Assembly (NCBI GenBank): GCA_944322095.1
Contig: CALUNU010000011.1
Coordinates: 1 to 64,000, forward strand
Direction: 5' to 3'
DNA from: an uncultured Alloprevotella sp.
Lineage (GTDB): Bacteria; Bacteroidota; Bacteroidia; Bacteroidales; Bacteroidaceae
Length of the DNA stretch: 64,000 nt
Shown here: one piece after another, positions 1 to 64,000 of the stretch
Position numbering within the stretch: the stretch's first letter is position 1
Layout: each line of letters begins with the position of its first letter
Notes under the pieces: generated by a model
Databases searched by the model: none
What the model saw: only the letters and a program-made list of their open reading frames with translations
Told to the model about the DNA's origin: nothing
Program-made: the position numbers and the translations under genes

Positions 1-765
1 GGGCAAGGCGTTACTCAGGATTACTCGGCAGCGGTGTCATGGCTTCGAAAAGCCGCAGAGCAAGGACATGAGCTTGCAAAAAACACTCTGGAGACCATGG
101 TGCTTTCAACGGACGAGCCGGTCGAGAAGGATCTGATGGCTCAAGCAGCTAATATGTTTACAGCTGCCGGCAGCGGCGATGCCAACTCCCAGTATATATT
201 GGGGTTGGCTTTCATCGATCAGTCGCAGTATGGCATTGGGGCCGCGTGGCTGACGAAAGCCGCCGAGCAGGGGCACGCCGAGGCGCAGTATTTCTTGGGC
301 TGTTTATACCTGAACGGACAGGGCGTGGAGCTCGACAGCGAGAAGGGCGTCTCTTGGATTGCCAAGTCGGCCGCGCAGGGATATGCCGAGGCGCAATCGG
401 ACTTGGGCGTGTTTTACGAGAAGGGCCTGGTCGTGGAGAAGAATGACGCCAAAGCTGTTTCCCTGTATATGAAGGCTGCCAAGCAGGGACTTGCGCGTGC
501 GCAGAGCAATTTGGGCGATCGGTATCTGAATGGAAAAGGAGTTGCGAAAAATGCTGCGCGTGCGGCTGCCTGGTTCGCCAAGTCTGCCGAGCAAGATTTT
601 CCACAGGGCCAATATAATTTGGCGATGTGCTATGCCAAAGGTTGGGGCGTCATCCAGAATAGTGCCACCGCCATCGCATGGTTTCGCAAAGCCGCCGACA
701 ACGGATTTGAGCCGGCCCGCCAAGTTCTGGAGAATTTGCGGCGACAAGGCATACCCGTCGATTAG
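1..765 (+). CDS. Sel1-like repeat protein, 5' end outside the window
   Basis: The reading frame is open from base 1. The first in-frame start (GTG at 34) falls inside a repeat, so the true start lies upstream and this is a C-terminal fragment of about 254 residues. It is built of about six Sel1 (TPR-like) repeats of roughly 36 residues with the pattern A-Q-x-x-L-G...Y-x-x-G-x-G-V...A-x-x-W-x-x-x-A-A-x-Q-G. Sel1 solenoids usually act as protein-interaction scaffolds, and nothing here identifies a partner. Any signal peptide or catalytic domain would be in the missing part. It ends with TAG just before a very GC-rich spacer (about 770-1000). Confidence 0.9.
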   Translation, partial: GQGVTQDYSAAVSWLRKAAEQGHELAKNTLETMVLSTDEPVEKDLMAQAANMFTAAGSGDANSQYILGLAFIDQSQYGIGAAWLTKAAEQGHAEAQYFLGCLYLNGQGVELDSEKGVSWIAKSAAQGYAEAQSDLGVFYEKGLVVEKNDAKAVSLYMKAAKQGLARAQSNLGDRYLNGKGVAKNAARAAAWFAKSAEQDFPQGQYNLAMCYAKGWGVIQNSATAIAWFRKAADNGFEPARQVLENLRRQGIPVD

Positions 766-1005
766 GCGGACTGTGCGTTAGCGCCGCCCGCCCGCCCCGG
801 GGGCCGGGGCGCCTGTGCGTTCCGCTCCGGCCGCGTCGTAAAAGGTGCTGGCCGGGGCGGTTTTGCGTGGGCCGGGTGCCGGCGGCGGGCTGAGCGGGCG
901 GTGAGCCAGAGTGGGCCGTCCTTCCGTGAGCGGGGCGGGAGCGGGTGGGGCTCTCGCCCCTTTTGCGCGGCGGGACGGGGCCCGTACGGGCGGCGGGAGC
1001 GGCTG

Positions 1006-1036
1006 TTTGCCGGCCGGGCGGAAATGCGTACCTTTG
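1006..1036 (+). promoter_or_regulatory. Bacteroidetes-type promoter of the MATE gene
   Basis: A TTTG -33 element (1006-1009) and TACCTTTG -7 element (1029-1036) are separated by 19 nt, the expected spacing for the Bacteroidetes housekeeping sigma factor. The ATG at 1045 is only 8 nt beyond the -7 box, so the mRNA should have almost no leader. Confidence 0.75.
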
Positions 1037-1044
1037 CAGCCGTT

Positions 1045-2400
1045 ATGAAATCGAACTTTTCCACGCTTCTTCCCCATTATAAGGCGACGCTTCGCCTGGG
1101 CCTGCCCATTGCCGTAGGCCAGCTGGGCGTCATTATTCTGGGCTTTGCCGACACGATGATGGTGGGCCAGTATTCCACGACGGCGCTGGCGGCCTCTTCG
1201 TTCGTTACGAATGTTTTCAATCTCGTTCAGTTCCTCATCATGGGCTATTCCTACGGGCTCACGCCGATGATCGGCGCGCTCTACGGCCGTGGCGAGCGTG
1301 CCGAGGCCGGGGCCCTGCTGAAAAACGCCCTCGCGTCCAACTTCCTTTTCTGTGCTGTCGTCATGGCCGTCATGACGGGGCTCTATTTCTTCCTCGACCG
1401 GCTGGGGCAGCCTGCCGAACTGCTCCCCGAGATGCGTCCCTACTACGTCGTCATCCTCATCTCCATGTTTTTTGTGATGGTGTTCAACGCCCTGCGCCAG
1501 TTTACCGACGGCACCACCGACACGGCGCGCGGCATGTGGACGCTCCTGGCCGGCAACCTGCTGAACATCGTGGGCAACTGGCTGCTCATCTGGGGCGTGG
1601 GCCCCTTTCCCGAGCTGGGGCTGCTCGGCGCCGGCATCAGCACGCTGTTCTCCCGCTTCTTCATGGCCGTGCTTCTGGTCTGCTTCGTGGCGATGGGGCG
1701 GCGCTATGCCCCCTATCGGGCCGGTTTCCGTGCAGCGCGCCTTTCGTGGCAACGCATCCGCTATGTGGCGGCCAAGTCGCTCCCCGTTTCGTTGCAGATG
1801 GGCGTTGAAACGGGCACCTTCACGTTCAGCGCCATCATGGCCGGCTGGCTGGGCGCCACCGAGCTGGCAGCCTATCAGGTCATCATGACGCTCGGCACGC
1901 TGGGCTTCCTGTTCTATTATAGTTTTGGGGCAGGCATGTCCATCCGCATCGCCACGTTCGTGGGCGTCAAGGACTGGCAGCGCGTGCGCCTGGCCTCGAC
2001 CGCCGGCTGCCACATCGAGCTGCTGCTCGCCGTGCTGGCCGCGCTCACGTTCTTCTGCTTCGCGCCGTCGCTCATAGCCATCTTCAGCCCCGACGCCGAC
2101 GTGCGCGCGATGGCCCTGCTCGTGCTTTTCCCCCTGATGATCTATCAGTTTAGCGACGCCATGCAGATTTGCTACGCCAACGCCCTGCGCGGTACGGGCC
2201 ACGTGCTGCCCATGATGTGGATAGCCATATTCAGCTACCTCTGCGTGGGCATCCCCTGCGGCTATCTGCTCGGCTTTCCCCTCCACTTGGGCATCCGCGG
2301 CATCTTCCTGGCCTTTTCCGTAGGCCTTTTCACGGCGGCCGCCCTTCTGTTCCGCTCCTATCGCGGCGTGCTGCGGCGCGAGGGAGCCTCGGACCGGTGA
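1045..2400 (+). CDS. MATE family efflux transporter
   Basis: A 451-residue polytopic inner-membrane protein of normal MATE length, expected to have 12 transmembrane helices. The first helix contains the family-like stretch around LPIAVGQLGVIILGFADTMM (residues 17-36), and a second half repeats the fold from about residue 240. MATE proteins export drugs or metabolites in exchange for Na+ or H+; the substrate cannot be read from sequence. I chose ATG 1045 because it follows a good promoter by 8 nt and starts just before the first helix; the frame stays open upstream to 901, but that extension is GC-rich and non-protein-like. A sodium:solute symporter follows 15 nt downstream, probably in the same operon. 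Confidence 0.9.
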   Translation: MKSNFSTLLPHYKATLRLGLPIAVGQLGVIILGFADTMMVGQYSTTALAASSFVTNVFNLVQFLIMGYSYGLTPMIGALYGRGERAEAGALLKNALASNFLFCAVVMAVMTGLYFFLDRLGQPAELLPEMRPYYVVILISMFFVMVFNALRQFTDGTTDTARGMWTLLAGNLLNIVGNWLLIWGVGPFPELGLLGAGISTLFSRFFMAVLLVCFVAMGRRYAPYRAGFRAARLSWQRIRYVAAKSLPVSLQMGVETGTFTFSAIMAGWLGATELAAYQVIMTLGTLGFLFYYSFGAGMSIRIATFVGVKDWQRVRLASTAGCHIELLLAVLAALTFFCFAPSLIAIFSPDADVRAMALLVLFPLMIYQFSDAMQICYANALRGTGHVLPMMWIAIFSYLCVGIPCGYLLGFPLHLGIRGIFLAFSVGLFTAAALLFRSYRGVLRREGASDR

Positions 2401-2415
2401 GAAACGACGACGCTC

Positions 2416-3903
2416 ATGGATACGGGACTTTTCATGGTGCTCACGCTGGCGGCCTATTTCGCCCTGCTCCTCGCCGTGTCGCGGCGTAAGGGCGGGCGCG
2501 GGCGCAACGACGACTTTTTCCGCGCCGGTCGCGAGTCGCCATGGTGGATGGTGGCTTTCGGCATGATTGGGGCCAGCATCTCCGGCGTGTCGTTCATCTC
2601 CGTGCCCGGCTGGGTGGCATCGACGGGCATGAGCTATCTGCAAATGTGCATGGGCTTCATCGTGGGCTACGCCGCCGTGGCCTTCGTCCTCCTGCCGCTC
2701 TACTACCGCCTGCGCCTCACGAGCATCTATGCCTACGCCGGCGCCCGCTTCGGCCCCGCGTCGCACCGCACGTCGGCCCTTTTCTTCCTCCTCTCCAAGC
2801 TCACGGGCGCCGCCGCGCGCCTCTATCTCGTCTGCCTCGTGCTCCAACAGTTTGTGGCCGGCCCGCTGGGCTGCCCCTTCCCCCTGACGGTGCTCGCCGT
2901 GCTCCTGCTCATCTGGGGCTACACGCACCGCAGCGGCATCCGCACCCTCGTGCGCACCGATGCCTTGCAAACGCTCTGCATGCTCCTGGCCCTGGCGGGC
3001 GTCATCGCCGTGGCCGTGTGCCGGCTCGGCCTTTCGTGGGGCGGGCTCGTCGAGCTTGTGCGTGAAAGCCCGTACAGCTACGTCTTCGTGTGGGACGCGC
3101 AGAGCCCGCAGGCTTTCTGGCGGCAGTTTCTGAGCGGGGCGTTCATCGTCGTCGTCATGACCGGGCTCGACCAGGACATGATGCAGAAAAACCTCACTTG
3201 CCGCACGCTGCGCGAGGCGCAGAAGGACATGTGTGCCTATGGCCTCACGTTTCTGCCCGTCAACTTCCTTTTCCTCCTCCTTGGCATCCTGCTGCATGCC
3301 CTCTGCTCGGCGCGCGGCATCGTGCCCCCCGCCGCGGGCGACGAACTGCTGCCCCGACTCGTGGCCTCGGGCGCGCTGGGCACGTGGGTGGTCGTGCCGT
3401 TCACCATCGGCATCGTGGCCGCCGCCTTTTCCAGTGCCGACTCGGCCCTGACGGCCCTCACCACGAGCTGTTGCGTCGACCTGCTCGGCGTGGAGCGGCG
3501 GGGCTATCCCCCGGCCCGCGCCGAGCGCGTGCGCCGCGTGGTGCATGTGGCCATGGCCCTGGCCTTTTTCGCCTGCATCCTGGCCTTCCGCGCCCTCAAC
3601 GATACGAACGTCATCAACGCCATCTACGTCATGGCGTCCTATACCTACGGCCCCCTGCTCGGGCTTTACGCCTTCGGCCTCTACACGCGGCGCCGCGTGC
3701 GCGACCGCCTGGTGCCCCTCGTGGCGCTGGCCGCCCCCGTGCTCTGCGCCCTGCTCGACTATGCCGCGCCCCGCCTGTGGGGCTACACGTTCGGCTACGA
3801 GCTCCTCCTGCTCAACGGCCTGCTCACGGCCGCCGGTCTGTGGCTGCTCTCCCTGCGCATGGGGCAGGCGGGGCCTGGATCTTTAAAGCCTGTTGCGTTA
3901 TGA
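2416..3903 (+). CDS. Sodium:solute symporter family protein
   Basis: A 495-residue protein with about 13 hydrophobic helices. It matches the SSS family (Na+-coupled uptake of sugars, amino acids or organic acids) in length and in early motifs: residues 29-44 read DDFFRAGRESPWWMVA, followed by GMIGASISGVSFISVPGW in helix 2. The substrate is not determinable. It lies 15 nt after the MATE gene, and its TGA stop overlaps the ATG of the next gene (ATGA), so the small lipoprotein downstream is probably translationally coupled. The strong GC bias at third positions is the same as in its neighbours, so there is no sign of recent transfer. Confidence 0.88.
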   Translation: MDTGLFMVLTLAAYFALLLAVSRRKGGRGRNDDFFRAGRESPWWMVAFGMIGASISGVSFISVPGWVASTGMSYLQMCMGFIVGYAAVAFVLLPLYYRLRLTSIYAYAGARFGPASHRTSALFFLLSKLTGAAARLYLVCLVLQQFVAGPLGCPFPLTVLAVLLLIWGYTHRSGIRTLVRTDALQTLCMLLALAGVIAVAVCRLGLSWGGLVELVRESPYSYVFVWDAQSPQAFWRQFLSGAFIVVVMTGLDQDMMQKNLTCRTLREAQKDMCAYGLTFLPVNFLFLLLGILLHALCSARGIVPPAAGDELLPRLVASGALGTWVVVPFTIGIVAAAFSSADSALTALTTSCCVDLLGVERRGYPPARAERVRRVVHVAMALAFFACILAFRALNDTNVINAIYVMASYTYGPLLGLYAFGLYTRRRVRDRLVPLVALAAPVLCALLDYAAPRLWGYTFGYELLLLNGLLTAAGLWLLSLRMGQAGPGSLKPVAL

Positions 3904-4256
3904 AACATCTCCCCCTCCTTCTTCTCCTCTTCGGCGCGATGGCCGCGTGCCACCCCGAAGACCGTTCGGGCGAGCAGCCCCTGCCGCCCACGGTGCGCAT
4001 GGTCGACTATCAGGTGGTGGCCGACTCGTGCCTCCTGACGGGCGAAGTTACGGCCTCGCCCAACAGCCGCGTGCGCGAGCGTGGCTTCCATTACGGCAAC
4101 GACACGCTGCGTCTCGAAGTGCAGTCGGCCGACACCGTCGCCCTCTTCCAGGCCCATACGCAGCCGCTGCGCCCCGGGCGCTATTTCGTGGTGCCTTATG
4201 CCACAAACGGCGTGGGCACGGCCACGGGCGACACCCTCTGGGTCGTCATGCCCTGA
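3900..4256 (+). CDS. Small predicted lipoprotein with fibronectin-like fold
   Basis: A 118-residue protein whose start codon overlaps the stop of the symporter gene by 4 nt. Residues 1-17 form a lipoprotein signal (hydrophobic core, then AMAAC with Cys17 as the likely lipidated residue). The mature part has a segment like RVRERGFHYGNDT and PLRPGRYFVVPYATNGVG, typical of short Bacteroidetes beta-sandwich (FN3-like) domains. The function is unknown. The tight coupling to a transporter suggests an accessory role at the membrane, but this is only context. Immediately downstream begins dispersed element A. Confidence 0.8.
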   Translation: MKHLPLLLLLFGAMAACHPEDRSGEQPLPPTVRMVDYQVVADSCLLTGEVTASPNSRVRERGFHYGNDTLRLEVQSADTVALFQAHTQPLRPGRYFVVPYATNGVGTATGDTLWVVMP

Positions 4257-4333
4257 GGGGCGCGCTCTCGCGTCGCGGGGTCGTCGGTTCTGCCTTCCGG
4301 GGCGGCGTCGCAGCCGCTGCGGGGCTGTTTTTT

Positions 4334-4690
4334 AACACGGAGAATCGATTATTTTCGGCCACTTGCTCCCTCGGACGCAAATGAGCGAAAATCAGAAACG
4401 CTTGGTTTTCAGGCACCAACGTCAAAGGCCCTCCCGCAAAACACGCGGAGAGGGCCTTTTTTGCCACTATATGGCGCAAATCGGAGCCAATTTTCTTCTG
4501 AAAAGTGGCCTTGGATCGAAATTTCCATGGGATGGAACGGCCGATCCATGGGATGGAAACAGAATTCCATGGGATGGATTGGCCGAAAGGCCGCACTGAC
4601 GCGCCCCAATCTCTCTAAAAGGCGGACGGAGACGTGCGTCCGCTTTAACGGTTTGCCAAATAGCGCACACGTCTCCGCGGCCTTGCTCGT
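4334..4690 (+). repeat. Dispersed intergenic element, copy A (full length, type 1)
   Basis: Fills the gap between convergent genes. In order it holds a left block (ACACGGAGAATCG... to ATCAGAAACG, 4335-4400); a terminator-like hairpin (4424-4462); the block TTTTTGCCACTATATGGCGC...AAATCGG; AAAGTGGCCTTGGATCGAAA; three TCCATGGGATGGA boxes starting at 4524, 4545 and 4566, exactly 21 bp apart; and a right block with TAAAAGGCGGACG, CGTCCGCTTTAACG and GTTTGCCAAATAGCGCAC (to about 4670). Copy D (42722-43077) matches it along its whole length on the other strand. No protein-like frame, terminal inverted repeat or target duplication is evident by eye. Confidence 0.85.
4424..4462 (+). terminator. Rho-independent terminator inside element A
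   Basis: AAAGGCCCTCCCGC pairs with GCGGAGAGGGCCTTT around a short A-rich loop and is followed by a T run. It would end transcripts of the lipoprotein operon. Confidence 0.8.
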
Positions 4691-4693
4691 TCC

Positions 4694-5227
4694 CTAAGAA
4701 TGCCCTGTCAGCTCGGCCGCCACTTCGCGGTAGGTGCGGGCCACATGTTCGGCAAAGCAGCAGATCACCACCTTGCCCCGATACGTCCCGTCGGCCGTGA
4801 GGCGCATGATGGTGCGCAGGGCCACGGTGGCGGCTTCGCGCTTGGGGTAGCCGTAGGCGCCCGTACTGATGCTGGGGAAGGCGATGCTCTGCAACCCGTT
4901 TTCGGCTGCCAGGCGCAGGGCCGTTTCGTAGCACGAGGCCAGCTGGGCAGCCTTGTCGCCGCCTGGGGCATACCAGATGGGCCCCACGGTGTGGATGATT
5001 TTCTTGCAAGGCAGGCGGTAGGCGTCTGTCATCTTGCTTTCTCCCGTGCGGCAGCCGCCCAGCGTGCGGCATTCGGCGAGCAGCTCCGGTCCGGCGGCGC
5101 GGTGGATGGCCCCGTCGACGCCGCCCCCGCCCAGCAGCGAGCTGTTGGCGGCGTTTACGATGGCGTCGACGGCGAGCGTGGTGATGTCGGCCACGACGAT
5201 GTCGAGCCCTTGTGCGTGTTGTTCCAT
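4694..5227 (-). CDS. Macro-domain protein, probable O-acetyl-ADP-ribose deacetylase
   Basis: A 177-residue single-domain protein that matches the YmdB/MacroD-type macro domain over its full length. Visible ligand-binding features are Asp14 in VVADIT, the [18 protein letters not shown] loop (Asn25, Asn28, the Gly run 33-36 and Asp38), and the second loop STGAYGYP. Family members bind ADP-ribose and hydrolyse O-acetyl-ADP-ribose or remove ADP-ribose from proteins. It lies 69 nt downstream of the interrupted ATPase gene on the same strand. No promoter was recognised directly upstream. Confidence 0.92.
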
Positions 5228-5296
5228 GATTGGGTGTTTGTTTTTAGGGATGATGGTGTCCCGGGGGGGCTGTCCGTCGCAGCAGTTGCGCGCGGA

Positions 5297-6643
5297 TTAT
5301 TGCAGACCGCTCAGATCTACCTTATAGTGGGCCGGGGCAGCATGGCTCCTTTCGAGAAACATGACCATGTATATGGGCGCATAGACGAGCTTGCCGTCGG
5401 TGTGCAGGTTGTCGTTGTTGAAAACGATGGCTTGCGGCAGGTCGTAGTCGCTGCATGCCATGACGTTGGAAAGGGCGCGGTGGCTCTCATAGTCCTTGCC
5501 CGATTTCACTTCGATGGGCAGCACCTTCCCGTTCAGCTCGACGACGAAATCGAGTTCGCCACGTCTTTTGTTGTTGTAATAATAGGGCGTGATGCCGTGC
5601 GCCACGAGTTCCTGGGCCACGGCGTTCTCGTAGATGGAGCCGAAGTTGATGTCTTTGTCCCCCTTGATGATGCGCAACTGTATGTTCTCGGCATATTGGC
5701 AGGCCAGCAGGCCTATGTCGCTCTGAAAGAGCTTGAAGAGGTTGCGCGATCGTGCCAGCAGCAGCGGGGCGCGCGGCTCTTCGACGTTGTAGACGGGAAT
5801 GGCTACGCCGGCGTTGGTGAGCCACAGAAAACTGTTCCGAAAGCGTTCGAATTTGGCGTTTTCGTTGAGCCGTTTCAGGATGAAGCGTTTGTTTTTGGCG
5901 TTCAGTTCGGGCGGAATGAGGCTGAATATGTCTTCGATGTAGAGTTTGTTGTCGGGGTCGTATTGGGCTATGTCGCGTTTATACATGCGGATGATGTCCT
6001 GCTGCACGCCCATCACCTCCTGCAAGTTGTTGCTCTCGACATATCGGCTCACTGCTGCCGGCATGCCGCCGACAACGAGGTAAAGACGGAACAGCTCCAT
6101 CATCTTTTCGTGAACGAAACGGTCGACGGGCGTACGCTGTGTCCAAGCTTCGCGTAGGGCTTGCACGATGTCGGCATGGAGACCCACGGCGCCGACAAAC
6201 TCCTCGAAGTCGAGCGGATACATGTCTTTCACGCCCATGTAGCCGACGGGTTCCGAGCGCAGGTCTTTCAGTTCGACGCCCAGCAGCGAGCCGCTGAGGA
6301 TGTAGCGGTACGAACCGTCGTCTACCAAAAACTTGATGGCCGTGACGATGTCGGGGCAGAGCTACACTTCGTCGAAGAAGATGAGCGTTTCGCCCTTAAT
6401 GAGTGGGACGGACGTGAGCGACGACAGACGCAGCAGAAGGTCGCGGCTGCTGCGCGCGCCCTTAAAGGCGTCGATGGCTTCCGGCTGTTCGACAAAGTTG
6501 ATTTCGATGAAACTCTTGAACGACTTGCCGAACTGTCGGATGGAATAGGTCTTTCCCGTTTGCCGCGCGCCCGTGACGAGCAGCGCGTTGCGTGACGTCT
6601 TGTAAAAATTGCGTATGAACGTGTCTATTTTTCTACGGAGCAT
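5297..6643 (-). pseudogene. AAA+ ATPase with DUF4143 domain, interrupted by an in-frame TAG
   Basis: One reading frame of about 448 codons is split by a single TAG at codon 94 (6362-6364). Upstream are the start ATG (6643), Walker A GARQTGKT (residues 25-32) and Walker B LIFFDE (87-92). After the stop the same frame continues LCPDIVTAIKFLVDDG, SGSLLG, a DUF4143 domain, and a C-terminal nuclease-like stretch GELDFVVELNGKVLPIEVKS. Relatives have Gln where the stop falls (DE-[VI]-Q), so CAG-to-TAG is the simplest explanation. The family is common in Bacteroidetes, and its cellular role is not established. The post-stop part could in principle be translated from an internal ATG (6328), but it would lack the P-loop. 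Confidence 0.85.
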
Positions 6644-6690
6644 GGTCGTTTTCTCTTGGCGGTTGCCGTCGTTTCTTGGGCTTCTGCCGT

Positions 6691-6779
6691 TTTTCCAAGG
6701 CAAATATAGGTGGTTTTTGCCGCTTTTCCAAGGTTAAACGGAGGCGTTTTTGTCGCTTTTCCAAGATTTTCGTCCAAGG
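6691..6779 (-). repeat. 33-bp phased CCTTGG array over the ATPase promoter
   Basis: On the plus strand CCAAGG or CCAAGA boxes begin at 6695, 6728 and 6761, exactly 33 bp apart, each preceded by a T-rich run (GCCGTTTTT, GCCGCTTTT, GTCGCTTTT). Two full 33-bp units plus a partial one are present, and an extra CCAAGG lies at 6774. On the minus strand the boxes read CCTTGGAAAA. Box 1 sits just after the -7 element and box 2 coincides with the -33 element, so the array looks like an operator. Confidence 0.8.
6701..6731 (-). promoter_or_regulatory. Promoter of the ATPase gene
   Basis: Reading the minus strand, TTGG (6731-6728) and TATATTTG (6708-6701) are 19 nt apart, a normal -33/-7 arrangement. 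The leader to the ATG at 6643 is about 50 nt. Confidence 0.7.
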
Positions 6780-6788
6780 GGCGGGGGC

Positions 6789-7973
6789 TCAGGGCAGGTC
6801 GATGCGCCATGCCTCGGGCGTGCGCACCCCCGGTTTCAGTTCGCCGCCGAGCCAGTAGAGCGTGGTGCCGTCGCCGGTGAGGGCGGCGCCGGCGCGTGCT
6901 GCCTGCGGGGCTTCGCCCACGACGGTCCAGCGGTCGCGGGCGGCCGAGTAGCGCAGGACGAGGGGGTTGAAGCGATACCACGCCGCCGGCTGCGTCATGT
7001 AGCGGCGGCCGGCGGCTTCGAGCGCCGCCACGAGGCTGTCGTTGCCCGCGGCGCGTGCCCGGGCCAGGCGTTCCTCGCGCCTGAGGGCGGCCAGGAAGAC
7101 GTCCCCATCGACGCCGCCCAGGCAGATGGCAGCCGTGTCGGCCAGGGCCAGGCCGGCCCCGCCGCCGAGCGATAGGGGCCGGCCGTCGGGCGTGGCGGGC
7201 GTGGCTGCCGGCTCCCACCGGCGGGCCGAGGGGCGGTAGCGCAACGACGTGAGCGAGAGCGAGGCCGGCCGGCCGCCTGCGGCCGCGGCAAAGCCCCCGA
7301 AGACGTAAAGGCAGCTCTCACCGCCGTGGCCGAGGGCCACGGCCACGGCCTGCGTGCGCGGCTCGCCGGGCAGGGGCGCCTCTTCGCGCCAGCCGGCGCC
7401 GAGGCTGTCGAGGTGGAGCGAGAAGACGCGGCGCGAGGGCTGTCCTGCCGCGTTGCCGCCCACCACGTAGAGCCGGCGGCCCAGGCGGGCGCCCGCGGCG
7501 TTGTCGACAGCCACGGGCAAGGCGGGCAACGGGTGCAGGGCGACGTGCGTGCCGGCAGCCGTGAGATGCAGTTCACAAACGTCGGCCGTGGGGCCGTCGG
7601 ACGTCGTGCCGCCAATGAGGGCCAAGCCGTCGTCGGTAGGCAACGCCACGCCGTAGGCTGCCGGAGAGGGAAGCCGGCCCGCTTGCCTCCACGTCAGTCC
7701 ATCGCCGACGGGCGTGCCGACAAAAATGTCGGCGTAGAAACGCTTGGCCCCGCCGTCGGCAGCCGGCCGGGCCGGGAAGTTGCACCCGCCGGCCAGCACC
7801 ACCCGTCCGCCAAGCAGGCCGCAGAACGCGGCCGAAACGCCCTTGGCACGGGCCGTGTCGGCCACGGCAGCCGGCGTATTGAGACGTGTCCATCCGAGGC
7901 CTTGCCCCCTTACGGGGACGGCCACCGCGGCAAAGAGCGCGGCGGCCGTCAGGAGATGCTTGAAGCGCGTCAT
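6789..7973 (-). CDS. Kelch-type N-acetylneuraminate epimerase/mutarotase
   Basis: A 394-residue protein with an N-terminal signal peptide (residues 1-23, ending VPVRGQ), so it is probably periplasmic. The rest is a six-bladed kelch propeller, seen as repeated hydrophobic-Gly-Gly motifs (RVVLAGGCNFP, GLALIGGTTSD, RLYVVGGNAAG, CLYVFGGFAAA, AAICLGGVDGD, TLYWLGGELKP). The NanM family converts alpha- to beta-N-acetylneuraminate. It is the last gene of the sialic acid operon, and its ATG overlaps the stop of the AGE epimerase gene (ATGA), implying coupled translation. The activity is assigned from family and context. Confidence 0.82.
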   Translation of the reverse strand: MTRFKHLLTAAALFAAVAVPVRGQGLGWTRLNTPAAVADTARAKGVSAAFCGLLGGRVVLAGGCNFPARPAADGGAKRFYADIFVGTPVGDGLTWRQAGRLPSPAAYGVALPTDDGLALIGGTTSDGPTADVCELHLTAAGTHVALHPLPALPVAVDNAAGARLGRRLYVVGGNAAGQPSRRVFSLHLDSLGAGWREEAPLPGEPRTQAVAVALGHGGESCLYVFGGFAAAAGGRPASLSLTSLRYRPSARRWEPAATPATPDGRPLSLGGGAGLALADTAAICLGGVDGDVFLAALRREERLARARAAGNDSLVAALEAAGRRYMTQPAAWYRFNPLVLRYSAARDRWTVVGEAPQAARAGAALTGDGTTLYWLGGELKPGVRTPEAWRIDLP

Positions 7974-9154
7974 GGCAGCGAGGCAACGATTTCGCGGCAC
8001 AGCATGTGGCCGTAGATCATCATGCGGGGCACGTGGAACGGGCCCTTGAAGAGATTGCCCTTGGCCGGCTGGGCCACCGTGCCGTCGCGGTGCAGGTAGC
8101 CGTACCATTCGCCGTATTGCGCGTCGGGGAAGCGCGCGTAGGCCCACTCCGACACGCGGCGGTGCATGTCGAGATAGCGGGCGTCGCCCGTGGCGCGGTA
8201 GGCATAGAGCGAGGCGATGACGGTTTCCGTCTGCGGCCACCAGAACTTCATGTCCTGCGAGTAGTCCTGCGGGGGCAGGTTGCGGCAGTCGCGAAAGTTG
8301 ATGATGCCGCCGTAGAGCTCGTCCCACCCCCAGCGCCACGACCAGTCGAGGATGGTGAGGGCCGTCTCGAGCAGCGAGGCGTCGCCGCGGTGGCGGGCCT
8401 CGTCCATGAGGAACCAAGCCGTCTCGATGCAGTGGCCGGGGTTGATGGTGCGGCCGTTGCATGTGTCGATGAACTCGCCGTGGGGGCCCACCGTTTCGAG
8501 CAGTGCCTCAAACTCGGGGTGCATGAAGCACGTGCGTATGAGCCCGATGGAGCGGTCGATCTGGGCGTCGAGCGCGGGGTCGGCTATGACGCGGCGCACG
8601 CGCGACGCCGTGTTGATGAGGATCATCGTGATGGAGTGGCCCTGCGCCCGGAACGTGTCGAGATATTTCGGTTCGAGCAGGCCCGGTGTGGCGAGGAAGC
8701 GCTGCACGCGCTTGAAGAGGTCGAGCGCCTTGCGGGCATATTCGCCGTCGCCCGTGGCGCGGGCATACTCGGCCATGGCTATGACGGCGAAACACTCCGA
8801 AAAGACGTACCGCCGCCGGCGCAGGGGCGTGCCGTCGGCCATCACCTCGAAGTACATGCGGCCGTCGGCGTCGAAGCAGTGCTGCTCGATGAAGCGGAGC
8901 GTCGTGCGGGCGGCTTCGAGCCATTCGGGCCGGCGCTCAATTTCGTTGTAGGCCAGGGCGGCGATGAAGGCAAAGCGTCCTTGGAACCATACGGACTTGG
9001 TGGGGTCCATCAGCGAGCCGTCGCGGTCGAGGCAGGTGTAGATGCCGCCGTGCTCGCTGTCGAGCCCGTGGCTGAGCCAGAAGGGCAGGATGTCGTTCGT
9101 CAGGTCGTCGCGGTAGCGCTCGGCCCAGCGGTTGAGATAGGCTTTAACGTCCAT
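7970..9154 (-). CDS. AGE family epimerase, probable N-acylglucosamine 2-epimerase
   Basis: A 394-residue cytosolic (alpha/alpha)6-barrel enzyme of the renin-binding-protein family. Recognisable motifs are SVWFQGRFAFI, the conserved NPGHCIETAWFLMDE block and EWYGYLHRDG near the C terminus. In Bacteroides sialic acid operons this enzyme (called NanE there) converts N-acetylmannosamine to N-acetylglucosamine, replacing the ManNAc kinase and NanE route of E. coli. It sits 6 nt after the lyase gene and overlaps the kelch gene by 4 nt. No ManNAc kinase is seen nearby, which fits the Bacteroides-type pathway. Confidence 0.9.
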   Translation of the reverse strand: MDVKAYLNRWAERYRDDLTNDILPFWLSHGLDSEHGGIYTCLDRDGSLMDPTKSVWFQGRFAFIAALAYNEIERRPEWLEAARTTLRFIEQHCFDADGRMYFEVMADGTPLRRRRYVFSECFAVIAMAEYARATGDGEYARKALDLFKRVQRFLATPGLLEPKYLDTFRAQGHSITMILINTASRVRRVIADPALDAQIDRSIGLIRTCFMHPEFEALLETVGPHGEFIDTCNGRTINPGHCIETAWFLMDEARHRGDASLLETALTILDWSWRWGWDELYGGIINFRDCRNLPPQDYSQDMKFWWPQTETVIASLYAYRATGDARYLDMHRRVSEWAYARFPDAQYGEWYGYLHRDGTVAQPAKGNLFKGPFHVPRMMIYGHMLCREIVASLP

Positions 9155-9160
9155 AGGTGT

Positions 9161-10075
9161 TTATCGGTTGCAGCGGTTAAAGAAGTCGATGGCTTCGAGC
9201 TCGGCGCGCATGCGGGCCTCTTCCTCGTCGGTCATGTTCTGGAACGGCGTGCGGTTGCGGCCCAGGTCGAGCCCGATGAGCTTCATGATGCGCTTGCCGG
9301 CCACGATGTTGCCGCGGTAGTGGCAGATGACGTTGATGACGTCCTGCGCATAGTTCTGCAAGGCGCGGGCACGTTCCAGCTCGCCGGCGGCCCAGGCGTC
9401 GAGAATGCCCGTGAGGCAGGGGGCGTTATAGTTCGTCGTGCCGCAGATGCCGCCGCGGGCGCCGCCCATGGCCAGGCTCGGCAGGAGCGTCTCGTCCTGT
9501 CCGTGCAGCATGTCGAACTTGCCGCCGCCGTACAGGCGGCACTGGTTGTACTCGTACAGGCTTTCGTACGTGTACTTGATGCCGGCGAAGTTGGGGATGC
9601 GTCCGTCCACGGCCCGCAGGAAATCGACCATGGGCAGGTAGGCGCCGTTGAAGGCCGGGATGTGATAGAAGTAGAAAGGCAGCTCGGGAGCGCCTGCTGC
9701 AATCTCGGCGCAGTAGTCCACAAGTTCGTCGATGCGGTTGACCTTGGGGAAGGGCGGAGCCATCGTTCCGATGCCCCATGCGCCGATGGCGGCGGCATGC
9801 TCGGCCAGGCTGCGGCTGGCGGCTACGCACGTGCTGCCCACGTGGACGATGACCTTGAAGCCCTGCGGCACCACGTCCATCCAGCGCTCGGCCAGGCGGC
9901 GCCGCTCGTCGTCGGAGAGCAGGTAGCCCTCGCCCGACGAACCGTTGATGAAGACGCCCCGCAGCCCGTTGCGTGCGAGCAGGGCAGCGTAGGCCTCGAT
10001 GGGACCGTAGTTGACGTTTCCGCGTTCGTCCAGCGGAGTGAAGGGGGCGTCGATGAGCCCTACGATTTTTTCCAT
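9161..10075 (-). CDS. nanA: N-acetylneuraminate lyase
   Basis: A 304-residue class I aldolase of the DapA/NanA family. It cleaves N-acetylneuraminate to N-acetylmannosamine and pyruvate in the cytoplasm. Visible catalytic features are the GSSGEG loop (residues 45-50) that binds the pyruvate carboxylate, Tyr137 in FYFYHIP, and Lys167 in GIKYTYES, which forms the Schiff base. The ATG at 10075 fits family alignments. It is preceded by a GTCAATTG repeat array and the YhcH gene, and followed at 6 nt by the AGE epimerase. A DapA function is unlikely because of the operon and the YFYHIP motif. Confidence 0.93.
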   Translation of the reverse strand: MEKIVGLIDAPFTPLDERGNVNYGPIEAYAALLARNGLRGVFINGSSGEGYLLSDDERRRLAERWMDVVPQGFKVIVHVGSTCVAASRSLAEHAAAIGAWGIGTMAPPFPKVNRIDELVDYCAEIAAGAPELPFYFYHIPAFNGAYLPMVDFLRAVDGRIPNFAGIKYTYESLYEYNQCRLYGGGKFDMLHGQDETLLPSLAMGGARGGICGTTNYNAPCLTGILDAWAAGELERARALQNYAQDVINVICHYRGNIVAGKRIMKLIGLDLGRNRTPFQNMTDEEEARMRAELEAIDFFNRCNR

Positions 10076-10103
10076 GTCTTGAAAATATATGATTGATATT
10101 GTT

Positions 10104-10171
10104 GGTTCAGTTTCCAGTTGTCAATTCTCAAAAGCCCGTTACCAATTGTCAATTGTTCATTGTCAATTGCC
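10104..10171. repeat. GTCAATTG-type short repeat array between yhcH and nanA
   Basis: Irregular AT-rich units of the form (C)AATTGTCAATTGTTCATT fill the spacer, in contrast to the GC-rich genes around it. A second array lies on the other side of the YhcH gene (10636-10697). Confidence 0.75.
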
Positions 10172-10618
10172 TTAGAGTTTTACTTTTCCGATAGCCTTGC
10201 GTATATGCCCGCGGCCGACGAGCGGGGCGTGCGGGTCTTCGGGAAAGACGATGGCAAAGTCGCCCGGCCGCAGCGTGGCCCACGACGTGGGGCGGTCGCC
10301 GTAGAGGGCACAGTCCGTCGCAGCGTCGTAGGGTTGTCGCACGTCGGCCACGTCGCCCAGCGGGCGCCAGCCGATCTGCTCGCAGCCGTCGAGCAGCACG
10401 TGTATGTCGGCATATTGGCGGTGTGCTTCCAGCAGTTGGGCGTCGGCGTCGACGGCCTCGGCTTCGCTGTTGTTGATGAAGAGGCGGTCGCCGTCCAGCT
10501 CGATGCGTCCCAAGGGAGCATGGAGCAGGTCGTGCGACTTCACATAGTCGAAAAAGCGTTTGAAGAGCGGGTGCAGCGCTTCGATGCGCGCGCTGTCCGC
10601 CAAGGTGGAAATAATCAT
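10172..10618 (-). CDS. YhcH/YjgK/YiaL family protein (NanQ-like)
   Basis: A 148-residue cupin-fold protein of the family formerly called DUF386. It shows the conserved HRQYADIHVLLDG motif and the C-terminal FAIVFPEDPHAP segment, whose His and Glu residues bind a metal. The E. coli homologue in the nan operon (NanQ) is reported to speed interconversion of sialic acid anomers, so it likely feeds the right anomer to NanA. It is flanked on both sides by GTCAATTG repeat arrays, and the stop TAA abuts one of them. Orientation and spacing place it second in the operon, after the transporter. Confidence 0.87.
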   Translation of the reverse strand: MIISTLADSARIEALHPLFKRFFDYVKSHDLLHAPLGRIELDGDRLFINNSEAEAVDADAQLLEAHRQYADIHVLLDGCEQIGWRPLGDVADVRQPYDAATDCALYGDRPTSWATLRPGDFAIVFPEDPHAPLVGRGHIRKAIGKVKL

Positions 10619-10635
10619 GACCGGTGTATATTATA

Positions 10636-10697
10636 AAGTCAGTTCCAAATTGTCCATTGTCAATCGTCAATTGTTCATCGTCAATTGTCAATCCTCC
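10636..10697. repeat. GTCAATTG-type short repeat array at the nanT 3' end
   Basis: Units such as ATTGTCCATTGTC, AATCGTCAATTGTTC and ATCGTCAATTGTC run together here. The array includes the nanT stop codon (10688-10690), so the last transporter codons lie within the repeat. Confidence 0.72.
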
Positions 10698-11917
10698 ATG
10701 TTGTCCGTCACCGGCCGCAGGAAGTAGAGTTGTGCTGCCAGCGCCAGCACCACCACGGCGCCCAGCACGACGAAGCCCAGGCCCAGGTTGCCATCATCTG
10801 CCCAGGAGCCGAGCACCGTCGTCACGGCCGCCCCCGCGAACACGCCGATCATGTTCATCAGTCCGTAGGCCGTGCCGCGGTAGCGCGAGGGCACGAACTG
10901 ACAGAGGATGGGCATGTTGTTGGCGTCGAACATGCCGTAGCCCACGCCGAAGAGCAGCCCGGCGCCCACGATGCCCGGCAGGCTGTGGCTGAAGCCTAAG
11001 AGCAGGAGCGAGGGCACGGTGAGCCCCAGCCCGATGGCGCCCGTGTAGATGCGGCCGCGCAGGTTGCGGCGCACCCAGCGGTCGGACAGCATGCCGCCTG
11101 CGATGACGCCCACGAACGACGAGGCGGCGATGGTGATGGTGGAGAGGGGGCCTGCCTCGGCCATGGGAATGTCCAGCGACGACGAGAAGAGCGTGGGCAG
11201 CCAGTTTTTCGTGGCCCAGCCCGGCAGGCTCGGCACGGCAAAGTAGAACAGGATGACCCAGAAAGCCCAGTTGGCCAGCACGAACGACAGCGCGCCCCAC
11301 ACCGACGCGCGCTGCTGCGGCCCGGGCTTGTCGGCCACGGCGGGCTGCGGACTTTCGCGCAGCAGGAAGATAAGCACGACGGAATAGGCCAGACCGACGA
11401 GGCCGAACCAGTGGAACGCCGCGTGCCACGTGAAGAGCGCGGCCACCGTGGCGCCGAAGCCACCGATGGCCTGGCCCATGTAGAGCCCCGTCATGTGGAT
11501 GCCCACGGCCAGCGAGCGCGTGCGCCCCGGGTGCCAGTCGGCAATGAGCGAGAGGGCCGAAGGGATGTAGAGCGCTTCGCTCACGCCCATGACGGCCCGC
11601 AGCCAGAAGAGCTGGCGGAACGTGTCGGCGTAGCCCATCAGGTATGTCACGCCCGACCATACGAACAGGCTGCCCACGACGAGCCACTTGCGGCTCACCT
11701 TGTCGGCCACGACGCCCGCCACGGGGCTTGCCAGGCCGTAGACCCACAGGAAGATGCCCATCAGCAGGCCGAACATCTCGCCCTGGACCAGTTCGCCGAT
11801 GTCGGCCTTCATGGCTTCCTGCATGGTGGAAAGCATCTGGCGGTCCATATAGTTGAGCAGCGCCACCACCCAGAGCAGCGCCACGACCAGCCACGGATAA
11901 AATTTTTTGTTTTTCAT
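10688..11917 (-). CDS. MFS transporter, probable sialic acid permease
   Basis: A 409-residue protein with 12 predicted transmembrane helices and MFS signatures: LNYMDRQMLS after helix 1, and a VADKVSRKW loop between helices 2 and 3 (a variant of G-x-x-x-D-R-x-x-R-R). It resembles the NanT permease of Bacteroides nan operons, which moves N-acetylneuraminate across the inner membrane. It is the first gene of the five-gene minus-strand operon. Hexuronate or other sugar-acid transport is an alternative within the family, but the downstream lyase and epimerase favour sialic acid. Confidence 0.85.
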   Translation of the reverse strand: MKNKKFYPWLVVALLWVVALLNYMDRQMLSTMQEAMKADIGELVQGEMFGLLMGIFLWVYGLASPVAGVVADKVSRKWLVVGSLFVWSGVTYLMGYADTFRQLFWLRAVMGVSEALYIPSALSLIADWHPGRTRSLAVGIHMTGLYMGQAIGGFGATVAALFTWHAAFHWFGLVGLAYSVVLIFLLRESPQPAVADKPGPQQRASVWGALSFVLANWAFWVILFYFAVPSLPGWATKNWLPTLFSSSLDIPMAEAGPLSTITIAASSFVGVIAGGMLSDRWVRRNLRGRIYTGAIGLGLTVPSLLLLGFSHSLPGIVGAGLLFGVGYGMFDANNMPILCQFVPSRYRGTAYGLMNMIGVFAGAAVTTVLGSWADDGNLGLGFVVLGAVVVLALAAQLYFLRPVTDNMED

Positions 11918-11950
11918 GGATAGGACGGAATGTTATGAGGTTTCTGCGTG

Positions 11951-11958
11951 TAAAAATA
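11951..11958 (-). promoter_or_regulatory. Weak candidate promoter of the sialic acid operon
   Basis: The minus strand has TATTTTTA (one mismatch to TAnnTTTG), 34 nt before the nanT ATG, within an imperfect palindrome GCGTGTAAAAATACGC that could serve as an operator. No -33 element was found. Confidence 0.35.
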
Positions 11959-12030
11959 CGCAATATATCCCATGCGCCGCCGCTCCGGCGTGAAAATATG
12001 CGGGTGCGGGCTGTGCAAGGGGCATATCAG

Positions 12031-12067
12031 CAAGATACCGCGGGGCTGAGGTCCCCGCGGTATCTTG
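12031..12067. terminator. Perfect 15-bp hairpin between the OMP gene and nanT
   Basis: CAAGATACCGCGGGG pairs with CCCCGCGGTATCTTG around a 7-nt loop. It lies 24 nt after the stop of the outer membrane protein gene and separates it from the nan operon. There is no T run on the minus-strand side. Confidence 0.65.
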
Positions 12068-12090
12068 TCGGTCCGTGTTTTTTCGGCTGG

Positions 12091-15000
12091 TCAGTGACCC
12101 ATCGGCCGTCCCATCATCATGGGCATGGCGCGCATGGGCGGTCCCATGCGCGGGCCGCGGCGTTCGCCGTCGCGGCTTTCCGTCTCGGTGGAACGCTTGC
12201 CGCCGAAGATGTTGAGGCGGTAGATGAAGTGGACCATGCAGTAGGAGTTGATGGCGTTGTTCCACGAGTCGCTGCGCATCTGAGCGTTGATGACGCGGCT
12301 CACGTTGCTCTGCTGGTGCAGGATGTCGTAGAATTGCAGGCTGATGGTGGCGGCGTTGCCTTTGAGGAAGCTTTGGGAGATTTGGGCGTTCCATACAAAT
12401 TCGTTCGTGTTCATCGAGGCGTCGGCATAGCCGCGGCGCGAGCTCATGGAGAGGTCGGTCGAGAGGGCCATGCCCCACGAGAAGTTGAAGTTGGCATTGG
12501 CACCGTAGGAGAAGTTCCACGTATCCATATTGGCGTTCGTCTGCAATTCGTTGCGCGAGTGCTGATAACTTACGCGGCCGAAGACGCCTACATCAAACCA
12601 CGAGGCGCGGTATGAGAGCCGCAGGTTCTCGCGGACGTTGAGCGTGCGCGTGGTGTTTTTCGAGGCCGGGGCCGAGGTGAAAATCTTGTCGTATTCGCCC
12701 GACGTGGCCAGCGCTTGCAGGCGGCTGACGGCCGAGGGCTGCGTGGAGCTGTACGTGCGGACGTAGCCCACGGAGTTGTTGTAGCCCAGGTTGGTGAACG
12801 TCGTGATGTTGAAAAGCTGTTCGGCGCCCAAGGCCGTGTTGAACATGAAATGGCCGTTGGCGTTCCAGTTGCCGTTGATGTTTTCGGGGCGGGTGTAGCG
12901 CGTACCGTTTGTTTCGTCGTAGACCATGAGCGTGCTGATGGAGTTCATCGTCTGCGAGAAGTCGACGCCGCCGGCTATGCCGCGCTGCCTGTCGGCGTCG
13001 TAGCCGCGGTAGAAGGCGCGCAGCGAGTTGGTCCACGACGGCTTCAGGCCTGGATTACCCATGGAGATGTTGAGCGGGTCACTGTCGTCCACGACGTCGA
13101 GCAGGTTGGTCATGCTCGGCTGGCTCGACGAGCCACGGTAGCGTATGTCGAGCTGGTTGGTCTTCGAGAAGCGGTAGCGGAAGCGCACCTGCGGCGAGAA
13201 GTTGAACACCTTGCGGGTGATGACCGTGTCGATCTGCAAGGGGCGGTTATACTGCATGCGCGTGCGCTGGGGCTGGAAGTCGAGGCCGGCGTTGAAGCGT
13301 ATCTTCTCCGTGATGTAGCGCACACCGCCGAACACGCTGTGGTTCGAATATTTGTAGGTGGCGTACTGGCTGTTTTCGCGGTCGCGTACGTCTTCGAGCA
13401 CCTCCTGCTGCGTGGGCACGGTGCCGAGGGCGGGATAGTTTTCCGAGTCCCACCAGGTGGGCATGCCCTCGGTGGGCTCAATCTCGTCGAGGTTGTAGAG
13501 CGAGCGGTCGCTGTCGGAGAAGCGGTAGGAGTATTGATAGCGTCCCTCGGCGTACCAGTTTTTGGCGATGGGCTCGGTGTAGCTCAGGCGGACGGAGTAG
13601 TTCCAGTTTTTCGAGGGGTTCAGCGTATACTGGTTCAGGTACGAGTTGTTCTCTGTGGTAGAGTTCTGGAAGTAGCGTATGTTGGAGATGCTGAAGCTCT
13701 CGCTTTCGGTGTTGCTCCACCCTCCGCTGGCGCGCAGCGAGATGTTGCGGCCCTGTTTGCGCAGGCGACGCACCACCATGAGCGAGCCGCTCACGTCGTG
13801 GCTGTGGCTTTCGGAGAGCGACTGGCGGCGGTTGCGGTTCACGGCGATTTGTCCCAGCGGCGAGGCCAGGATGTCTTCGAACGTGAGGCTGCTGCCCATC
13901 ATGTCGGCAAAGATGCTGTCGACGGGGTTCTGCATGCCTTCGATTTCGTATGGGTCGCTGTTGAAGGTGGCGCTCCAGCTGGAACTTTCGCTGCGGTTCT
14001 TGCTGTACGAGTAAGAGGGGCGGAAGGTGATGCGCGTCATCGAGTCGGGGTTCCAGCGCAGGCGGAAGTCGCTGTTGACGCTGGTCGACGAGCCCACGCT
14101 GCGGCTGCGGCTGTTGCCGAACGAGCTGGACGAGCCGCCCGTGAGGAACGTCTCCGAAGCGGTGGTCGAGAGGGCGTCGGTGCTGGTGTGGTTGTAGCGC
14201 ACGCCGCCGCCCACTTCGAGCTGCCCGGCCTCGCGTTTTTCCTTGCCGTTTTCCCAGTTGAAGTCGAGGCCGGCGTTCTTTGTGGCCGTCAGTCCGTTGC
14301 CGCCGCCCCAGCCGCGCGGGCCGCCAAAGCCCATGTCGTTGGTGTTGTTGATGGAGCCGAAAGCCGTGACGTGCGACTGGTCGGTGAAGCGCGATATGAA
14401 GACGCGGCCCGAATAGCGGTCTTTCGTACCGTAGGCCACGTCGGCGTTCGTGATCCACGACTCGTTCAGGGCGCGCTTGGTGGTCAGGTCGAGCACGGTG
14501 GTCTCCTCGCCGTCGTCGATGCCCGTCTGTTCGGAATATTCGCTCTGCTTGTCATAGGCCTTGATCTTGCTGATGAGCTCCGTCGGCAGGTTTTTCATGG
14601 CCACCTTGGTGTCGCCCTTGAAGAAGTCCTTGCCATTGATGAGAAACTCCGTCACGGTCTTTCCGTTCCACTTGATTGTGCCGTCGTCCTCCACCTCGAC
14701 GCCCGGCAGCTGCTGGATGAGCGCTTCGATGGTCGAGCCTTCGGGCGTGCGGTAGGCCGCGGCGTTAAAGACGGTGGTGTCTTCCTTCTGCTCCACGCGT
14801 GCGGCGGCGGCCTTCACGACGGCGGCCCCCAGTTCCACCTCGGTGCTGCTCAGGGCGATGCGTCCCAGGTCGAGCGTGTCGCTGCGTTCGGCCGGCAGCT
14901 CGAGCAGCACGTTCTTTGTACCGAAGCTCACGTAGCTCACGCGCAGGTTGAAGCGTCCGCCGTGGTCGGCCTCGATGCTAAACTGGCCTTTGGCGTCGGT

Positions 15001-15171
15001 TGTGGCGCCGGCCACCAGCACGGTGTCGTGTTCCATGAGGCGCACCGTGGCATACATGATGGCCTCGCCCGTTTTTTCGTTGACCACGTTTCCGCGCAGC
15101 AGGTGCTGCTGGGCGTGGATACTCATCGTGGCCGCCAGAAGGGCCAGCAGGAAGAGAACAGTTCGTTTCAT
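12091..15171 (-). CDS. Outer membrane beta-barrel protein, TonB-receptor-like with carboxypeptidase regulatory domain
   Basis: A 1026-residue protein. Residues 1-21 are a Sec signal peptide ending in IHAQ. About 25-110 form a CarboxypepD_reg-like domain (LRGNVVNEKTGEAIMYATV), 120-225 a plug-like domain (ALIQQLPGVEVEDDG, VTEFLINGKDFF), and the rest a large barrel rich in alternating aromatic strands. This is the OMP_b-brl_3 type common in Bacteroidetes, which lacks a SusD partner. The C terminus is unusual, rich in Met, Gly and Pro (PPMRAMPMMMG), perhaps metal-binding. The substrate is unknown. It lies upstream of the sialic acid operon on the same strand, but a strong hairpin separates them, so a sialic acid role is only possible. 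Confidence 0.88.
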   Translation of the reverse strand: MKRTVLFLLALLAATMSIHAQQHLLRGNVVNEKTGEAIMYATVRLMEHDTVLVAGATTDAKGQFSIEADHGGRFNLRVSYVSFGTKNVLLELPAERSDTLDLGRIALSSTEVELGAAVVKAAAARVEQKEDTTVFNAAAYRTPEGSTIEALIQQLPGVEVEDDGTIKWNGKTVTEFLINGKDFFKGDTKVAMKNLPTELISKIKAYDKQSEYSEQTGIDDGEETTVLDLTTKRALNESWITNADVAYGTKDRYSGRVFISRFTDQSHVTAFGSINNTNDMGFGGPRGWGGGNGLTATKNAGLDFNWENGKEKREAGQLEVGGGVRYNHTSTDALSTTASETFLTGGSSSSFGNSRSRSVGSSTSVNSDFRLRWNPDSMTRITFRPSYSYSKNRSESSSWSATFNSDPYEIEGMQNPVDSIFADMMGSSLTFEDILASPLGQIAVNRNRRQSLSESHSHDVSGSLMVVRRLRKQGRNISLRASGGWSNTESESFSISNIRYFQNSTTENNSYLNQYTLNPSKNWNYSVRLSYTEPIAKNWYAEGRYQYSYRFSDSDRSLYNLDEIEPTEGMPTWWDSENYPALGTVPTQQEVLEDVRDRENSQYATYKYSNHSVFGGVRYITEKIRFNAGLDFQPQRTRMQYNRPLQIDTVITRKVFNFSPQVRFRYRFSKTNQLDIRYRGSSSQPSMTNLLDVVDDSDPLNISMGNPGLKPSWTNSLRAFYRGYDADRQRGIAGGVDFSQTMNSISTLMVYDETNGTRYTRPENINGNWNANGHFMFNTALGAEQLFNITTFTNLGYNNSVGYVRTYSSTQPSAVSRLQALATSGEYDKIFTSAPASKNTTRTLNVRENLRLSYRASWFDVGVFGRVSYQHSRNELQTNANMDTWNFSYGANANFNFSWGMALSTDLSMSSRRGYADASMNTNEFVWNAQISQSFLKGNAATISLQFYDILHQQSNVSRVINAQMRSDSWNNAINSYCMVHFIYRLNIFGGKRSTETESRDGERRGPRMGPPMRAMPMMMGRPMGH

Positions 15172-15205
15172 CTATTGGGTTTGGATTGTTTCGGTGGTAT
15201 AGGCG

Positions 15206-15247
15206 TGCCCCTCGGTGGGGGCACACGTCATTTATGATGCAAAATTA
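15206..15247 (-). promoter_or_regulatory. Promoter and hairpin leader of the outer membrane protein gene
   Basis: The minus strand has TAATTTTG (15247-15240). About 15 nt later the transcript can form a hairpin, GTGCCCC/GGGGCAC. The leader to the ATG at 15171 is about 65 nt. Confidence 0.6.
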
Positions 15248-15394
15248 CGTCGAAAGTTTAAAAGCCGGCCGCGTTCCCTTTGGATTTATCGACGAATGCC
15301 CCCCTTTTGTCGACGGCGGGCCGCTTCCGGGAGGAAAAGCGTGGGGCGCTGCGAAAAATGGCGCCTGTCCGCTGCGCGAAACGTGGGAAAGCCC

Positions 15395-15402
15395 TACCTT
15401 TG
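15395..15402 (+). promoter_or_regulatory. -7 element of the kinase gene
   Basis: TACCTTTG lies 75 nt upstream of the chosen start. A TATATATAATAAGG tract follows at 15414-15427 within the leader. No clear -33 element is seen. Confidence 0.55.
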
Positions 15403-15477
15403 TCCGCGCGCACGTATATATAATAAGGTGTGGGGGCCCCGCCCGCGGCAGCGCGGGCTTCCGACCGACCGACGTTT

Positions 15478-16743
15478 ATGCAGACCGACGAGACTTCGAC
15501 ATCCCGGTGGGTCGACGCGGGCAACGCCTACCTCTCCCCGGGTTTTACCGACGTGGAGCAGCTCTATGCCTCGGCGTCGGGCCCGGCCGTGCTCTACCGC
15601 GCCACGCGGTTGGGCAAGCGCTTTGTGCTGAAAGCCCTGAAGCCCGAGTGGCGCGACGACGGGCTCATGCGCAGCGCTCTGCTCAAAGAGTTCGACCTGG
15701 GCTACGCCCTGCGCCACCCCTACATCGTCCAGACGCTCGGTTTGGAGGAGGTGGCGGGCGTGGGCCTGTGCATCGTGATGGAGTGGGTCGAGGGGCAGAC
15801 GCTCGGCAGCTGGCTCCGTGCGGCCCGCCCCTCGCGGCGCGAGCGCCTGCGGGTGGCCCGCGAGCTGTGCGAGGCACTGGCCTATCTGCACGCCCGTGGC
15901 ATCGTCCACCGCGACCTGAAGCCCGACAACGTGCTAATTACCACCCACGGCGCCTACGTGAAGCTCATCGACTTCGGCTGCTCCGACGCCGACCACTACG
16001 CGGCCCTGAAAGCCCCCGCCGGCACGCGCCGCTACGCCGCGCCCGAACTGTTCGTGCCCGGGGCCGACGTGGACGGCCGCGCCGACCTCTATTCGCTCGG
16101 CGTCGTGCTGGCCGCGATGAACCGCCCTTGGCGCCGCTGGTTGTGGCGGATGGCCCGCGTGGGGCGCCGCTGCCGCCGTCGCAACCCGCGGCGGCGCTAC
16201 GGCTCGGCCCTTGCCGTGGCCCGCGCCCTGCAACCGCGGGCGTGGGGCCCTGCCCTCGTGGCGCTTGCGGCCGGCGTCGTGCTTGCGGCTGCTGCCTACG
16301 TGGACGGCCGTCGCCAGGCCGTGGCCCCTGCCGGCCTTGCCGCCGCCCGCGAAACGGTCTACGTCAGCCGCCGCGACACGATAGTCCGCCCCGTGGCCGA
16401 CTCCGCCACGGCCGCCGACCGCAACGCCCTCCGCCGTGCGGCCGCAGCCGACGACGTGCGCGCCCGCCTCACGGCCTTTGCCCGCAGCTACACGTTGGAG
16501 CAGCTGGCCGAGGCCCGGCGCGTGCGGGAAGACACCACCCGCTCCGTCGAGGAACGCACCGACTACCAGAACCGCCTCTACTTTGCTCTCGAACAGCGCA
16601 TCCGCCGCGAGGTGGTCCGCGCCGTGCCGCCCACGTCGCCCGAGCACGAAGCCTGCCTTTCCGCCGCCATCACCGTCATGGCGCAGACCATGCGCGAGTA
16701 TAATCTCAAACATCCGCCCATTATCACCGACGGGGCGGAGTGA
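15478..16743 (+). CDS. Membrane-anchored serine/threonine protein kinase (Hanks type)
   Basis: A 421-residue protein. An N-terminal kinase domain has the invariant Lys52 (FVLKALK), catalytic loop HRDLKPDN (His144-Asn151), DFG at 165-167, and an APE-like motif AAPEL. The glycine-rich loop is degenerate (ASGPAVLYRA in place of GxGxxG), though the catalytic Lys and Asp are present. After about residue 210 the chain is very basic (RRWLWRMARVGRRCRRRNPRRR); one transmembrane helix follows (about 259-277), then a roughly 140-residue extracytoplasmic tail with no recognised domain. Start ATG 15478 was chosen because it leads straight into the folded domain; a frame extension to 15430 looks non-coding. 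Targets are unknown. Confidence 0.85.
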   Translation: MQTDETSTSRWVDAGNAYLSPGFTDVEQLYASASGPAVLYRATRLGKRFVLKALKPEWRDDGLMRSALLKEFDLGYALRHPYIVQTLGLEEVAGVGLCIVMEWVEGQTLGSWLRAARPSRRERLRVARELCEALAYLHARGIVHRDLKPDNVLITTHGAYVKLIDFGCSDADHYAALKAPAGTRRYAAPELFVPGADVDGRADLYSLGVVLAAMNRPWRRWLWRMARVGRRCRRRNPRRRYGSALAVARALQPRAWGPALVALAAGVVLAAAAYVDGRRQAVAPAGLAAARETVYVSRRDTIVRPVADSATAADRNALRRAAAADDVRARLTAFARSYTLEQLAEARRVREDTTRSVEERTDYQNRLYFALEQRIRREVVRAVPPTSPEHEACLSAAITVMAQTMREYNLKHPPIITDGAE

Positions 16744-16752
16744 GCCGTAAAC

Positions 16753-16800
16753 CATCCTCCCCGAAAGCGACGGACGGGCGTGGCGCTTTCGGGGAGGATG
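16753..16800. terminator. Bidirectional terminator between convergent genes
   Basis: CATCCTCCCCGAAAGCG (16753-16769) pairs perfectly with CGCTTTCGGGGAGGATG (16784-16800), a 17-bp stem. It lies between the kinase gene (+) and the zinc-ribbon/DUF805 gene (-). Confidence 0.85.
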
Positions 16801-16832
16801 CTATCTGTCTTTCCTTGCTTTGGGCGTTATGC

Positions 16833-18257
16833 TTACAAGGTGTTTATCTGTTCAATCTTTTCTCCATCGAAGGCATATTCGTCGTAGTATCCCTGAGAAC
16901 CGACGGGCACAATGATGTGGTTGTTCTCGGGGTTCAGCACCATGCGCCGCTGGCCTGAGATCCAGTCGACGTATTCAAGCATCTTTCCGTTGAACCTAAA
17001 AATGGAAGTGATCGTTTCCGTGCTTTTATCGCCCACTGTTACGAGAATTTCATTGGTTCCGTCAGCGTTTAAGTCCACAACGGAGCATTGAATATATTGC
17101 TCGGCAAGAAATCCATATTTGTAGTTGTCTCCCATTTCGTTCCATGGAAGATTACCTATAAGGTCGAACTCGTAGTTAGAACTGTAAGTAAGCGAGATAT
17201 CTATTGGGTGTGGCCATCCTTGAGCGAAATGGAGCGTTTCATTCGCAACGCCATCGCCGTTGATGTCCCATTGGGGTATAACTCCGTCAGCGTCGGGCTT
17301 TATAGTACCGCTTAGTTTGGCATTATTTCCATCTGCGATGTCCCCAACCCGGCCGAAAACGAAATTGACATTTCCTATATCGAACAGCAGATCGGCGTAG
17401 GGGCTGTTTTCGTCGTAGAAGTAAGCTTCTCCTGCTGTTTTTGTTTTATCAGTATCCGTAGAATCTGTCGGATAGGTCCCTGTGAGGAAATCCTGCATGG
17501 CGTCCTGCTGTTTCTGTGCCTTGCCCGCCATCACGACGAAGCCTACAATGAAAAGCAGGGCGGCTGCGGCAATGAAGATCCAGTCGGTGCCTCGGGCGCG
17601 GACGCTGCGGCTCTGGGTGCGCCCCTCCCTGGCCAGCAGGAGGAGCAGCCAGATGCCGCCCACAAAGGGCACGAGCGAGATGAAAATCCACCCGCCGCTC
17701 TTGCCGATGTCGTGGAGGCGGCGCGTCATGAGGGCAAGCACTGGGACGATGAGGCCCAGCGAGAACAGCAGGGTCAGCAGGAAACTGGTGTGGGGGATGA
17801 GCAGCATGTCCAACCCGAAGACGCCGCAATAGGCCAGGAGGTAGAACAGATAGCTCATCCAGAACTTCTTGCGGCCGATGGCCCCGCGGAAGTCGGCGTA
17901 GTGCTTGAAGAACGTGTCGACGAGGTAGTATTGCAGCATGCCCGCCTTGCCCGTGTCGGCTTGCTGCTCGTCGCTTGCGCGGTCGGCGTACGGCATATAG
18001 TCCGACAGGCGACGTGGCTGCTGCCGTGCGGGCTGCGGCGTGCGCGGGGCCGCGGCCGCCGTGGCGCCCACGGCTTCGTGGCAATGGGGGCACACGGTGG
18101 CGTCAATGTCTATCTGCTCGCCGCAGACGGGGCAGGCCTTCGTTTCTTTCTTGGGCGCGTGGCTTTCTTCCGTCAGCCATTCGCCGCAATGCTTACACTT
18201 TTTGGCCGTAGCCATGATTTCTTCCCCGCAATAGGGGCAACGTTTTGTTTCTGCCAT
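16833..18257 (-). CDS. Zinc-ribbon and DUF805 membrane protein
   Basis: A 474-residue protein of mixed architecture. Residues 1-60 hold two zinc ribbons with CxxC pairs (Cys7/10 with 21/24, Cys42/45 with 56/59). Residues about 115-250 form a four-helix DUF805 membrane domain (FRGAIGRKKFWMSYLFYLLA, MTRRLHDIGKSGGWIF). The C-terminal 200 residues carry two Asp-rich loops, WDINGDGVANE and VDLNADGTNEI, like the calcium-binding FG-GAP/EF-hand-type repeats of secreted Bacteroidetes proteins. The function is unknown. It is the distal gene of a minus-strand group whose other members also carry a zinc ribbon or a lipoprotein signal. Confidence 0.82.
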   Translation of the reverse strand: MAETKRCPYCGEEIMATAKKCKHCGEWLTEESHAPKKETKACPVCGEQIDIDATVCPHCHEAVGATAAAAPRTPQPARQQPRRLSDYMPYADRASDEQQADTGKAGMLQYYLVDTFFKHYADFRGAIGRKKFWMSYLFYLLAYCGVFGLDMLLIPHTSFLLTLLFSLGLIVPVLALMTRRLHDIGKSGGWIFISLVPFVGGIWLLLLLAREGRTQSRSVRARGTDWIFIAAAALLFIVGFVVMAGKAQKQQDAMQDFLTGTYPTDSTDTDKTKTAGEAYFYDENSPYADLLFDIGNVNFVFGRVGDIADGNNAKLSGTIKPDADGVIPQWDINGDGVANETLHFAQGWPHPIDISLTYSSNYEFDLIGNLPWNEMGDNYKYGFLAEQYIQCSVVDLNADGTNEILVTVGDKSTETITSIFRFNGKMLEYVDWISGQRRMVLNPENNHIIVPVGSQGYYDEYAFDGEKIEQINTL

Positions 18258-18415
18258 GGTGGTATGGTTTTAAATGTTGTTGGTCTGTGTTTTTCTGCTC
18301 CGTTCGAGGATCGCCCTATGGGGCTTTCGGGCGCGGCAGAGGCTGTTTTGCTTTGGCGGGGCTGCGCCCCGAGCGTGAGCGGCGCGATCAATCGCAGTCG
18401 CTACGCGGGTGCTTG

Positions 18416-18868
18416 TCAGAACGCGAGCCAAGGCGCCAAGAGGATGGCTGCAAAAACGAAGAGGTCGCTCAGGCAGCCCGAGAGGCAGCCGTCGCCGCTG
18501 TCGTCATCGTCATCGTCGTCGCTGCTGTCCTCTTCTTCGTCGGTCTCCTCCTCTTCAGCTGCGCTTTCGTCGGCGTTTTCTTCGTCGGGCTCCTCGTCCG
18601 TCGCCACCATTGCTTCGTCGTAACCGCTGTCGTCCTCGTCGTCGTTTTCCCGGGCGCGATGTTTTTCCAGTTCGTGCTTGATGTCCTCGGCGGTGTGGCT
18701 TTTCTAGCCTTCCTCCGCCGCGGCGCCTTGCTCTTGTTGCTGCTCGGCGGACTTTTCCTGTTGCTGCCCGGCGTCTTCTTGCGGCAGCCATTCGCCGCAG
18801 TGCTTGCACTTGCGGGCTACGGCCAGGATTTCTTCGCCGCAGAACGGGCATGTTTTCAGTTCTTCCAT
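18416..18868 (-). pseudogene. Small zinc-ribbon protein gene interrupted by an in-frame TAG
   Basis: From ATG 18868 the frame encodes a zinc ribbon nearly identical to that of the neighbouring DUF805 protein (CPFCGEE...CKHCGEW, Cys7/10/21/24), then a Gln/Glu-rich linker. A TAG follows the linker, after which the same frame stays open through KSHTAEDIKHELEKHRAREN, a long acidic run of Glu and Asp, and a hydrophobic tail DLFVFAAILLAPW. The continuing, non-random frame suggests one gene of about 150 codons with a nonsense change. Alternatively the short zinc-ribbon protein (about 58 residues) is itself functional. The start overlaps the upstream lipoprotein gene by 13 nt. Confidence 0.6.
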
Positions 18869-19584
18869 GATCCGTTCTCTATGTCTGCGTCGGAAATGCA
18901 GTGATACGTCAGACGGCCCATGTCGCCAGTCGCGTAGGAGAGCGTTTCGCCGTTGATTTTCAAGTCTGTAAAGCCTGCTCTTTCTGCATCGTCCTTGTTT
19001 TGAGAGACATAGAGAGCCCGCTTCTCTTTATAATCGGCCTTGCGTATCTCTTCGCCGAGCTTGTCTTTGTCTATCATGTCTTCGCCCAGATTTTCGAGCG
19101 TATAGTCGAGCATCTGCCACGCCACGTCGGTGTTGGCCGGCTTGTAGTCGAAGTGGTCTAGGCTGACTGTGAGCGAGGAGATGTTGTAGGTCTGGCAGAG
19201 GCTGCCCATGACGATTTCCCATGTGCCCTCCACTTCGGTGGTACTGGCGTAGTTGTATTTCAGATCCTCGTCTTCCCAGTTTTGTTGAAAGTAGGTTCGT
19301 TCGACAAACGTTCCGCCGTCGGTTGTGCTGTCGGGGTCGTGCTTGAAGGTGATGAGCGAGACTTGCGTGAAGGGGTCGCCGTCCTCGTCTGTCAGTTCGT
19401 CTTTGTAGATCCAGTTGCCTTCGGCCATTTTGGCCAGCTCGCCGTCCTTGTCTGTCAGTTCGCTTTTGTCGCTCCCGTCGCCGTTGGCCTTTTCAGATTG
19501 TCGGCCGTCGGAGCACGAGGCGGCCGTGAGCGTTGCACACGCGAGGGCCGTGCCGAGGGCCACTTGTCGGAATGTCTTTTTCAT
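18856..19584 (-). CDS. Predicted lipoprotein of unknown function
   Basis: A 242-residue protein with a lipoprotein signal (hydrophobic residues 7-20, then AASC with Cys24 as the likely modified residue). The mature chain begins with an acidic, Asp-Gly-rich linker containing two copies of ELTD[KE]DG, followed by a beta-rich region ([30 protein letters not shown]) that resembles lipocalin-like DUFs of Bacteroidetes. The function is unknown. It heads a minus-strand group with the zinc-ribbon gene, whose start overlaps its stop. The upstream leader is unusually long and structured. Confidence 0.78.
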
Positions 19585-19603
19585 GGTGGAAGGTTTTAGA
19601 GAT

Positions 19604-19974
19604 TTATAGATATTGTCGGCCCCGGGGCATACAGAAAGAGCGTAAACCCGCTTGTTGCCATTTGTCTGCTGAGGCTCTGGTAAAACCCGTACACTTCAAA
19701 TAAGCAGAAGCAGTCCACGCCCTTTCGGGTGTGAACGTTGTTCTGAACTTATAATCCCGAGTGTACTCAAAATTTACCAGATTTTCAGCCGAGGGACGCC
19801 GTTCAAACACGTTCAGTCGTTATGTCTGTCGTTTTTAGCTTGTTGTCTGTTTCGTTCTTCCTGTTTTTGGGGTTGATGCCTCCAAAGGTAGGAATTACGG
19901 AAACGATGTGCAAGCTTTTCCGCCAGAATTGTTGCGTGGACTGCCTGCTATGCTTTCGCTCGTCGTGGGGCTTC
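19604..19974 (-). ncRNA. Candidate structured leader RNA or conserved intergenic element
   Basis: Two minus-strand promoters upstream imply a leader of 290-390 nt before the lipoprotein gene. Nested perfect inverted repeats are present: TCTGGTAAA (19676-19684) with TTTACCAGA (19773-19781), GTACACT (19689-19695) with AGTGTAC (19760-19766), and TCGGG (19725-19729) with CCCGA (19756-19760). A longer-range pair is GCAGTCCACGC (19710-19720) with GCGTGGACTGC (19934-19944). The 68-codon frame in it (19604-19810) has no recognisable domain and could be chance. The stems suggest a folded RNA, possibly regulatory, or a repeat element; the strand and the boundaries are inferred. Confidence 0.45.
19883..19914 (-). 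promoter_or_regulatory. Minus-strand promoter, proximal
   Basis: Minus-strand CTTG (19914-19911) and TACCTTTG (19890-19883) are 20 nt apart. It would give a leader of about 290 nt to the lipoprotein gene. Confidence 0.6.
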
Positions 19975-19978
19975 GGGG

Positions 19979-19986
19979 CAAAGGTA
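19979..19986 (-). promoter_or_regulatory. Minus-strand -7 element, distal
   Basis: TACCTTTG on the minus strand, divergent from the plus-strand gene at 20103. No -33 element was recognised. Confidence 0.45.
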
Positions 19987-20016
19987 GGGACTAATTCCTT
20001 GCCGGCCGGCGCCTCG

Positions 20017-20046
20017 TTTGGTTCAGTTTGGTTCATTTCGGTTCAA
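20017..20046. promoter_or_regulatory. Three 10-bp direct repeats between divergent promoters
   Basis: TTTGGTTCAG, TTTGGTTCAT and TTCGGTTCAA follow one another without a gap, one helical turn each. They lie between the minus-strand promoter at 19979 and the plus-strand promoter at 20084, the expected place for a regulator site. Confidence 0.6.
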
Positions 20047-20083
20047 GTGGCCCGGTATCTACTTTTTCGTATGTATATTTCTT

Positions 20084-20091
20084 TATATTTG
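20084..20091 (+). promoter_or_regulatory. -7 element of the 20103 gene
   Basis: TATATTTG ends 11 nt before the ATG, so the leader is very short. The -33 element is weak (a T-rich stretch near 20063). Confidence 0.6.
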
Positions 20092-20102
20092 CGTCGTAAA
20101 AA

Positions 20103-20708
20103 ATGAAAAGAATGATTGAAAACGACGAATACGTGGGGCGTGAGGCGCAGGAAGAGCGGTTGCGCACAGCTGTGGAACAGCGGGTGGGGCGGGCGCTCCG
20201 CACGCCGGCCGATTTCGACTATCTGGTGATGAAGATGAAACACGACGAGGCCGAGCTCGTCAGCGTGTCGACGCTGAAACGCCTGTGGGGCTACGTGCGG
20301 GCCGCGGGGCCCGTGCGCACGTCGACGCTCTCCGTGCTGGCCCGCTTCCTGGGTTTTATCGATTTCGAAGACTTTTGCCGCTCGGAGGCCGACGAGTCGG
20401 GCTTTCTGTCGCAGAAGCAGGTGCGCGTGACCGACCTCCAGGCCGGCGACAAGGTGCGCATCTGCTGGCAGCCGGGACGCACCTGCCTGCTGCGCTACCA
20501 AGGCGAGGGCCGCTTCGTGGTGGTGCGGGCCGAGCGGGCCAAGCTGCACGCGGGCGACACGTTTGCCGCCGTGGCCTTCCGCACGGGCCATCCGTTCTAT
20601 GCCACCGACCTGCGCCGCCCCGGCATTGACGGCGCGCGCGACTACGTGGCTGCCGCCCGCCACGGCTTGACGGCCGTCGAGCGCGAGGAGCGGCAGGACG
20701 ACGACTGA
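20103..20708 (+). CDS. Bacteroidetes-specific putative DNA-binding protein
   Basis: A 201-residue protein without signal peptide or membrane helix. The N-terminal half contains STLKRLWGYV and STLSVLARFLGFIDFEDFC (residues about 58-95), a motif pair I recognise from many uncharacterised Bacteroidetes proteins and which looks like a helix-turn-helix-type fold. The C-terminal half (110-185) is beta-rich, with LQAGDKVRICWQPGR. A regulatory role is plausible because the gene is divergent from the lipoprotein operon and three 10-bp repeats lie between them, which may be its own operator. The function is otherwise unknown. Confidence 0.75.
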   Translation: MKRMIENDEYVGREAQEERLRTAVEQRVGRALRTPADFDYLVMKMKHDEAELVSVSTLKRLWGYVRAAGPVRTSTLSVLARFLGFIDFEDFCRSEADESGFLSQKQVRVTDLQAGDKVRICWQPGRTCLLRYQGEGRFVVVRAERAKLHAGDTFAAVAFRTGHPFYATDLRRPGIDGARDYVAAARHGLTAVEREERQDDD

Positions 20709-20840
20709 GGCTTCCCACCACGCCATGCGGCCCCGCGACGCAGCAAAAGCGGACAGTGAAAGCGCCGTGAGCGGCCTCGTGCGAGGCGTGGCCCTCCGCG
20801 TATGGACGTGGCTGCCTCTTGAGGCACGCAAGGAGCCTTG

Positions 20841-21236
20841 CGGCCGATCCATGGGATGGATCTCTGGTTCCATGGGATGGATCTCTGGTTCCATGGGATG
20901 TTTCGGCCCAACCAAGGCCATGGTTGTGCGAGCCGAAAGCTTGTTTTTTTAGTCAGCATGGCCTGTAAAATAGCCCCGACGGGATGTTTTGTGCATCTCG
21001 TCGGGATTTTTTATGCCTCCGCGGCCATCGGCGAGGCGTTTTTCCGTACGAAAATGGCCGAACGGGGCGTCGATTGCCGACGTGTTTGGCACGAAACACG
21101 GCGCAGCAGCCCTACGCGGGAAAAGAAAGCGGAAAAGACCTTAACGCCCGACGGCCTCTTTTCACGAAAACGGGCGGAAAAAGCCCCTGTCCGCTCTGTT
21201 TCGGCGCGCGGGGCGTGTCGCAATTTTTTGGAAAAT
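20841..21236 (+). repeat. Dispersed intergenic element, copy B (type 2)
   Basis: Three TCCATGGGAT-type boxes start at 20848, 20869 and 20890, exactly 21 bp apart, with identical 8-nt spacers (TCTCTGGT). About 300 nt further on come CCTTAACGCCCG, GTCCGCT (21189-21195), TTTCGGCGCGCGGGG and the module TGTCGCAATTTTTTGGAAAAT with its last base at 21236. Copy F carries the same segments on the opposite strand in the same relative order. The rest of the 637-bp gap between 20708 and 21346 shows no gene. Confidence 0.82.
20975..21012 (+). terminator. Rho-independent terminator within element B
   Basis: CCCGACGGGATG and CATCTCGTCGGG form a stem, followed by ATTTTTT. It is 267 nt past the 20103 gene, just beyond the box array. 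Confidence 0.78.
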
Positions 21237-21291
21237 GGGGGCTCCGGCAGGCGAAACGGCCGGGACGTCCGCGCCTTTCGCGAAAAAAACG

Positions 21292-21299
21292 TACCTTTA
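21292..21299 (+). promoter_or_regulatory. Weak -7 element of the GH10-like gene
   Basis: TACCTTTA (one mismatch) lies 46 nt before the ATG at 21346. Confidence 0.4.
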
Positions 21300-21345
21300 C
21301 GCCGTAAAAAGCCAGAACGCGAAACAAAAAGAAAAGACCGTACGT

Positions 21346-22848
21346 ATGAAGAAGCTATTGTTTGCCCTCTTGCTGCTCTTGGCGGTGCCGGCGGGCCGGG
21401 CCGAAACGCTGCCGCAGCCGAAACGCGAGTTCCGCGGCGCGTGGATACAGATGATCAACGGACAATTCCAGGGCATGGGCCGCGACGCCATGCAGGCCAA
21501 CCTGCGCCACCAGCTCGACGTGCTGCAAGCCTGCGGTGTCAACGCCGTGATGTTCCAGGTGAGGGGCGAAGCCGACGCGCTCTACGAGAGCCCCTACGAG
21601 CCGTGGAGCCGTTTCCTCACGGGCACGCAGGGCACGGCCCCTTCGCCCCGCTGGGACCCCCTGGCCTGGATGGTCGGCGAGTGTCATCGCCGCGGCATGG
21701 AGCTGCACGCCTGGATCAACCCCTTCCGGGCCAAGACGAAGGGCACGACCCGCCTGGCCGCGAGCCATCCCTACGTGAAGCACCCCGAGCGTTTCTTCGA
21801 ATATGACGGCCTCTACATCTTCGATCCCGGCATGCACGAGAACCGCAAGTACATCTGCCGCGTGGCAGCCGACATCGTGCGCCGCTACGACGTGGACGGC
21901 CTGCACATCGACGACTATTTCTACCCCTATCCTGCGGCGGGCAAGCCCATCCCCGACGAGGCCACCTTCCGCACCCACAACAACGGCATGACCGACCGCG
22001 GCGACTGGCGGCGCTACAACGTGAACCTCTTCATCAAGATGATGCACGACAGCATCCGCGCCGCCAAGCCGTGGGTCAAGTTCGGCGTGGCGCCTTTCGG
22101 CATCTACCACAACGAGCGCGCAGGGAGCAACGTGCCCGGCAGCCGCACCGCGGGCCTGCAAAACTATGACGACCTCTATGCCGACGTGCTTTATTGGGTG
22201 CAGCAGGGCTGGGTGGACTACACCATCCCGCAGCTCTACTGGGAGATTGGCCACCGCACGGCCGACTATGCCACGCTCGTGGGCTGGTGGGCCCGCTATG
22301 CCGCCGGCCGCCCGCTCTTCATCGGGCAGGACGTGGAACGCACCGTCAAGGCGCCCGACCCCGGCAACCCGCGCATCAACCAGATGCCCGCCAAGCTGCG
22401 CCTGCAACGCACGACGCCCGGCGTCGACGGCAGCTGCCTGTGGTATTCGGCCGCCGTCGTGGCCAACGTGGGCAACTATGCCGGCGCCCTGCAAAAGCTC
22501 TACCACCGCACGCCGGCCCTGCAACCGCTCATGCCTTTCATCGACGACAAGGCGCCCAGGAAGCCCCGCAAGCTCAAGGCGCTCTGGATGCCCGACGGCT
22601 ACTACCTCTTCTGGACGGCGCCGAAAGCCAAGACCGAGATGGACAGCGCCCGCCTCTACGTGGTGTACCGCTTCGGGCGTAAGGAAAAGGTCGACCTGGA
22701 ACGCCCGGAACACATCGTGGCCGTCACGCCCGAAACGTTCCTGAAGCTGCCCTATGGGGACGGGTGTGAGAAATATACCTACGTCGTGACGGCCCTCGAC
22801 CGCCTGCAAAACGAATCGAAGGGCGCAAAAGAGAAAGTGAAGCTGTAA
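21346..22848 (+). CDS. Glycoside hydrolase family 10-like (GHL10/DUF187) secreted protein
   Basis: A 500-residue protein with a Sec signal peptide (residues 1-19, cut near GRAE). The body is a GHL10-type TIM barrel: REFRGAWIQMING, VNAVMFQVRGEADALY, WDPLAWMVGECHRRGMELHAW and YDVDGLHIDDYFYPYP, the last holding likely acidic active-site residues. Members resemble E. coli YddW/DigH, which act on peptidoglycan glycans; the substrate here is unproven. The C-terminal 100 residues (KLKALWMPDGYYLFWTAP) look like a fibronectin-type domain. ATG 21346 gives the signal peptide directly; the frame opens further upstream but into element B. Confidence 0.88.
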   Translation: MKKLLFALLLLLAVPAGRAETLPQPKREFRGAWIQMINGQFQGMGRDAMQANLRHQLDVLQACGVNAVMFQVRGEADALYESPYEPWSRFLTGTQGTAPSPRWDPLAWMVGECHRRGMELHAWINPFRAKTKGTTRLAASHPYVKHPERFFEYDGLYIFDPGMHENRKYICRVAADIVRRYDVDGLHIDDYFYPYPAAGKPIPDEATFRTHNNGMTDRGDWRRYNVNLFIKMMHDSIRAAKPWVKFGVAPFGIYHNERAGSNVPGSRTAGLQNYDDLYADVLYWVQQGWVDYTIPQLYWEIGHRTADYATLVGWWARYAAGRPLFIGQDVERTVKAPDPGNPRINQMPAKLRLQRTTPGVDGSCLWYSAAVVANVGNYAGALQKLYHRTPALQPLMPFIDDKAPRKPRKLKALWMPDGYYLFWTAPKAKTEMDSARLYVVYRFGRKEKVDLERPEHIVAVTPETFLKLPYGDGCEKYTYVVTALDRLQNESKGAKEKVKL

Positions 22849-22884
22849 AGGCTGCCCCGGCCCTCGCGGCTTTCCGCATGCGTA

Positions 22885-22928
22885 GGGACGCGGTCTGTCG
22901 CGTCTCCCACGTCCGGAACGCAGTTCCG
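22885..22928. repeat. Tandem hairpins upstream of the aspartokinase gene
   Basis: GGGACGCG (22885-22892) pairs with CGCGTC plus TCCC (22899-22908), and CGGAAC pairs with GTTCCG around GCA (22914-22928). There is no T run. This looks like a REP-type palindromic unit or a leader structure rather than a simple terminator. Confidence 0.5.
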
Positions 22929-22992
22929 CTAAGGCATCTTCATCATGCCTCGTCGCGGGCGGCCATCACCAGACATAATATATATAAGGAGT

Positions 22993-25419
22993 ATGAAAGT
23001 AATGAAGTTCGGGGGCAGTTCCGTCGGGACGCCCGAAAGCATATCCAACGTAAAGGCCATTGTCGAGCGTGCGGGCCGTCCTGCCGTGGTGGTGGTGTCG
23101 GCCCTGGGCGGCGTGACGGATGCCCTCATCGGCGCCTCGCGTGCGGCTGCCGCCGGCGACCCCTCGTGGCGGCGCGCCATGCAGGAGCTCGAAGCACGCC
23201 ACCTCGACATGGTGGAGCGCGTGGTGGCGCCGGGGCGGCGCGCGGCCCTGGCGGCCGACGTGACGGCCCATCTCCGCGAGCTCGAAAGCATCCTCTACGG
23301 CGTGAGCCTCATCCAGGATCTGACGCCCAAGACGGCCGACGCCATCGTGGCCTACGGCGAGCGCCTCTCGTCGCTCATCTGCGCCGCCCTCATCGACGGT
23401 GCCCGCCATTATGACGCGCGCGACATCATACGCACGCGGAGGCAGGGCGGCAAGACCGTGGTCGATTTCGACGAGAGCAACCGCCGCGTGCGCGAGACGT
23501 TTGCGCGGCACGACGAGGTGGCCGTGACGGGCGGCTTTATCGCCTCGGACGCCGAGACGGGCGTCACGACCAACCTGGGGCGCGGAGGCTCCGACTATAC
23601 GGCGGCCATCATCGCCGCGGCCCTCGATGCCGAGGCGTTGGAGATATGGACCGACGTGGACGGCTTCATGACGGCCGACCCGCGCGTCATACCCACGGCC
23701 TATACCATACGCGAGCTGAGCTACGGCGAGGCCATGGAGCTGTGCAACTTCGGGGCCAAGGTGGTCTATCCGCCCACGATCTACCCCGTCTGCCTGAAAA
23801 ACATTCCCATCTACGTCAAGAACACGTTCAACCCCGCGGCCGCCGGCAGCGTCATCCGCCGCGACGCCGCAGCCGACGAACGCCCCGTGCGCGGCATCTC
23901 GTCGGTGAACGAAACGAGCATGGTGACCGTCTCGGGCCCCTCGATGGTGGGCGTCATCGGCGTGAACCGCCGCATCTTCACCACGCTGGCCGACGGCGGC
24001 ATCAGCGTGTTCATGGTGGCCCAGACGTCGTCGGAGACGAGCACGTCCATCTGCATGACGCCCGACGACGCGCGCCGCGCCTGCCGCCTGCTCGACGAGG
24101 AGTTTGACCGCGAGATAGCCGACGGGGCCATGAACCCCGCCGTGCGGCTCGACGGCCTGGCCACGGTGGCCGTCGTGGGCGAGGGCATGAAGCGCACGCC
24201 CGGCATCGCGGGCAAGCTCTTTTCCGTGCTGGGGCGGGCCGGCATCAGCGTTTCGGCCGTAGCCCAGGGCGCTTTGGAGATGAACCTTTCGTTCGTCGTC
24301 GACCGCCCGTTGCTGCGCAAGGCCCTGAACGTGCTGCACGACAGCTTCTTCCTGAGCGAATACCAGGAGCTCAACCTCTTTGTGTGCGGCGTGGGCACGG
24401 TGGGCGGCAGCCTGCTGGCCCAGATAGCCGCCCAGCGCGAGACGCTCATGCGCGAACGCGGCCTGAAGCTCAACCTGGTGGGCGTGAGCGGCCGCAGCAA
24501 GGCCGCTTTCAGCCACGAGGGCATCGATCCGGCCCGCTACCGCGAGGCCATGGGCGGGGGCGGCCCCGGCGGCGTGGAACACATGGTGCGCGAGATACTG
24601 GACATGAACGTGTTCAACTCCGTATTCGTTGACTGCACGGCCAGCGAGGAGGTGGCGGCCCAATACCTGCGCCTGCTGCGCGGCAACGTGTCGGTCGTGA
24701 CGGCCAACAAGATCGCGGCCTCGTCGGCCTACGACAACTATGCCCTTTTGAAACGCACCGCCCGCGAGCGCGGCGTGAAGTTTCTCTTCGAAACCAACGT
24801 GGGGGCCGGCCTGCCCATCATCAACACCATCAACGACCTGCGCGGTTCGGGCGACCGCATCCTGTGCATCGAGGCCGTGCTGAGCGGTACGCTCAACTAT
24901 GTGTTCAACACGCTTTCGGCCGACGTGACGCTGAGCCGCGCCGTGCGCCTGGCGCAGGAGAACGGGTACAGCGAGCCCGACCCGCGCGTGGACCTGTCGG
25001 GCAAGGACGTCGTGCGCAAGCTCACCATCCTGGCCCGCGAGAGCGGCTACCGCATGGAAGCGGCCGACGTGGAGCGCCACCTGTTCATCCCCGAGGAGCT
25101 TTTCAGCGGTACGCTGGACGAGTTCTGGCAGCGGTTGCCCGAGCTTGACGGCCGTTTCGAGCGGGAGAGGCAACGTCTGGCTGCCGAGCGGAAGCATTGG
25201 CGCTTCGTGGCATCGTGGAAAGACGGACGCGGCGAGGTGGGCCTGCGCGAAATACCGCAGAACCACCCGTTCTATACGCTCGAAGGCTCGAACAACATCA
25301 TCCTCATTACCACCGAGCGCTATAAGGAATATCCCATGCTCATCCAAGGCTACGGTGCCGGGGCCGACGTGACGGCCGCCGGCGTCTTCGCCGACATCAT
25401 GAGCGTGGCCAACATATAG
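22993..25419 (+). CDS. thrA: Bifunctional aspartokinase / homoserine dehydrogenase
   Basis: An 808-residue fusion, the usual length. The N-terminal aspartokinase starts with VMKFGGSSVG; tandem ACT domains follow at about 310-460 (VSGPSMVGVIGVNRRIFTTL, LFSVLGRAGISVSAVAQGAL), the usual site of threonine feedback. The C-terminal homoserine dehydrogenase begins near residue 460 with the NAD(P) motif FVCGVGTVGGSLL and contains TNVGAGLPIINTINDL. It catalyses the first and third steps of the aspartate family pathway. The start is supported by TAAGGAG ending 3 nt before ATG 22993, one of the few purine-rich ribosome sites in the window. thrB and thrC do not follow here. Confidence 0.96.
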   Translation: MKVMKFGGSSVGTPESISNVKAIVERAGRPAVVVVSALGGVTDALIGASRAAAAGDPSWRRAMQELEARHLDMVERVVAPGRRAALAADVTAHLRELESILYGVSLIQDLTPKTADAIVAYGERLSSLICAALIDGARHYDARDIIRTRRQGGKTVVDFDESNRRVRETFARHDEVAVTGGFIASDAETGVTTNLGRGGSDYTAAIIAAALDAEALEIWTDVDGFMTADPRVIPTAYTIRELSYGEAMELCNFGAKVVYPPTIYPVCLKNIPIYVKNTFNPAAAGSVIRRDAAADERPVRGISSVNETSMVTVSGPSMVGVIGVNRRIFTTLADGGISVFMVAQTSSETSTSICMTPDDARRACRLLDEEFDREIADGAMNPAVRLDGLATVAVVGEGMKRTPGIAGKLFSVLGRAGISVSAVAQGALEMNLSFVVDRPLLRKALNVLHDSFFLSEYQELNLFVCGVGTVGGSLLAQIAAQRETLMRERGLKLNLVGVSGRSKAAFSHEGIDPARYREAMGGGGPGGVEHMVREILDMNVFNSVFVDCTASEEVAAQYLRLLRGNVSVVTANKIAASSAYDNYALLKRTARERGVKFLFETNVGAGLPIINTINDLRGSGDRILCIEAVLSGTLNYVFNTLSADVTLSRAVRLAQENGYSEPDPRVDLSGKDVVRKLTILARESGYRMEAADVERHLFIPEELFSGTLDEFWQRLPELDGRFERERQRLAAERKHWRFVASWKDGRGEVGLREIPQNHPFYTLEGSNNIILITTERYKEYPMLIQGYGAGADVTAAGVFADIMSVANI

Positions 25420-25449
25420 CGGACGCTCACAGCGCTCCGCACAACGCAA

Positions 25450-25489
25450 GCCGCCCGCCTTCCCACGAAACGAGGGGAAGGCGGGCGGC
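25450..25489. terminator. Bidirectional terminator after thrA
   Basis: GCCGCCCGCCTTCCC and GGGAAGGCGGGCGGC form a perfect 15-bp stem between convergent genes, followed by ATCTTTATG on the plus side. Confidence 0.82.
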
Positions 25490-25537
25490 ATCTTTATGCC
25501 CGGCTGCGGCCGTGACGGGCAGCTGCCGGGCATGCTC

Positions 25538-26434
25538 TTATTTAAAAACGTGCAAGGGCGGGCGGCCCGTCCATACCTGCGGCACCTTCAGCCCGAATAT
25601 GTGGGCGATGGTGGCGGCCAGGTCGTATTGCATCATGCTTTCCTCAAACTCGCCGCCGCGGCGTATGCCCTTGCCTGCGATGATGAAGGGAATCTCCATT
25701 TCGGCCAGCGTGATGCCGCCGTGCCCCTTGCCCGTTCCGCCGTGGTCGGCCGTGAGGATGACCACCGTGTCGTCCCACATGCCGGCCCGGCGGATGGCGT
25801 CCAGAATACGGCCGATGTAGGCGTCTAGCTGTTCGAGCTTGGCGTAGTAGGCCGGCGTGTCGTGGCCCTCGGCGTGGCCCGTGTGGTCGAGCTGGTCGAA
25901 GCAGACGGCCAGCAGGCGCGGGCGATGGCCGGTGATGTAGCTCACGGCCATGCGGCAGAGCTCGTCCTCGCCGCCTCCGCCGGCCTGGGCGTGGTAGGTG
26001 AGCGTCAGCGTGTCGACGAGGTATTTGATGCCCTCCCATTCGTAGAGGCAGGCCACGTCGGCCTCGGGCTCCTGCTCACGCAGCACCGAGAAGATGGTGG
26101 GCATGATGCCGTGGGCGTTGACCACGCGCGAGGGGATTTCGGGCGTGCGCGATCCCCACGTGGTGTAGCCGTGCAGCTCCGTGCCCACGCCCATGAACAT
26201 CGATGCCCAGTTGATGGCGCTGGCCGAGGGCAGCACCGAGCGGTCGTGCAGCGTGTAGCAGCCGCGCTCCATGACAGAGCGGATGTGGGGAATCCCGGCC
26301 TTCGGCACGCTGTAAGCTCCCCAGCCGTCGATGGCGATGAGCACGACGTGGGAGGCGCGGCGCCGGGCGGCCTGCGCAGGCAGCATGGCAGCGATGAGCA
26401 GCGCGACGACGGCCCCGAAAACGAATTTTTTCAT
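25538..26434 (-). CDS. Alkaline phosphatase superfamily (phosphodiesterase/sulfatase-like) protein
   Basis: A 298-residue exported protein: residues 1-22 are a signal peptide (ending PAQA). The alkaline-phosphatase-superfamily core is visible: metal-binding Asp in VVLIAIDGWGAY, a nucleophile-type Ser in VLPSASAINWASM, His/Asp in DQLDHTGHAEG, and the C-terminal ADHGGTGKGHGG. It resembles type I phosphodiesterase/nucleotide pyrophosphatases, so it probably hydrolyses a phosphate ester in the periplasm; the substrate is not known. ATG 26434 is chosen because it gives a clean signal peptide, while the longer frame does not. Confidence 0.85.
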   Translation of the reverse strand: MKKFVFGAVVALLIAAMLPAQAARRRASHVVLIAIDGWGAYSVPKAGIPHIRSVMERGCYTLHDRSVLPSASAINWASMFMGVGTELHGYTTWGSRTPEIPSRVVNAHGIMPTIFSVLREQEPEADVACLYEWEGIKYLVDTLTLTYHAQAGGGGEDELCRMAVSYITGHRPRLLAVCFDQLDHTGHAEGHDTPAYYAKLEQLDAYIGRILDAIRRAGMWDDTVVILTADHGGTGKGHGGITLAEMEIPFIIAGKGIRRGGEFEESMMQYDLAATIAHIFGLKVPQVWTGRPPLHVFK

Positions 26435-26552
26435 GGTCGTATCTATTATTAATAAGGTGCAGGTGAGGGTAGGGGCGTAACACACTCCCGCTCTTCCCAC
26501 CCGGCGGCAGGGAGAGCGGAGAGGGTGCCCGCGAGGGGGCGTGCGCCCGGCG

Positions 26553-26912
26553 TCATTGGTCAAGTTCGCCGGCGAAGCGCCCTTTCGGGTCGTTGCCGTA
26601 GCGGTTGGGGCCCGTGTCGCTGTCTTTCAGGAGCATGAGCAGGGCCCAGTAGATGTTGAACAGGGGGATGACCAGATAGAGCCACGCAATGCCGTGGCGA
26701 CCGATGTCGTGCAGGCGCTTCACGCCTGCCGCGATGGTGGCCCACAGGCAGGGCACATAGAGCAGGACGAAGAGCAGCACCATGAGCCACGGCAAGTCTG
26801 CCAGCGCCGCCAGGGAGAAAAGAATGCCGGGCACGATGTTGGCGCAAACCAGCGTAAGCAGGTACTGCGAGCGGCGCAACCGGCCGCGGAAGGAGAAGAT
26901 ACGTCGCATCAT
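26553..26912 (-). CDS. DUF805 family membrane protein
   Basis: A 119-residue protein composed of one DUF805 domain with four helices. It begins IFSFRGRLRRSQYLLT and has the diagnostic GVKRLHDIGRHGIAWL. The family is broadly distributed and its function is unknown. It is a paralogue of the DUF805 domain in the zinc-ribbon protein at 16833-18257. Here it stands alone, 118 nt upstream of the phosphodiesterase gene on the same strand, and they may share a transcript. Confidence 0.85.
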   Translation of the reverse strand: MMRRIFSFRGRLRRSQYLLTLVCANIVPGILFSLAALADLPWLMVLLFVLLYVPCLWATIAAGVKRLHDIGRHGIAWLYLVIPLFNIYWALLMLLKDSDTGPNRYGNDPKGRFAGELDQ

Positions 26913-26948
26913 AGCCGTAAGGATTTAAGAGTTACACGTTGTGTTGGG

Positions 26949-26980
26949 CAAAGATAGTGCAAGGCCGGGGGAGTTACAAG
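26949..26980 (-). promoter_or_regulatory. Promoter of the DUF805 gene
   Basis: Minus-strand CTTG (26980-26977) and TATCTTTG (26956-26949) are 20 nt apart. The leader is about 30 nt. Confidence 0.65.
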
Positions 26981-27446
26981 GAAAATGTCCTTTTTTATTT
27001 GCCGCGCGCGTCTCTCATGCAGCGGAGAAAAATTGTTTCCGGGTGTCGTCGGTTCTTCGGGGGCGGCGGTGAAAACGCGTCGCAGCCTTGTTTTTTCCCT
27101 ACTTCCGCCGTTGCCGGCCATGTGCAGCCCGGTTTGCTTTCCTCTTCCGCTGGTACGAGCCCGTATGCCACCCTGTTATATATGCTCCGTCCGTGTGGAG
27201 CGAGCGCCGTGCGGGGCGTTTGTGTGTGGCTGGGCGTTTGTGGCGAAAATGTCGCATAATAAATAGAAACAAGTGTATATATACATAGCAAGCGGTCTAA
27301 ATCTTCTTTGAAAGCTGGGATTTTGATGGCGTTTTTATGCAAATTATGAAATTTGTTTCCCGAAATATTGGTATGAGAAGAGAGGCTTGACAATATAAAT
27401 ACCAAAATTTTTCGTTTCGATTACTTAATATTTAGTGAACATTTCT
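26981..27446. other. Intergenic region without a recognised gene
   Basis: No coding frame convinces on either strand. The second half (about 27250-27446) is much richer in A and T than the rest of the window, which fits an upstream activating region for the large secreted-protein gene at 27574. Confidence 0.6.
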
Positions 27447-27454
27447 TATTTTTG
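27447..27454 (+). promoter_or_regulatory. -7 element of the 27574 gene
   Basis: TATTTTTG is followed by a leader of about 115 nt with two small hairpins (GCGCGAGAGGCGC; TTTCCCGTCGGGAAA). Confidence 0.6.
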
Positions 27455-27573
27455 CCGTGTGCTCTTGGCAAAAACGAGCAATTGCAGCGCGAGAGGCGCC
27501 TTTCCCGTCGGGAAATCATCGTTGAAGCCTTGGTGCACTTAAAACTACATATTTACAATACAAAAGAAAGCTA

Positions 27574-30500
27574 ATGCAAAAAATGAAGACGAGACGAATG
27601 GTTCTTTTAGGGCTCTTGATGGTTGTTCTGGCGCCTCTTTGTGCGCAAGAGCAGCCGCTGAAGCCCACGTTATTGAAAATCACGTTTCCTCAGTCGGCTG
27701 CCATCACGTCCCTCTCCGACAACGGGGCTTGGGCTTCGGCATGCGGCGTGGGCGAGGATCAAAGTCTGCCGGACTTTCCTTACCTGGTCAATGCCGTCGA
27801 CGGCAGCCTGACGCAATTGTGGGACGAAGATAGCCCTGTGATGGGCGGCATCGCAGCCAATGACGTCACGGACGACGGACAGATCGTGGTGGGCAGTTAT
27901 GACGGCCGCCCGGCTTATTGCAATACGGCCACCAAAACCTGGACGACGCTCGACTGCGACGAGGGCGGTGTGGCCGAAAAGGTGACACCCGACGGGCGCT
28001 ATATCGCCGGCTGGGGCGCCTCGTCCAGTTTTTCGGCCGACAATTATAACGAAGTGCCCTTGTTGTGGGAACGCCAGGCCGACGGCAGCTACCGGCGCGT
28101 CGACATTTACACCGAGCTGCAAGGCTTTCCGACGCAGGACAAGACCGGGGCCAACACCAACATGCTGCGCATCGAGAACATGAGCGCCGACGGCAACATC
28201 CTGGCCGGGGCCGTCAACTTTATTTACCCGGCTGTGGCTTGCTATTACGTGTACGACCGTACGACACACACCTATTATTATATAGACAACGCCATGACAG
28301 GTGTGGCCGAGGGTTCGTTTGTCGACCAGTCCGTCATGAGCAACGACGGCCGCTACATGTCGGGCATCATGCAGCTTGTGACTACCGGCGGCGACGAATA
28401 TGCTGCCAGCTATCTGTACGACACGCAAAAAAACGAGCTGACGATGTACAACGCCGAGAGCGACGACCACGACCGCGGAGGCTATGCCGTGACGGGCAGC
28501 GGCTTTGTGCTTGCGTCAAGCCCGGCCGTCAACCCCCTGCGCTCGGCGTATATGCGCTACAACTCCTTGTGGTATGGGCTCGACGAGCTGCTTTACAACC
28601 GTTACGGCGTCAATTTCTATAATCAGACGGGGTATGAGTTTACGGGCATCGTCTGCGGTGTGTCGGACGACGAGAAGGTTCTGGCCGGCATGTCGTCGGT
28701 GCAGACCGACGGCTACATCATCCGTCTGGAAGAGCCGTTGGGCACGTTGGCAGCCGGCGTCAATCCGTTGGAGACGTATGCTGTAACGCCGCCTTCCGGC
28801 TCGCAGTTTGCGCGTTTCAGGAATGTCACGCTCACATTCTCCAAAAAAGTGACGTTGGCAGCCGGTGCAACGGCCAGCTTGCTCGATGAGGACGGCAACG
28901 TCCTGCGTCCTTATACCATCACGGCCGGCAGCGACGGGCGAAACTTCGTCATCGGTGGCCGTCCGCAGAGCCTGGAACAGGATAAGCGCTATACGTTGCG
29001 CATCCCGGCCGGCGTTTTTACGCTGGCGCAGGACAATTCGTTCAGCAACGAGGAAATGGACATCACCTACATCGGCCGTGAAGAAAAGCCAGCCGCCCTG
29101 TTGCAGGCAGCGCCGGCCGACGGAGCCAACGTTTCGGAGCTGAGCATGAACAGTCCCGTGCAGATGGCTTTCGACATCGAAGTCCTCGTGGCCGACGGGG
29201 CCGTGGCCTATCTCTATGAAGAGGGGAACGAAACGCCCGTGTGCGACTTGCAGCTTACGTCCGACGGCAACATCCTGACCCTCACGCCCAATCTTACGCG
29301 CTATCTGTCCGACGGATGCCATTATCGAGTGGTGCTTCCGGCCGGCAGCGTGACCGATATCATGGGCGATTGCGGGAACGAAGAAATTACGCTCCGTTAT
29401 GTGGGTGTTTTTGAGCCGGAGTTTGACACTGACGGCAACCTTTTCTTCGACGACTTCAACAATCCGTCTGTTTCCATGGCTGCATATCTGCTCTACGAGG
29501 GCGATCACCATACGCCCGTGGAGGCCATGACCGAACTCGGCTTTGATGCCGACAACAATCCTTGGAACTTCACCATACGCGAGGATTTAAACTCGACGGA
29601 TTACTGTGCGGCCTCGCATTCGTCGTACACGCCCTCCGGAGCCTCGGACGACTGGATGTCGCTGCCCCAGCTTTATATCGAGAACGCTGACTACCGTCTG
29701 AGCTTCGACGCCCAGTCGTACAAGAACAACAAGACGGATCGCTTGCAGGTGGTCGTGCTGGAAGAGGCCGGCGGCTACACCCGCTTTACGGACGAGCTGT
29801 ACGAGAAGTTTGCAGAGAACGGCGTGACCATCTACGACGAGGTGCTTTCGCCCGGGGCTACCGAAGAAGGCCTTACCGGCGAGTGGCAAAACGTGGATCT
29901 TTCCCTGGCGCAGTTCGAAGGGAAAAACATTTACATTGCTTTTGTCAACAGAAATGAAGACCAGAGCATGGTGTTCGTCGACAACATCCGCGTGCATTAC
30001 AGCGGCGACTTCTATTTCACCCCCTCGAACGAAGAGAACGTCGTGGCCCGCGAGAACACGCAGATTGCCGTCCGGCTCATGGTGACGGGCGACAAGACAT
30101 ACAACAATCTCAGCGCAACGCTGGCCACGGCCGACGGAAAGTACACCGACACCTATACAGCCACGGCGCTCGGCCTGACGAAAGACAGCCCGACGTACAA
30201 GTTTGAGTTTCCCGGCGAAATGCCCTTGACGGTTGGCAGCGAAAACCATTATACCATCACCGTCGATCTCGACGGCAAGAGCGTGAGCCGTACGGGCGTG
30301 ATACGCAACCTCGCATTCGAGACGACGAAGCATGTCGTTGTGGAGGAGGGCACGGGCCAGTGGTGCGGCAACTGTCCGCTCGGCCTCCTGTCGCTCGACA
30401 ACCTGAAGCGTCTCTATGACGACCGCGTCATTGCCATCGGCGTACACGGCGGAACGGGCTTCGACTCGTATCTCTATTCCGAGTATGCGTCGTACCTTGG

Positions 30501-31347
30501 TTTTACAGGCTACCCGGCCGGCCGGGTGAACCGCATCGACACCATTTATGCCCCGATGTACACCGCAGGCGGCAGTTATGAGTTTATCTCGCCCGAGGGT
30601 AACCAGACGTTCCTCGACATTGCCCGGCGCGAGTTCGCAACGGTGGCCTATGCCGACGTCCGCCTCAAGCAAGCCGTCTGCGATGAGGCCGGCGGCACCA
30701 TGACGATCGGTGGCGAGGTGGCTTATGCGCTCGACCTCGACGGCGTCAACCACAATCTGGCCTTCGTCGTTCTCGAAAATGGCCTGACGGGCCCGCAGAC
30801 CAACTACTTCTACATCAGCTCCGACCCAAACTTGGGCGATTTCGCCCAAGGCGGTCAGTATGGCAGCAGCATGCCCGTGATAACGTTCAACGACGTGGCG
30901 CGCAACGTGCCCGGCGGCGTGTTTGCCGGTGTGCCTGGCCTGGTGCCTGTGAGCGTCAGCTCCGACGCTCCCGTGGCTTTCTCGCAGACGTATGCCCTGC
31001 CTGAGAACGTGACAGACTGGGCCAATGCCGAGGTTGTGGTCATGCTGCTCGATGCCAACACGGGCCGTGTGGTCAACGCTGCCAAGCTTCCCTTCACGGC
31101 AGCCGGAGGCACGCAGGGCATCCACGATGCCGCCGTGCAAGGCGACGTCAGGATGGCCGCAGGCCGGGGCTTTGTGAGCGTGAGCGGAGCCCTTCCGGGC
31201 GCGCAGGTTGAGGTCTACGATACCGCAGGCCGCCGCATGGCAGCAGGCACGGCCGATGTTTCGGGCAGCCTGACGCTCCGCACGGGCGGTACGGGCGTCT
31301 ACGTCGTCAAGGCCGGACAGACCGTGGGCAAGGTGCTCGTCGAGTAG
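27574..31347 (+). CDS. Large secreted multidomain protein with Omp28-type thioredoxin-like domain and T9SS-type C terminus
   Basis: A 1257-residue protein. The signal peptide ends at LCAQ (about residue 25). Residues 40-390 look like a propeller with repeated D-G-[RN] turns (VTPDGRYIAGWG, SADGNILAGA, SNDGRYMSGIM). Two Ig-like domains follow (about 405-620, each near PPSGSQFARF or PADGANVSEL). About 625-815 resembles a jelly-roll adhesin domain (FFDDFNNPS, YIAFVNRNEDQSMVFVDNIRVH). An Omp28-related domain carries W930-C-G-N-C-P935. The last 75 residues (EVYDTAGRRMAAG...GVYVVKAGQTVGKVLVE) are a type A T9SS sorting domain. The role is unknown, but surface display is likely. Two more secreted proteins follow on the same strand. 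Confidence 0.85.
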   Translation: MQKMKTRRMVLLGLLMVVLAPLCAQEQPLKPTLLKITFPQSAAITSLSDNGAWASACGVGEDQSLPDFPYLVNAVDGSLTQLWDEDSPVMGGIAANDVTDDGQIVVGSYDGRPAYCNTATKTWTTLDCDEGGVAEKVTPDGRYIAGWGASSSFSADNYNEVPLLWERQADGSYRRVDIYTELQGFPTQDKTGANTNMLRIENMSADGNILAGAVNFIYPAVACYYVYDRTTHTYYYIDNAMTGVAEGSFVDQSVMSNDGRYMSGIMQLVTTGGDEYAASYLYDTQKNELTMYNAESDDHDRGGYAVTGSGFVLASSPAVNPLRSAYMRYNSLWYGLDELLYNRYGVNFYNQTGYEFTGIVCGVSDDEKVLAGMSSVQTDGYIIRLEEPLGTLAAGVNPLETYAVTPPSGSQFARFRNVTLTFSKKVTLAAGATASLLDEDGNVLRPYTITAGSDGRNFVIGGRPQSLEQDKRYTLRIPAGVFTLAQDNSFSNEEMDITYIGREEKPAALLQAAPADGANVSELSMNSPVQMAFDIEVLVADGAVAYLYEEGNETPVCDLQLTSDGNILTLTPNLTRYLSDGCHYRVVLPAGSVTDIMGDCGNEEITLRYVGVFEPEFDTDGNLFFDDFNNPSVSMAAYLLYEGDHHTPVEAMTELGFDADNNPWNFTIREDLNSTDYCAASHSSYTPSGASDDWMSLPQLYIENADYRLSFDAQSYKNNKTDRLQVVVLEEAGGYTRFTDELYEKFAENGVTIYDEVLSPGATEEGLTGEWQNVDLSLAQFEGKNIYIAFVNRNEDQSMVFVDNIRVHYSGDFYFTPSNEENVVARENTQIAVRLMVTGDKTYNNLSATLATADGKYTDTYTATALGLTKDSPTYKFEFPGEMPLTVGSENHYTITVDLDGKSVSRTGVIRNLAFETTKHVVVEEGTGQWCGNCPLGLLSLDNLKRLYDDRVIAIGVHGGTGFDSYLYSEYASYLGFTGYPAGRVNRIDTIYAPMYTAGGSYEFISPEGNQTFLDIARREFATVAYADVRLKQAVCDEAGGTMTIGGEVAYALDLDGVNHNLAFVVLENGLTGPQTNYFYISSDPNLGDFAQGGQYGSSMPVITFNDVARNVPGGVFAGVPGLVPVSVSSDAPVAFSQTYALPENVTDWANAEVVVMLLDANTGRVVNAAKLPFTAAGGTQGIHDAAVQGDVRMAAGRGFVSVSGALPGAQVEVYDTAGRRMAAGTADVSGSLTLRTGGTGVYVVKAGQTVGKVLVE

Positions 31348-31360
31348 GTTGTCGATAAGC

Positions 31361-31405
31361 AGGAGACGCGGGCCGTGGCGCCCCGCCGGCCGGTCCGCGT
31401 CTCCT
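31361..31405 (+). terminator. Hairpin after the 27574 gene
   Basis: AGGAGACGCGG pairs with CCGCGTCTCCT (31395-31405), with no clear T run. The TATATATAATAAGGAG tract directly after it belongs to the next gene's leader. Confidence 0.6.
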
Positions 31406-31461
31406 ATATATAATAAGGAGTGTTCATTATCTTTCTTTACTAACTCAAAAACAAGTTTCTT

Positions 31462-34443
31462 ATGAAGAAGTTTTTACTGATGTGTTTCGCCGCGCTGCTC
31501 TGCGCGACAAACTTGTACGCCGTGCCCGGCTCGGGCACGGAAGCCGACCCCTACGTGGTGGCCGACGGCGACACGTACAACATCCCGGCGGGTGAGAAAA
31601 TCTACATCAAGTTCTCGGCGCCGTCGGACGGTACGCTTACGCTCGCCCCTGTGGAGAACGCTTGGGGAATGTACGGCTTCGTGTGCGACGGAGTGGGCCT
31701 TGCTGACAACTTCACCGACACAGGCCGCGAGGCCCAGCTTGCCGTCCGGGCAGGCAAGGACTATGTGGTCTACAACAACGGGACGGGCTGGATGGATACC
31801 AGTGTGAAGGTGACGTTCGAGGCAGGGGGCGCAAGCGCCTTCTCCATCGTCTCGTCGGAGCCGGCCGAGGGCAGCGCCGTAGCCAAGCTTGACATGGAGA
31901 ACACCATCACCCTGACGAGCAACGTCGAGGTGGGTTATGTCACGGCCGAACTGCGCGACAAGGGCGATCCCGATGTCTACTACGGGCTCAGCGCGGCTGT
32001 CGACGAGAGCGACGCCACGAAAATCAAGCTCTTCTACGAGTGGGGCGAAGTGCCCATGTATGTTGGCCATACTTACGAGATTACGTTGAAGGCCTATGGG
32101 TCGTATGACGACTGGCTCACCAACGTCGAGCCGGTCGGCACGGCGGTTGTCACCTACACCGGCGCCACCGAGGCCGCAGCAGTCTCCGACGTCAAGGTCG
32201 TGGCCGTATCTCCCGAGCCGGGCCTCACCAATCCCACGCCCGAGCAGATGCTGAGCTTTGCCGAAGGCCGCACGAGCATCACCGTTGAGTTCAGCGGAAA
32301 GGTGAACGTGCAGGAGTGTGTCATCATGCTGGGCTATGGAACGTCCACCGACTTCAAGAGCGTGACGACAGAGGAGAACGCCGAAGGCCATACCGTCGTG
32401 ACGGCAGAGCTGCCCGACTCGTATGCATCGGAATATGAGGTAATGATGTCCATCACCGCCACCGACGAGGACGGCAACCCGCTCGTCGACGAGGACGGAG
32501 CGTTTGCATCGTTCTTTGTCGGCGGTTCCTACACGTTCGATTTCGCCATTGCCGACGGCCGCGTGGCCAACGCTTCCATGGAGGCCCAATCGGTCGAACC
32601 GGCCGACGGTGCTTATGTCGAGGCGCTCGAAAGCGTAGCCCTGACGCTCAGTGGCGAAGCTCCCATCGTTCTCACGTCGAAGGCCAATGCCGGGCTGTAT
32701 AAGGGCGACGTAAAGGTGTTCGACGTGCAGCTCACGACCGATGTCGACGAGACGGGCTTTGTCACGATGGACAACAACCACGTTTATGCCAAGTTCTTCG
32801 AGCCGGGCACCGAAACGCCCGCCGTCGTCAGCGAGCCGGGCACGTATGTGCTGAAGATCGACTCCATGTCGATTGCCGACAGCAACTTCGACGAGACGGC
32901 TCCTTGGAAGGCCGGCTATTTGGGCATCGGCATCTGCAACCCCGATTGGGCGTTCACGTACAACGTCGTTGACGTCTTGCCCGAGGTGACCGACGTCGAT
33001 CCTGCTCCCTACGTCGAGGGTGGCGCATACAGCGAAGCCCTGCCCGAACAGGTGCGCATCACGCTCAACGTCGAGGGGGCTACTGTCAACGCCGCCTACC
33101 TGCGTTACGGCATGAACACGCGTGAGGTGGCCGAATGCGCTGTCGATGGCAACGTCATCACCGTCAAGGTGAGCGAGGCCGCCCGCACGGGCAACAGCCT
33201 GGCCGTCATCGTCAATGCCACGGCTGCCAACGGAGCTCCCGTCGTCTACAACGACGAAGAGGGGCAGAACATCATTCTCAACTACCAGACGCCGCTCAAC
33301 ATCCTCGTGCCTGTTGAGGTCGTTCCGGCCGACAAGAGCACCGTCGAGGAGCTTTCCGTCGTCACCGTCCGCGTGGATGAGGCTTACGGCATGGGCACGT
33401 TCGACAGCGAAAAGGAGATACTCCTGACCGACGAGGGAGGCAACACCGTTGCCACCGGTTCGTTCGACTACGATTGGAACGACTGGAACGCCGGCGTCAT
33501 CACGCTCAGCAAGACGGTCACCGAGGACGGCACCTATACGCTCACGCTCCCCGAGGGCCTCTTCAATGCGCTCAACGACGAGAACGTCTTCAACCCCGAG
33601 CTCGTCTACACTTTCACCGTGGCCGGCGTGCAGCCCGAAGTGGTCAGCGTCGATCCTGCGCCCTACGTGGAAGGCGGCGAATACAGCACGGCTCTGCCCG
33701 AACAGGTGAACATAATGCTCAACGTCGAGGACGTGACGGTGAATGCAGCCTACCTGCGTTACGGCATGAACACGCGTGAAGTGGCCGAATACGCCGTCGA
33801 GGGCAACGTCATCACCGTCAAGGTGAGCGAGGCCGCCCGCACGGGCAGCAGCCTGGCCGTCATCGTCAACGCCACGACTGCAAACGGTACGCCCATCGCC
33901 TACAACGACGAGGAAGGGCAGAACATCATCCTCAACTACCAGTTGCCGCTCAACACCCTCGTGCCCGTCAAGGTTGAACCCGCCGACGGCAGCACCGTTG
34001 CAGAGCTTTCCACCATCACCATCACCGTCGACGAGGCCTATGGCATGGGGCTGCTGGATGCGACCAAGGAAATCGTCCTCACCGACGCCGGGGGACGCAC
34101 CGTGACAACCGCCACGATCGACTACGACTGGAACGACTGGAACGCGGCCATCATCACGCTCAACGAGACCGTGGCCGAGAACGGAACGTACAAGCTCACC
34201 TTGCCCGAAGGCCTCTTTACGGCCAACAACGTCGAGGGGGTATGCAATCCTGAGCTCACTTACACGTTCACCGTGGATACGTCGCTGGGCATCGGCGGCG
34301 TGACAGCCGGCTCTTCCGACGCTTCCGTCAAGGTCTACAACCTCAACGGTGTGCTCGTGAGCAGCGGCAAGGCTGCCGATGTGCTCGGCAAGCTGCCTGC
34401 CGGCGTCTACATCGTGAACGGACGCAAGGTGGTGATCCGTTAA
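31462..34443 (+). CDS. Secreted repeat protein with Ig-like domains and T9SS-type C terminus
   Basis: A 993-residue protein with a signal peptide ending at LYAV (about residue 20). The N terminus (residues 22-125) resembles the N terminus of the next gene's product (PAGEKIYIKFSAPSDG). Several Ig-like units beginning EP[AE][ED]GS or PADG follow. Residues 509-726 and 727-944 are a tandem duplication of 218 residues with high identity (both contain AAYLRYGMNTREVAE, NDEEGQNIILNYQ and DYDWNDWNA). The end, VYNLNGVLVSS...LPAGVYIVNGRKVVIR, is a T9SS-type domain. It is probably surface-attached or released, with unknown function. Confidence 0.85.
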   Translation: MKKFLLMCFAALLCATNLYAVPGSGTEADPYVVADGDTYNIPAGEKIYIKFSAPSDGTLTLAPVENAWGMYGFVCDGVGLADNFTDTGREAQLAVRAGKDYVVYNNGTGWMDTSVKVTFEAGGASAFSIVSSEPAEGSAVAKLDMENTITLTSNVEVGYVTAELRDKGDPDVYYGLSAAVDESDATKIKLFYEWGEVPMYVGHTYEITLKAYGSYDDWLTNVEPVGTAVVTYTGATEAAAVSDVKVVAVSPEPGLTNPTPEQMLSFAEGRTSITVEFSGKVNVQECVIMLGYGTSTDFKSVTTEENAEGHTVVTAELPDSYASEYEVMMSITATDEDGNPLVDEDGAFASFFVGGSYTFDFAIADGRVANASMEAQSVEPADGAYVEALESVALTLSGEAPIVLTSKANAGLYKGDVKVFDVQLTTDVDETGFVTMDNNHVYAKFFEPGTETPAVVSEPGTYVLKIDSMSIADSNFDETAPWKAGYLGIGICNPDWAFTYNVVDVLPEVTDVDPAPYVEGGAYSEALPEQVRITLNVEGATVNAAYLRYGMNTREVAECAVDGNVITVKVSEAARTGNSLAVIVNATAANGAPVVYNDEEGQNIILNYQTPLNILVPVEVVPADKSTVEELSVVTVRVDEAYGMGTFDSEKEILLTDEGGNTVATGSFDYDWNDWNAGVITLSKTVTEDGTYTLTLPEGLFNALNDENVFNPELVYTFTVAGVQPEVVSVDPAPYVEGGEYSTALPEQVNIMLNVEDVTVNAAYLRYGMNTREVAEYAVEGNVITVKVSEAARTGSSLAVIVNATTANGTPIAYNDEEGQNIILNYQLPLNTLVPVKVEPADGSTVAELSTITITVDEAYGMGLLDATKEIVLTDAGGRTVTTATIDYDWNDWNAAIITLNETVAENGTYKLTLPEGLFTANNVEGVCNPELTYTFTVDTSLGIGGVTAGSSDASVKVYNLNGVLVSSGKAADVLGKLPAGVYIVNGRKVVIR
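32986..34293 (+). repeat. 654-bp tandem duplication inside the 31462 gene
   Basis: Units 32986-33639 and 33640-34293 align with a constant offset of 654 bp. Long stretches are nearly identical at DNA level, for example around 33106-33190 and 33760-33844. Confidence 0.85.
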
Positions 34444-34476
34444 GGATGCGATGACTTATATTTTTTCATAACGTCG

Positions 34477-34533
34477 AAGTGTGCCGCGTGGCGCCTGGGG
34501 CTTTCCCGTCCGGCCGCTGCGGCACACTTTTCC
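34477..34533 (+). terminator. Hairpin between two secreted-protein genes
   Basis: AAGTGTGCCGC (34477-34487) pairs with GCGGCACACTT (34519-34529), followed by a T-rich stretch. Confidence 0.75.
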
Positions 34534-34555
34534 TTTTCAAAAACAAGATACCGAC

Positions 34556-36157
34556 ATGAAGAAACTCTTATTCCTGCTCCTGACGGCCGTGCTGTGCGCC
34601 GCTCCGCTCCGGGCACAGGTGCAGTTTACCGACATTGCCATCCCAGCGGGCGAGGATGTCCTCGAAGTCGACATGAAAGGCGGCATCCACTATTTCCGCT
34701 TCACGGCCGACCGTGACGGCGTGCTCAATTTCAACGTGGGCCACAGCGGCATCGTTGTCTATTCCACGGACGTCGCGGGCGAGGAGAGCACGATGCTCCC
34801 TTCCGAGTATGGGGGCGACGGAAAGGTCTTTTATACCGGTGTGAAGCAGGGTGACGTGTGCTATTTCAAGACGAGCCTGCTTCTCGACCCCGTCAGCATG
34901 AAGGTCTATTATGACGGCGACGGCAGCACGGAGACGCCCATCACCGTCAGCTCCTCGTATGCCGACGGCGCCACCTACACCCTGACGGGGGCCAACCTCG
35001 AGCTCACGTTCGACCGCCGCGTCGACGTGGCAGCTCACTGGCTTTGCTATGGCGACGGCGCGCGGGTGGAGATACCGGCCGACGACATCAACGCCACGCT
35101 CTTCGACCAGTACTACTATTCCATCGCGCTGCGCAACGTCGTTTCAGCGCTTGTCGATGCCGGCAGCCTGGCCGAGGGCGATGCCTTTGTCGTGCGCCTC
35201 GAAGGCATTGCCGACGCCGCCGACCCCACGCAGCTTTACGGCACCGACGGCACGTATGAGCTGCGTCTCGTGCTGGGCGCCGTCCCGGCCACGCTCCTCT
35301 CGATCGACCCGGCCGACGGTTCCTACGTGCCCAACTATTATCCCGAGGGCGGCGAGCGCAACCTCTTTACCTTCACTTTCTCCGATGAGCTTGACCCCGC
35401 CTCCGGCGTCGACGTGACCGTTTCCTATGGCGATGTCGAGGCCGGCACGTTCGTCGAGACCTCCTGTGCCTACACCATCGACGGCAACCGCCTCGTGGTC
35501 GACCTGACGGGCAACCGCTTCCCCGAAACCGTCACCACTGCCCGCGGCGGCGAGTCGGCCACGGTGCTCTCTTTCACCATACGCGGCCTGCGCACGGCCG
35601 ACGGGCGCAGCGTCTCGCCCAACTATGAGGGCGCCGGCACGTCGGCCGTCCTGGCCTTCTACACGGTGCAAAAGGAGGAGGTGACGTTCTATGCCGACTT
35701 TTCGCCTTATGCCGGCGCTTCGCTCATCGGGTGCAGCGAGGTGCTCATCTGGCTCTCGGCGCCCGTCACATACAGCGGCGTGCGCGTCGACTGGCTCAAC
35801 GTGCGCGGCGGCCAGCAGAGCCGCACCTTCACGCCCGACGAGGTGCCCTTTGCCTGGGACGACGCCGAGGAGGGCTACGTGGCCCATGTGCCCCTGGCGG
35901 GCATCGGCTTCGGCGACCGCCCCGTCACCGTCACCGTGCTCGACGCCGTGCTTTCCAACGGCGACCCGGCCGACGTGAGCGCCACGTTCAACGATAACGT
36001 GGCCGGCATCGGAGCCGTCACGGCCGGTGCCGGTGGCGTTGTCGACGTGCGCACCGTCGACGGCCGCCTGCTGCGCCGCGCTCCCGCCGCCACCGCCACC
36101 GACGGCCTGGCCCCGGGCGTCTACCTCGTGGGCAGCCGCAAGGTGGCCGTGCGCTGA
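34556..36157 (+). CDS. Secreted Ig-like protein with T9SS-type C terminus
   Basis: A 533-residue protein with a signal peptide ending at LRAQ (about residue 21), so ATG 34556 is preferred over the longer open frame. The first mature domain (PAGEDVLEVDMKGGIHYFRF) is related to the N terminus of the preceding protein, indicating paralogy. Ig-like modules follow at about 120-240 and 250-370 (LLSIDPADGSYVPNY). The last 55 residues (GIGAVTAG...GVYLVGSRKVAVR) match the same T9SS-type ending as the neighbour, which has GIGGVTAG...GVYIVNGRKVVIR. No enzyme motif is seen. A role in adhesion or surface architecture is possible but unproven. Confidence 0.83.
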   Translation: MKKLLFLLLTAVLCAAPLRAQVQFTDIAIPAGEDVLEVDMKGGIHYFRFTADRDGVLNFNVGHSGIVVYSTDVAGEESTMLPSEYGGDGKVFYTGVKQGDVCYFKTSLLLDPVSMKVYYDGDGSTETPITVSSSYADGATYTLTGANLELTFDRRVDVAAHWLCYGDGARVEIPADDINATLFDQYYYSIALRNVVSALVDAGSLAEGDAFVVRLEGIADAADPTQLYGTDGTYELRLVLGAVPATLLSIDPADGSYVPNYYPEGGERNLFTFTFSDELDPASGVDVTVSYGDVEAGTFVETSCAYTIDGNRLVVDLTGNRFPETVTTARGGESATVLSFTIRGLRTADGRSVSPNYEGAGTSAVLAFYTVQKEEVTFYADFSPYAGASLIGCSEVLIWLSAPVTYSGVRVDWLNVRGGQQSRTFTPDEVPFAWDDAEEGYVAHVPLAGIGFGDRPVTVTVLDAVLSNGDPADVSATFNDNVAGIGAVTAGAGGVVDVRTVDGRLLRRAPAATATDGLAPGVYLVGSRKVAVR

Positions 36158-36226
36158 GCCCCGCCAGCCGGCAGCCCCGCGCAGGTGCTGCCGGGGCCCG
36201 AAAGCGGATTTTAAAGCCCTCCACAG

Positions 36227-36277
36227 TTCGCCCCGTTCGCGCGAAGATTCAGTCGTGCGCAGCGGGGCGAATTTTTT
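36227..36277 (+). terminator. Rho-independent terminator of the secreted-protein cluster
   Basis: TTCGCCCC (36227-36234) pairs with GGGGCGAA (36264-36271), then TTTTTT. It ends just before dispersed element C. Confidence 0.75.
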
Positions 36278-36339
36278 ATCGCTCTGATGTTCAGCCCGTT
36301 GCATTTGGCGCCTCGGCGCAGAACCCCCGCCGGGGCCCA

Positions 36340-36527
36340 TTTTTGCCACCATGTGTCACAAATGGGTGCCCATCGGGCGCTCAATCCATCCCATGGAACG
36401 GCCGATCCATGGGATGGAAATGAAAATCCATGGGATGTTTCGGGTGGAAACGTCCCATGGATGTGTTTCAGGCCCCCTTGTCCGCTCTATTTCGAGCCGT
36501 GGAGACTGTCGCAATTTTTTGGAAAAT
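36340..36527 (+). repeat. Dispersed intergenic element, copy C
   Basis: Begins with TTTTTGCCACCATGTG, matching the block before the boxes in copies A and D. Three boxes start at 36385 (inverted form TCCATCCCATGGA), 36406 and 36427, exactly 21 bp apart, and share the ACGGCCGA spacer with A and D. A degenerate fourth box lies near 36449. Then come GTCCGCTCTATTTCG (from 36480) and TGTCGCAATTTTTTGGAAAAT (36507-36527), as in copies B, E and F. It therefore joins the type 1 and type 2 modules. Confidence 0.82.
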
Positions 36528-36584
36528 TGGTTCGCCCGGCCACCGTTGCGGGGCCGCCCCCACAGGCCGTCGCGCGCCCCGGGC

Positions 36585-37127
36585 TCACTCGGCCGTGAGG
36601 CGCACCACGCGGCTGTTCATCTGTCTGCCCGTAAAGACGTCCAGGCCTACCTTCATCAGGTAGTCGCCCGTGAACGTGCGGCCGTGGGCCGGCAGCGAGG
36701 GGCGGGCGCCGGGCATGAGGTTCACCTCCTCCACCCGGTAGCGGCGGTCGGGGTCGAGCCCTTCGAGGCGCACGGCTGCCGGCCGTTCGTCGTAGCGCGG
36801 GTGGATGTCGTAGGCAAAGAGCACGCCCAGCCCGCGGTCCTTGCTCACGTAGGCCACGGCCATGTGGTTCGACGTGTGGGGCGAAACGAGGCGGTGCTGG
36901 TCGCCCTCCATCACGGCCGGGGCAAAGCTCCGCCAGTTGGCCACGGCCTGGCGGCAGAAGGCCTGTTCGTTTGCGCTCAGGCGGGCGGGGTCGATGTCGA
37001 AGCCGAGCTTACACATCGAGGCCACGTCGGTGCGAAACTTCACGCCGGCCGCGCCGTTCCAGCCCGTCACGTGGGCACACAGGGCCTTGGCCGGGAAAAA
37101 CTGCGAGAAGCCCCACTGGATGGCCAA
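36585..37127 (-). pseudogene. C-terminal fragment of a GH36 alpha-galactosidase
   Basis: About 180 residues match the C-terminal part of GH36 melibiases: LAIQWGFSQFFPAKALCAHV, GVKFRTDVASMCKLGFDI, CRQAVANWRSFAPAVMEGD, the RLVSP...MAVAYVSKD stretch and VRLEGLDPDRRYRV. The family is normally about 700 residues with the catalytic Asp residues far upstream, so the enzyme core is missing. Similarity stops at the Leu codon 37125-37127; upstream codons run antisense into another gene fragment. The frame has an ATG at 37151, but it lies in that other fragment. This is a broken gene or an assembly join. Confidence 0.82.
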
Positions 37128-37413
37128 GCACGAGGGCGACGACGCTGCCAAGTTCTATGAGCTGGCTGCCAACGAGGGAGAAACCACGACCAACCGCACG
37201 CTGGGCACCAACAAGGCTTACTACGTGGCCAACGGCGCTGCCGCCGCTTCGTTCACCCTGCGCTTCGGCGAAACGACGACGGGCATCGACAGCGTTGAGG
37301 CTGCCACCGACGCCGATACGGACGTCTACTACGACCTCTCGGGCCGCCGCGTGCTCTACCCCACGAAGGGCATCTACGTGAAGGCCGACGGAACGAAGGT
37401 CTTCCTGAAATAA
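37121..37413 (+). pseudogene. C-terminal fragment of a secreted Bacteroidetes protein
   Basis: From about 37121 the plus strand encodes AKHEGDDAAKFYELAANEGE, then GTNKAYYVANG, TTTGIDSVEAA and VYYDLSGRRVLYPTKGIYVK, ending KVFLK. This is the typical last 90 residues of many Bacteroides/Prevotella secreted proteins, with a sorting-like tail. No start codon or signal peptide belongs to it, and upstream it runs into the antisense of the GH36 fragment, so its N-terminal part is missing. It stands 37 nt before the 59-aa gene and may once have been its operon partner. Confidence 0.75.
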
Positions 37414-37450
37414 TCGAAACTTAATCCATAACAAATAAAGCCATATCGAC

Positions 37451-37630
37451 ATGAAAAAAATGTATATCCGCCCCGCGAGCGAAACGCTCCGCGTCGAAAC
37501 GGAGGGAACCCTCTTGTCGGGCTCGTATCTGCGCATCGAAAAAGGTGAAGGCACCGCCACGGGCTCTGAAGCCCTGACTGACCGCAAGACGGGCATGTGG
37601 GACAGCGACCTCTGGGGCACGCAGGAATAA
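37451..37630 (+). CDS. 59-residue peptide of an uncharacterised Bacteroidales family
   Basis: A small frame starting at ATG 37451, 37 nt after the secreted-protein fragment, and ending TAA. It begins MKKMYIRPASETLRVETEG, then LLSGSYLRIEKGE, and ends with an acidic, Trp-containing tail (MWDSDLWG). I recognise the plan (Lys-rich start, Y-I-x-P, T-E-x-x-x-V-E, L-L-x-G-S, acidic tail with Asp-Leu-Trp) from small Bacteroides and Prevotella proteins of about 50-90 residues found beside secreted-protein genes. No function is known to me. LLSGS after an acidic stretch resembles a leader-peptide boundary, but this is speculation. The frame is followed by a perfect hairpin. Confidence 0.65.
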   Translation: MKKMYIRPASETLRVETEGTLLSGSYLRIEKGEGTATGSEALTDRKTGMWDSDLWGTQE

Positions 37631-37656
37631 GCCGCGCGCCACGAGCATCAACAAGG

Positions 37657-37690
37657 TTCGCCCCGTCGGGAACATTCCCGGCGGGGCGAA
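37657..37690 (+). terminator. Perfect hairpin after the 59-aa gene
   Basis: TTCGCCCCGTCGGGA and TCCCGGCGGGGCGAA form a 15-bp stem (one G-T pair) with a 4-nt loop. No T run follows. Confidence 0.7.
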
Positions 37691-37737
37691 CTGCGTTGTG
37701 GCCCGGCCGGCGGGGCTGAGGGCGAGCGCAAAACGAA

Positions 37738-37773
37738 GGCGGGCGGCACGCCCGTCGTGGGGTGCCGCCCGCC
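37738..37773 (-). terminator. Terminator of the arginine operon
   Basis: GGCGGGCGGCA pairs with TGCCGCCCGCC, 24 nt after the argD stop. Confidence 0.7.
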
Positions 37774-37796
37774 GTGTGGGGGAGGGGGTAACGCCG

Positions 37797-38918
37797 TCAG
37801 AGCACGCGGTGCAGGCGTTCCACGAAGTCGTCGGCCTCGGCGCGGCTGAGGCAGAGGGGCGGCAGCAGGCGCAGGATGTTGGTGCCGGCGGCGCCCGTGA
37901 AAACGTGCTGCTCGTAGACGAGGCGACGGCGCAGTTCTTTGATGTCGGAGGCGAACTCCAACCCTATCATGAGGCCGCGGCCGCGCACCTCCTTCACACC
38001 GGGCACGTCGGCGAGGCGCTCCATCAGGTAGCTGCCCACGGCGGCGGCGTTGTCGACGAGATGTTCCTCCTCGACGACGTCGAGCACGGCGAGGGCGGCG
38101 GCGCAGGCCAGGTGGTTGCCCCCGAAGGTGGTGCCGAGCTGCCCGTAGACGGCCTCAAACTGTGGCCCTATCAGCACGCCGCCCATGGGGAAACCGTTGG
38201 CAATGCCCTTGGCCACGGTGACGAGGTCGGGGCGGACGTCCATGTGCTGGTGGGCAAAGAAGCGGCCGCTGCGGCCGTAGCCACACTGTATCTCGTCGCA
38301 GATGAGCACCGCTCCGTGCTCGGTGCAGGCGCGGCGCAGCCCCTGCATGAAGGCAGGCGTGGCCAGGCGGATGCCGCCCACGCCCTGGATACACTCCACG
38401 ATGACTGCCGCCACGTCGCCGCGCGCGAGCTCGGCCTCGAAGGCCGCCAGGTCGTTCAGCGGGAGGAACGTGACGTGGCCGCTGCGGTTGACGGGCGCCG
38501 CGATGCGCGGGTTGTCGGTGGCCTCGACGGCCAGCGACGTGCGGCCGTGAAAGGCGTGGCCCGCGGCCAGAACGCGGCTGCGCCCCGTGTGGAAGGAGGC
38601 GAGCTTCAGGGCGTTTTCGTTGGCCTCGGCCCCCGAGTTGACCAGGAAGAGGTGATAGTCGTCGTAGCCCGAGGCGCGGCCCAGGCGTTCGGCCAGCTGC
38701 GTTTGCAGGTGGTTCTGCACCGAGTTGGAGTAGAAGCCCAGGCGTTGCAGCTGCGCGCCGACGGCCTCGACGTAGTGGGGATGGCAGTGGCCAATGCTGA
38801 TGACGGCGTGGCCGCCGTAGAGGTCGAGATATTCGCGGCCCTCGCTGTCCCACACGTGGCAGCCGCGTCCTTTCACAATCTCGACGTCGAAAAGGGGATA
38901 TACGTTGAAGAGATCCAT
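37797..38918 (-). CDS. argD: Acetylornithine (or succinylornithine) aminotransferase
   Basis: A 373-residue class III PLP aminotransferase. Visible features are SGAEANENALKLA (phosphate binding), Asp208 in VLICDEIQ, and Lys237 in TVAKGIANGFPMGG, the PLP lysine. The protein catalyses the fourth step of arginine synthesis, acylated glutamate semialdehyde to acylornithine. In Bacteroides the acyl group is reported to be succinyl in the following step, so the same may hold here. It is the last gene of the minus-strand arg operon, 39 nt after argC. Confidence 0.93.
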   Translation of the reverse strand: MDLFNVYPLFDVEIVKGRGCHVWDSEGREYLDLYGGHAVISIGHCHPHYVEAVGAQLQRLGFYSNSVQNHLQTQLAERLGRASGYDDYHLFLVNSGAEANENALKLASFHTGRSRVLAAGHAFHGRTSLAVEATDNPRIAAPVNRSGHVTFLPLNDLAAFEAELARGDVAAVIVECIQGVGGIRLATPAFMQGLRRACTEHGAVLICDEIQCGYGRSGRFFAHQHMDVRPDLVTVAKGIANGFPMGGVLIGPQFEAVYGQLGTTFGGNHLACAAALAVLDVVEEEHLVDNAAAVGSYLMERLADVPGVKEVRGRGLMIGLEFASDIKELRRRLVYEQHVFTGAAGTNILRLLPPLCLSRAEADDFVERLHRVL

Positions 38919-38957
38919 GTTGCTTTGTGTTTTCGTGGCGCCGCGGGGGCACCGTGC

Positions 38958-39926
38958 TTAGAAGGCCTGCGCCTTGAGCCGCAGGCCGGTGGTTTCTTCG
39001 AGGTCGAACATGAGGTTCATGTTTTGCACGGCCTGGCCCGACGCTCCCTTGAGCAGGTTGTCGATGCAGGCGCTCACCAGGAGTTTGTCGGCGTGGCGCT
39101 CGGCGTGGATGAGGCACTTGTTGGTGCCCACCACGCGCTTCATGTCGACGGGGCGGTCCACGTAGTGGGTAAAGACGGCGTCGGAATAGAAGTCCTTGTA
39201 GGCCTGCACCACCTCGTCCTCGGGCCTGTCGCAGCGCACGACGGCCGTGGCGAAGATGCCGCGGGCAAAGTCGCCGCGATAGGGGATGAAGTCGAGCTGG
39301 CCCTCGAACGAGGGCTGCAGCGTGCGCAGGCTCTGCAAGATTTCGGGCACGTGCTGGTGCTCAAAGGCCTTGTAGATGCTCACGTTGCCCGTGCGCCACG
39401 AGAAATGGGTGGTGGCGGCGGGCTTCACGCCGGCCCCGGTGGAGCCCGTTATGGCGTTGACGGCTATGTCGCCGCCCAGCAGGCCGTTCTCGGCCAGCGG
39501 GAGCAGGGCCAGCTGGATGCACGTGGCAAAGCAGCCCGGGTTGGCCACGTGGAGGGCGCCCACGATGCGGTCGCGGTTGAGCTCGGGCAGGCCGTAGACG
39601 AAGTCGTTGTCGTCGGAGGCCAGGCGGAAGTCCTGCGCCAGGTCGACGATGCGCACGTCGGCGGGCACGTAGTTGTCTTGCAGGAAGGCGGCGCTCTTGC
39701 CGTGGCCCATGCAGAAGAAGAGCACGTCCACCTCGTCAAGCGGCAGCTTGTCGGTGAAGCGCAGGTCGGTTTCGCCGTCGAGGCCGGCGTGGACGTCGGT
39801 GAGCAGGTTGCCCGCGTTGCTCGAGCTGTTGACGAAGACGATGTCGGCCTCGGGGTGGTTGAGGAGCAGGCGGCAGAGCTCCCCGGCCGTATAGCCCGCG
39901 CCGCCTATGATGCCAATGCGTATCAT
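38958..39926 (-). CDS. argC: N-acetyl-gamma-glutamyl-phosphate reductase
   Basis: A 322-residue NADPH-dependent dehydrogenase. Residues 3-13 (RIGIIGGAGYT) form the nucleotide-binding loop, and Cys132 in NPGCFAT is the catalytic thiol. It reduces acylglutamyl phosphate to the semialdehyde. The length is slightly under 350, matching the shorter type II-like ArgC of Bacteroidetes. ATG 39926 is chosen because GIIGG follows at once; the longer open frame upstream is antisense-like. It lies 17 nt after argG. argB is not in the window. Confidence 0.94.
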   Translation of the reverse strand: MIRIGIIGGAGYTAGELCRLLLNHPEADIVFVNSSSNAGNLLTDVHAGLDGETDLRFTDKLPLDEVDVLFFCMGHGKSAAFLQDNYVPADVRIVDLAQDFRLASDDNDFVYGLPELNRDRIVGALHVANPGCFATCIQLALLPLAENGLLGGDIAVNAITGSTGAGVKPAATTHFSWRTGNVSIYKAFEHQHVPEILQSLRTLQPSFEGQLDFIPYRGDFARGIFATAVVRCDRPEDEVVQAYKDFYSDAVFTHYVDRPVDMKRVVGTNKCLIHAERHADKLLVSACIDNLLKGASGQAVQNMNLMFDLEETTGLRLKAQAF

Positions 39927-39943
39927 GTTGTCAGTGGGGTGTG

Positions 39944-41146
39944 TCAGAGTTGTTCCTCCTCGCTGTGGACGTTGTAGAAGACGCGCAGCGGCGTGGAGAG
40001 CACCTTGATGAAGCCTTTGGCGTCGTCGGCGGTCCAGCCCTTCTGCGTTTCGCCATATTCGCCCAGCTTGTTTTTCACCAGATCGTCTGGGCTGTCGACG
40101 CCCACGGTCGAGAAGCCCAGCGGGCGCAGGGACAGGATGGCCGTTCCGTTGACGTAGCGTTGCGAACTGGTGAGCATGGCTTCGATGTCGCGCATGACGG
40201 GTTCGAGATACTGGCTCTCGTGCAGGAACATGCCGTACCAGTTGCCCACCTGGTCTTTCCAATACTGCTGCCACTTGGAGAGCGTGTATTTTTCAAGGAA
40301 GCGGTGGGCCGCAATGATGAGGGCGGGCGCCGCGGCCTCGAAGCCCACGCGGCCCTTGATGCCGATGATGGTGTCGCCCACGTGCATGTCGCGTCCGATG
40401 CCGTAGGCCGAGCCTATCTCCTCGACGCGGCGTATGGCGGCGATGGGGTCGTCGTAGCGTTCGCCGTTCACGGCTTTCAGTTCGCCGTGCTCAAAGGTGA
40501 GGCGCAGCTCTTCGGAGCCGTGGCGCGTCACCTGTTTGAGGTAGGCCTCCTCGGGCAGTCCCTGCGTGCTGTCGAGTATCTCTCCGCCGCAGATGCTTGT
40601 GCCCCAGATGCCCACGTTGTAGGAGTATTTGAGCTTGGCGAAGTCGGCCTTGAAGCCGTGGGCGTTCAGGTAGTCGACCTCTTCCTGGCGCGTGAGCACG
40701 CGGTCGCGCGTCAGGGTGATGATTTCCGTGCCGGGGGCCATGACGAGGAACGTCATGTCGAAGCGCACCTGGTCGTTGCCCGCACCGGTGGAGCCGTGGG
40801 CGATGGCGTCGGCGCCAATCTCCTTGGCGTAGCGTGCGATGGCCATACCTTGGAAGATGCGCTCCGAGGATACGGAGATGGGGTAGGTGCCTCCGCGCAG
40901 CACGTTGCCGAAGATCATATACTTCAGGCTCTTCTCGTAATATTCCTTCGTGACGTCGAGCGTGACGTACTGCTTGGCGCCGAGCTTATAGGCGTTTTCT
41001 TCGTTTGTGCGGAGCTGCTCGGCCGAGAAGCCGCCCGTGTCGGCACAGGCGGCATAGACCTCGTAGCCCTTTTCCTTGGCCAGATACATCACCGTATAGG
41101 AGGTGTCCAGCCCGCCGCTGTATGCGACTACCACTTTCTTTGCCAT
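39944..41146 (-). CDS. argG: Argininosuccinate synthase
   Basis: A 400-residue enzyme that ligates citrulline and aspartate using ATP. The N-terminal ATP pyrophosphatase motif is AYSGGLDTS (residues 8-16). Other signatures are HGSTGAGNDQVRFDM and SYNVGIWGTSI, characteristic of ArgG. ATG 41146 gives the standard MAKKVVVAYSGG start. It follows the GNAT gene by 111 nt and precedes argC by 17 nt in the operon. Confidence 0.95.
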   Translation of the reverse strand: MAKKVVVAYSGGLDTSYTVMYLAKEKGYEVYAACADTGGFSAEQLRTNEENAYKLGAKQYVTLDVTKEYYEKSLKYMIFGNVLRGGTYPISVSSERIFQGMAIARYAKEIGADAIAHGSTGAGNDQVRFDMTFLVMAPGTEIITLTRDRVLTRQEEVDYLNAHGFKADFAKLKYSYNVGIWGTSICGGEILDSTQGLPEEAYLKQVTRHGSEELRLTFEHGELKAVNGERYDDPIAAIRRVEEIGSAYGIGRDMHVGDTIIGIKGRVGFEAAAPALIIAAHRFLEKYTLSKWQQYWKDQVGNWYGMFLHESQYLEPVMRDIEAMLTSSQRYVNGTAILSLRPLGFSTVGVDSPDDLVKNKLGEYGETQKGWTADDAKGFIKVLSTPLRVFYNVHSEEEQL

Positions 41147-41257
41147 GTTTCGTTGAGTTTTCGTTGTTGCGTTTCGGCGCGGGGCGGCCGCGGCCCGTGC
41201 GCCATGGGGTGGGGGTGATGGAGGTCGGCCGCGGCCGCCGCCCACGCTGCTTCTTCT

Positions 41258-41899
41258 TTATTCGCGGTCGAGCCGTTCGGCCTCGCGCACAAAGCGCACG
41301 ACGTCTTCGGGCAGCTCGACGGGCAGCTTCTCGTCGGGATGGTGAGCCGGGTCGTAGAGCATGCCCGTGCACACGCAGTATTTGCGATGGGTGCGGGCCA
41401 GCACGTCGCAGTTGATGCAGCAGGGATGCTCGGGCGTGCCGCAGCCCTTCCAATACTCGTCGTCCTGCGTGAGCTCGGCGAAGGGCACGGGCACGTAGCC
41501 CAGCCGCGTGTTGATGCGCATGACGGCGCCGCTGCTGGTAAGCCCGAAGAGCTTGGCCTTGGGCCAGCGCAGGCGGCTCAGCGTGAAGGCTGTCTCCTTG
41601 ATGCGCGTGGCCAGATGGTGGCCGCGGAACTTGGGCACGACGATGAGGCCCGAATTGGCCACATAGTGCTTGTTTTCCCAGCTTTCGATGTAGCAGAAGC
41701 CGGCAAACTCCTCGCCGTAGAGGGCGATGATGGCCTTGCGCTCGCGCATCTTCGTGGCCACATATTCGTGCGTGCGCGACGCTATGCCCGAGCCGCGCAC
41801 CTTGGCGGCCTCGGTGATGGTTGTCAGAATGGTATCAACGTATTTCTCGTGCGAGGCGTCGGCCACCAGCACGCGGATACCGTCGTTATATTCTTGCAT
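41258..41899 (-). CDS. GNAT family acetyltransferase of the arginine operon
   Basis: A 213-residue protein with a GNAT fold: IIALYGEEFAGFCYIE (beta strands), then VVPKFRGHHLATRIKETAF, an acetyl-CoA binding motif resembling Q/R-x-x-G-x-G/A. The C terminus is unusual, with seven Cys in 33 residues (GCGTPEHPCCINC...YCVC), likely metal-binding. Its fixed place between argR and argG suggests it makes N-acyl-glutamate, the first arginine step, since no classical argA or argJ is visible; this is inference. ATG 41899 is preferred over 41944 because the longer N terminus is not GNAT-like. Confidence is high for the fold and low for the reaction. Confidence 0.8.
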   Translation of the reverse strand: MQEYNDGIRVLVADASHEKYVDTILTTITEAAKVRGSGIASRTHEYVATKMRERKAIIALYGEEFAGFCYIESWENKHYVANSGLIVVPKFRGHHLATRIKETAFTLSRLRWPKAKLFGLTSSGAVMRINTRLGYVPVPFAELTQDDEYWKGCGTPEHPCCINCDVLARTHRKYCVCTGMLYDPAHHPDEKLPVELPEDVVRFVREAERLDRE

Positions 41900-41940
41900 G
41901 TCTGTGATGTGTTGAATTCGGTGGAAAGGGTGGACGCCCC

Positions 41941-42426
41941 TCATAGGTGCACGCTCTTGATGGCGGGGATGAACGTGGAGAGCTCGTCGACGAGCTGCTG
42001 CGGCGTGAGCTCGGGGGCCATGACCATGAGGATGGTGTCGTCGCCCGCCAGCGTGCCCACGACGCCGGCCGGCCGCCGGGCGTCGATGTCGGAGGCCAAG
42101 CCGCCGGCATAGCCCGGCCGCGTGTGGATGACGGCCAGGTTGCCGCTGAAAGCAATGGAGCGGAAGCCCGAGTTGCGCAGATATTCGCCTGCGGCATGCT
42201 CGCTTCCGGTCCGGCGGTACAGCGGGTTGTCGGGCAGCACGTAGCGGTATCCGTTCTTGCCCTGCACTTTGATGGCTTTCAGCGTTCGCAGGTCGCGCGA
42301 GAGGGTGGCCTGCGTTACGTCATGGCCCTGTTGGCGCAGTTCGCGCAAGATGTCGTCCTGGATGCCCGCCTCCTGGTCGTTCAGGATGGCGCGCAGCACT
42401 TGCAGCCGGTGATTGCGTTCTTTCAT
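41941..42426 (-). CDS. argR: Arginine repressor ArgR
   Basis: A 161-residue transcriptional regulator. The N-terminal winged helix contains LRAILNDQEAGIQDDILREL and VTQATLSRDLRTLKAIKV, whose SRDL motif is the DNA-recognition helix of the ArgR family. The C-terminal half (TLAGDDTILMVMAP) is the arginine-binding oligomerisation domain. The start at 42426 is set by the promoter, whose -7 element (42456-42463) lies inside the longer open frame from 42468, so the longer form could not be translated from this transcript. It heads the arg operon and probably represses itself. Confidence 0.93.
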   Translation of the reverse strand: MKERNHRLQVLRAILNDQEAGIQDDILRELRQQGHDVTQATLSRDLRTLKAIKVQGKNGYRYVLPDNPLYRRTGSEHAAGEYLRNSGFRSIAFSGNLAVIHTRPGYAGGLASDIDARRPAGVVGTLAGDDTILMVMAPELTPQQLVDELSTFIPAIKSVHL

Positions 42427-42455
42427 ATTGGGTGCGATTCGTTTCAGATTGGCTG

Positions 42456-42487
42456 CAAAAATAGACATATTCCTTTATATATGCAAA
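42456..42487 (-). promoter_or_regulatory. Promoter of the arginine operon
   Basis: Minus-strand TTTG (42487-42484) and TATTTTTG (42463-42456) are 20 nt apart. The leader to argR is about 25 nt. No clear ARG-box palindrome was recognised around it. Confidence 0.78.
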
Positions 42488-42721
42488 CAATATGCCGTGT
42501 TTAACGAATAAAACGTGGATATATGCAGAAATGGCCGCCCGCCGCGCTCTCTTGGCCGCCTGCCGCGGGGCGGGGCGGCGGCTGCCCGGCGGACGCGCCG
42601 CTCAGGGCTCGGGCGGGCGGCTGCCGGCGGCCAGGGCGGCCACGGCTGCCGGGTGGTCGAGCACGGTGTGGCGGAAGGCGGGGCTTTTCATGTTGTGAAT
42701 AGGCGTGAGGGGGTGGCAAAG

Positions 42722-43077
42722 GGGCCGCGGCCCTTGTGCGCTATTTGGCAAACAGTTAATGCGGACGCCCATGTTTGTCCGCCTTTTAGCGTTGTTTTCG
42801 TGCGTCCATGCGGCTGCTTCGTCGATCCATCCCATGGATTTCGATTTCCATCCCATGGATCGGCCGTTCCATCCCATGGAAATTTCGATCGAAGGCCACT
42901 TTTCAGCGGAAAATTGGCCCCGATTTGTGCCATATAGTGGCGAAAACGAGGTTTTTGGGCCTCTCTGCGGCGGGGCGCCGTGCGGATGTGTTTCATTATC
43001 AGACGTTTCTGATTTTCGCTCATATGCGAGCGACGGAGCAGTGGCACGAAAATATTCGATTCTCCGTGTTAAAAAAG
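42722..43077 (-). repeat. Dispersed intergenic element, copy D (full length, type 1)
   Basis: Reverse complement of the same design as copy A over about 350 bp: AACACGGAGAATCGA, ATGAGCGAAAATCAGAAACG, CGCCACTATATGGCACAAAT, GAAAAGTGGCCTTCG, three boxes (plus-strand starts 42826, 42847, 42868; exactly 21 bp apart), CTAAAAGGCGGAC, CGTCCGCATTAAC and TTTGCCAAATAGCGCAC. Similarity to A is high in these blocks and low between them. It lies 27 nt after the 43104 lipoprotein gene in the same orientation, as copy A does after its gene. Frames opening across it are not protein-like. Confidence 0.85.
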
Positions 43078-43103
43078 CGTCGGTCTCCGGCTTCGGGCGG
43101 GGC

Positions 43104-43790
43104 TCAGCGGGCTGTGCGCAGGCTGAAGCGCTTGGCCACGACGCGGCCCCGGCCCGTGCCGAATGACACGGTGAAGCGGGCCTCGCCCGGGCGCAGCCGG
43201 CCGCCGGCCACGACGGCCGCACGGTAGCGCACGCCGCGGCCCGGCGGCAGGCTGCCGATGATGGCCGTGGGCGAGATGCGTATGCGGCGGTTGTCGCAGG
43301 CCACGACGGGGGCCACGTCGTGGAGCGTGCGGTCGCCGCGGTTGTATATTTCGAAGCTCACGTAGGCGTGCTCGCCGGCGTTGAGCACGTGGTTGCCGCC
43401 GGCGTCGGCAAAGGTGACGCCCGTCACCTCGACGTAGCCCCATGGGCCGGCGGGCTGGGGCGGGGCGGGGTAGGAGCCGTAGGCCACGGGGGCGGGGCTT
43501 TCGCTGCGGGCTTCGGGGGCGGGTGACGGCTCGGGCGTGCGGGGCCGCGTGGCGGCGTCGGCGGCGGCCGTGCCCACGGCCGCGCCGGCCACCAGCCCGA
43601 TGGCCCGGCCGGCGTAGGCGCCGCGCGGGCCGCCCGAGAGGCCGCCGATGCTCGACCCGAAGACGGCGCCCAGCGTGCCGCCGGCCATGGCGCCCGTGAG
43701 GTGGGCCGTGGAGCAGCCGCTCGCGAGGAGCAGCAGGGCCGCTGCCGGGGCGGCGGCTCGCCGCAAGAGGGGGAGAAGATGCGTTTTCAT
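43104..43790 (-). CDS. Glycine-zipper lipoprotein
   Basis: A 228-residue lipoprotein: signal with LASGC, Cys26 as the lipidation site. Residues 28-75 form a glycine-zipper segment (GAMAGGTLGAVFGSSIGGLS, GRAIGLVAGAAVGTA), found in outer-membrane stress proteins such as the 17-kDa antigen type. A Pro-rich linker follows, then a beta-sandwich C-terminal domain (VEVTGVTFADAGGNHVL, YVSFEIYNRGDRTLHDV). The overall function is unknown. ATG 43790 gives the signal peptide. It is third in a minus-strand group after rsmI and a coiled-coil lipoprotein, but a hairpin separates it from that gene. Confidence 0.82.
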   Translation of the reverse strand: MKTHLLPLLRRAAAPAAALLLLASGCSTAHLTGAMAGGTLGAVFGSSIGGLSGGPRGAYAGRAIGLVAGAAVGTAAADAATRPRTPEPSPAPEARSESPAPVAYGSYPAPPQPAGPWGYVEVTGVTFADAGGNHVLNAGEHAYVSFEIYNRGDRTLHDVAPVVACDNRRIRISPTAIIGSLPPGRGVRYRAAVVAGGRLRPGEARFTVSFGTGRGRVVAKRFSLRTAR

Positions 43791-43824
43791 GACGGATAGG
43801 TGAGGGGTGAGACGAAAAAAAAGC

Positions 43825-43852
43825 GGAAGGCCGCCCGTCCGGGCAGCCTTCC
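43825..43852 (-). terminator. Terminator between two lipoprotein genes
   Basis: GGAAGGCCGCCCG and GGGCAGCCTTCC pair with one mismatch. On the minus strand the stem is followed by GCTTTTTTTTCG. Confidence 0.75.
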
Positions 43853-43884
43853 ACTCGGTGGGGTGCGGCGTTTGTGCGGCAGAG

Positions 43885-44760
43885 TTAGCGCACAACGATG
43901 ACGAGGTAGCGGCTCACGCTCCAAAACGACTGCGGGTTGGTGATGCGCAGGGTGTATTGCCCCTGGGCGTCCTTGTCGAGCGTGTAGGAGCCGGCCGGGT
44001 GCGACGTTTTGAGCTCGGCCTTCTTCGAATAGAGCTTGATGACCTTCGTCACGCGGATGTCTATCTTGGTGAAATAGTCCTTGTTGAAGTCGTCCGATTT
44101 GAGCACGTCGTTGCGTTTCAGGATGTTCTGCTCGCGCAGTTCCTTCTTCGTGCCGAAAACGTAGTAGGCCGTGTTGAGCTCCTGCTCCTGTGCGGCCATG
44201 GCCTGCGTCTTCTGCTCGTTGGCCGACGAGAGGTTGGTGACGTTCTCGTTGAGGGCCGAAATCTGCCGGTCTTGCTCGGCGATGCGCACGTCGCGCTGTT
44301 GCAGTTCGTTGCGGAGCGAGTCGATCTGGCGCGACTTGTCGTTGAGCTGCTTCTCGAAGTTGGCCACCATCTCTTCGAGGGTGCCCTTCATCTGGGCGTT
44401 GTTGCGGTTGCTCGTGCGGAGCTGTTCGCGCAGGTTGGCTATGAGCTCGCGGTTCTGCTGCATGCGGCTCTGTATGAAGGCCATGTTTTCCAGTATGGCC
44501 TGGCGGTCGGAGCCTTCTCCCTGGTTGTTTTCGGACGAGATGCGGCCTTCTGCCTCGTTGATCTGGCGGAACCCTTCCTGAATTTGCTCGATGGTGCCCA
44601 TCAGGTCGTTCGACTCGTTTTGGGTCTGTGCGATGACGCGTTTGAGCGAGTCGATGGTGGCATCGGCGGTGTTGGTCTGTTCCTGTTTCTCCTTCTTCGT
44701 ATCGCACGACGTCACGGTCAGGGCCATGACGGCCGCGAGCATGATAATCAGTTTTTTCAT
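43885..44760 (-). CDS. Coiled-coil lipoprotein
   Basis: A 291-residue lipoprotein (signal with VTSC, Cys19). Residues about 35-190 are a long coiled coil with a marked heptad bias (Gln, Glu, Asn, Leu), including DSLRNELQQRDVRIAEQDRQ. The C-terminal 100 residues form a compact domain (AYYVFGTKKELREQNIL, SYTLDKDAQGQYTLRI, SVSRYLVIVV). Such proteins are widespread in Bacteroidetes with no assigned role; envelope tethering is plausible. Its ATG overlaps the rsmI stop (ATGA), so translation is coupled to rsmI. Confidence 0.82.
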   Translation of the reverse strand: MKKLIIMLAAVMALTVTSCDTKKEKQEQTNTADATIDSLKRVIAQTQNESNDLMGTIEQIQEGFRQINEAEGRISSENNQGEGSDRQAILENMAFIQSRMQQNRELIANLREQLRTSNRNNAQMKGTLEEMVANFEKQLNDKSRQIDSLRNELQQRDVRIAEQDRQISALNENVTNLSSANEQKTQAMAAQEQELNTAYYVFGTKKELREQNILKRNDVLKSDDFNKDYFTKIDIRVTKVIKLYSKKAELKTSHPAGSYTLDKDAQGQYTLRITNPQSFWSVSRYLVIVVR

Positions 44761-45494
44761 TGCTGTTCTGTTTCGTTAGGATGTGATGGTTGTTTTTCTT
44801 TGTTCTTTTCGCGTTTTTTCCCGCTCCCGCTTCCTTCGACGACGATGACAAACTCGCCCCGCGGCTCGTTGCGGCTGAAATGGGCGAGCGCCTCGTCCAG
44901 CGTGCCGCGCACATACTCTTCGTGGAGCTTCGATATTTCGCGGCAAACGGCCACGCGGCGTTCGGGGCCGAAGGTTTCCGCCAGCTGCCCGAGGGTTTTC
45001 ACGACGCGGTGGGGCGACTCGTAGAAAACCATCGTGCGCGGCTCTTCGCGCAGCTCTTCGAGCCGTGAGGCCCGCCCTTTTTTCTGAGGCAGGAAGCCCT
45101 CGAACGTGAAGCGCTCGCAAGGCAGCCCCGAGGCGGCCAGGGCGGGCACGAAAGCCGTGGCGCCGGGCAGGCATTCGACGCGTGCGCCACGTGCCACGCA
45201 GGCGCGCACGAGCATGAAGCCGGGGTCGGAGATGCCGGGCGTGCCGGCGTCGGTGACGAGGGCCATCGTTTCGCCGGCGGCAATGCGTGCGGCAAAGGCG
45301 TCGGCCGTCTGGTGCTCGTTGAACTTGTGGTGGGCACACAGGCGGGCCTTGATGTCGTAGTGCTTCAGGAGCATGCCCGTCGTGCGCGTGTCCTCGGCCA
45401 GCACCAGCTCCGCCTCTTTCAGTACGCGCAGGGCGCGCAGCGTGATGTCGTCGAGGTTTCCCACCGGAGTGGGCACAAGATAAAGTGTTCCCAT
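44757..45494 (-). CDS. rsmI: 16S rRNA (cytidine1402-2'-O)-methyltransferase
   Basis: A 245-residue SAM-dependent enzyme of the tetrapyrrole methylase fold. It begins LYLVPTPVGNLDDITLRAL, with LVLAEDTRTT, ALVTDAGTPGISDPG and EGFLPQKKG as further family blocks, and modifies C1402 in the ribosomal decoding centre. The tail is basic and low-complexity (GKKREKNKEKQ). A strong promoter lies only 4 nt before the ATG, so this mRNA is probably leaderless. The stop overlaps the next gene. Confidence 0.93.
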   Translation of the reverse strand: MGTLYLVPTPVGNLDDITLRALRVLKEAELVLAEDTRTTGMLLKHYDIKARLCAHHKFNEHQTADAFAARIAAGETMALVTDAGTPGISDPGFMLVRACVARGARVECLPGATAFVPALAASGLPCERFTFEGFLPQKKGRASRLEELREEPRTMVFYESPHRVVKTLGQLAETFGPERRVAVCREISKLHEEYVRGTLDEALAHFSRNEPRGEFVIVVEGSGSGKKREKNKEKQPSHPNETEQQ

Positions 45495-45498
45495 GCTG

Positions 45499-45531
45499 CA
45501 AATTTATGTATTTCAACCAAGGCCGTGCAAA
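45499..45531 (-). promoter_or_regulatory. Promoter of rsmI, implying a leaderless mRNA
   Basis: Minus-strand TTTG (45531-45528), 21 nt, TAAATTTG (45506-45499), then CAGC and the ATG. Initiation would fall at or next to the start codon. Confidence 0.78.
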
Positions 45532-45570
45532 CAATTGTCCGCTTATTAGCATTTTTGTGACTTTTATCTT

Positions 45571-45578
45571 TATTTTTG
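45571..45578 (+). promoter_or_regulatory. -7 element of the AI-2E transporter gene
   Basis: TATTTTTG lies 86 nt before the chosen start. It is divergent from the rsmI promoter. Confidence 0.6.
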
Positions 45579-45663
45579 CAGCACATATTGCACACTCCTG
45601 CCGCCGACGCGCGAAAACAAGCGGCCTCCGGCGGCGCCATACTTGTTTATATATATGGTGTCA

Positions 45664-46791
45664 ATGAGGAAAGAAATCAATTTCGACCGCTTCGTGCGCG
45701 GCCTCTTGCTCGTGCTGGGGCTGGCGGCAGCCATTTATATGCTCCACTATCTGAGCAGCGTGCTCGTGCCTTTCTTCGTGGCGTGGGCCGTGGCCTATCT
45801 GCTCTATCCCATCGTGCGCTTCCTGCAATACCGCTGCCGCCTGCGCAACCGCCTGCTCTGCATCGTGCTCACGCTTGTGCTGGTGTGCGGCGTCTTCGGC
45901 GGGCTGCTCTATCTGGCCGTGCCGCCGATGGTCGAGGAGTGTGTGCATCTGAAAGACGTCACGCTGCGTTATATCGAAAAAGGCGCCGACAACAGCTCTA
46001 TCCCCGGGGCCATCCAGCAGTTTTTCAGCGAAAACGCCTCGCGCTTCCGGCTGGGCGAGCTGCTGCGCGAGAAAGACGTCGTGGCTGCCATCAAAAGTGC
46101 CGTGCCCAAGGTGTGGGACGTCATCTGGTCGACGGCCAACGTGCTCATCAGCCTCATCTCTTCGCTCATAGCCCTGCTTTATCTGTTTTTCCTGCTGATG
46201 GACTATGAAAAGATAGCCCGGGGATGGTCGCGCTTCGTGCCGCGGCGCCGCCGGGCGTTCGCCGTGCAGCTCGTCGACGACATCGAGCGCGGCATGAGCG
46301 GCTATTTCCGCGGTCAGGCCCTCATCGCCCTGAGCAACTGCGTGATGTTCTCCATCGGATTTCTCATCATCGACTTCCCCATGGCCGTCGGCCTGGGCTG
46401 TTTTATCGGCATCATCAGCTTTGTGCCCTACCTGCAAGTGATAGGCATCCTGCCCGCCATCGTCCTCTCCCTGCTCAAGGCCGCCGACACGGGCGAAAAC
46501 TTCTGGTGGCTCATTGGCGGCGTCATTCTGGTGTACGTCGTCGTGCAAATCATCCAGGACGCCTTTGTCACCCCCAAGATCATGGGCAAAATCATGGGTC
46601 TCACGCCCGCCATCATCCTGCTCGCCCTCTCGGTGTGGGGCTACATGCTGGGCATCATCGGCCTCATCATCGCCCTGCCCGTCACCACGCTCATCATCTC
46701 CTATTATAAACGCTACATCGTGCCCGAGGACCCGTTGCTCCTGCCCGGCATGGCCGACGAAGAGCCCGTGGAAAACGGGGAAAAAGAGTGA
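45664..46791 (+). CDS. AI-2E family transporter (PerM/TqsA type)
   Basis: A 375-residue membrane protein with about eight helices arranged as in AI-2E family permeases. Landmarks are YLSSVLVPFFVAWAVAYLLY near the N terminus, a central soluble region (about 90-165), GYFRGQALIALSNCVMFSIG and the C-terminal GKIMGLTPAIILLALSVWGY. Family members export small molecules, in some cases the autoinducer-2 signal or ions; the substrate is unknown. ATG 45664 begins just before the first helix; ATG 45655 is an alternative start preceded by TTATATAT. Confidence 0.85.
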   Translation: MRKEINFDRFVRGLLLVLGLAAAIYMLHYLSSVLVPFFVAWAVAYLLYPIVRFLQYRCRLRNRLLCIVLTLVLVCGVFGGLLYLAVPPMVEECVHLKDVTLRYIEKGADNSSIPGAIQQFFSENASRFRLGELLREKDVVAAIKSAVPKVWDVIWSTANVLISLISSLIALLYLFFLLMDYEKIARGWSRFVPRRRRAFAVQLVDDIERGMSGYFRGQALIALSNCVMFSIGFLIIDFPMAVGLGCFIGIISFVPYLQVIGILPAIVLSLLKAADTGENFWWLIGGVILVYVVVQIIQDAFVTPKIMGKIMGLTPAIILLALSVWGYMLGIIGLIIALPVTTLIISYYKRYIVPEDPLLLPGMADEEPVENGEKE

Positions 46792-46816
46792 TTTTTCGAA
46801 AAACAGGCGGCGAAAA

Positions 46817-46848
46817 TTTGGAGAGTTGGAAAGTTCTCCTTACCTTTG
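46817..46848 (+). promoter_or_regulatory. Promoter of tRNA-Lys
   Basis: TTTG (46817-46820), 20 nt, TACCTTTG (46841-46848). It lies 26 nt before the mature tRNA end. Confidence 0.8.
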
Positions 46849-46874
46849 CACTCGCTTAACGGCAAACAAGGTCA

Positions 46875-46947
46875 GATTCGCTAGCTCAGCTGGTAGAGCA
46901 CAACACTTTTAATGTTGGGGTCTTGGGTTCGAACCCCAAGCGAATCA
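46875..46947 (+). tRNA. tRNA-Lys (anticodon TTT)
   Basis: A 73-nt cloverleaf: acceptor GATTCGC with GCGAATC, D arm GCTCAGCTGGTAGAGC, anticodon arm CAACA-CTTTTAA-TGTTG (anticodon TTT), and T arm TTGGG-TTCGAAC-CCCAA. The discriminator base is A. CCA is not fully encoded (the genome continues CCG), so it is added after transcription. Confidence 0.97.
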
Positions 46948-46952
46948 CCGGG

Positions 46953-46992
46953 AACGGGCAGTCATCTCCAAAGATGGCCGCCCGTTGTTTTT
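46953..46992 (+). terminator. Terminator of tRNA-Lys
   Basis: AACGGGC pairs with GCCCGTT, enclosing an inner stem CATCT/AGATG, followed by GTTTTTG. Confidence 0.82.
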
Positions 46993-47123
46993 GCAGGAGA
47001 TGGAAGCATTTCGAAAAGACCCGGGCTTTTTACTGGTACGCACGGAGACGAAAAAACAGCGGAGCAGGCGCTGATTTCGGCAGAAAAAGTGGCCGACAGC
47101 TTCGGCGGACGGGAAAAAAGTCG

Positions 47124-47131
47124 TAATTTTG
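47124..47131 (+). promoter_or_regulatory. -7 element of the rplU-rpmA operon
   Basis: TAATTTTG is followed by a leader of about 80 nt before rplU. Confidence 0.65.
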
Positions 47132-47217
47132 CCGCGTTTTAGAGTCCGCTGGGGCCGGGTAAGTGGCTGCGCGATGCAGTCCGCCTCACGGAAAAAACCG
47201 TTTATCACAATCAAATA

Positions 47218-47535
47218 ATGTTTGCAATCGTAGAAATTAACGGTCAGCAGTTTAAAGTGGAAGAAGGCAAGAAGCTTTTCGTCAACCACATCAATGGTGC
47301 CGAGAGCGGCCAGGCTGTTGAATTTGAGAAAGTGCTGTTGGTAGACAACAACGGCGAAGTGAAAGTGGGCGCTCCCACTGTCGAAGGTGCGAAAGTCGTG
47401 TGCGAGGTCGTTTCTCCGCTCGTAAAAGGCGAGAAAGTGCTCGTATTCCACAAGAAACGCCGCAAGGGATACCGCAAACTGAACGGCTATCGCCATCAGT
47501 TCACCGAGGTAACCATCAAACAAGTCATTGCTTAA
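47218..47535 (+). CDS. rplU: Ribosomal protein L21
   Basis: A 105-residue protein matching L21 along its full length ([18 protein letters not shown]; the C-terminal signature [18 protein letters not shown]). It binds 23S rRNA in the large subunit. rpmA follows after 18 nt, the nearly universal L21-L27 pair. The start is unambiguous. Confidence 0.98.
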
Positions 47536-47553
47536 TCCTAAAACTCAGAAAAA

Positions 47554-47820
47554 ATGGCACACAAGAAAGGTGTAGGTAGTTCTAAGAACGGCCGTGAGTC
47601 GGCTTCGAAGAGATTAGGCGTTAAGATTTGGGGAGGTCAGACGTGCGTGGCCGGCAACATCATCGTTCGCCAGCGCGGCACGGTTCACTACCCCGGCCGC
47701 AACGTCGGCATGGGCAAGGATCATACGCTCTTCGCCCTCGTTGACGGCGTGGTAAACTTCCATCGTGGCGGCTCGCGCATGCGCAGCTACGTTTCGGTGG
47801 ATCCCCAGACCGAAGCTTAA
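47554..47820 (+). CDS. rpmA: Ribosomal protein L27
   Basis: An 88-residue protein beginning [16 protein letters not shown], with [20 protein letters not shown] and [14 protein letters not shown]27 lies near the peptidyl transferase centre. The N terminus is the mature form, without the cleaved extension known in Firmicutes. It is the second gene of the rplU-rpmA operon. Confidence 0.98.
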
Positions 47821-47846
47821 TCGGGTGATTAACATTCAACAAACAG

Positions 47847-47884
47847 GGACGGACAAGGCCGCAAGCCTTGCCCGTCCTTTGTTT
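47847..47884 (+). terminator. Terminator of the rplU-rpmA operon
   Basis: GGACGG-A-CAAGGC pairs with GCCTTG-C-CCGTCC (one mismatch), followed by TTTGTTTT. Confidence 0.82.
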
Positions 47885-47939
47885 TGCGCCCTCAGAGACG
47901 CGAGCAGCCCGCTTTCTCCTTTGATTTCAAAGGGGCAGC

Positions 47940-47970
47940 TTGGTCGGGCGTAGTGTTTTTCATAACTTTG
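47940..47970 (+). promoter_or_regulatory. Promoter of alaS
   Basis: TTGG (47940-47943), 19 nt, TAACTTTG (47963-47970). The leader is about 23 nt. Confidence 0.75.
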
Positions 47971-47998
47971 CACGGATTTTAAACAGAATAGATTGATT

Positions 47999-50626
47999 AT
48001 GATGACAGCCAACGAAATACGCGACTCTTTCAAGAAGTTTTTCGAGTCGCATGGCCACCTGGTTGTGCCTTCGGCGCCGATGGTCATCAAGGACGACCCG
48101 ACGCTGATGTTCACCAACGCCGGCATGAACCAGTTTAAGGACATCATTCTGGGCAATGCCGAGCCCAAGTGTCGCAGGCAGACCGATTCGCAGAAGTGTC
48201 TGCGCGTGAGCGGAAAGCACAACGACCTGGAAGAGGTGGGCCACGACACTTATCACCACACCATGTTTGAGATGCTCGGCAATTGGAGCTTCGGCGACTA
48301 TTTCAAGCGCGAGGCCATCACGTGGGCCTACGAGTATCTGGTGGAAACGCTCCACATCGACCCGAAGAACCTCTATGTAACGGTGTTCGAAGGCTCGCCC
48401 GAAGAAGGGCTCGGCCGCGACGACGAGGCGGCCGGCTACTGGGGCAAATATTTCCCCGCCGATCATATCATTAACGGCAACAAGCACGACAATTTCTGGG
48501 AGATGGGCGACACGGGTCCTTGCGGTCCGTGCTCTGAAATCCATATCGACCTGCGTCCCGAGGAGGAAAAGCAGCAGGTGCCCGGAGCGGAGCTCGTCAA
48601 CAAGGACAATCCGCAGGTCATCGAGATATGGAACCTCGTTTTCATGCAGTATAACCGCAAGGCCGATGGCTCGTTGGAGCCGCTGCCCCACAAGGTCATC
48701 GACACGGGCATGGGCTTTGAGCGCCTGTGCATGGTGATGCAGGGCAAGCGCTCCAACTACGACACCGACGTGTTCCAGCCCGTCATCCGCAAGATAGCCG
48801 AGCTGTCGGGCTTCGCCTATGGCGACGACGACAAGAAGGACGTGGCCATGCGCGTTGTGGCCGACCACCTGCGTGCCATTGCCTTTTCCATCGCCGACGG
48901 CCAGCTGCCGTCGAACGCCAAGGCGGGCTACGTCATCCGCCGCATCCTGCGCCGCGCCGTGCGTTACGCCTATACGTTCCTGGGCCAGAAGGAAGCATTC
49001 ATCTACCGCCTGCTGCCGACGCTGGTGGCCGAGATGGGCGATGCCTATCCCGAGCTGCGCGCGCAGCAGGAGCTCATTGGCAAGGTGATGAAGGAGGAGG
49101 AAGAGTCGTTCCTCCGCACTTTGGCCACGGGTATCACTCTCTTGGAGAACGTCATCGCGAAGACCCGTGCCAAGGGCGCAACGGTCATCGACGGAGCCGA
49201 GGCCTTTACGCTGTTCGACACCTACGGATTTCCGCTCGACCTCACGGAGCTCATCTGCGGCGAGCAGGGCATGACGGTCGATGAGGCCGCCTTCGACGTA
49301 GAGATGCAGAAGCAGAAGGAGCGCGCCCGCAACGCTGCCAGCGTCGAGACGGGCGACTGGGTTGTGCTGGCCGAGGGCGAGACGCAGTTTGTCGGTTGGG
49401 ACGCCACGGAGGCCGATTGCCACATCCTGCGCTATCGGAAAGTGCAGCAGAAGAAGCAGACTTATTACGAGCTGGTGCTCGACGTCACTCCTTTCTACGC
49501 CGAAATGGGCGGACAGGTGGGCGACAGAGGCGTGCTCCACGGCGACGGCGAGACGGTCGAGGTATTCGACACGAAGCGCGAGAACAACCTGCCCATCCAT
49601 CTGACGAAGCAGTTGCCCGCCCGCCCGGCTGCGGCTTTCCATGCCGTTGTCGACGCCGAGGCACGCCGTGGCAGCGAGGCCAACCACACGGCCACGCACC
49701 TGCTCGACCAGGCCTTGCGCGAGGTGCTCGGCTCCCATGTGGAGCAGAAAGGCTCGCTCGTGACGCCCGACTACCTGCGCTTCGACTTTTCCCACTTCCA
49801 GAAGGTGACGCCCGAGGAGCTGCGCCGCGTGGAGCGCATCGTCAACGCCCGTATCCGCGAGGACATCCCTCTGCAAGACCATCGCGACCTGCCCATCGCC
49901 GAGGCAAAGAAGCTGGGCGCCATTGCCCTCTTCGGCGAGAAGTATGGCGACAAGGTTCGCGTCGTGCAGTTTGGCAAGAGCGTGGAGTTTTGCGGCGGTT
50001 GCCACGTGAAGAGCACGGGCCGCATCGGGCTGCTGCGCATTCTCTCCGAGAGCAGCGTGGCTGCCGGCGTGCGCCGCATTGAGGCCATCACGGGCCGCGC
50101 GGCTGAAGAGAGCGTTTATGCACAGGAGGACCTGCTCAACGGCTTGAAGGAGCTCTTCAACAACGCCAAGGATCTTTCGGCCGCCGTGCGCAAGACGTTT
50201 GAGGAAAACGAGGGGCTGCGCAAGCAGGTCGAGGAGTACATGCAGCAGCAGGTGCGTGCCATGTGCGCCCGTCTGGTAGAGGCGGCTCAGGACGTCAACG
50301 GCGTGAAAGTTGTGCGGAGCGTGAGTCCCGTGCGTCTCGCCCCCGACGCCGTGAAGGATCTGGCCTTCCAGATTGCGCACGAGCTGCCCGAAAATATGCT
50401 TTGCGTCATCGGCAGCAGCCACGAAGGGAAGCCGTTGCTCACGGTCATGATCAGCAAAAATCTCGTTGAGAGCCGCGGGTGGAACGCCGGCGCTCTTGTG
50501 CGTGAGGCTGCCAAGTGCATCAAGGGCGGCGGGGGCGGGGCGCCCCACTTTGCCACGGCCGGTGGCAAGGACGTGACCGGCCTCGAAGCCGCCGTCGACA
50601 AGGTTCTCGACACCGTCGGCCTGTGA
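47999..50626 (+). CDS. alaS: Alanine-tRNA ligase
   Basis: An 875-residue class II synthetase of standard length and layout. The catalytic core begins near residue 1 with [14 protein letters not shown] and continues through [12 protein letters not shown] and a motif 2-like [17 protein letters not shown]. The editing domain shows [12 protein letters not shown] (the HxxxH zinc ligands) and [11 protein letters not shown]. The C-terminal Ala-domain ends near [24 protein letters not shown] matches the usual start; ATG 48002 is an equally close alternative. It is monocistronic, with a strong terminator. Confidence 0.97.
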
Positions 50627-50651
50627 CCCTTGCGGCGCAGCCAGGCAACAT

Positions 50652-50692
50652 AAGGAGGCGGGCACCATCGCTGAGATGGTGCCCGCCTCCTT
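50652..50692. terminator. Terminator of alaS
   Basis: AAGGAGGCGGGCACCATC pairs perfectly with GATGGTGCCCGCCTCCTT (18 bp, 5-nt loop), then GTTTTG. The convergent flavin-reductase gene probably uses it too. Confidence 0.9.
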
Positions 50693-50731
50693 GTTTTGTG
50701 CCTGCCGGGGCGTTTCAGCCGGTGCGGCGGG

Positions 50732-51295
50732 TCATTTTTTCAGCTGCGTGCCGTCCTTGAAGGCGCGGCCCACGCGCTCGCCCACGACGAGATAGGCGTT
50801 GTGGACGGGGTCGAACGTGATGGGGCGCAGCCGTGCCGGGTCGATCTTGCCGTCCTCGTCCAGGATGCTCTCGTCGGCCGAGACGTTGAGGATGCGTCCC
50901 ACCAGGTGGCACGTGTCGGGGTCGTACGAGACCACTTCGCATTCGAGCGTCATGGGTAGCTCCTCGATGATGGGCGCGTTGACCAGCTGCGACCTGACGG
51001 CGTGGAAGCCCGCGCGGGCAAACTTGTCGTCGACGTGGTTGCCCGAGACGATACCCACGTAGTCGCACGCCACGAGCTGGTCGGCCGTGCCCATGCTCAC
51101 GGTGAAGGCGCGCGTGGCCAGGAGGTTTTTCACGGTTTTATGGCCGGCGCTGAGACACAGGTTGATTTGGTCGTCATAGTCGATGCCGCCCCAGGCTGCG
51201 TTCATGGCGTCGGGGCGTCCCTCCTCGTCGTAGGTGCCCACGATGAAGACGGGTTGCGGGTAGGTCCATGGTTTGGCTCCGAAGTTTTTTCGCAT
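50732..51295 (-). CDS. Flavin reductase family protein
   Basis: A 187-residue FMN-binding split-barrel protein: KPWTYPQPVFIVGTYDEEGR, NAAWGGIDYDDQINLCLSAG, FTVSMG and CDYVGIVSGNHVDDK are typical of the flavin-reductase-like family with a short loop that contacts FMN. Members reduce flavins or act as flavoprotein components; the substrate is uncertain. ATG 51295 is chosen because its promoter (51323-51354) lies within the longer open frame. It is convergent with alaS. Confidence 0.87.
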   Translation of the reverse strand: MRKNFGAKPWTYPQPVFIVGTYDEEGRPDAMNAAWGGIDYDDQINLCLSAGHKTVKNLLATRAFTVSMGTADQLVACDYVGIVSGNHVDDKFARAGFHAVRSQLVNAPIIEELPMTLECEVVSYDPDTCHLVGRILNVSADESILDEDGKIDPARLRPITFDPVHNAYLVVGERVGRAFKDGTQLKK

Positions 51296-51322
51296 GTTGG
51301 TTGGTTTTTCTGTGAAGCAAGG

Positions 51323-51354
51323 CAAAGTTAAGGCTTTTCCCCCTTTTCTGCAAC
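51323..51354 (-). promoter_or_regulatory. Promoter of the flavin reductase gene
   Basis: Minus-strand GTTG (51354-51351) and TAACTTTG (51330-51323) are 20 nt apart. The leader is about 25 nt. Confidence 0.65.
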
Positions 51355-51460
51355 CCGTGCGCGGCGTGCCGGCGGCGTGGTGGCGGCCGTAAAAAGCACA
51401 AAAAACTATCGCAGGTGCAACAAAAAAGAAAAACCATCGCGGCAGATAAAGTTTTATTCG

Positions 51461-51468
51461 TATTTTTG
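51461..51468 (+). promoter_or_regulatory. -7 element of the TetR gene
   Basis: TATTTTTG lies 102 nt before ATG 51571 and 15 nt before the alternative start at 51484. Confidence 0.5.
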
Positions 51469-51570
51469 CCAAAACATTAACCAATGGCGCGGGGCTGGCC
51501 CCGGCTGCCGGTGCTCGCCGAGGGCACCGCCGCGGGGCGTCGGGCGCAGCGCGCATTCACAGAAGAGAAC

Positions 51571-52206
51571 ATGGCAACCAACGAAGACAACGGCACCGCG
51601 CGCAGCGAGGTGAAGCGGCGCGTCATAGAGGCCGCGGCGCACGCATTCCAGACGAAGGGCATCAAGGATATGACGATGGACGAGCTGGCCCGCAGCCTGA
51701 CCATGTCGAAACGCACGCTCTACCAGCTCTTTGCCGACAAGGAGGAGCTCCTGCTCGAATGCATGGCCTATCATGCCGAGCACGAGCGCAGCCAGATGGC
51801 GCAGGCGCTGGCTGACACCGACAACGTCATCAACTTTATCCTCTACGTCTTTGAGCGGCGGATGCGCGAGGCCGAAGACCTGCCCCCGCAGTTCCTGCCC
51901 GAGCTGAAAAAATATCCCCGCGTGCTGAGGTTTCTCCGCGAGCGCCACGACGCCCAGGTGGAGCAGGGCGTGGCCTTTTTGCAACGCGGCAAGGAGCAGG
52001 GCCTGCTCCGCCCGGAGATCGACCTCCGCATCGTGCTCGAGGCCATTGGCGCGCTCATCGAGTTTTCCCTGAGCGACGCGATGCTGTCTGCCTACACGCC
52101 GGCCCGACTGTCGATGAACACGCTCTTTGTCTACCTGCGCGGATGCACCACGCCTGCGGGAGCCCGCCTCATGGACGATTATCTGGCGGCCCGCGCCACG
52201 CGGTAG
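51571..52206 (+). CDS. TetR/AcrR family transcriptional regulator
   Basis: A 211-residue regulator. The N-terminal helix-turn-helix reads IEAAAHAFQTKGIKDMTMDE then LARSLTMSKRTLYQLFADKE (residues about 18-58), the standard TetR pattern. The C-terminal ligand-binding part (60-205) is all-helical and not assignable to a ligand. Nothing adjacent on the same strand is an obvious efflux target, and the gene is divergent from the flavin reductase, which could be a target. ATG 51571 is preferred; a longer frame from 51484 would add a low-complexity Arg/Ala segment. Confidence 0.88.
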   Translation: MATNEDNGTARSEVKRRVIEAAAHAFQTKGIKDMTMDELARSLTMSKRTLYQLFADKEELLLECMAYHAEHERSQMAQALADTDNVINFILYVFERRMREAEDLPPQFLPELKKYPRVLRFLRERHDAQVEQGVAFLQRGKEQGLLRPEIDLRIVLEAIGALIEFSLSDAMLSAYTPARLSMNTLFVYLRGCTTPAGARLMDDYLAARATR

Positions 52207-52226
52207 CCCCGCCCCGACTGACACAC

Positions 52227-52249
52227 AAAAGCCCTTCGGGGCTTTTTTT
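52227..52249 (+). terminator. Terminator of the TetR gene with UUCG loop
   Basis: AAAAGCCC-TTCG-GGGCTTTT, then TTT. The loop is a stable UUCG tetraloop. Confidence 0.88.
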
Positions 52250-52322
52250 ATGCCCGCGCGGAGCGGAGCGGGGTGGCGGCCGCCGTGCGACGGGACCTGC
52301 CCGGGCAGGGCGGCGGAGCTCT

Positions 52323-52708
52323 ATTTTCCAAAAAATAATGACAACGCCCGGGTCGCGAAATAGAGCGGAAAAACGGTTTTCGCGCCCTGTCGTGCCGCTG
52401 AGGCCCGGTGGGCGTTACGTTCTTTTAGGTTTTTCCCATGTTGTGTGGCCTTTTTCCCCGCCTTTCGTGCCACAGCTGTCCGCTCCCGCGCGCTCGTTAG
52501 CGTTTTTCCGCGCTTTTTGAACGTAGCCCGCGGCCTCGTTTTTCGGAAAAACCGGTTGGAAAACAGCAGAAATGGCAGGCCGACCGGGCAAAACAGGGCT
52601 TAAAAAGCGATTTTCACGGCCACATTCTCTTGGAAAGTGGCCTTGGAAATGCAGCAACAAGCCTTGCTTTTCCATTTCCATGGGCTGTTGACCGATTTCC
52701 AAGGCTTG
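52323..52708 (-). repeat. Dispersed intergenic element, copy E (type 2, degenerate boxes)
   Basis: Plus-strand ATTTTCCAAAAAATAATGACA (52323-52343) is the reverse of the TGTCGCAATTTTTTGGAAAAT module, and GCGAAATAGAGCGG next to it matches the CCGCTCTATTTCG of copy C. GGGCGTTACG and CGTGCC...TGTCCGCT follow, as in F. The box array is altered: AAAGTGGCCTTGGAAA as in copy A, then CCTTGG (52641), CCTTGC (52662), CCATGG (52678) and CCAAGG (52699). The 915-bp gap from 52207 to 53121 contains no convincing gene. Its GC-rich second half (about 52730-52980) shows nothing identifiable. Confidence 0.7.
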
Positions 52709-53031
52709 TTGTTGCCCATCGGCGCGGTGGGCCGTCTGTCAGCGGCGCAGTACGGGCGCAGGCCGCGGGGCGCCCGTGCGGCGGCTCGTGGTGGCGTTAA
52801 AAAGTGTGTACGCCCCTCAGCCCTCGCCCCGCAGCATGGCGGAGCACCTGCCGGCCCCGGGGGAGGCCGGCCGCGGCGGCAGCAGAGGGCGCGGCCGCGG
52901 CCGCCGCCGTCGCCTGAGCCTCCCGGCGCGGCAGCCCGGGCGCGCGGCGGGGGCGGGCCGTCGGCGTGGCGATGCTGGATAATGGCAGCGCTTTTTCGCC
53001 GTTTTATATAGGCATATTCCAATGTTTTTCG

Positions 53032-53039
53032 TAAGTTTG
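53032..53039 (+). promoter_or_regulatory. -7 element of the MerR gene
   Basis: TAAGTTTG lies 82 nt before the ATG at 53122. Confidence 0.6.
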
Positions 53040-53121
53040 CTCAATCAAAGGTGCGTCTCCGCGACGGCGCCGCGGCCGGTAGCCGGCAGCGCCGCGGAGC
53101 ATCGCTGCAACAGGACGAGTC

Positions 53122-53469
53122 ATGCCGCTTAAAACAGAACGAACGACGAAGCTCTACTATTCCATCAGCGAGGTAGCGGAAATGTTTTCCGTGAACGAGA
53201 CGCTCCTGCGCTATTGGGAAAAGGAGTTTCCGCAGATTGTTCCCAAAAAGAGCGGGCGCAACGTCCGCCAGTACACGCGCGACGACATCGAGCAGATACG
53301 CATCGTCTATAACCTCGTGAAGGTGCGCGGCATGAAGCTTTCGGCCGCGCGCGAGCTCCTGAAGAAAAACAAGAAGGGCACGGTGCAGACGGTCGAGGTG
53401 GTGGAGCGCCTGCGCGCCATCCGTGCCGAGCTCAAAGAGCTGCGCGACGCCATCGAGGGCCTCGAATGA
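53122..53469 (+). CDS. MerR family transcriptional regulator
   Basis: A 115-residue single-domain regulator. The winged helix is YYSISEVAEMFSVNETLLRY, followed by WEKEFPQIVPKKSG and VRQYTRDDIEQIRIVYNLVK. A C-terminal coiled coil (VEVVERLRAIRAELKELRDA) would mediate dimerisation. No effector domain is present. This short MerR type is highly conserved in Bacteroidetes, often next to DNA-repair or peptidase genes; radA follows 95 nt later. The target is unknown. Confidence 0.88.
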   Translation: MPLKTERTTKLYYSISEVAEMFSVNETLLRYWEKEFPQIVPKKSGRNVRQYTRDDIEQIRIVYNLVKVRGMKLSAARELLKKNKKGTVQTVEVVERLRAIRAELKELRDAIEGLE

Positions 53470-53564
53470 CGCTTTGCGGCGTGTGCTGCCGCGCCGGGCG
53501 GGGCAGCCTTTTTTCTTTTTCGGCCGGCCCGGCCTTTCTCCCACAGAACGAACAAAACAACGAT

Positions 53565-54953
53565 ATGCCCAAGGAAAAAACCGTTTACGTCTGCTCCCGC
53601 TGCGGCCGCGAGGCAGCCCAGTGGGTGGGGCGCTGCCCGGCCTGTGGCGAGTGGAATACCTACCGCGAGCTGACCGTGCGCCCGCAGGCTCCGGCCTCGG
53701 CCATGGGCGAGCACGTGCGCCGTGCGCTGGGCGAGGCCGCCCGCCGCGACCCGCAGCCCGTGCAGCTCTGCAGTGTCGAGGCGTCGGAAGAGGCGCGCTA
53801 CGACATGCACGACGCCGAGCTCAACCGCGTGCTGGGCGGCGGCCTCGTGCCCGGCTCGCTCACGCTCCTGGGCGGCGAGCCGGGCATCGGCAAGTCGACG
53901 CTCCTCTTGCAGACGGTGCTGGGCCTTGAGGGCTGCCGCGTGCTCTACGTGAGCGGCGAGGAGAGCGAGCGGCAGATCAAGCTGCGCGCCGACCGCATTG
54001 CGCCCTGCCGTTCGGACTGCCTGCTCGTCTGCGAGACGCGCCTCGAACAGATATTCCTGCACATACGCAACACCCGCCCCGACCTGCTCGTGGTCGACTC
54101 CATCCAGACCGTGGCCAGCGAGGCGGCCGACGCTGCCCCCGGCTCGGTGGGGCAGATACGCGCCTGCGCGGCCGCCTTCCTCAAATATGCCAAAGAGAGC
54201 GGCGTGCCCGTGCTGCTCATCGGCCACATCACGAAGGAGGGCACCATTGCCGGGCCCAAGGTGCTGGAACACATCGTCGACACCGTCTTGCAGTTTGAGG
54301 GCGACCACCACAACCTCTACCGCGTTTTGCGCAGCATCAAGAACCGCTTCGGGAGCACGGCCGAACTGGGCATCTACGAAATGCGCTCCGACGGGCTGCG
54401 ACCCGTCGACAACCCCTCCGAACTGCTCCTGAGCGACGAGAGCGAACGCCTGAGCGGGGTGGCCGTGGCCGCCGCCGTCGAGGGCGTGCGCCCCTTTCTC
54501 ATCGAAACGCAGGCCCTCGTGAGCACGGCCGCCTATGGCACGCCGCAGCGCTCGGCCACGGGCTTCGACCTGCGCCGGCTCAACATGCTGCTGGCCGTGC
54601 TCGAAAAGCGCGTGGGCTTCAAGCTGGCGCAAAAGGACGTCTTCCTCAACATAGCGGGCGGCCTGCGCGTCACCGACCCCGCCATCGACCTCTCGGTCAT
54701 AGCCGCCGTGCTGTCGAGCAACGTCGACACGGCCATCGGCGGCGGCGTGTGCATGGCCGGCGAGGTGGGCCTGAGCGGCGAAATACGCCCCGTGACGCGC
54801 ATCGAGCAGCGCATCGCCGAGGCCGCGCGCCTGGGCTTCGGGCGCATCGTCGTGCCGGCGGCCAACGTCAAGGGCCTCGCCCCCGGGCGCTTCCGCATCG
54901 AGTTAGTACCCGTCCGCCGCGTCGAAGAGGCCCTGCGCGCCCTTTTCGGCTGA
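53565..54953 (+). CDS. radA: DNA repair protein RadA (Sms)
   Basis: A 462-residue protein with the full RadA plan: an N-terminal C4 zinc finger (Cys10/13 in VCSRCG and a second pair in GRCPACG), Walker A GGEPGIGKST, the RadA-specific KNRFGS motif, and a C-terminal Lon-protease-like domain (GGLRVTDPAIDLSVIAAVLS, CMAGEVGLSGEIRPV). RadA drives branch migration during recombination. ATG 53565 places the zinc finger at the start. It lies between merR and an FAD-dependent dehydrogenase on the same strand. Confidence 0.95.
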   Translation: MPKEKTVYVCSRCGREAAQWVGRCPACGEWNTYRELTVRPQAPASAMGEHVRRALGEAARRDPQPVQLCSVEASEEARYDMHDAELNRVLGGGLVPGSLTLLGGEPGIGKSTLLLQTVLGLEGCRVLYVSGEESERQIKLRADRIAPCRSDCLLVCETRLEQIFLHIRNTRPDLLVVDSIQTVASEAADAAPGSVGQIRACAAAFLKYAKESGVPVLLIGHITKEGTIAGPKVLEHIVDTVLQFEGDHHNLYRVLRSIKNRFGSTAELGIYEMRSDGLRPVDNPSELLLSDESERLSGVAVAAAVEGVRPFLIETQALVSTAAYGTPQRSATGFDLRRLNMLLAVLEKRVGFKLAQKDVFLNIAGGLRVTDPAIDLSVIAAVLSSNVDTAIGGGVCMAGEVGLSGEIRPVTRIEQRIAEAARLGFGRIVVPAANVKGLAPGRFRIELVPVRRVEEALRALFG

Positions 54954-54990
54954 GACGGCACACATTGTTATATATAAGAAACACCGCTTC

Positions 54991-56619
54991 ATGCACAAAA
55001 CCCTGCAACTCCGTGTCACGCCCGACGTGGCCGCCGACGACGCCCGCCTGCGCCGCCACGTGGCCGCCGACGAAGGCATCGACGCCCGCACCATCACGGC
55101 GCTGCGCCTGCGCCGCCGCAGCATCGACGCCCGCCAGCGCACCATCTACGTCAACCTGCAAGTCGAACTCTACGTCAACGAAGAGCCGCCCGCGGCCGAG
55201 GTGGAGGCGCCGGTCTATCCCGACGTGAGCCGCGCGCCCCGCGTGGTCGTGGTGGGCGCCGGGCCGGCCGGCCTCTTCGCGGCCCTGCGACTCATCGAGC
55301 TGGGCCTGCGCCCCGTCGTGCTCGAACGCGGCAAGGACGTGCACGAGCGGCGGCGCGACATAGCCCGCATCAGCCGCGAGCACAAGGTGGACCCCGAGAG
55401 CAACTACGCCTTTGGCGAGGGCGGGGCGGGGGCCTACTCCGACGGCAAGCTCTATACGCGCAGCAAGAAGAGGGGCGACGTGAGTCGCGTGCTGCGCATC
55501 TTCTGCGCCCACGGGGCCGACGCCAACATCCTCTGCGACGCCCATCCCCACATAGGCACCGACCGCCTGCCGCGCATCATCGAAAACATGCGCGGCCGCA
55601 TCCTGGCCTCGGGCGGCGAGGTCCACTTTGGCGCCCGCGTCGACCGCCTGCTCCTGCACGGCGGGCGCACGGCGGGCGTGGCCACGGCCGACGGCCGCGA
55701 GTTTCACGGACCGGTCATCCTGGCCACGGGCCATTCAGCCCGCGACGTCTACCGCTACCTGCGCGGCGAGCAGCTGGCGCTCGAAGCCAAGGGCATCGCC
55801 GTTGGCGTGCGCCTGGAACATCCCTCGCAGGTAATCGACTGCATACAATACCACACGAAGTATGGCCGCGGCCGCTACCTGCCCGCCGCGGCTTATAGCT
55901 TCGTGACGCAGAGCGGCGGCCGCGGCGTTTACAGCTTCTGCATGTGCCCCGGCGGCTTTGTCGTGCCGGCGGCCAGCGGCCCGCAGCAAATCGTGGTGAA
56001 CGGCATGAGCCCCTCCACCCGCGGCTCGGCATGGAGCAACGCGGGCATGGTGGTCGAGACGCGGCCCGAAGACCTCGACGGCGAGCTCTCGTCGTTTATG
56101 CGCGAGGCCATGCAGGACGAGGCCTTTGCCGAAAGCCGCGCCGCCACCTGGGCCGACCGCTCCGACCCACTGCGCCTCATGGTGTTTCAAGAGGCCCTCG
56201 AACGGGCCTGCTGGACGCAGGGCAACCACCGGCAGACGGCGCCCGCGCAGCGCATGACCGACTTTGTGAACGGCCGCCTGAGCTACGACCTGCCGACGAG
56301 CAGCTATTCGCCCGGCCTCATCGCCTCGCCCCTCCACTTCTGGATGCCGCGCTTTGTGACGGCCCGCCTGCAAGAGGCCTTCGTGACGTTCGGGCAGCGC
56401 AGCCGCGGCTTCCTGTCGAAGGAGGCCACGGTTATCGCCGTCGAAACGCGCACCTCGGCCCCCGTGCGCATCGTGCGCCGCCCCGACGACCTGCAACACC
56501 CCGGCGCCGAGGGCCTTTTCCCCTGCGGCGAGGGGGCAGGCTATGCCGGCGGCATCGTTTCGGCCGCCCTCGACGGTGAGCGCTGCGCCGAGGCCGCCGC
56601 GGCCTATCTGGGGCAGTAG
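54991..56619 (+). CDS. NAD(P)/FAD-dependent oxidoreductase (COG2509 type)
   Basis: A 542-residue protein. After an N-terminal 80-residue domain (RVTPDVAADDARLRRHVAAD) comes the FAD-binding motif RVVVVGAGPAGLFAALRL (residues about 84-101). Family blocks include NYAFGEGGAGAYSDGKLYT, GTDRLPRIIENMR and the C-terminal GLFPCGEGAGYAGGIVSAAL. It belongs to the uncharacterised flavoprotein dehydrogenase group; the substrate is unknown. The start follows a TTATATATAAG tract by about 13 nt, and the gene is 37 nt after radA. Confidence 0.88.
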   Translation: MHKTLQLRVTPDVAADDARLRRHVAADEGIDARTITALRLRRRSIDARQRTIYVNLQVELYVNEEPPAAEVEAPVYPDVSRAPRVVVVGAGPAGLFAALRLIELGLRPVVLERGKDVHERRRDIARISREHKVDPESNYAFGEGGAGAYSDGKLYTRSKKRGDVSRVLRIFCAHGADANILCDAHPHIGTDRLPRIIENMRGRILASGGEVHFGARVDRLLLHGGRTAGVATADGREFHGPVILATGHSARDVYRYLRGEQLALEAKGIAVGVRLEHPSQVIDCIQYHTKYGRGRYLPAAAYSFVTQSGGRGVYSFCMCPGGFVVPAASGPQQIVVNGMSPSTRGSAWSNAGMVVETRPEDLDGELSSFMREAMQDEAFAESRAATWADRSDPLRLMVFQEALERACWTQGNHRQTAPAQRMTDFVNGRLSYDLPTSSYSPGLIASPLHFWMPRFVTARLQEAFVTFGQRSRGFLSKEATVIAVETRTSAPVRIVRRPDDLQHPGAEGLFPCGEGAGYAGGIVSAALDGERCAEAAAAYLGQ

Positions 56620-56660
56620 GCGCGGGCGGCCCGAAATAAAAAGCCGGGCCCGCGCCTTTT
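56619..56660 (+). terminator. Terminator overlapping the FAD-dehydrogenase stop codon
   Basis: GGCGCGGG (from the last base of the TAG) pairs with CCCGCGCC (56649-56656), enclosing a further GGCCCG/CGGGCC pairing, then TTTT. Confidence 0.78.
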
Positions 56661-56695
56661 CCGCCAAAACGCTATTGCAGTTGTCAATTTATTTG

Positions 56696-56703
56696 TAGCT
56701 TTG
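56696..56703 (+). promoter_or_regulatory. -7 element of the nucleotidyltransferase gene
   Basis: TAGCTTTG lies 50 nt before the ATG at 56754. Confidence 0.65.
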
Positions 56704-56753
56704 CCAAGGAAATACACTCTAACTAACTTATCAACAACCAAAAGCATAGTAGC

Positions 56754-57665
56754 ATGAAACCTACATTATTTTTGCTCGCAGCAGGCATGGGAAGCCGTTA
56801 CGGCGGTCTGAAACAGCTCGACACCCTGGGCCCCAACGGAGAGACCATCATGGACTACTCCATCTACGACGCCATCAACGCAGGCTTCGGCAAGCTCGTG
56901 TTTGTCATCCGTAAGGATTTCGAAGACGACTTTCGCCGCGTGGTGCTCAGCAAGTACGAGGGTCACATCCCCTGTGAGCTCGTGTTCCAGTCGCTCGACG
57001 CCCTCCCCGAAGGCTTCACCTGCCCCGAAGGCCGCACGAAACCATGGGGAACCAACCACGCCGTGATGATGGGCGAGCCTGTCATCCACGAGCCCTTCGC
57101 CGTCATCAACTGTGACGACTTTTACGACCGCGACTCGTTCCGCGTGATGGGGCAGTTCCTGAGCAGCCTGCCCGAAGGCAGCACGGGCAAATATGCCATG
57201 GTGGGCTTTCGCGTGGGCAACACCCTCTCGGAGAGCGGCACCGTGTCGCGCGGCGTCTGCGAGAACGATGCCAACCATCACCTCACCTCCGTCGTGGAAC
57301 GCACCAAGATACAGCGCATCGACGGCGTCGTGAAGTATCTCGACGACGACGACAAGTGGGTGGCCATCGACGACAACACGCCTGTGTCGATGAACTTCTG
57401 GGGTTTCACGCCCGACTATTTCGCCCACAGCCGTGAGTTCTTCAAGACCTTCCTGAGCGATCCGAAAAACATGGAGAACCTGAAGAGCGAATTCTTCATC
57501 CCTCTCATGGTGGATAAGCTCATCCACGACGGAACGGCCACCTGCGAGGTGCTCGACACGACGAGCAAATGGTTCGGCGTGACCTATCCCGAGGATCGTC
57601 CCGACGTGGTGGCCAAGTTCCAGAAGCTTCACGACGACGGCGTCTACCCCGACAAGCTTTTCTAA
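56754..57665 (+). CDS. Sugar-phosphate nucleotidyltransferase family protein
   Basis: A 303-residue GT-A fold protein. Residues 5-20 (LFLLAAGMGSRYGGLK) are the NTP-binding loop of nucleotidyltransferases, and NCDDFYDRDSF carries the metal-binding acidic residues. The Bacteroidetes members of this group (close to GlmU/RmlA-like pyrophosphorylases but with WGTNHAVM and SMNFWGFTPDYF blocks) are not characterised to my knowledge. It probably activates a sugar phosphate with UTP or another NTP. It stands alone, with its own promoter and terminator. The codon use is slightly less GC-biased than neighbours, as expected for an expressed gene. Confidence 0.88.
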   Translation: MKPTLFLLAAGMGSRYGGLKQLDTLGPNGETIMDYSIYDAINAGFGKLVFVIRKDFEDDFRRVVLSKYEGHIPCELVFQSLDALPEGFTCPEGRTKPWGTNHAVMMGEPVIHEPFAVINCDDFYDRDSFRVMGQFLSSLPEGSTGKYAMVGFRVGNTLSESGTVSRGVCENDANHHLTSVVERTKIQRIDGVVKYLDDDDKWVAIDDNTPVSMNFWGFTPDYFAHSREFFKTFLSDPKNMENLKSEFFIPLMVDKLIHDGTATCEVLDTTSKWFGVTYPEDRPDVVAKFQKLHDDGVYPDKLF

Positions 57666-57703
57666 GCCGGCGCGCGGGCGCACCGCGCCCTTGGCAGCCA
57701 TCC

Positions 57704-57757
57704 ACGGGCCGCAGCAATCCTGACGACAGCCATGTCGGCGGGGCTGCGGCCCGTTTT
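57704..57757 (+). terminator. Terminator of the nucleotidyltransferase gene
   Basis: ACGGGCCGCAGC (57704-57715) pairs perfectly with GCTGCGGCCCGT (57743-57754), then TTT. Confidence 0.8.
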
Positions 57758-57843
57758 GCGTGGCGGCGTCCCGCAGGGGCGGCGTGCAGCGGGCCGTAAC
57801 AACTTTTAAGTGGCCTTGCCGGCCCGTTGTTTACGAAATAGCC

Positions 57844-57851
57844 TATCTTTG
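57844..57851 (+). promoter_or_regulatory. -7 element of the small barrel protein gene
   Basis: TATCTTTG lies 46 nt before the ATG at 57898. Confidence 0.65.
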
Positions 57852-57897
57852 CCACAAGCGCACCCGCCCAATGTATCATCTTTAAACGACGACAACG

Positions 57898-58383
57898 ATG
57901 AAAAAGTTTCTTCTTGCGGCCTTCGTGGCCCTCGTGTCGCTGACCGTCAATGCACAGCGCACGCCCCATGCCATCGGCTTCCACTTCGGTGGCTCCACCA
58001 TCGACCTGGAATATCAGTATCATTTCAACAACAAGAATTTCATGGACGTCACGGCCGGCATCTTCGACCTGGACAAAGGCTTCGTGGCCCAAGGCATTTA
58101 TAACTGGAACATCAAGGAGTGGGGCAACTGGACGCCGCGCTTCGGAACGTGGAAGTTCTGGGGCGGCGTGGGCGCCGGCGTTGGCTTTTTCGACCACAAA
58201 CACGTCAACAACTTCCTCGTGGGCCCGGCCGGCACGCTGGGTTTCGGCTTTACGCTCAAAGCCTGCCCGCTCAGCGTGGGCCTCGACTACCGTCCGTGGG
58301 TGGCGCTGGCCTTTGGCGACGACTCCGGGCTGGAAGACATCGGCTTCCGCAACATCGGTCTGACGCTGACCTACAGGTTCTGA
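57898..58383 (+). CDS. Small outer membrane beta-barrel protein
   Basis: A 161-residue protein: signal peptide residues 1-20 (ending VNAQ), then eight alternating amphipathic strands (IGFHFGGSTIDLEYQYHF, GFTLKACPLSVGLDYRPWVA) ending in an aromatic residue (LTLTYRF), the usual C-terminal signal for BAM-mediated insertion. It resembles short OmpA/OmpW-like barrels of Bacteroidetes with no known ligand. It is monocistronic. Confidence 0.82.
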   Translation: MKKFLLAAFVALVSLTVNAQRTPHAIGFHFGGSTIDLEYQYHFNNKNFMDVTAGIFDLDKGFVAQGIYNWNIKEWGNWTPRFGTWKFWGGVGAGVGFFDHKHVNNFLVGPAGTLGFGFTLKACPLSVGLDYRPWVALAFGDDSGLEDIGFRNIGLTLTYRF

Positions 58384-58419
58384 GAAGTAGAGTTGGCAGG
58401 ACGCGCGGGTTTAGCTTAT

Positions 58420-58459
58420 TTAACGGGGCGGACGGGGCAATCTTCGTTCGCCCCGTTAA
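58420..58459. terminator. Terminator after the small barrel gene
   Basis: TTAACGGGGCG (58420-58430) pairs perfectly with CGCCCCGTTAA (58449-58459). Confidence 0.75.
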
Positions 58460-58478
58460 CCATCTCTGTTGGATTGAG

Positions 58479-58486
58479 TAATTTTG
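58479..58486 (+). promoter_or_regulatory. -7 element of the malic enzyme gene
   Basis: TAATTTTG lies just after the upstream terminator and gives a leader of about 100 nt. Confidence 0.6.
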
Positions 58487-58589
58487 CATAGCAAAAAACC
58501 GCGGGAACCCGCCGTGGAAAGGGCCCCGCGCCCCTCAGCACGGCAGCCTGCGCTGTGAGAAGATTTCTACAATAGTATTGGTTCATTAT

Positions 58590-60878
58590 ATGGTAAAGAT
58601 TACAAAAGAAGCCGCCTTGCTCTACCACTCGCAAGGCAAACCCGGCAAGATCGAGGTGGTGCCCACCAAGCCCTACCGCACACAGACCGACCTGTCGCTG
58701 GCCTATTCGCCCGGCGTGGCCGAGCCCTGCCTGGAAATACAGAAGAATCCGCACGACGCCTACACCTATACCAACAAGGGCAACCTTGTGGCCGTCGTTT
58801 CCAACGGCACCGCCGTGCTGGGCCTGGGCGACATCGGCGCCATGAGCGGCAAGCCCGTCATGGAGGGCAAGAGTCTGCTCTTCAAAATCTACGCCGGCGT
58901 CGACGCCTTCGACATCGAGGTGAACGAAAAAGACCCCGAAAAGTTTATAGCAGCCGTCAAGGCCATCGCCCCCACGTTTGGCGGCATCAACCTTGAGGAC
59001 ATCAAGGCGCCCGAGTGCTTCGAGATAGAAACGCGCCTGAAGGAGGAGCTCGACATCCCCGTGATGCACGACGACCAGCACGGCACGGCCATCATCTCCT
59101 CGGCCGGCCTCATCAACGCCCTCGAAGTGGCGGGCAAGAACATCGCCGACGTGAAGATTGTGGTCAACGGCGCAGGCGCAGCCGCCATCTCGTGTACGCG
59201 GCTCTACTGCTCCTTCGGCGCCCGCAAGGAGAACATCGTCATGCTCGACTCGAAAGGCGTCATCCGCCGCGACCGTCCCAACCTGACGGCGCAGAAGGCC
59301 GAGTTTGCCACCGACCGCACCGACCTGCACACGCTCGAAGAGGCCATCCGTGGCGCCGACGTCTTCGTGGGCCTGTCGAAAGGCAACGTGCTGACGCAGG
59401 ACATGGTGCGTTCCATGGCCGATAGGCCCATCATCTTCGCCCTGGCCAACCCCGTGCCCGAAATTTCCTACGAGGACGCCAAGGCTGCCCGTCCCGACGT
59501 GCTGATGAGCACCGGCCGCACCGACTATCCCAACCAGATCAACAACGTCATTGGCTTCCCCTACATCTTCCGTGGCGCGCTCGACACGGCGGCCAAGGCC
59601 ATCAACGAGGAGATGAAGATGGCAGCCGCCCGCGCCATAGCCGACTTGGCCCGCCGCCCCGTGCCCGACATCGTGAACCGCGCCTACCACGTGCGCAACT
59701 TCACCTTCGGCCCCGACTATTTCATACCCAAGCCCGTCGATCCGCGCCTCATCACCGAGGTGTCGATGGCCGTGGCCAAGGCTGCCATCGAGAGCGGCGT
59801 GGCCCGTCGCGAAATAACCGATTGGAAGGCCTACCGCCAGCACCTGCGCGAGCTGATGGGCCAGGAAACGAAATTTACGCAGAACCTCTACGACACGGCC
59901 CGCATGAATCCCAAGCGCGTGGTCTTTGCCGAAGGCACGCATGCCAAGATGCTCGAAGCCGCCGTCCGCGCCCGTGAGGAAGGCATTTGCCAGCCCGTGC
60001 TCCTGGGCAACGACGAACGCATCCAGAAGATGGCTGCCTCGCTCGACCTGAGCCTCGAAGGCATCGAAATAGTCAATCTGCGTCACGACAACCAGGCTGC
60101 CCGCCGCGAGCGCTACGCACGCATCCTGGCCACTAAGAAGCAGCGCGAGGGCTACACGCTGGAAGAAGCGCTCGACAAGATGTATGAGCGCAACTACTTC
60201 GGCATGATGATGGTTGAGACGGGCGACGCCGACGCTTTCATCACAGGTCTCTACACGAAATATTCCAACACCATCAAGGTGGCCAAGGAGGTCATTGGCA
60301 TACGCCCCGGCTATAAGCACTTCGGCACGATGCATCTCATCAATTCGAAGAAGGGAACGTTCTTCGTGGCCGACACGCTCATCAACCGCCACCCCGACGA
60401 GGAGACGCTGCTCGACATTGCCAAGCTGAGCGCCTCGGCCGTGCGCTTCTTCAACCGCACCCCGGTGATGGCCATGCTCTCCTATTCCAACTTCGGCTCC
60501 GACGCCGTGGGCAGCCCGGCCATCGTGCACCGCGTCGTCGAGCGCATGCAGGAGGCCTATCCCGACCTGGCCATCGACGGCGAGATGCAGGTGAACTTTG
60601 CCCTCGACAAGGAGCTGCGCGACGAGAAATATCCCTTCACCCGCCTGAAGGACATGGACGTCAACACGCTCGTTTTCCCCAACCTCACGGCGGCCAACGC
60701 TTCCTATAAGATGATTAAGGGAATGGCCGACGACGGCGAGGTGGTTGGCCCCATCCAAATGGGGTTGAACAAGCCGATTCATTTCACCGACTTCGAAAGT
60801 TCCGTGCGCGACATCGTCAACATCACGGCCGTGGCCGTCATCGACGCCATCGTGCAGGAGAAAATCGACGCACAATAA
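58590..60878 (+). CDS. maeB: NADP-dependent malic enzyme with phosphotransacetylase domain
   Basis: A 762-residue fusion. The N-terminal malic enzyme part (1-430) has [27 protein letters not shown] and the NAD(P) motif [14 protein letters not shown]. The C-terminal part (about 430-762) resembles phosphate acetyltransferase ([35 protein letters not shown]), which in MaeB is regulatory rather than catalytic. It converts malate to pyruvate and NADPH. ATG 58590 begins [13 protein letters not shown], the family start; ATG 58578 is 12 nt upstream. Confidence 0.95.
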
Positions 60879-60917
60879 GCGGCCCGGTCTGCCGGGGCCC
60901 GCACCAGCAAGCGAAAG

Positions 60918-60952
60918 CCGCGCAACTCCAACGGGGAGCTGCGCGGTTTTTT
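60918..60952. terminator. Bidirectional terminator after maeB
   Basis: CCGCGCAACTCC and GGAGCTGCGCGG form a stem with one mismatch, followed by TTTTTT on the plus strand. Confidence 0.85.
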
Positions 60953-60974
60953 GCATGCCGGCGGGAGGTGGCGG

Positions 60975-61544
60975 TCAGCGGCCGCGGCCGTTGCGTGCGG
61001 CCCAGGCTTCGGCGGTGAGGCGCATGAAGTGTTCCGTGCGCACGTCGCCCAAGGGCGTCGGTTTGGCGCGTTCGGTGTGGTGAAACGCGAAGCCACACTT
61101 TTCCATGACGCGGCGCGAGGCGGCGTTGCCCTCATAGTGGACGCCCCACACGGTTTTCATGCCCAGCTCCCCGAAGCAGCGGGCCAGCAGCAGGCGGGCT
61201 GCCTCGGTGGTGAGGCCCTGGCCCCAGTGGAGGCGCCCCAGCCAGTAGCCCAGCTCCATCTCGTCCTCGCCGGGCGCGTCGGGACCGGCGGTGGCCGTAG
61301 CGGGTTGCAGGCCGATGCACCCCACGGGTTCGCCCGTGGTCTTCTGCACGATGGCGTAGATCTCGGGCCCGGCGAGCACGGAACCTATCAACTCGCGGCT
61401 CTCGGCCACCGAGCGGTGGGGCGGCCAGCCCGCAGCCGGCCCCACGGCGGGGTCGGAGGCATATCGGTAGAGCGCTTCGGCGTCGGCCTCGTGCCAACGG
61501 CGGAGCAGCAGGCGGTTGGTTTCCATTGTGTGCATTGTCTTCAT
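60975..61544 (-). CDS. GNAT family N-acetyltransferase (RimJ/RimL type)
   Basis: A 189-residue GNAT protein: ETNRLLLRRWHEADAEALYR at the start, ELGYWLGRLHWGQGLTTEAA (the acetyl-CoA binding R/Q-x-x-G-x-G/A loop as HWGQGLTTEA), and GVHYEGNAASRRVMEKCGF near the end. This group acetylates ribosomal protein N termini, amino acids or antibiotics; the target is unknown. The longest start is given; ATG 61526 (METNRLLL) is the more usual N terminus and may be the real one. It is convergent with maeB. Confidence 0.88.
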   Translation of the reverse strand: MKTMHTMETNRLLLRRWHEADAEALYRYASDPAVGPAAGWPPHRSVAESRELIGSVLAGPEIYAIVQKTTGEPVGCIGLQPATATAGPDAPGEDEMELGYWLGRLHWGQGLTTEAARLLLARCFGELGMKTVWGVHYEGNAASRRVMEKCGFAFHHTERAKPTPLGDVRTEHFMRLTAEAWAARNGRGR

Positions 61545-61568
61545 CGGATAAGCGTGAGGGAGAAGAAA

Positions 61569-61604
61569 AAGGCGGCGCAGCCCCGGGGGGTGATGCGCCG
61601 CCTT
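61569..61604 (-). terminator. Terminator of the AspT/YidE-type transporter gene
   Basis: AAGGCGGCGCA (61569-61579) pairs with TGCGCCGCCTT (61594-61604). It lies 25 nt after the stop, and the minus strand continues with TTTTCTTC. Confidence 0.75.
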
Positions 61605-61628
61605 GTGTTTATAAGCGTGGGGCCGCGG

Positions 61629-63347
61629 CTAAGCGCACATGAAGAGGATGAGCGCCTGGGCCGTCAGGATGCGCAGGAACATGGCGAGCGGGTAGACCGT
61701 GGAATAGCCCACCGAGGCCGCGTCGTTGTTGCTGCTCTGGTTGGCGTAGCCCAGTGCGGGGGGGTCGGTGGTCGAGCCGGCGATGACGCCCATCAGCGTG
61801 AAGTAGTTGAGCTTGTATTTCACGCGCGCCACGATGCCCATGATGATGAGCGGAATGACGGTGACGAGGAAGCCCACCCACACGTAGGTGAGGCCGTCGC
61901 CGTGAACAACGGTTGTCCAGAAGTTGGCTCCGGCCTTGATGCCCACGCTGGCCAGGAAGAGGATGAGGCCTATCTCGCGCAGCAGCAGGTTGGCCGAGGT
62001 CGTCGTGTACGACACGAGGTGGAGCTTGTAGCCATAGCCGCCCACGAGGATGGCCACCACGAGCGGTCCGCCGGCCAGGCCCAGCTTGAGCGGTGTGGCC
62101 ATGCCCGGGAACTGCACGGGCAGGCTGCCCAGCAGGATACCCAGCAGGATGCCGATGAAGATGGCGCCCACGTTGGGGTGGTCGAGGCGTTTCACCGAGT
62201 TGCCCAGCACGCGCTCCACGCGGCTCACGGCGTCGGCCGGGCCCACCACCATGAGGCGGTCGCCAATCTGGATGCGCAGCGAGCGGTCGGCAAAGAGGTC
62301 CATGCCCGAGCGCGTGATACGCGTCACGTTCACGCCGTGCATCGAGCTGAAGTGCATTTGTCCGAACGTCTTGCCGTTCACCTCGGGTTGCGTCACGAGG
62401 ATGCGTTTCGATATGATGGGCGCCTTTTCGGCCTGCCAGTCTACGTCGACGGGCTTGCCGATGAAAGCCGTCACGGCCTCGGCGTCGTCTTCGGCGCAGG
62501 TGATGTTGAGTTCGTCGCCCTCATGCACCACGGTGTCGCGACGCGGCGAGACGATAGCGTCGCCGTGCTTGAAGTGGGTGCAGACGAACGTGCGGCCCAA
62601 GAAGGCACTGATTTGTCCGAACGTCTTGCCGCCCAGCGCGGGGTTGCTCACCTGCAGCGTCATGTGGTAAGGCTTGGCGTGGGGGTTGTCCTCCTGCTCG
62701 CGGCGGATGGCCTCCTCTTCTTTTTCAAGCTTGATGCCGCAGATGTAGCGCAGGGCTATGGTGGCGCCGATGATGCCCAGCACGCCCAGCGGATAGGCGC
62801 AGGCATAGCCCGAGGCAATGTTTTCGCTGCCCATGTCGACGCCTACGGTGTTCAGGGCCTCTTGTGCCGCACCGAGACCCGGCGTGTTCGTAACGGCACC
62901 GCAGAGCACGCCTACCACCATGGGCAGGGTGGTCGCGTCGTCCGTGTCGAACACCAGGTAGTAGAGCCCCAGCATCACGATGATGTTCAGCACCACAATG
63001 CCGATGGTGATGAAGTTCATTTGCAGACCGCCCTTTTTGAACGATTGGAAGAAGCCGGGGCCCACTTGCAGACCGATACAGTAGACAAACAGTATCAGCC
63101 CGAAGTCCTGGATGAAGCTTAGCACCTTGTCGGGGCACGCAAAGCCGCCGTCAGGGTCGGCTATGCCGGCCCAATGATACAGGTGACCTACGACGATGCC
63201 CGTGAAGAGGACAAAGGTGACGCCCAAGGAAATGCCGCCCAGCTTGATTTTGCCGAGCAGCACGCCGACGGAGATGACGAGGGCATACAGCAGAACGATA
63301 TGCGCCACGGATCCCGTTTGGAGAAATAGGGATTGAAACCAGTCCAT
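61629..63347 (-). CDS. AspT/YidE family transporter with two RCK_C domains
   Basis: A 572-residue protein of the aspartate:alanine exchanger/YidE-YbjL family. Two membrane halves of about five helices each ([13 protein letters not shown]-type start; the second with [16 protein letters not shown]) carry a matched [13 protein letters not shown] and [13 protein letters not shown] pair. Between them are two TrkA_C/RCK_C domains (about 215-385), each with NGKTFGQ or GGKTFGQ and [19 protein letters not shown]. It probably moves a dicarboxylate or amino acid; the substrate is unproven. It has its own promoter and terminator. Confidence 0.9.
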
Positions 63348-63396
63348 AACGAATTATAAGTAATTAAAAATGTGTTCTTTCTTCAGCACAGCTCCG

Positions 63397-63427
63397 CAAA
63401 GATATGTTTTTTTTGTACGCCGGCAAA
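63397..63427 (-). promoter_or_regulatory. Promoter of the AspT/YidE-type transporter gene
   Basis: Minus-strand TTTG (63427-63424) and TATCTTTG (63404-63397) are 19 nt apart. The leader is about 45 nt. Confidence 0.75.
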
Positions 63428-63564
63428 AGTTTGACCGGTCAAAAGGCGTTTGTCCGTTCCTTTTTTTAACGCATGGAGCCCCGCCCGCCGGCCTTTGCAC
63501 CCGCGCCGCGCCGGCCCCGGACCGTGGCGGCGGGAGCCCGCGGCCGGGCAGGGGAGAGGCAAAG

Positions 63565-63911
63565 TTCCAAAAAATTGCGACATCCCCGCGCGCCGCGGAA
63601 AAATGTTAAAACCCGCCCTCAGGGCCCCATCGGCGCCGTTTCGGCCTCGCGGGCGTTAAGGTTTGTTGGCTTTCGTGGCCGCAGGCCGGCCGTGTTTCGC
63701 CGCCGGCGTGCCACGACTTGTCCGCTGCCGGCCCCCGTTTGGCGTTTTCGCAGCGTAAAGAGGGCCCGGTCGAAGGGCTGTTTTTGCGAAAATACGTGAA
63801 TTTTTGGCCCCAAACAAGCCCATTTCGCGTTGGAAACAGGCCGTGTTGTCGTCCATTCGTGCCCATGGAATCGTCGATCCATCCCGTGGAATCGCCAATC
63901 CATCCCATGGA
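63565..63911 (-). repeat. Dispersed intergenic element, copy F (type 2)
   Basis: Plus-strand TTCCAAAAAATTGCGACA (63565-63582) is the reverse complement of the TGTCGCAATTTTTTGGAA module. Next come CCCCGCGCGCCGCGG and CGGGCGTTAAGG, which reverse to match copy B, and CGTGCCACGACTTGTCCGCT, which resembles copy E. The boxes (inverted form, two degenerate) start at 63857, 63878 and 63899, exactly 21 bp apart. The 653-bp stretch from 63348 to the window end has no recognised gene besides this. Confidence 0.8.
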
Positions 63912-64000
63912 TCTACCGAGGGTGGCCTTTCTGTCGCGTTTCCCGGCCTTTTAGCGATGATTAACGCTTCCCGCATTTCTCTCCGCGCCGTCGGCGTGCG

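Follow-up and report, generated by a model that had tools for sequence, protein, structure and literature searches.

A dispersed leader RNA family of the Bacteroidota with two competing folds, probably a transcription attenuator

The window, that is, the whole stretch of 64,000 nucleotides that we analyzed, carries on its minus strand a gene for a predicted lipoprotein without a Pfam or NCBIfam match. The second gene past it (16833 to 18257) encodes a zinc-ribbon plus DUF805 protein, and at 18700 to 18870 on the minus strand a zinc-ribbon frame lies beside an acidic ORF, apparently cut by an in-frame TAG; judged by its sequence, this frame is possibly a decayed gene. Upstream of the lipoprotein gene lies a structured element whose bounds are approximately 19801 to 19657, with a 5' partner reaching 19815 and a 3' partner reaching 19631 (minus strand). 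The features, in the direction of reading, are as follows.

19979 to 19986, minus strand: distal Bacteroidetes -7 box TACCTTTG, candidate outer promoter recognized by sequence, within a 15-bp direct repeat
19883 to 19890, minus strand: proximal -7 box TACCTTTG, from which the leader is probably transcribed, about 82 to 89 nt upstream of the hairpin
19793 to 19815, minus strand: segment 1, partner of segment 2 in the terminator state and, tentatively, of segment 4 in the long-hairpin state
19657 to 19801, minus strand: conserved core, a long unbranched hairpin (antiterminator fold), defined by covariance models R1 (91.3 bits) and R2 (76.2 bits) and by pair covariation
19773 to 19781, minus strand: P2 5' strand TCTGGTAAA (CCGCCAA in most copies), partner at 19684 to 19676
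19760 to 19766, minus strand: P3 5' strand GTACACT, of different sequence in nearly every copy
19727 to 19756, minus strand: segment 2, the 5' strands of P4 and P5 (GATTATAAGTTCAGAA, CGTTCACACCC), from the swap test
19699 to 19722, minus strand: segment 3, the 3' strands of P5 and P4 (GGGCGTGGACTG, CTTCTGCTTATT), from the swap test for 2:3 and 3:4
19689 to 19695, minus strand: P3 3' strand AGTGTAC, forming a 7-bp stem with GTACACT at 19766 to 19760
19676 to 19684, minus strand: P2 3' strand TTTACCAGA (TTGGCGG in most copies), forming a 9-bp stem with 19781 to 19773
19673 to 19688, minus strand: site at which other copies have a mini-hairpin, GGY..RCC, capping the terminator; the window reads GGGTTTTACCAGAGCC and is missed by the search pattern
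19638 to 19654, minus strand: segment 4, CAAGCGGGTTTACGCTC, complement of segment 3 and 3' strand of the putative terminator hairpin, from duplex energy
19631 to 19640, minus strand: U-rich tract CTCTTTCTGT that follows the putative terminator hairpin; most other copies have a stronger one
18856 to 19584, minus strand: putative regulated gene, an ORF for the 242-aa predicted lipoprotein, with its ATG 72 nt after the hairpin

An earlier note on this DNA had proposed nested stems forming one branched structure. The 9-bp and 7-bp stems and a small apical one, which reads CCC-GAAA-GGG in the window copy, lie nested where the note placed them, and their folding exceeds chance: against dinucleotide-preserving shuffles, the minus strand gave z = -3.54 for 19640 to 19830 and z = -4.30 for 19585 to 19990, with no shuffle as good in either case. 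Being almost a palindrome, the element also folds well on the plus strand (z = -3.88). The branched shape did not survive, since folding and pair analysis join the stems into a single imperfect hairpin without branches. The note had further pointed to an 11-bp complement at 19934 to 19944. This complement is real and exact (GCAGTCCACGC at 19944 to 19934 against GCGTGGACTGC of the apical hairpin), but it lies about 120 nt beyond the conserved element and is no feature of the family, and we treat it as incidental; it is another complement, at 19654 to 19638, that the family has in common. A coding explanation, through the minus-strand ORF at 19604 to 19810, was rejected on the grounds that the copies vary in length and sequence while their pairing is kept.

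A DNA search of 58 congeneric genomes returned an orthologue in one genome (G055) that is 96% identical, as well as divergent matches of short length, including one in the window's own genome; these have a common core motif and the same fold despite unlike stem sequences. Short-motif matches without the fold, in G021, G042, G052 and G056 (L014, L015, L018, L020, L024), were discarded. Covariance searches, one of the checks that the note had suggested, were then based on six copies and on 48 copies. The six-copy model found the element in 33 of the 58 congeneric genomes, and with the 48-copy model it was detected in 157 of 393 Bacteroidales genomes, representing 97 of 207 genera; the numbers of copies per genome in this order-wide search are lower bounds. 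In a sample of the whole phylum the element is sparse (26 of 247 genomes at an E value of 1e-6). A pattern scan of named genomes gave, among the matches listed, Prevotellaceae, Paraprevotella clara, Hoylesella loescheii, Dysgonomonas, Alistipes, Rikenella, Phocaeicola, Muribaculaceae, Paludibacter and Flavobacterium segetis, together with single MAGs labeled Ignavibacteria, Kapaibacterium, Lentisphaerae and Deltaproteobacteria, and the covariance model confirmed nearly all of the pattern matches. The MAGs from outside the Bacteroidota could be mis-binned. Part of the named copy set was picked by a pattern lying inside the element, and the copies are related, so that counts across them are not independent. 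Eleven predicted viral contigs of IMG/VR (L293 to L303) also carry the element, with a restriction-like gene following it in L298, L300 and L301. Two loci have paired copies: those of L190 (309 to 444 minus, 759 to 894 plus) lie head to head with about 315 bp between them, and those of L188 (1489 to 1620, 4601 to 4731) share one orientation at a distance of 3.1 kb.

Rfam 15, which includes the T-box, known riboswitches, 6S RNA and Bacteroides motifs, had no match in the window, and for seven copies at permissive thresholds it returned only miRNA noise. Our search of the literature, largely the open-access part of it, found no description of the family and little on transcription attenuation in Bacteroidota. 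The family is widespread and, it appears, undescribed. It could be among the palindromic candidates of Fremin and Bhatt (2021; PMC8040213), whose 250 palindromic structured-RNA predictions from human microbiomes include 230 that are terminator-like and several found mostly or only in Bacteroidetes. Those automated predictions differ from our family in that the passages describing them mention no bistable fold, attenuator logic or mini-ORF.

The long hairpin is maintained by compensatory change, as the note had suggested examining. Across the 48 copies, 92.5% of pair cells hold standard pairs, 35 of 39 pairs have changed on both sides (7 of 8 in the P2 helix), and the covariation score is 0.564, compared with 0.206 for shuffled alignments and at most 0.109 for slid controls; because this alignment was fitted to the long-hairpin model, it is biased towards that fold. 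Broken stems accompanied by a conserved protein frame, which the note had named as grounds for abandoning the idea, were not seen in these 48 divergent copies. In otherwise near-identical copies (L056, L060, L062, L064, L068, L072, L073), P3 is wholly and P1b partly different while the arms remain complementary, as if P3 and in part P1b were hypervariable identity tags. Six further copies (L095, L099, L113, L105, L106, L109) have about 30 to 50 extra nucleotides at the apex, which form additional stems.

Just 3' of the hairpin, a segment resembling the 5' strand of the apical stem is followed by a U run. The element can be divided into four segments. The pairing of these segments was assessed by a swap test on 100 copies, in which a copy's own partner competes with that of another copy. 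The copy's own pairing was better in 91% of cases for 1:2, 89% for 2:3 and 94% for 3:4, whereas the controls 1:3 and 2:4 gave 49% and 50%; for 1:4 the value was 60%, a weak preference. The mean 3:4 duplex energy was -20.3 kcal/mol for own partners, -14.1 for swapped and -9.1 for shuffled ones, all folding energies here being nearest-neighbor estimates. Taken alone, the sequence from the apical 3' strand through the U run forms one long hairpin (median of -33.8 kcal/mol in 91 copies). Its capping mini-hairpin has closing bases that covary, with GGT..ACC in 35, GGC..GCC in 23 and T-G in 3 of the 61 pattern-matched copies, a set that leaves out the window copy, and no mismatches. The helices of this second fold covary (0.322 versus 0.211) even though the alignment was fitted to the first, and each half of the element folds better than mononucleotide shuffles (mean z of -2.72 for the 5' half and -4.20 for the 3' half). 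The element is a conserved cis leader with two mutually exclusive folds.

The window copy has both of them, with -25.0 kcal/mol for the 5' half, -34.1 for the 3' half and -51.9 for the long hairpin, and its 3:4 duplex (-19.9 kcal/mol) is close to the mean over copies. With its weak U tract it may be a decayed or low-efficiency member of the family. Across copies the long hairpin is the more stable fold (medians of -68.5 versus -57.4 kcal/mol), with a median equilibrium preference of 11.7 kcal/mol; hence the terminator can prevail only through kinetics or with some assistance.

Expression signals surround the element. Of 100 copies, 78 have a T run of at least 5 no more than 45 nt from the hairpin (10% in the background), and 91 have one of at least 4 inside this distance. 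Upstream, TAnnTTTG occurs within 140 nt in 53% of copies against 8% of background sequences, mostly at -95 to -70. Two minus-strand -7 boxes had been noticed earlier in the window, and both are present, at 19890 to 19883 and 19986 to 19979, the proximal one inside the -95 to -70 cluster of the other copies. They fall within a 15-bp direct repeat (19883 to 19897 and 19979 to 19993; 87% identical, 96 bp apart), suggesting from sequence a duplicated promoter. Downstream, a sense ORF of at least 60 aa starts within 260 nt in 149 of 162 copies, at a median of 63 nt, and in 146 of the 162 it is longer than any antisense ORF. In several copies before genes for helix-turn-helix (HTH) proteins, the ATG is only 0 to 4 nt past the U run. 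There the gene must be transcribed through the element, since a separate promoter fits nowhere, and the element is therefore a cis leader.

These positions bear on three other explanations. If the element were a separate small RNA gene that finishes at the U run, and the gene after it had a promoter to itself, this could account for the -7 box upstream, the terminator-like 3' end and the several copies per genome; given the fixed sense orientation before genes and the short spacing, which leaves little or no room for a promoter, we consider this explanation quite unlikely. Alternatively, the main role of the hairpin could be in translation or in the stability of the mRNA, for instance by offering a site to RNase III, with the U run incidental. 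Pairing of segment 4 could indeed mask a start codon that comes right after the U run in some copies, yet the U run is strongly enriched and the distance to the start codon ranges from 0 to over 200 nt, making this explanation unlikely as well. Most improbable, in our judgment, is a mobile palindromic repeat akin to MITEs or REPs, with a hairpin that is recognized at the level of DNA. Insertion in either orientation is not what we found, as the position is fixed and 146 of 162 copies are in the sense orientation; the U run, the promoter position and the in-frame mini-ORF described below are features of expression, and HTH genes related to one another have the element in their leaders in different families of the order. 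What such a repeat would explain is the dispersed, near-palindromic nature of the element, its several copies per genome, the scoring of its antisense strand in the covariance model and its occurrence on some predicted viral contigs. The earlier note had spoken of a new riboregulator, a conserved intergenic repeat or both, and both terms suit a dispersed family that stands in sense orientation before genes and has compensatory changes and competing folds.

A coding leader peptide was rejected, as ATG ORFs reaching segment 1 are depleted (8% versus 49% in mononucleotide shuffles). A different reading frame appears in one subgroup. Where segment 1 is AGCGT or similar, 54 of 87 copies have an ATG, zero to two codons and a stop at -60 to -30, compared with 8.8% expected, and other triplets in place of ATG score 4 to 19. 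Of 93 ATGs at -58 to -36, 71 are followed in frame by a stop no more than three codons away, compared with 12 and 14 in the other frames, a bias which supports a real start-stop frame. A ribosome on this mini-ORF would end about 10 to 15 nt before segment 1. The window copy has no mini-ORF ATG at that position, and most copies outside the AGCGT-type subgroup have no mini-ORF.

This last point leads to a rival that differs from our preferred interpretation, given below, only in its signal, the attenuator output being the same: a riboswitch-like leader in which the long hairpin senses a metabolite or a protein and no ribosome takes part. Several unpaired or loop-proximal nucleotides are highly conserved, namely GAAA before P2, GGTG..TACC around P2' and, upstream, an unpaired RACATA (at -45 to 0 of the element in 57% of copies versus 2% of the background), and these, with the scarcity of mini-ORFs, are what such a sensor might display. 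The downstream genes, however, have no pathway in common, which is unusual for a metabolite sensor, and the halves of the element are mainly complementary strands in which a compact aptamer is not evident. We regard a riboswitch-like leader as possible, though doubtful.

Our preferred interpretation, which we hold to be probable, is that the minus-strand region from 19631 to 19815 belongs to a widespread family of cis-acting leader RNAs and that the family consists most likely of bistable transcription attenuators, the control of termination being what we infer from the two folds and the U run. The four segments would pair in two mutually exclusive ways. In the OFF fold, 1:2 would form a 5' hairpin and 3:4 a long hairpin which, followed by the U run before the gene, would act as an intrinsic terminator. 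The ON fold would consist of one long hairpin made by 2:3, together with 1:4, and would destroy the terminator. Because 1:2 would form first during transcription, the terminator may be the kinetic default. A factor that blocks pairing of segment 1 would then probably allow RNA polymerase to read through and turn the gene on, and the start-stop mini-ORF upstream in one subgroup suggests that the status of the ribosome is involved.

Attenuators of the trp type in enterobacteria have the same exclusive 1:2, 2:3 and 3:4 pairings that the swap test favors here (91%, 89% and 94% versus 49 to 50%) and likewise place 3:4 and a U run before the gene (78% versus 10% of the background in our family, with a weak U tract in the window copy). 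In contrast to those systems, our family lacks a leader peptide with regulatory codons overlapping segment 1, its genes are not biosynthetic, and a single family serves many unrelated genes. PyrR- and TRAP-type attenuators of Bacillus have a large antiterminator overlapping the 5' arm of the terminator. The present leader has such an overlap too, but the Bacillus systems are controlled by proteins and the genes of our family are unrelated. In Bacteroides, the tetQ leader contains a very short leader peptide. This leader, from the conjugative transposon CTnDOT, attenuates translation (Wang et al. 2005, cited in PMC5418344); it is similar in being a Bacteroides attenuator linked to translation and different in that translation rather than termination is controlled. 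The regions before tet ribosomal-protection genes, three of them scoring above the NCBIfam cut-off and others more distant, gave no model match (no R2 match at L304 to L306 and one chance-level match of 14.2 bits near L307), and the tetQ leader was accordingly rejected as a relative.

The genes that follow the element are diverse. A simple signal-peptide rule predicts export for 99 of the 165 downstream proteins, compared with 14% of other ORFs at the same loci, and on reading their sequences, with no domain search, many look like BspA-like leucine-rich-repeat proteins, dockerin-containing proteins or lipoproteins. Others resemble restriction-modification subunits (L086, L171, L179, L220, L300) or a SIR2-like protein (L113). 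Also recurrent is a small HTH-like protein, about 70 to 100 aa long; the member tested has no Pfam or NCBIfam match, and among the order's 30 best HTH loci about 20 have the element close upstream. The genome of the window has three copies, before the lipoprotein gene, a gene for a secreted protein (C4:70182-70315) and a small HTH gene (C12:12184-12325), while no element was detectable upstream of two further small HTH genes there (L319, L320; C5:33740-33916, C24:785-988).

It is conceivable, and we offer this only tentatively, that one attenuator family across the phylum ties surface, defense and small regulator genes to the status of the ribosome, a large subgroup doing so through the start-stop mini-ORF in place of a coding leader peptide. 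Present in about 40% of the genomes sampled from the order, a single leader family would provide a shared switch for surface and accessory functions, acting in gut and oral bacteria before genes for exported proteins, restriction and small HTH proteins. The mini-ORF subgroup poses a testable question, namely, whether start-stop translation alone can set a transcription attenuator. As the family is missing from Rfam, the covariance model can be used for its annotation. In one contig assigned to Lentisphaeria (L223), the element precedes a gene for a double zinc-ribbon protein similar to the product of 16833 to 18257 in the window.
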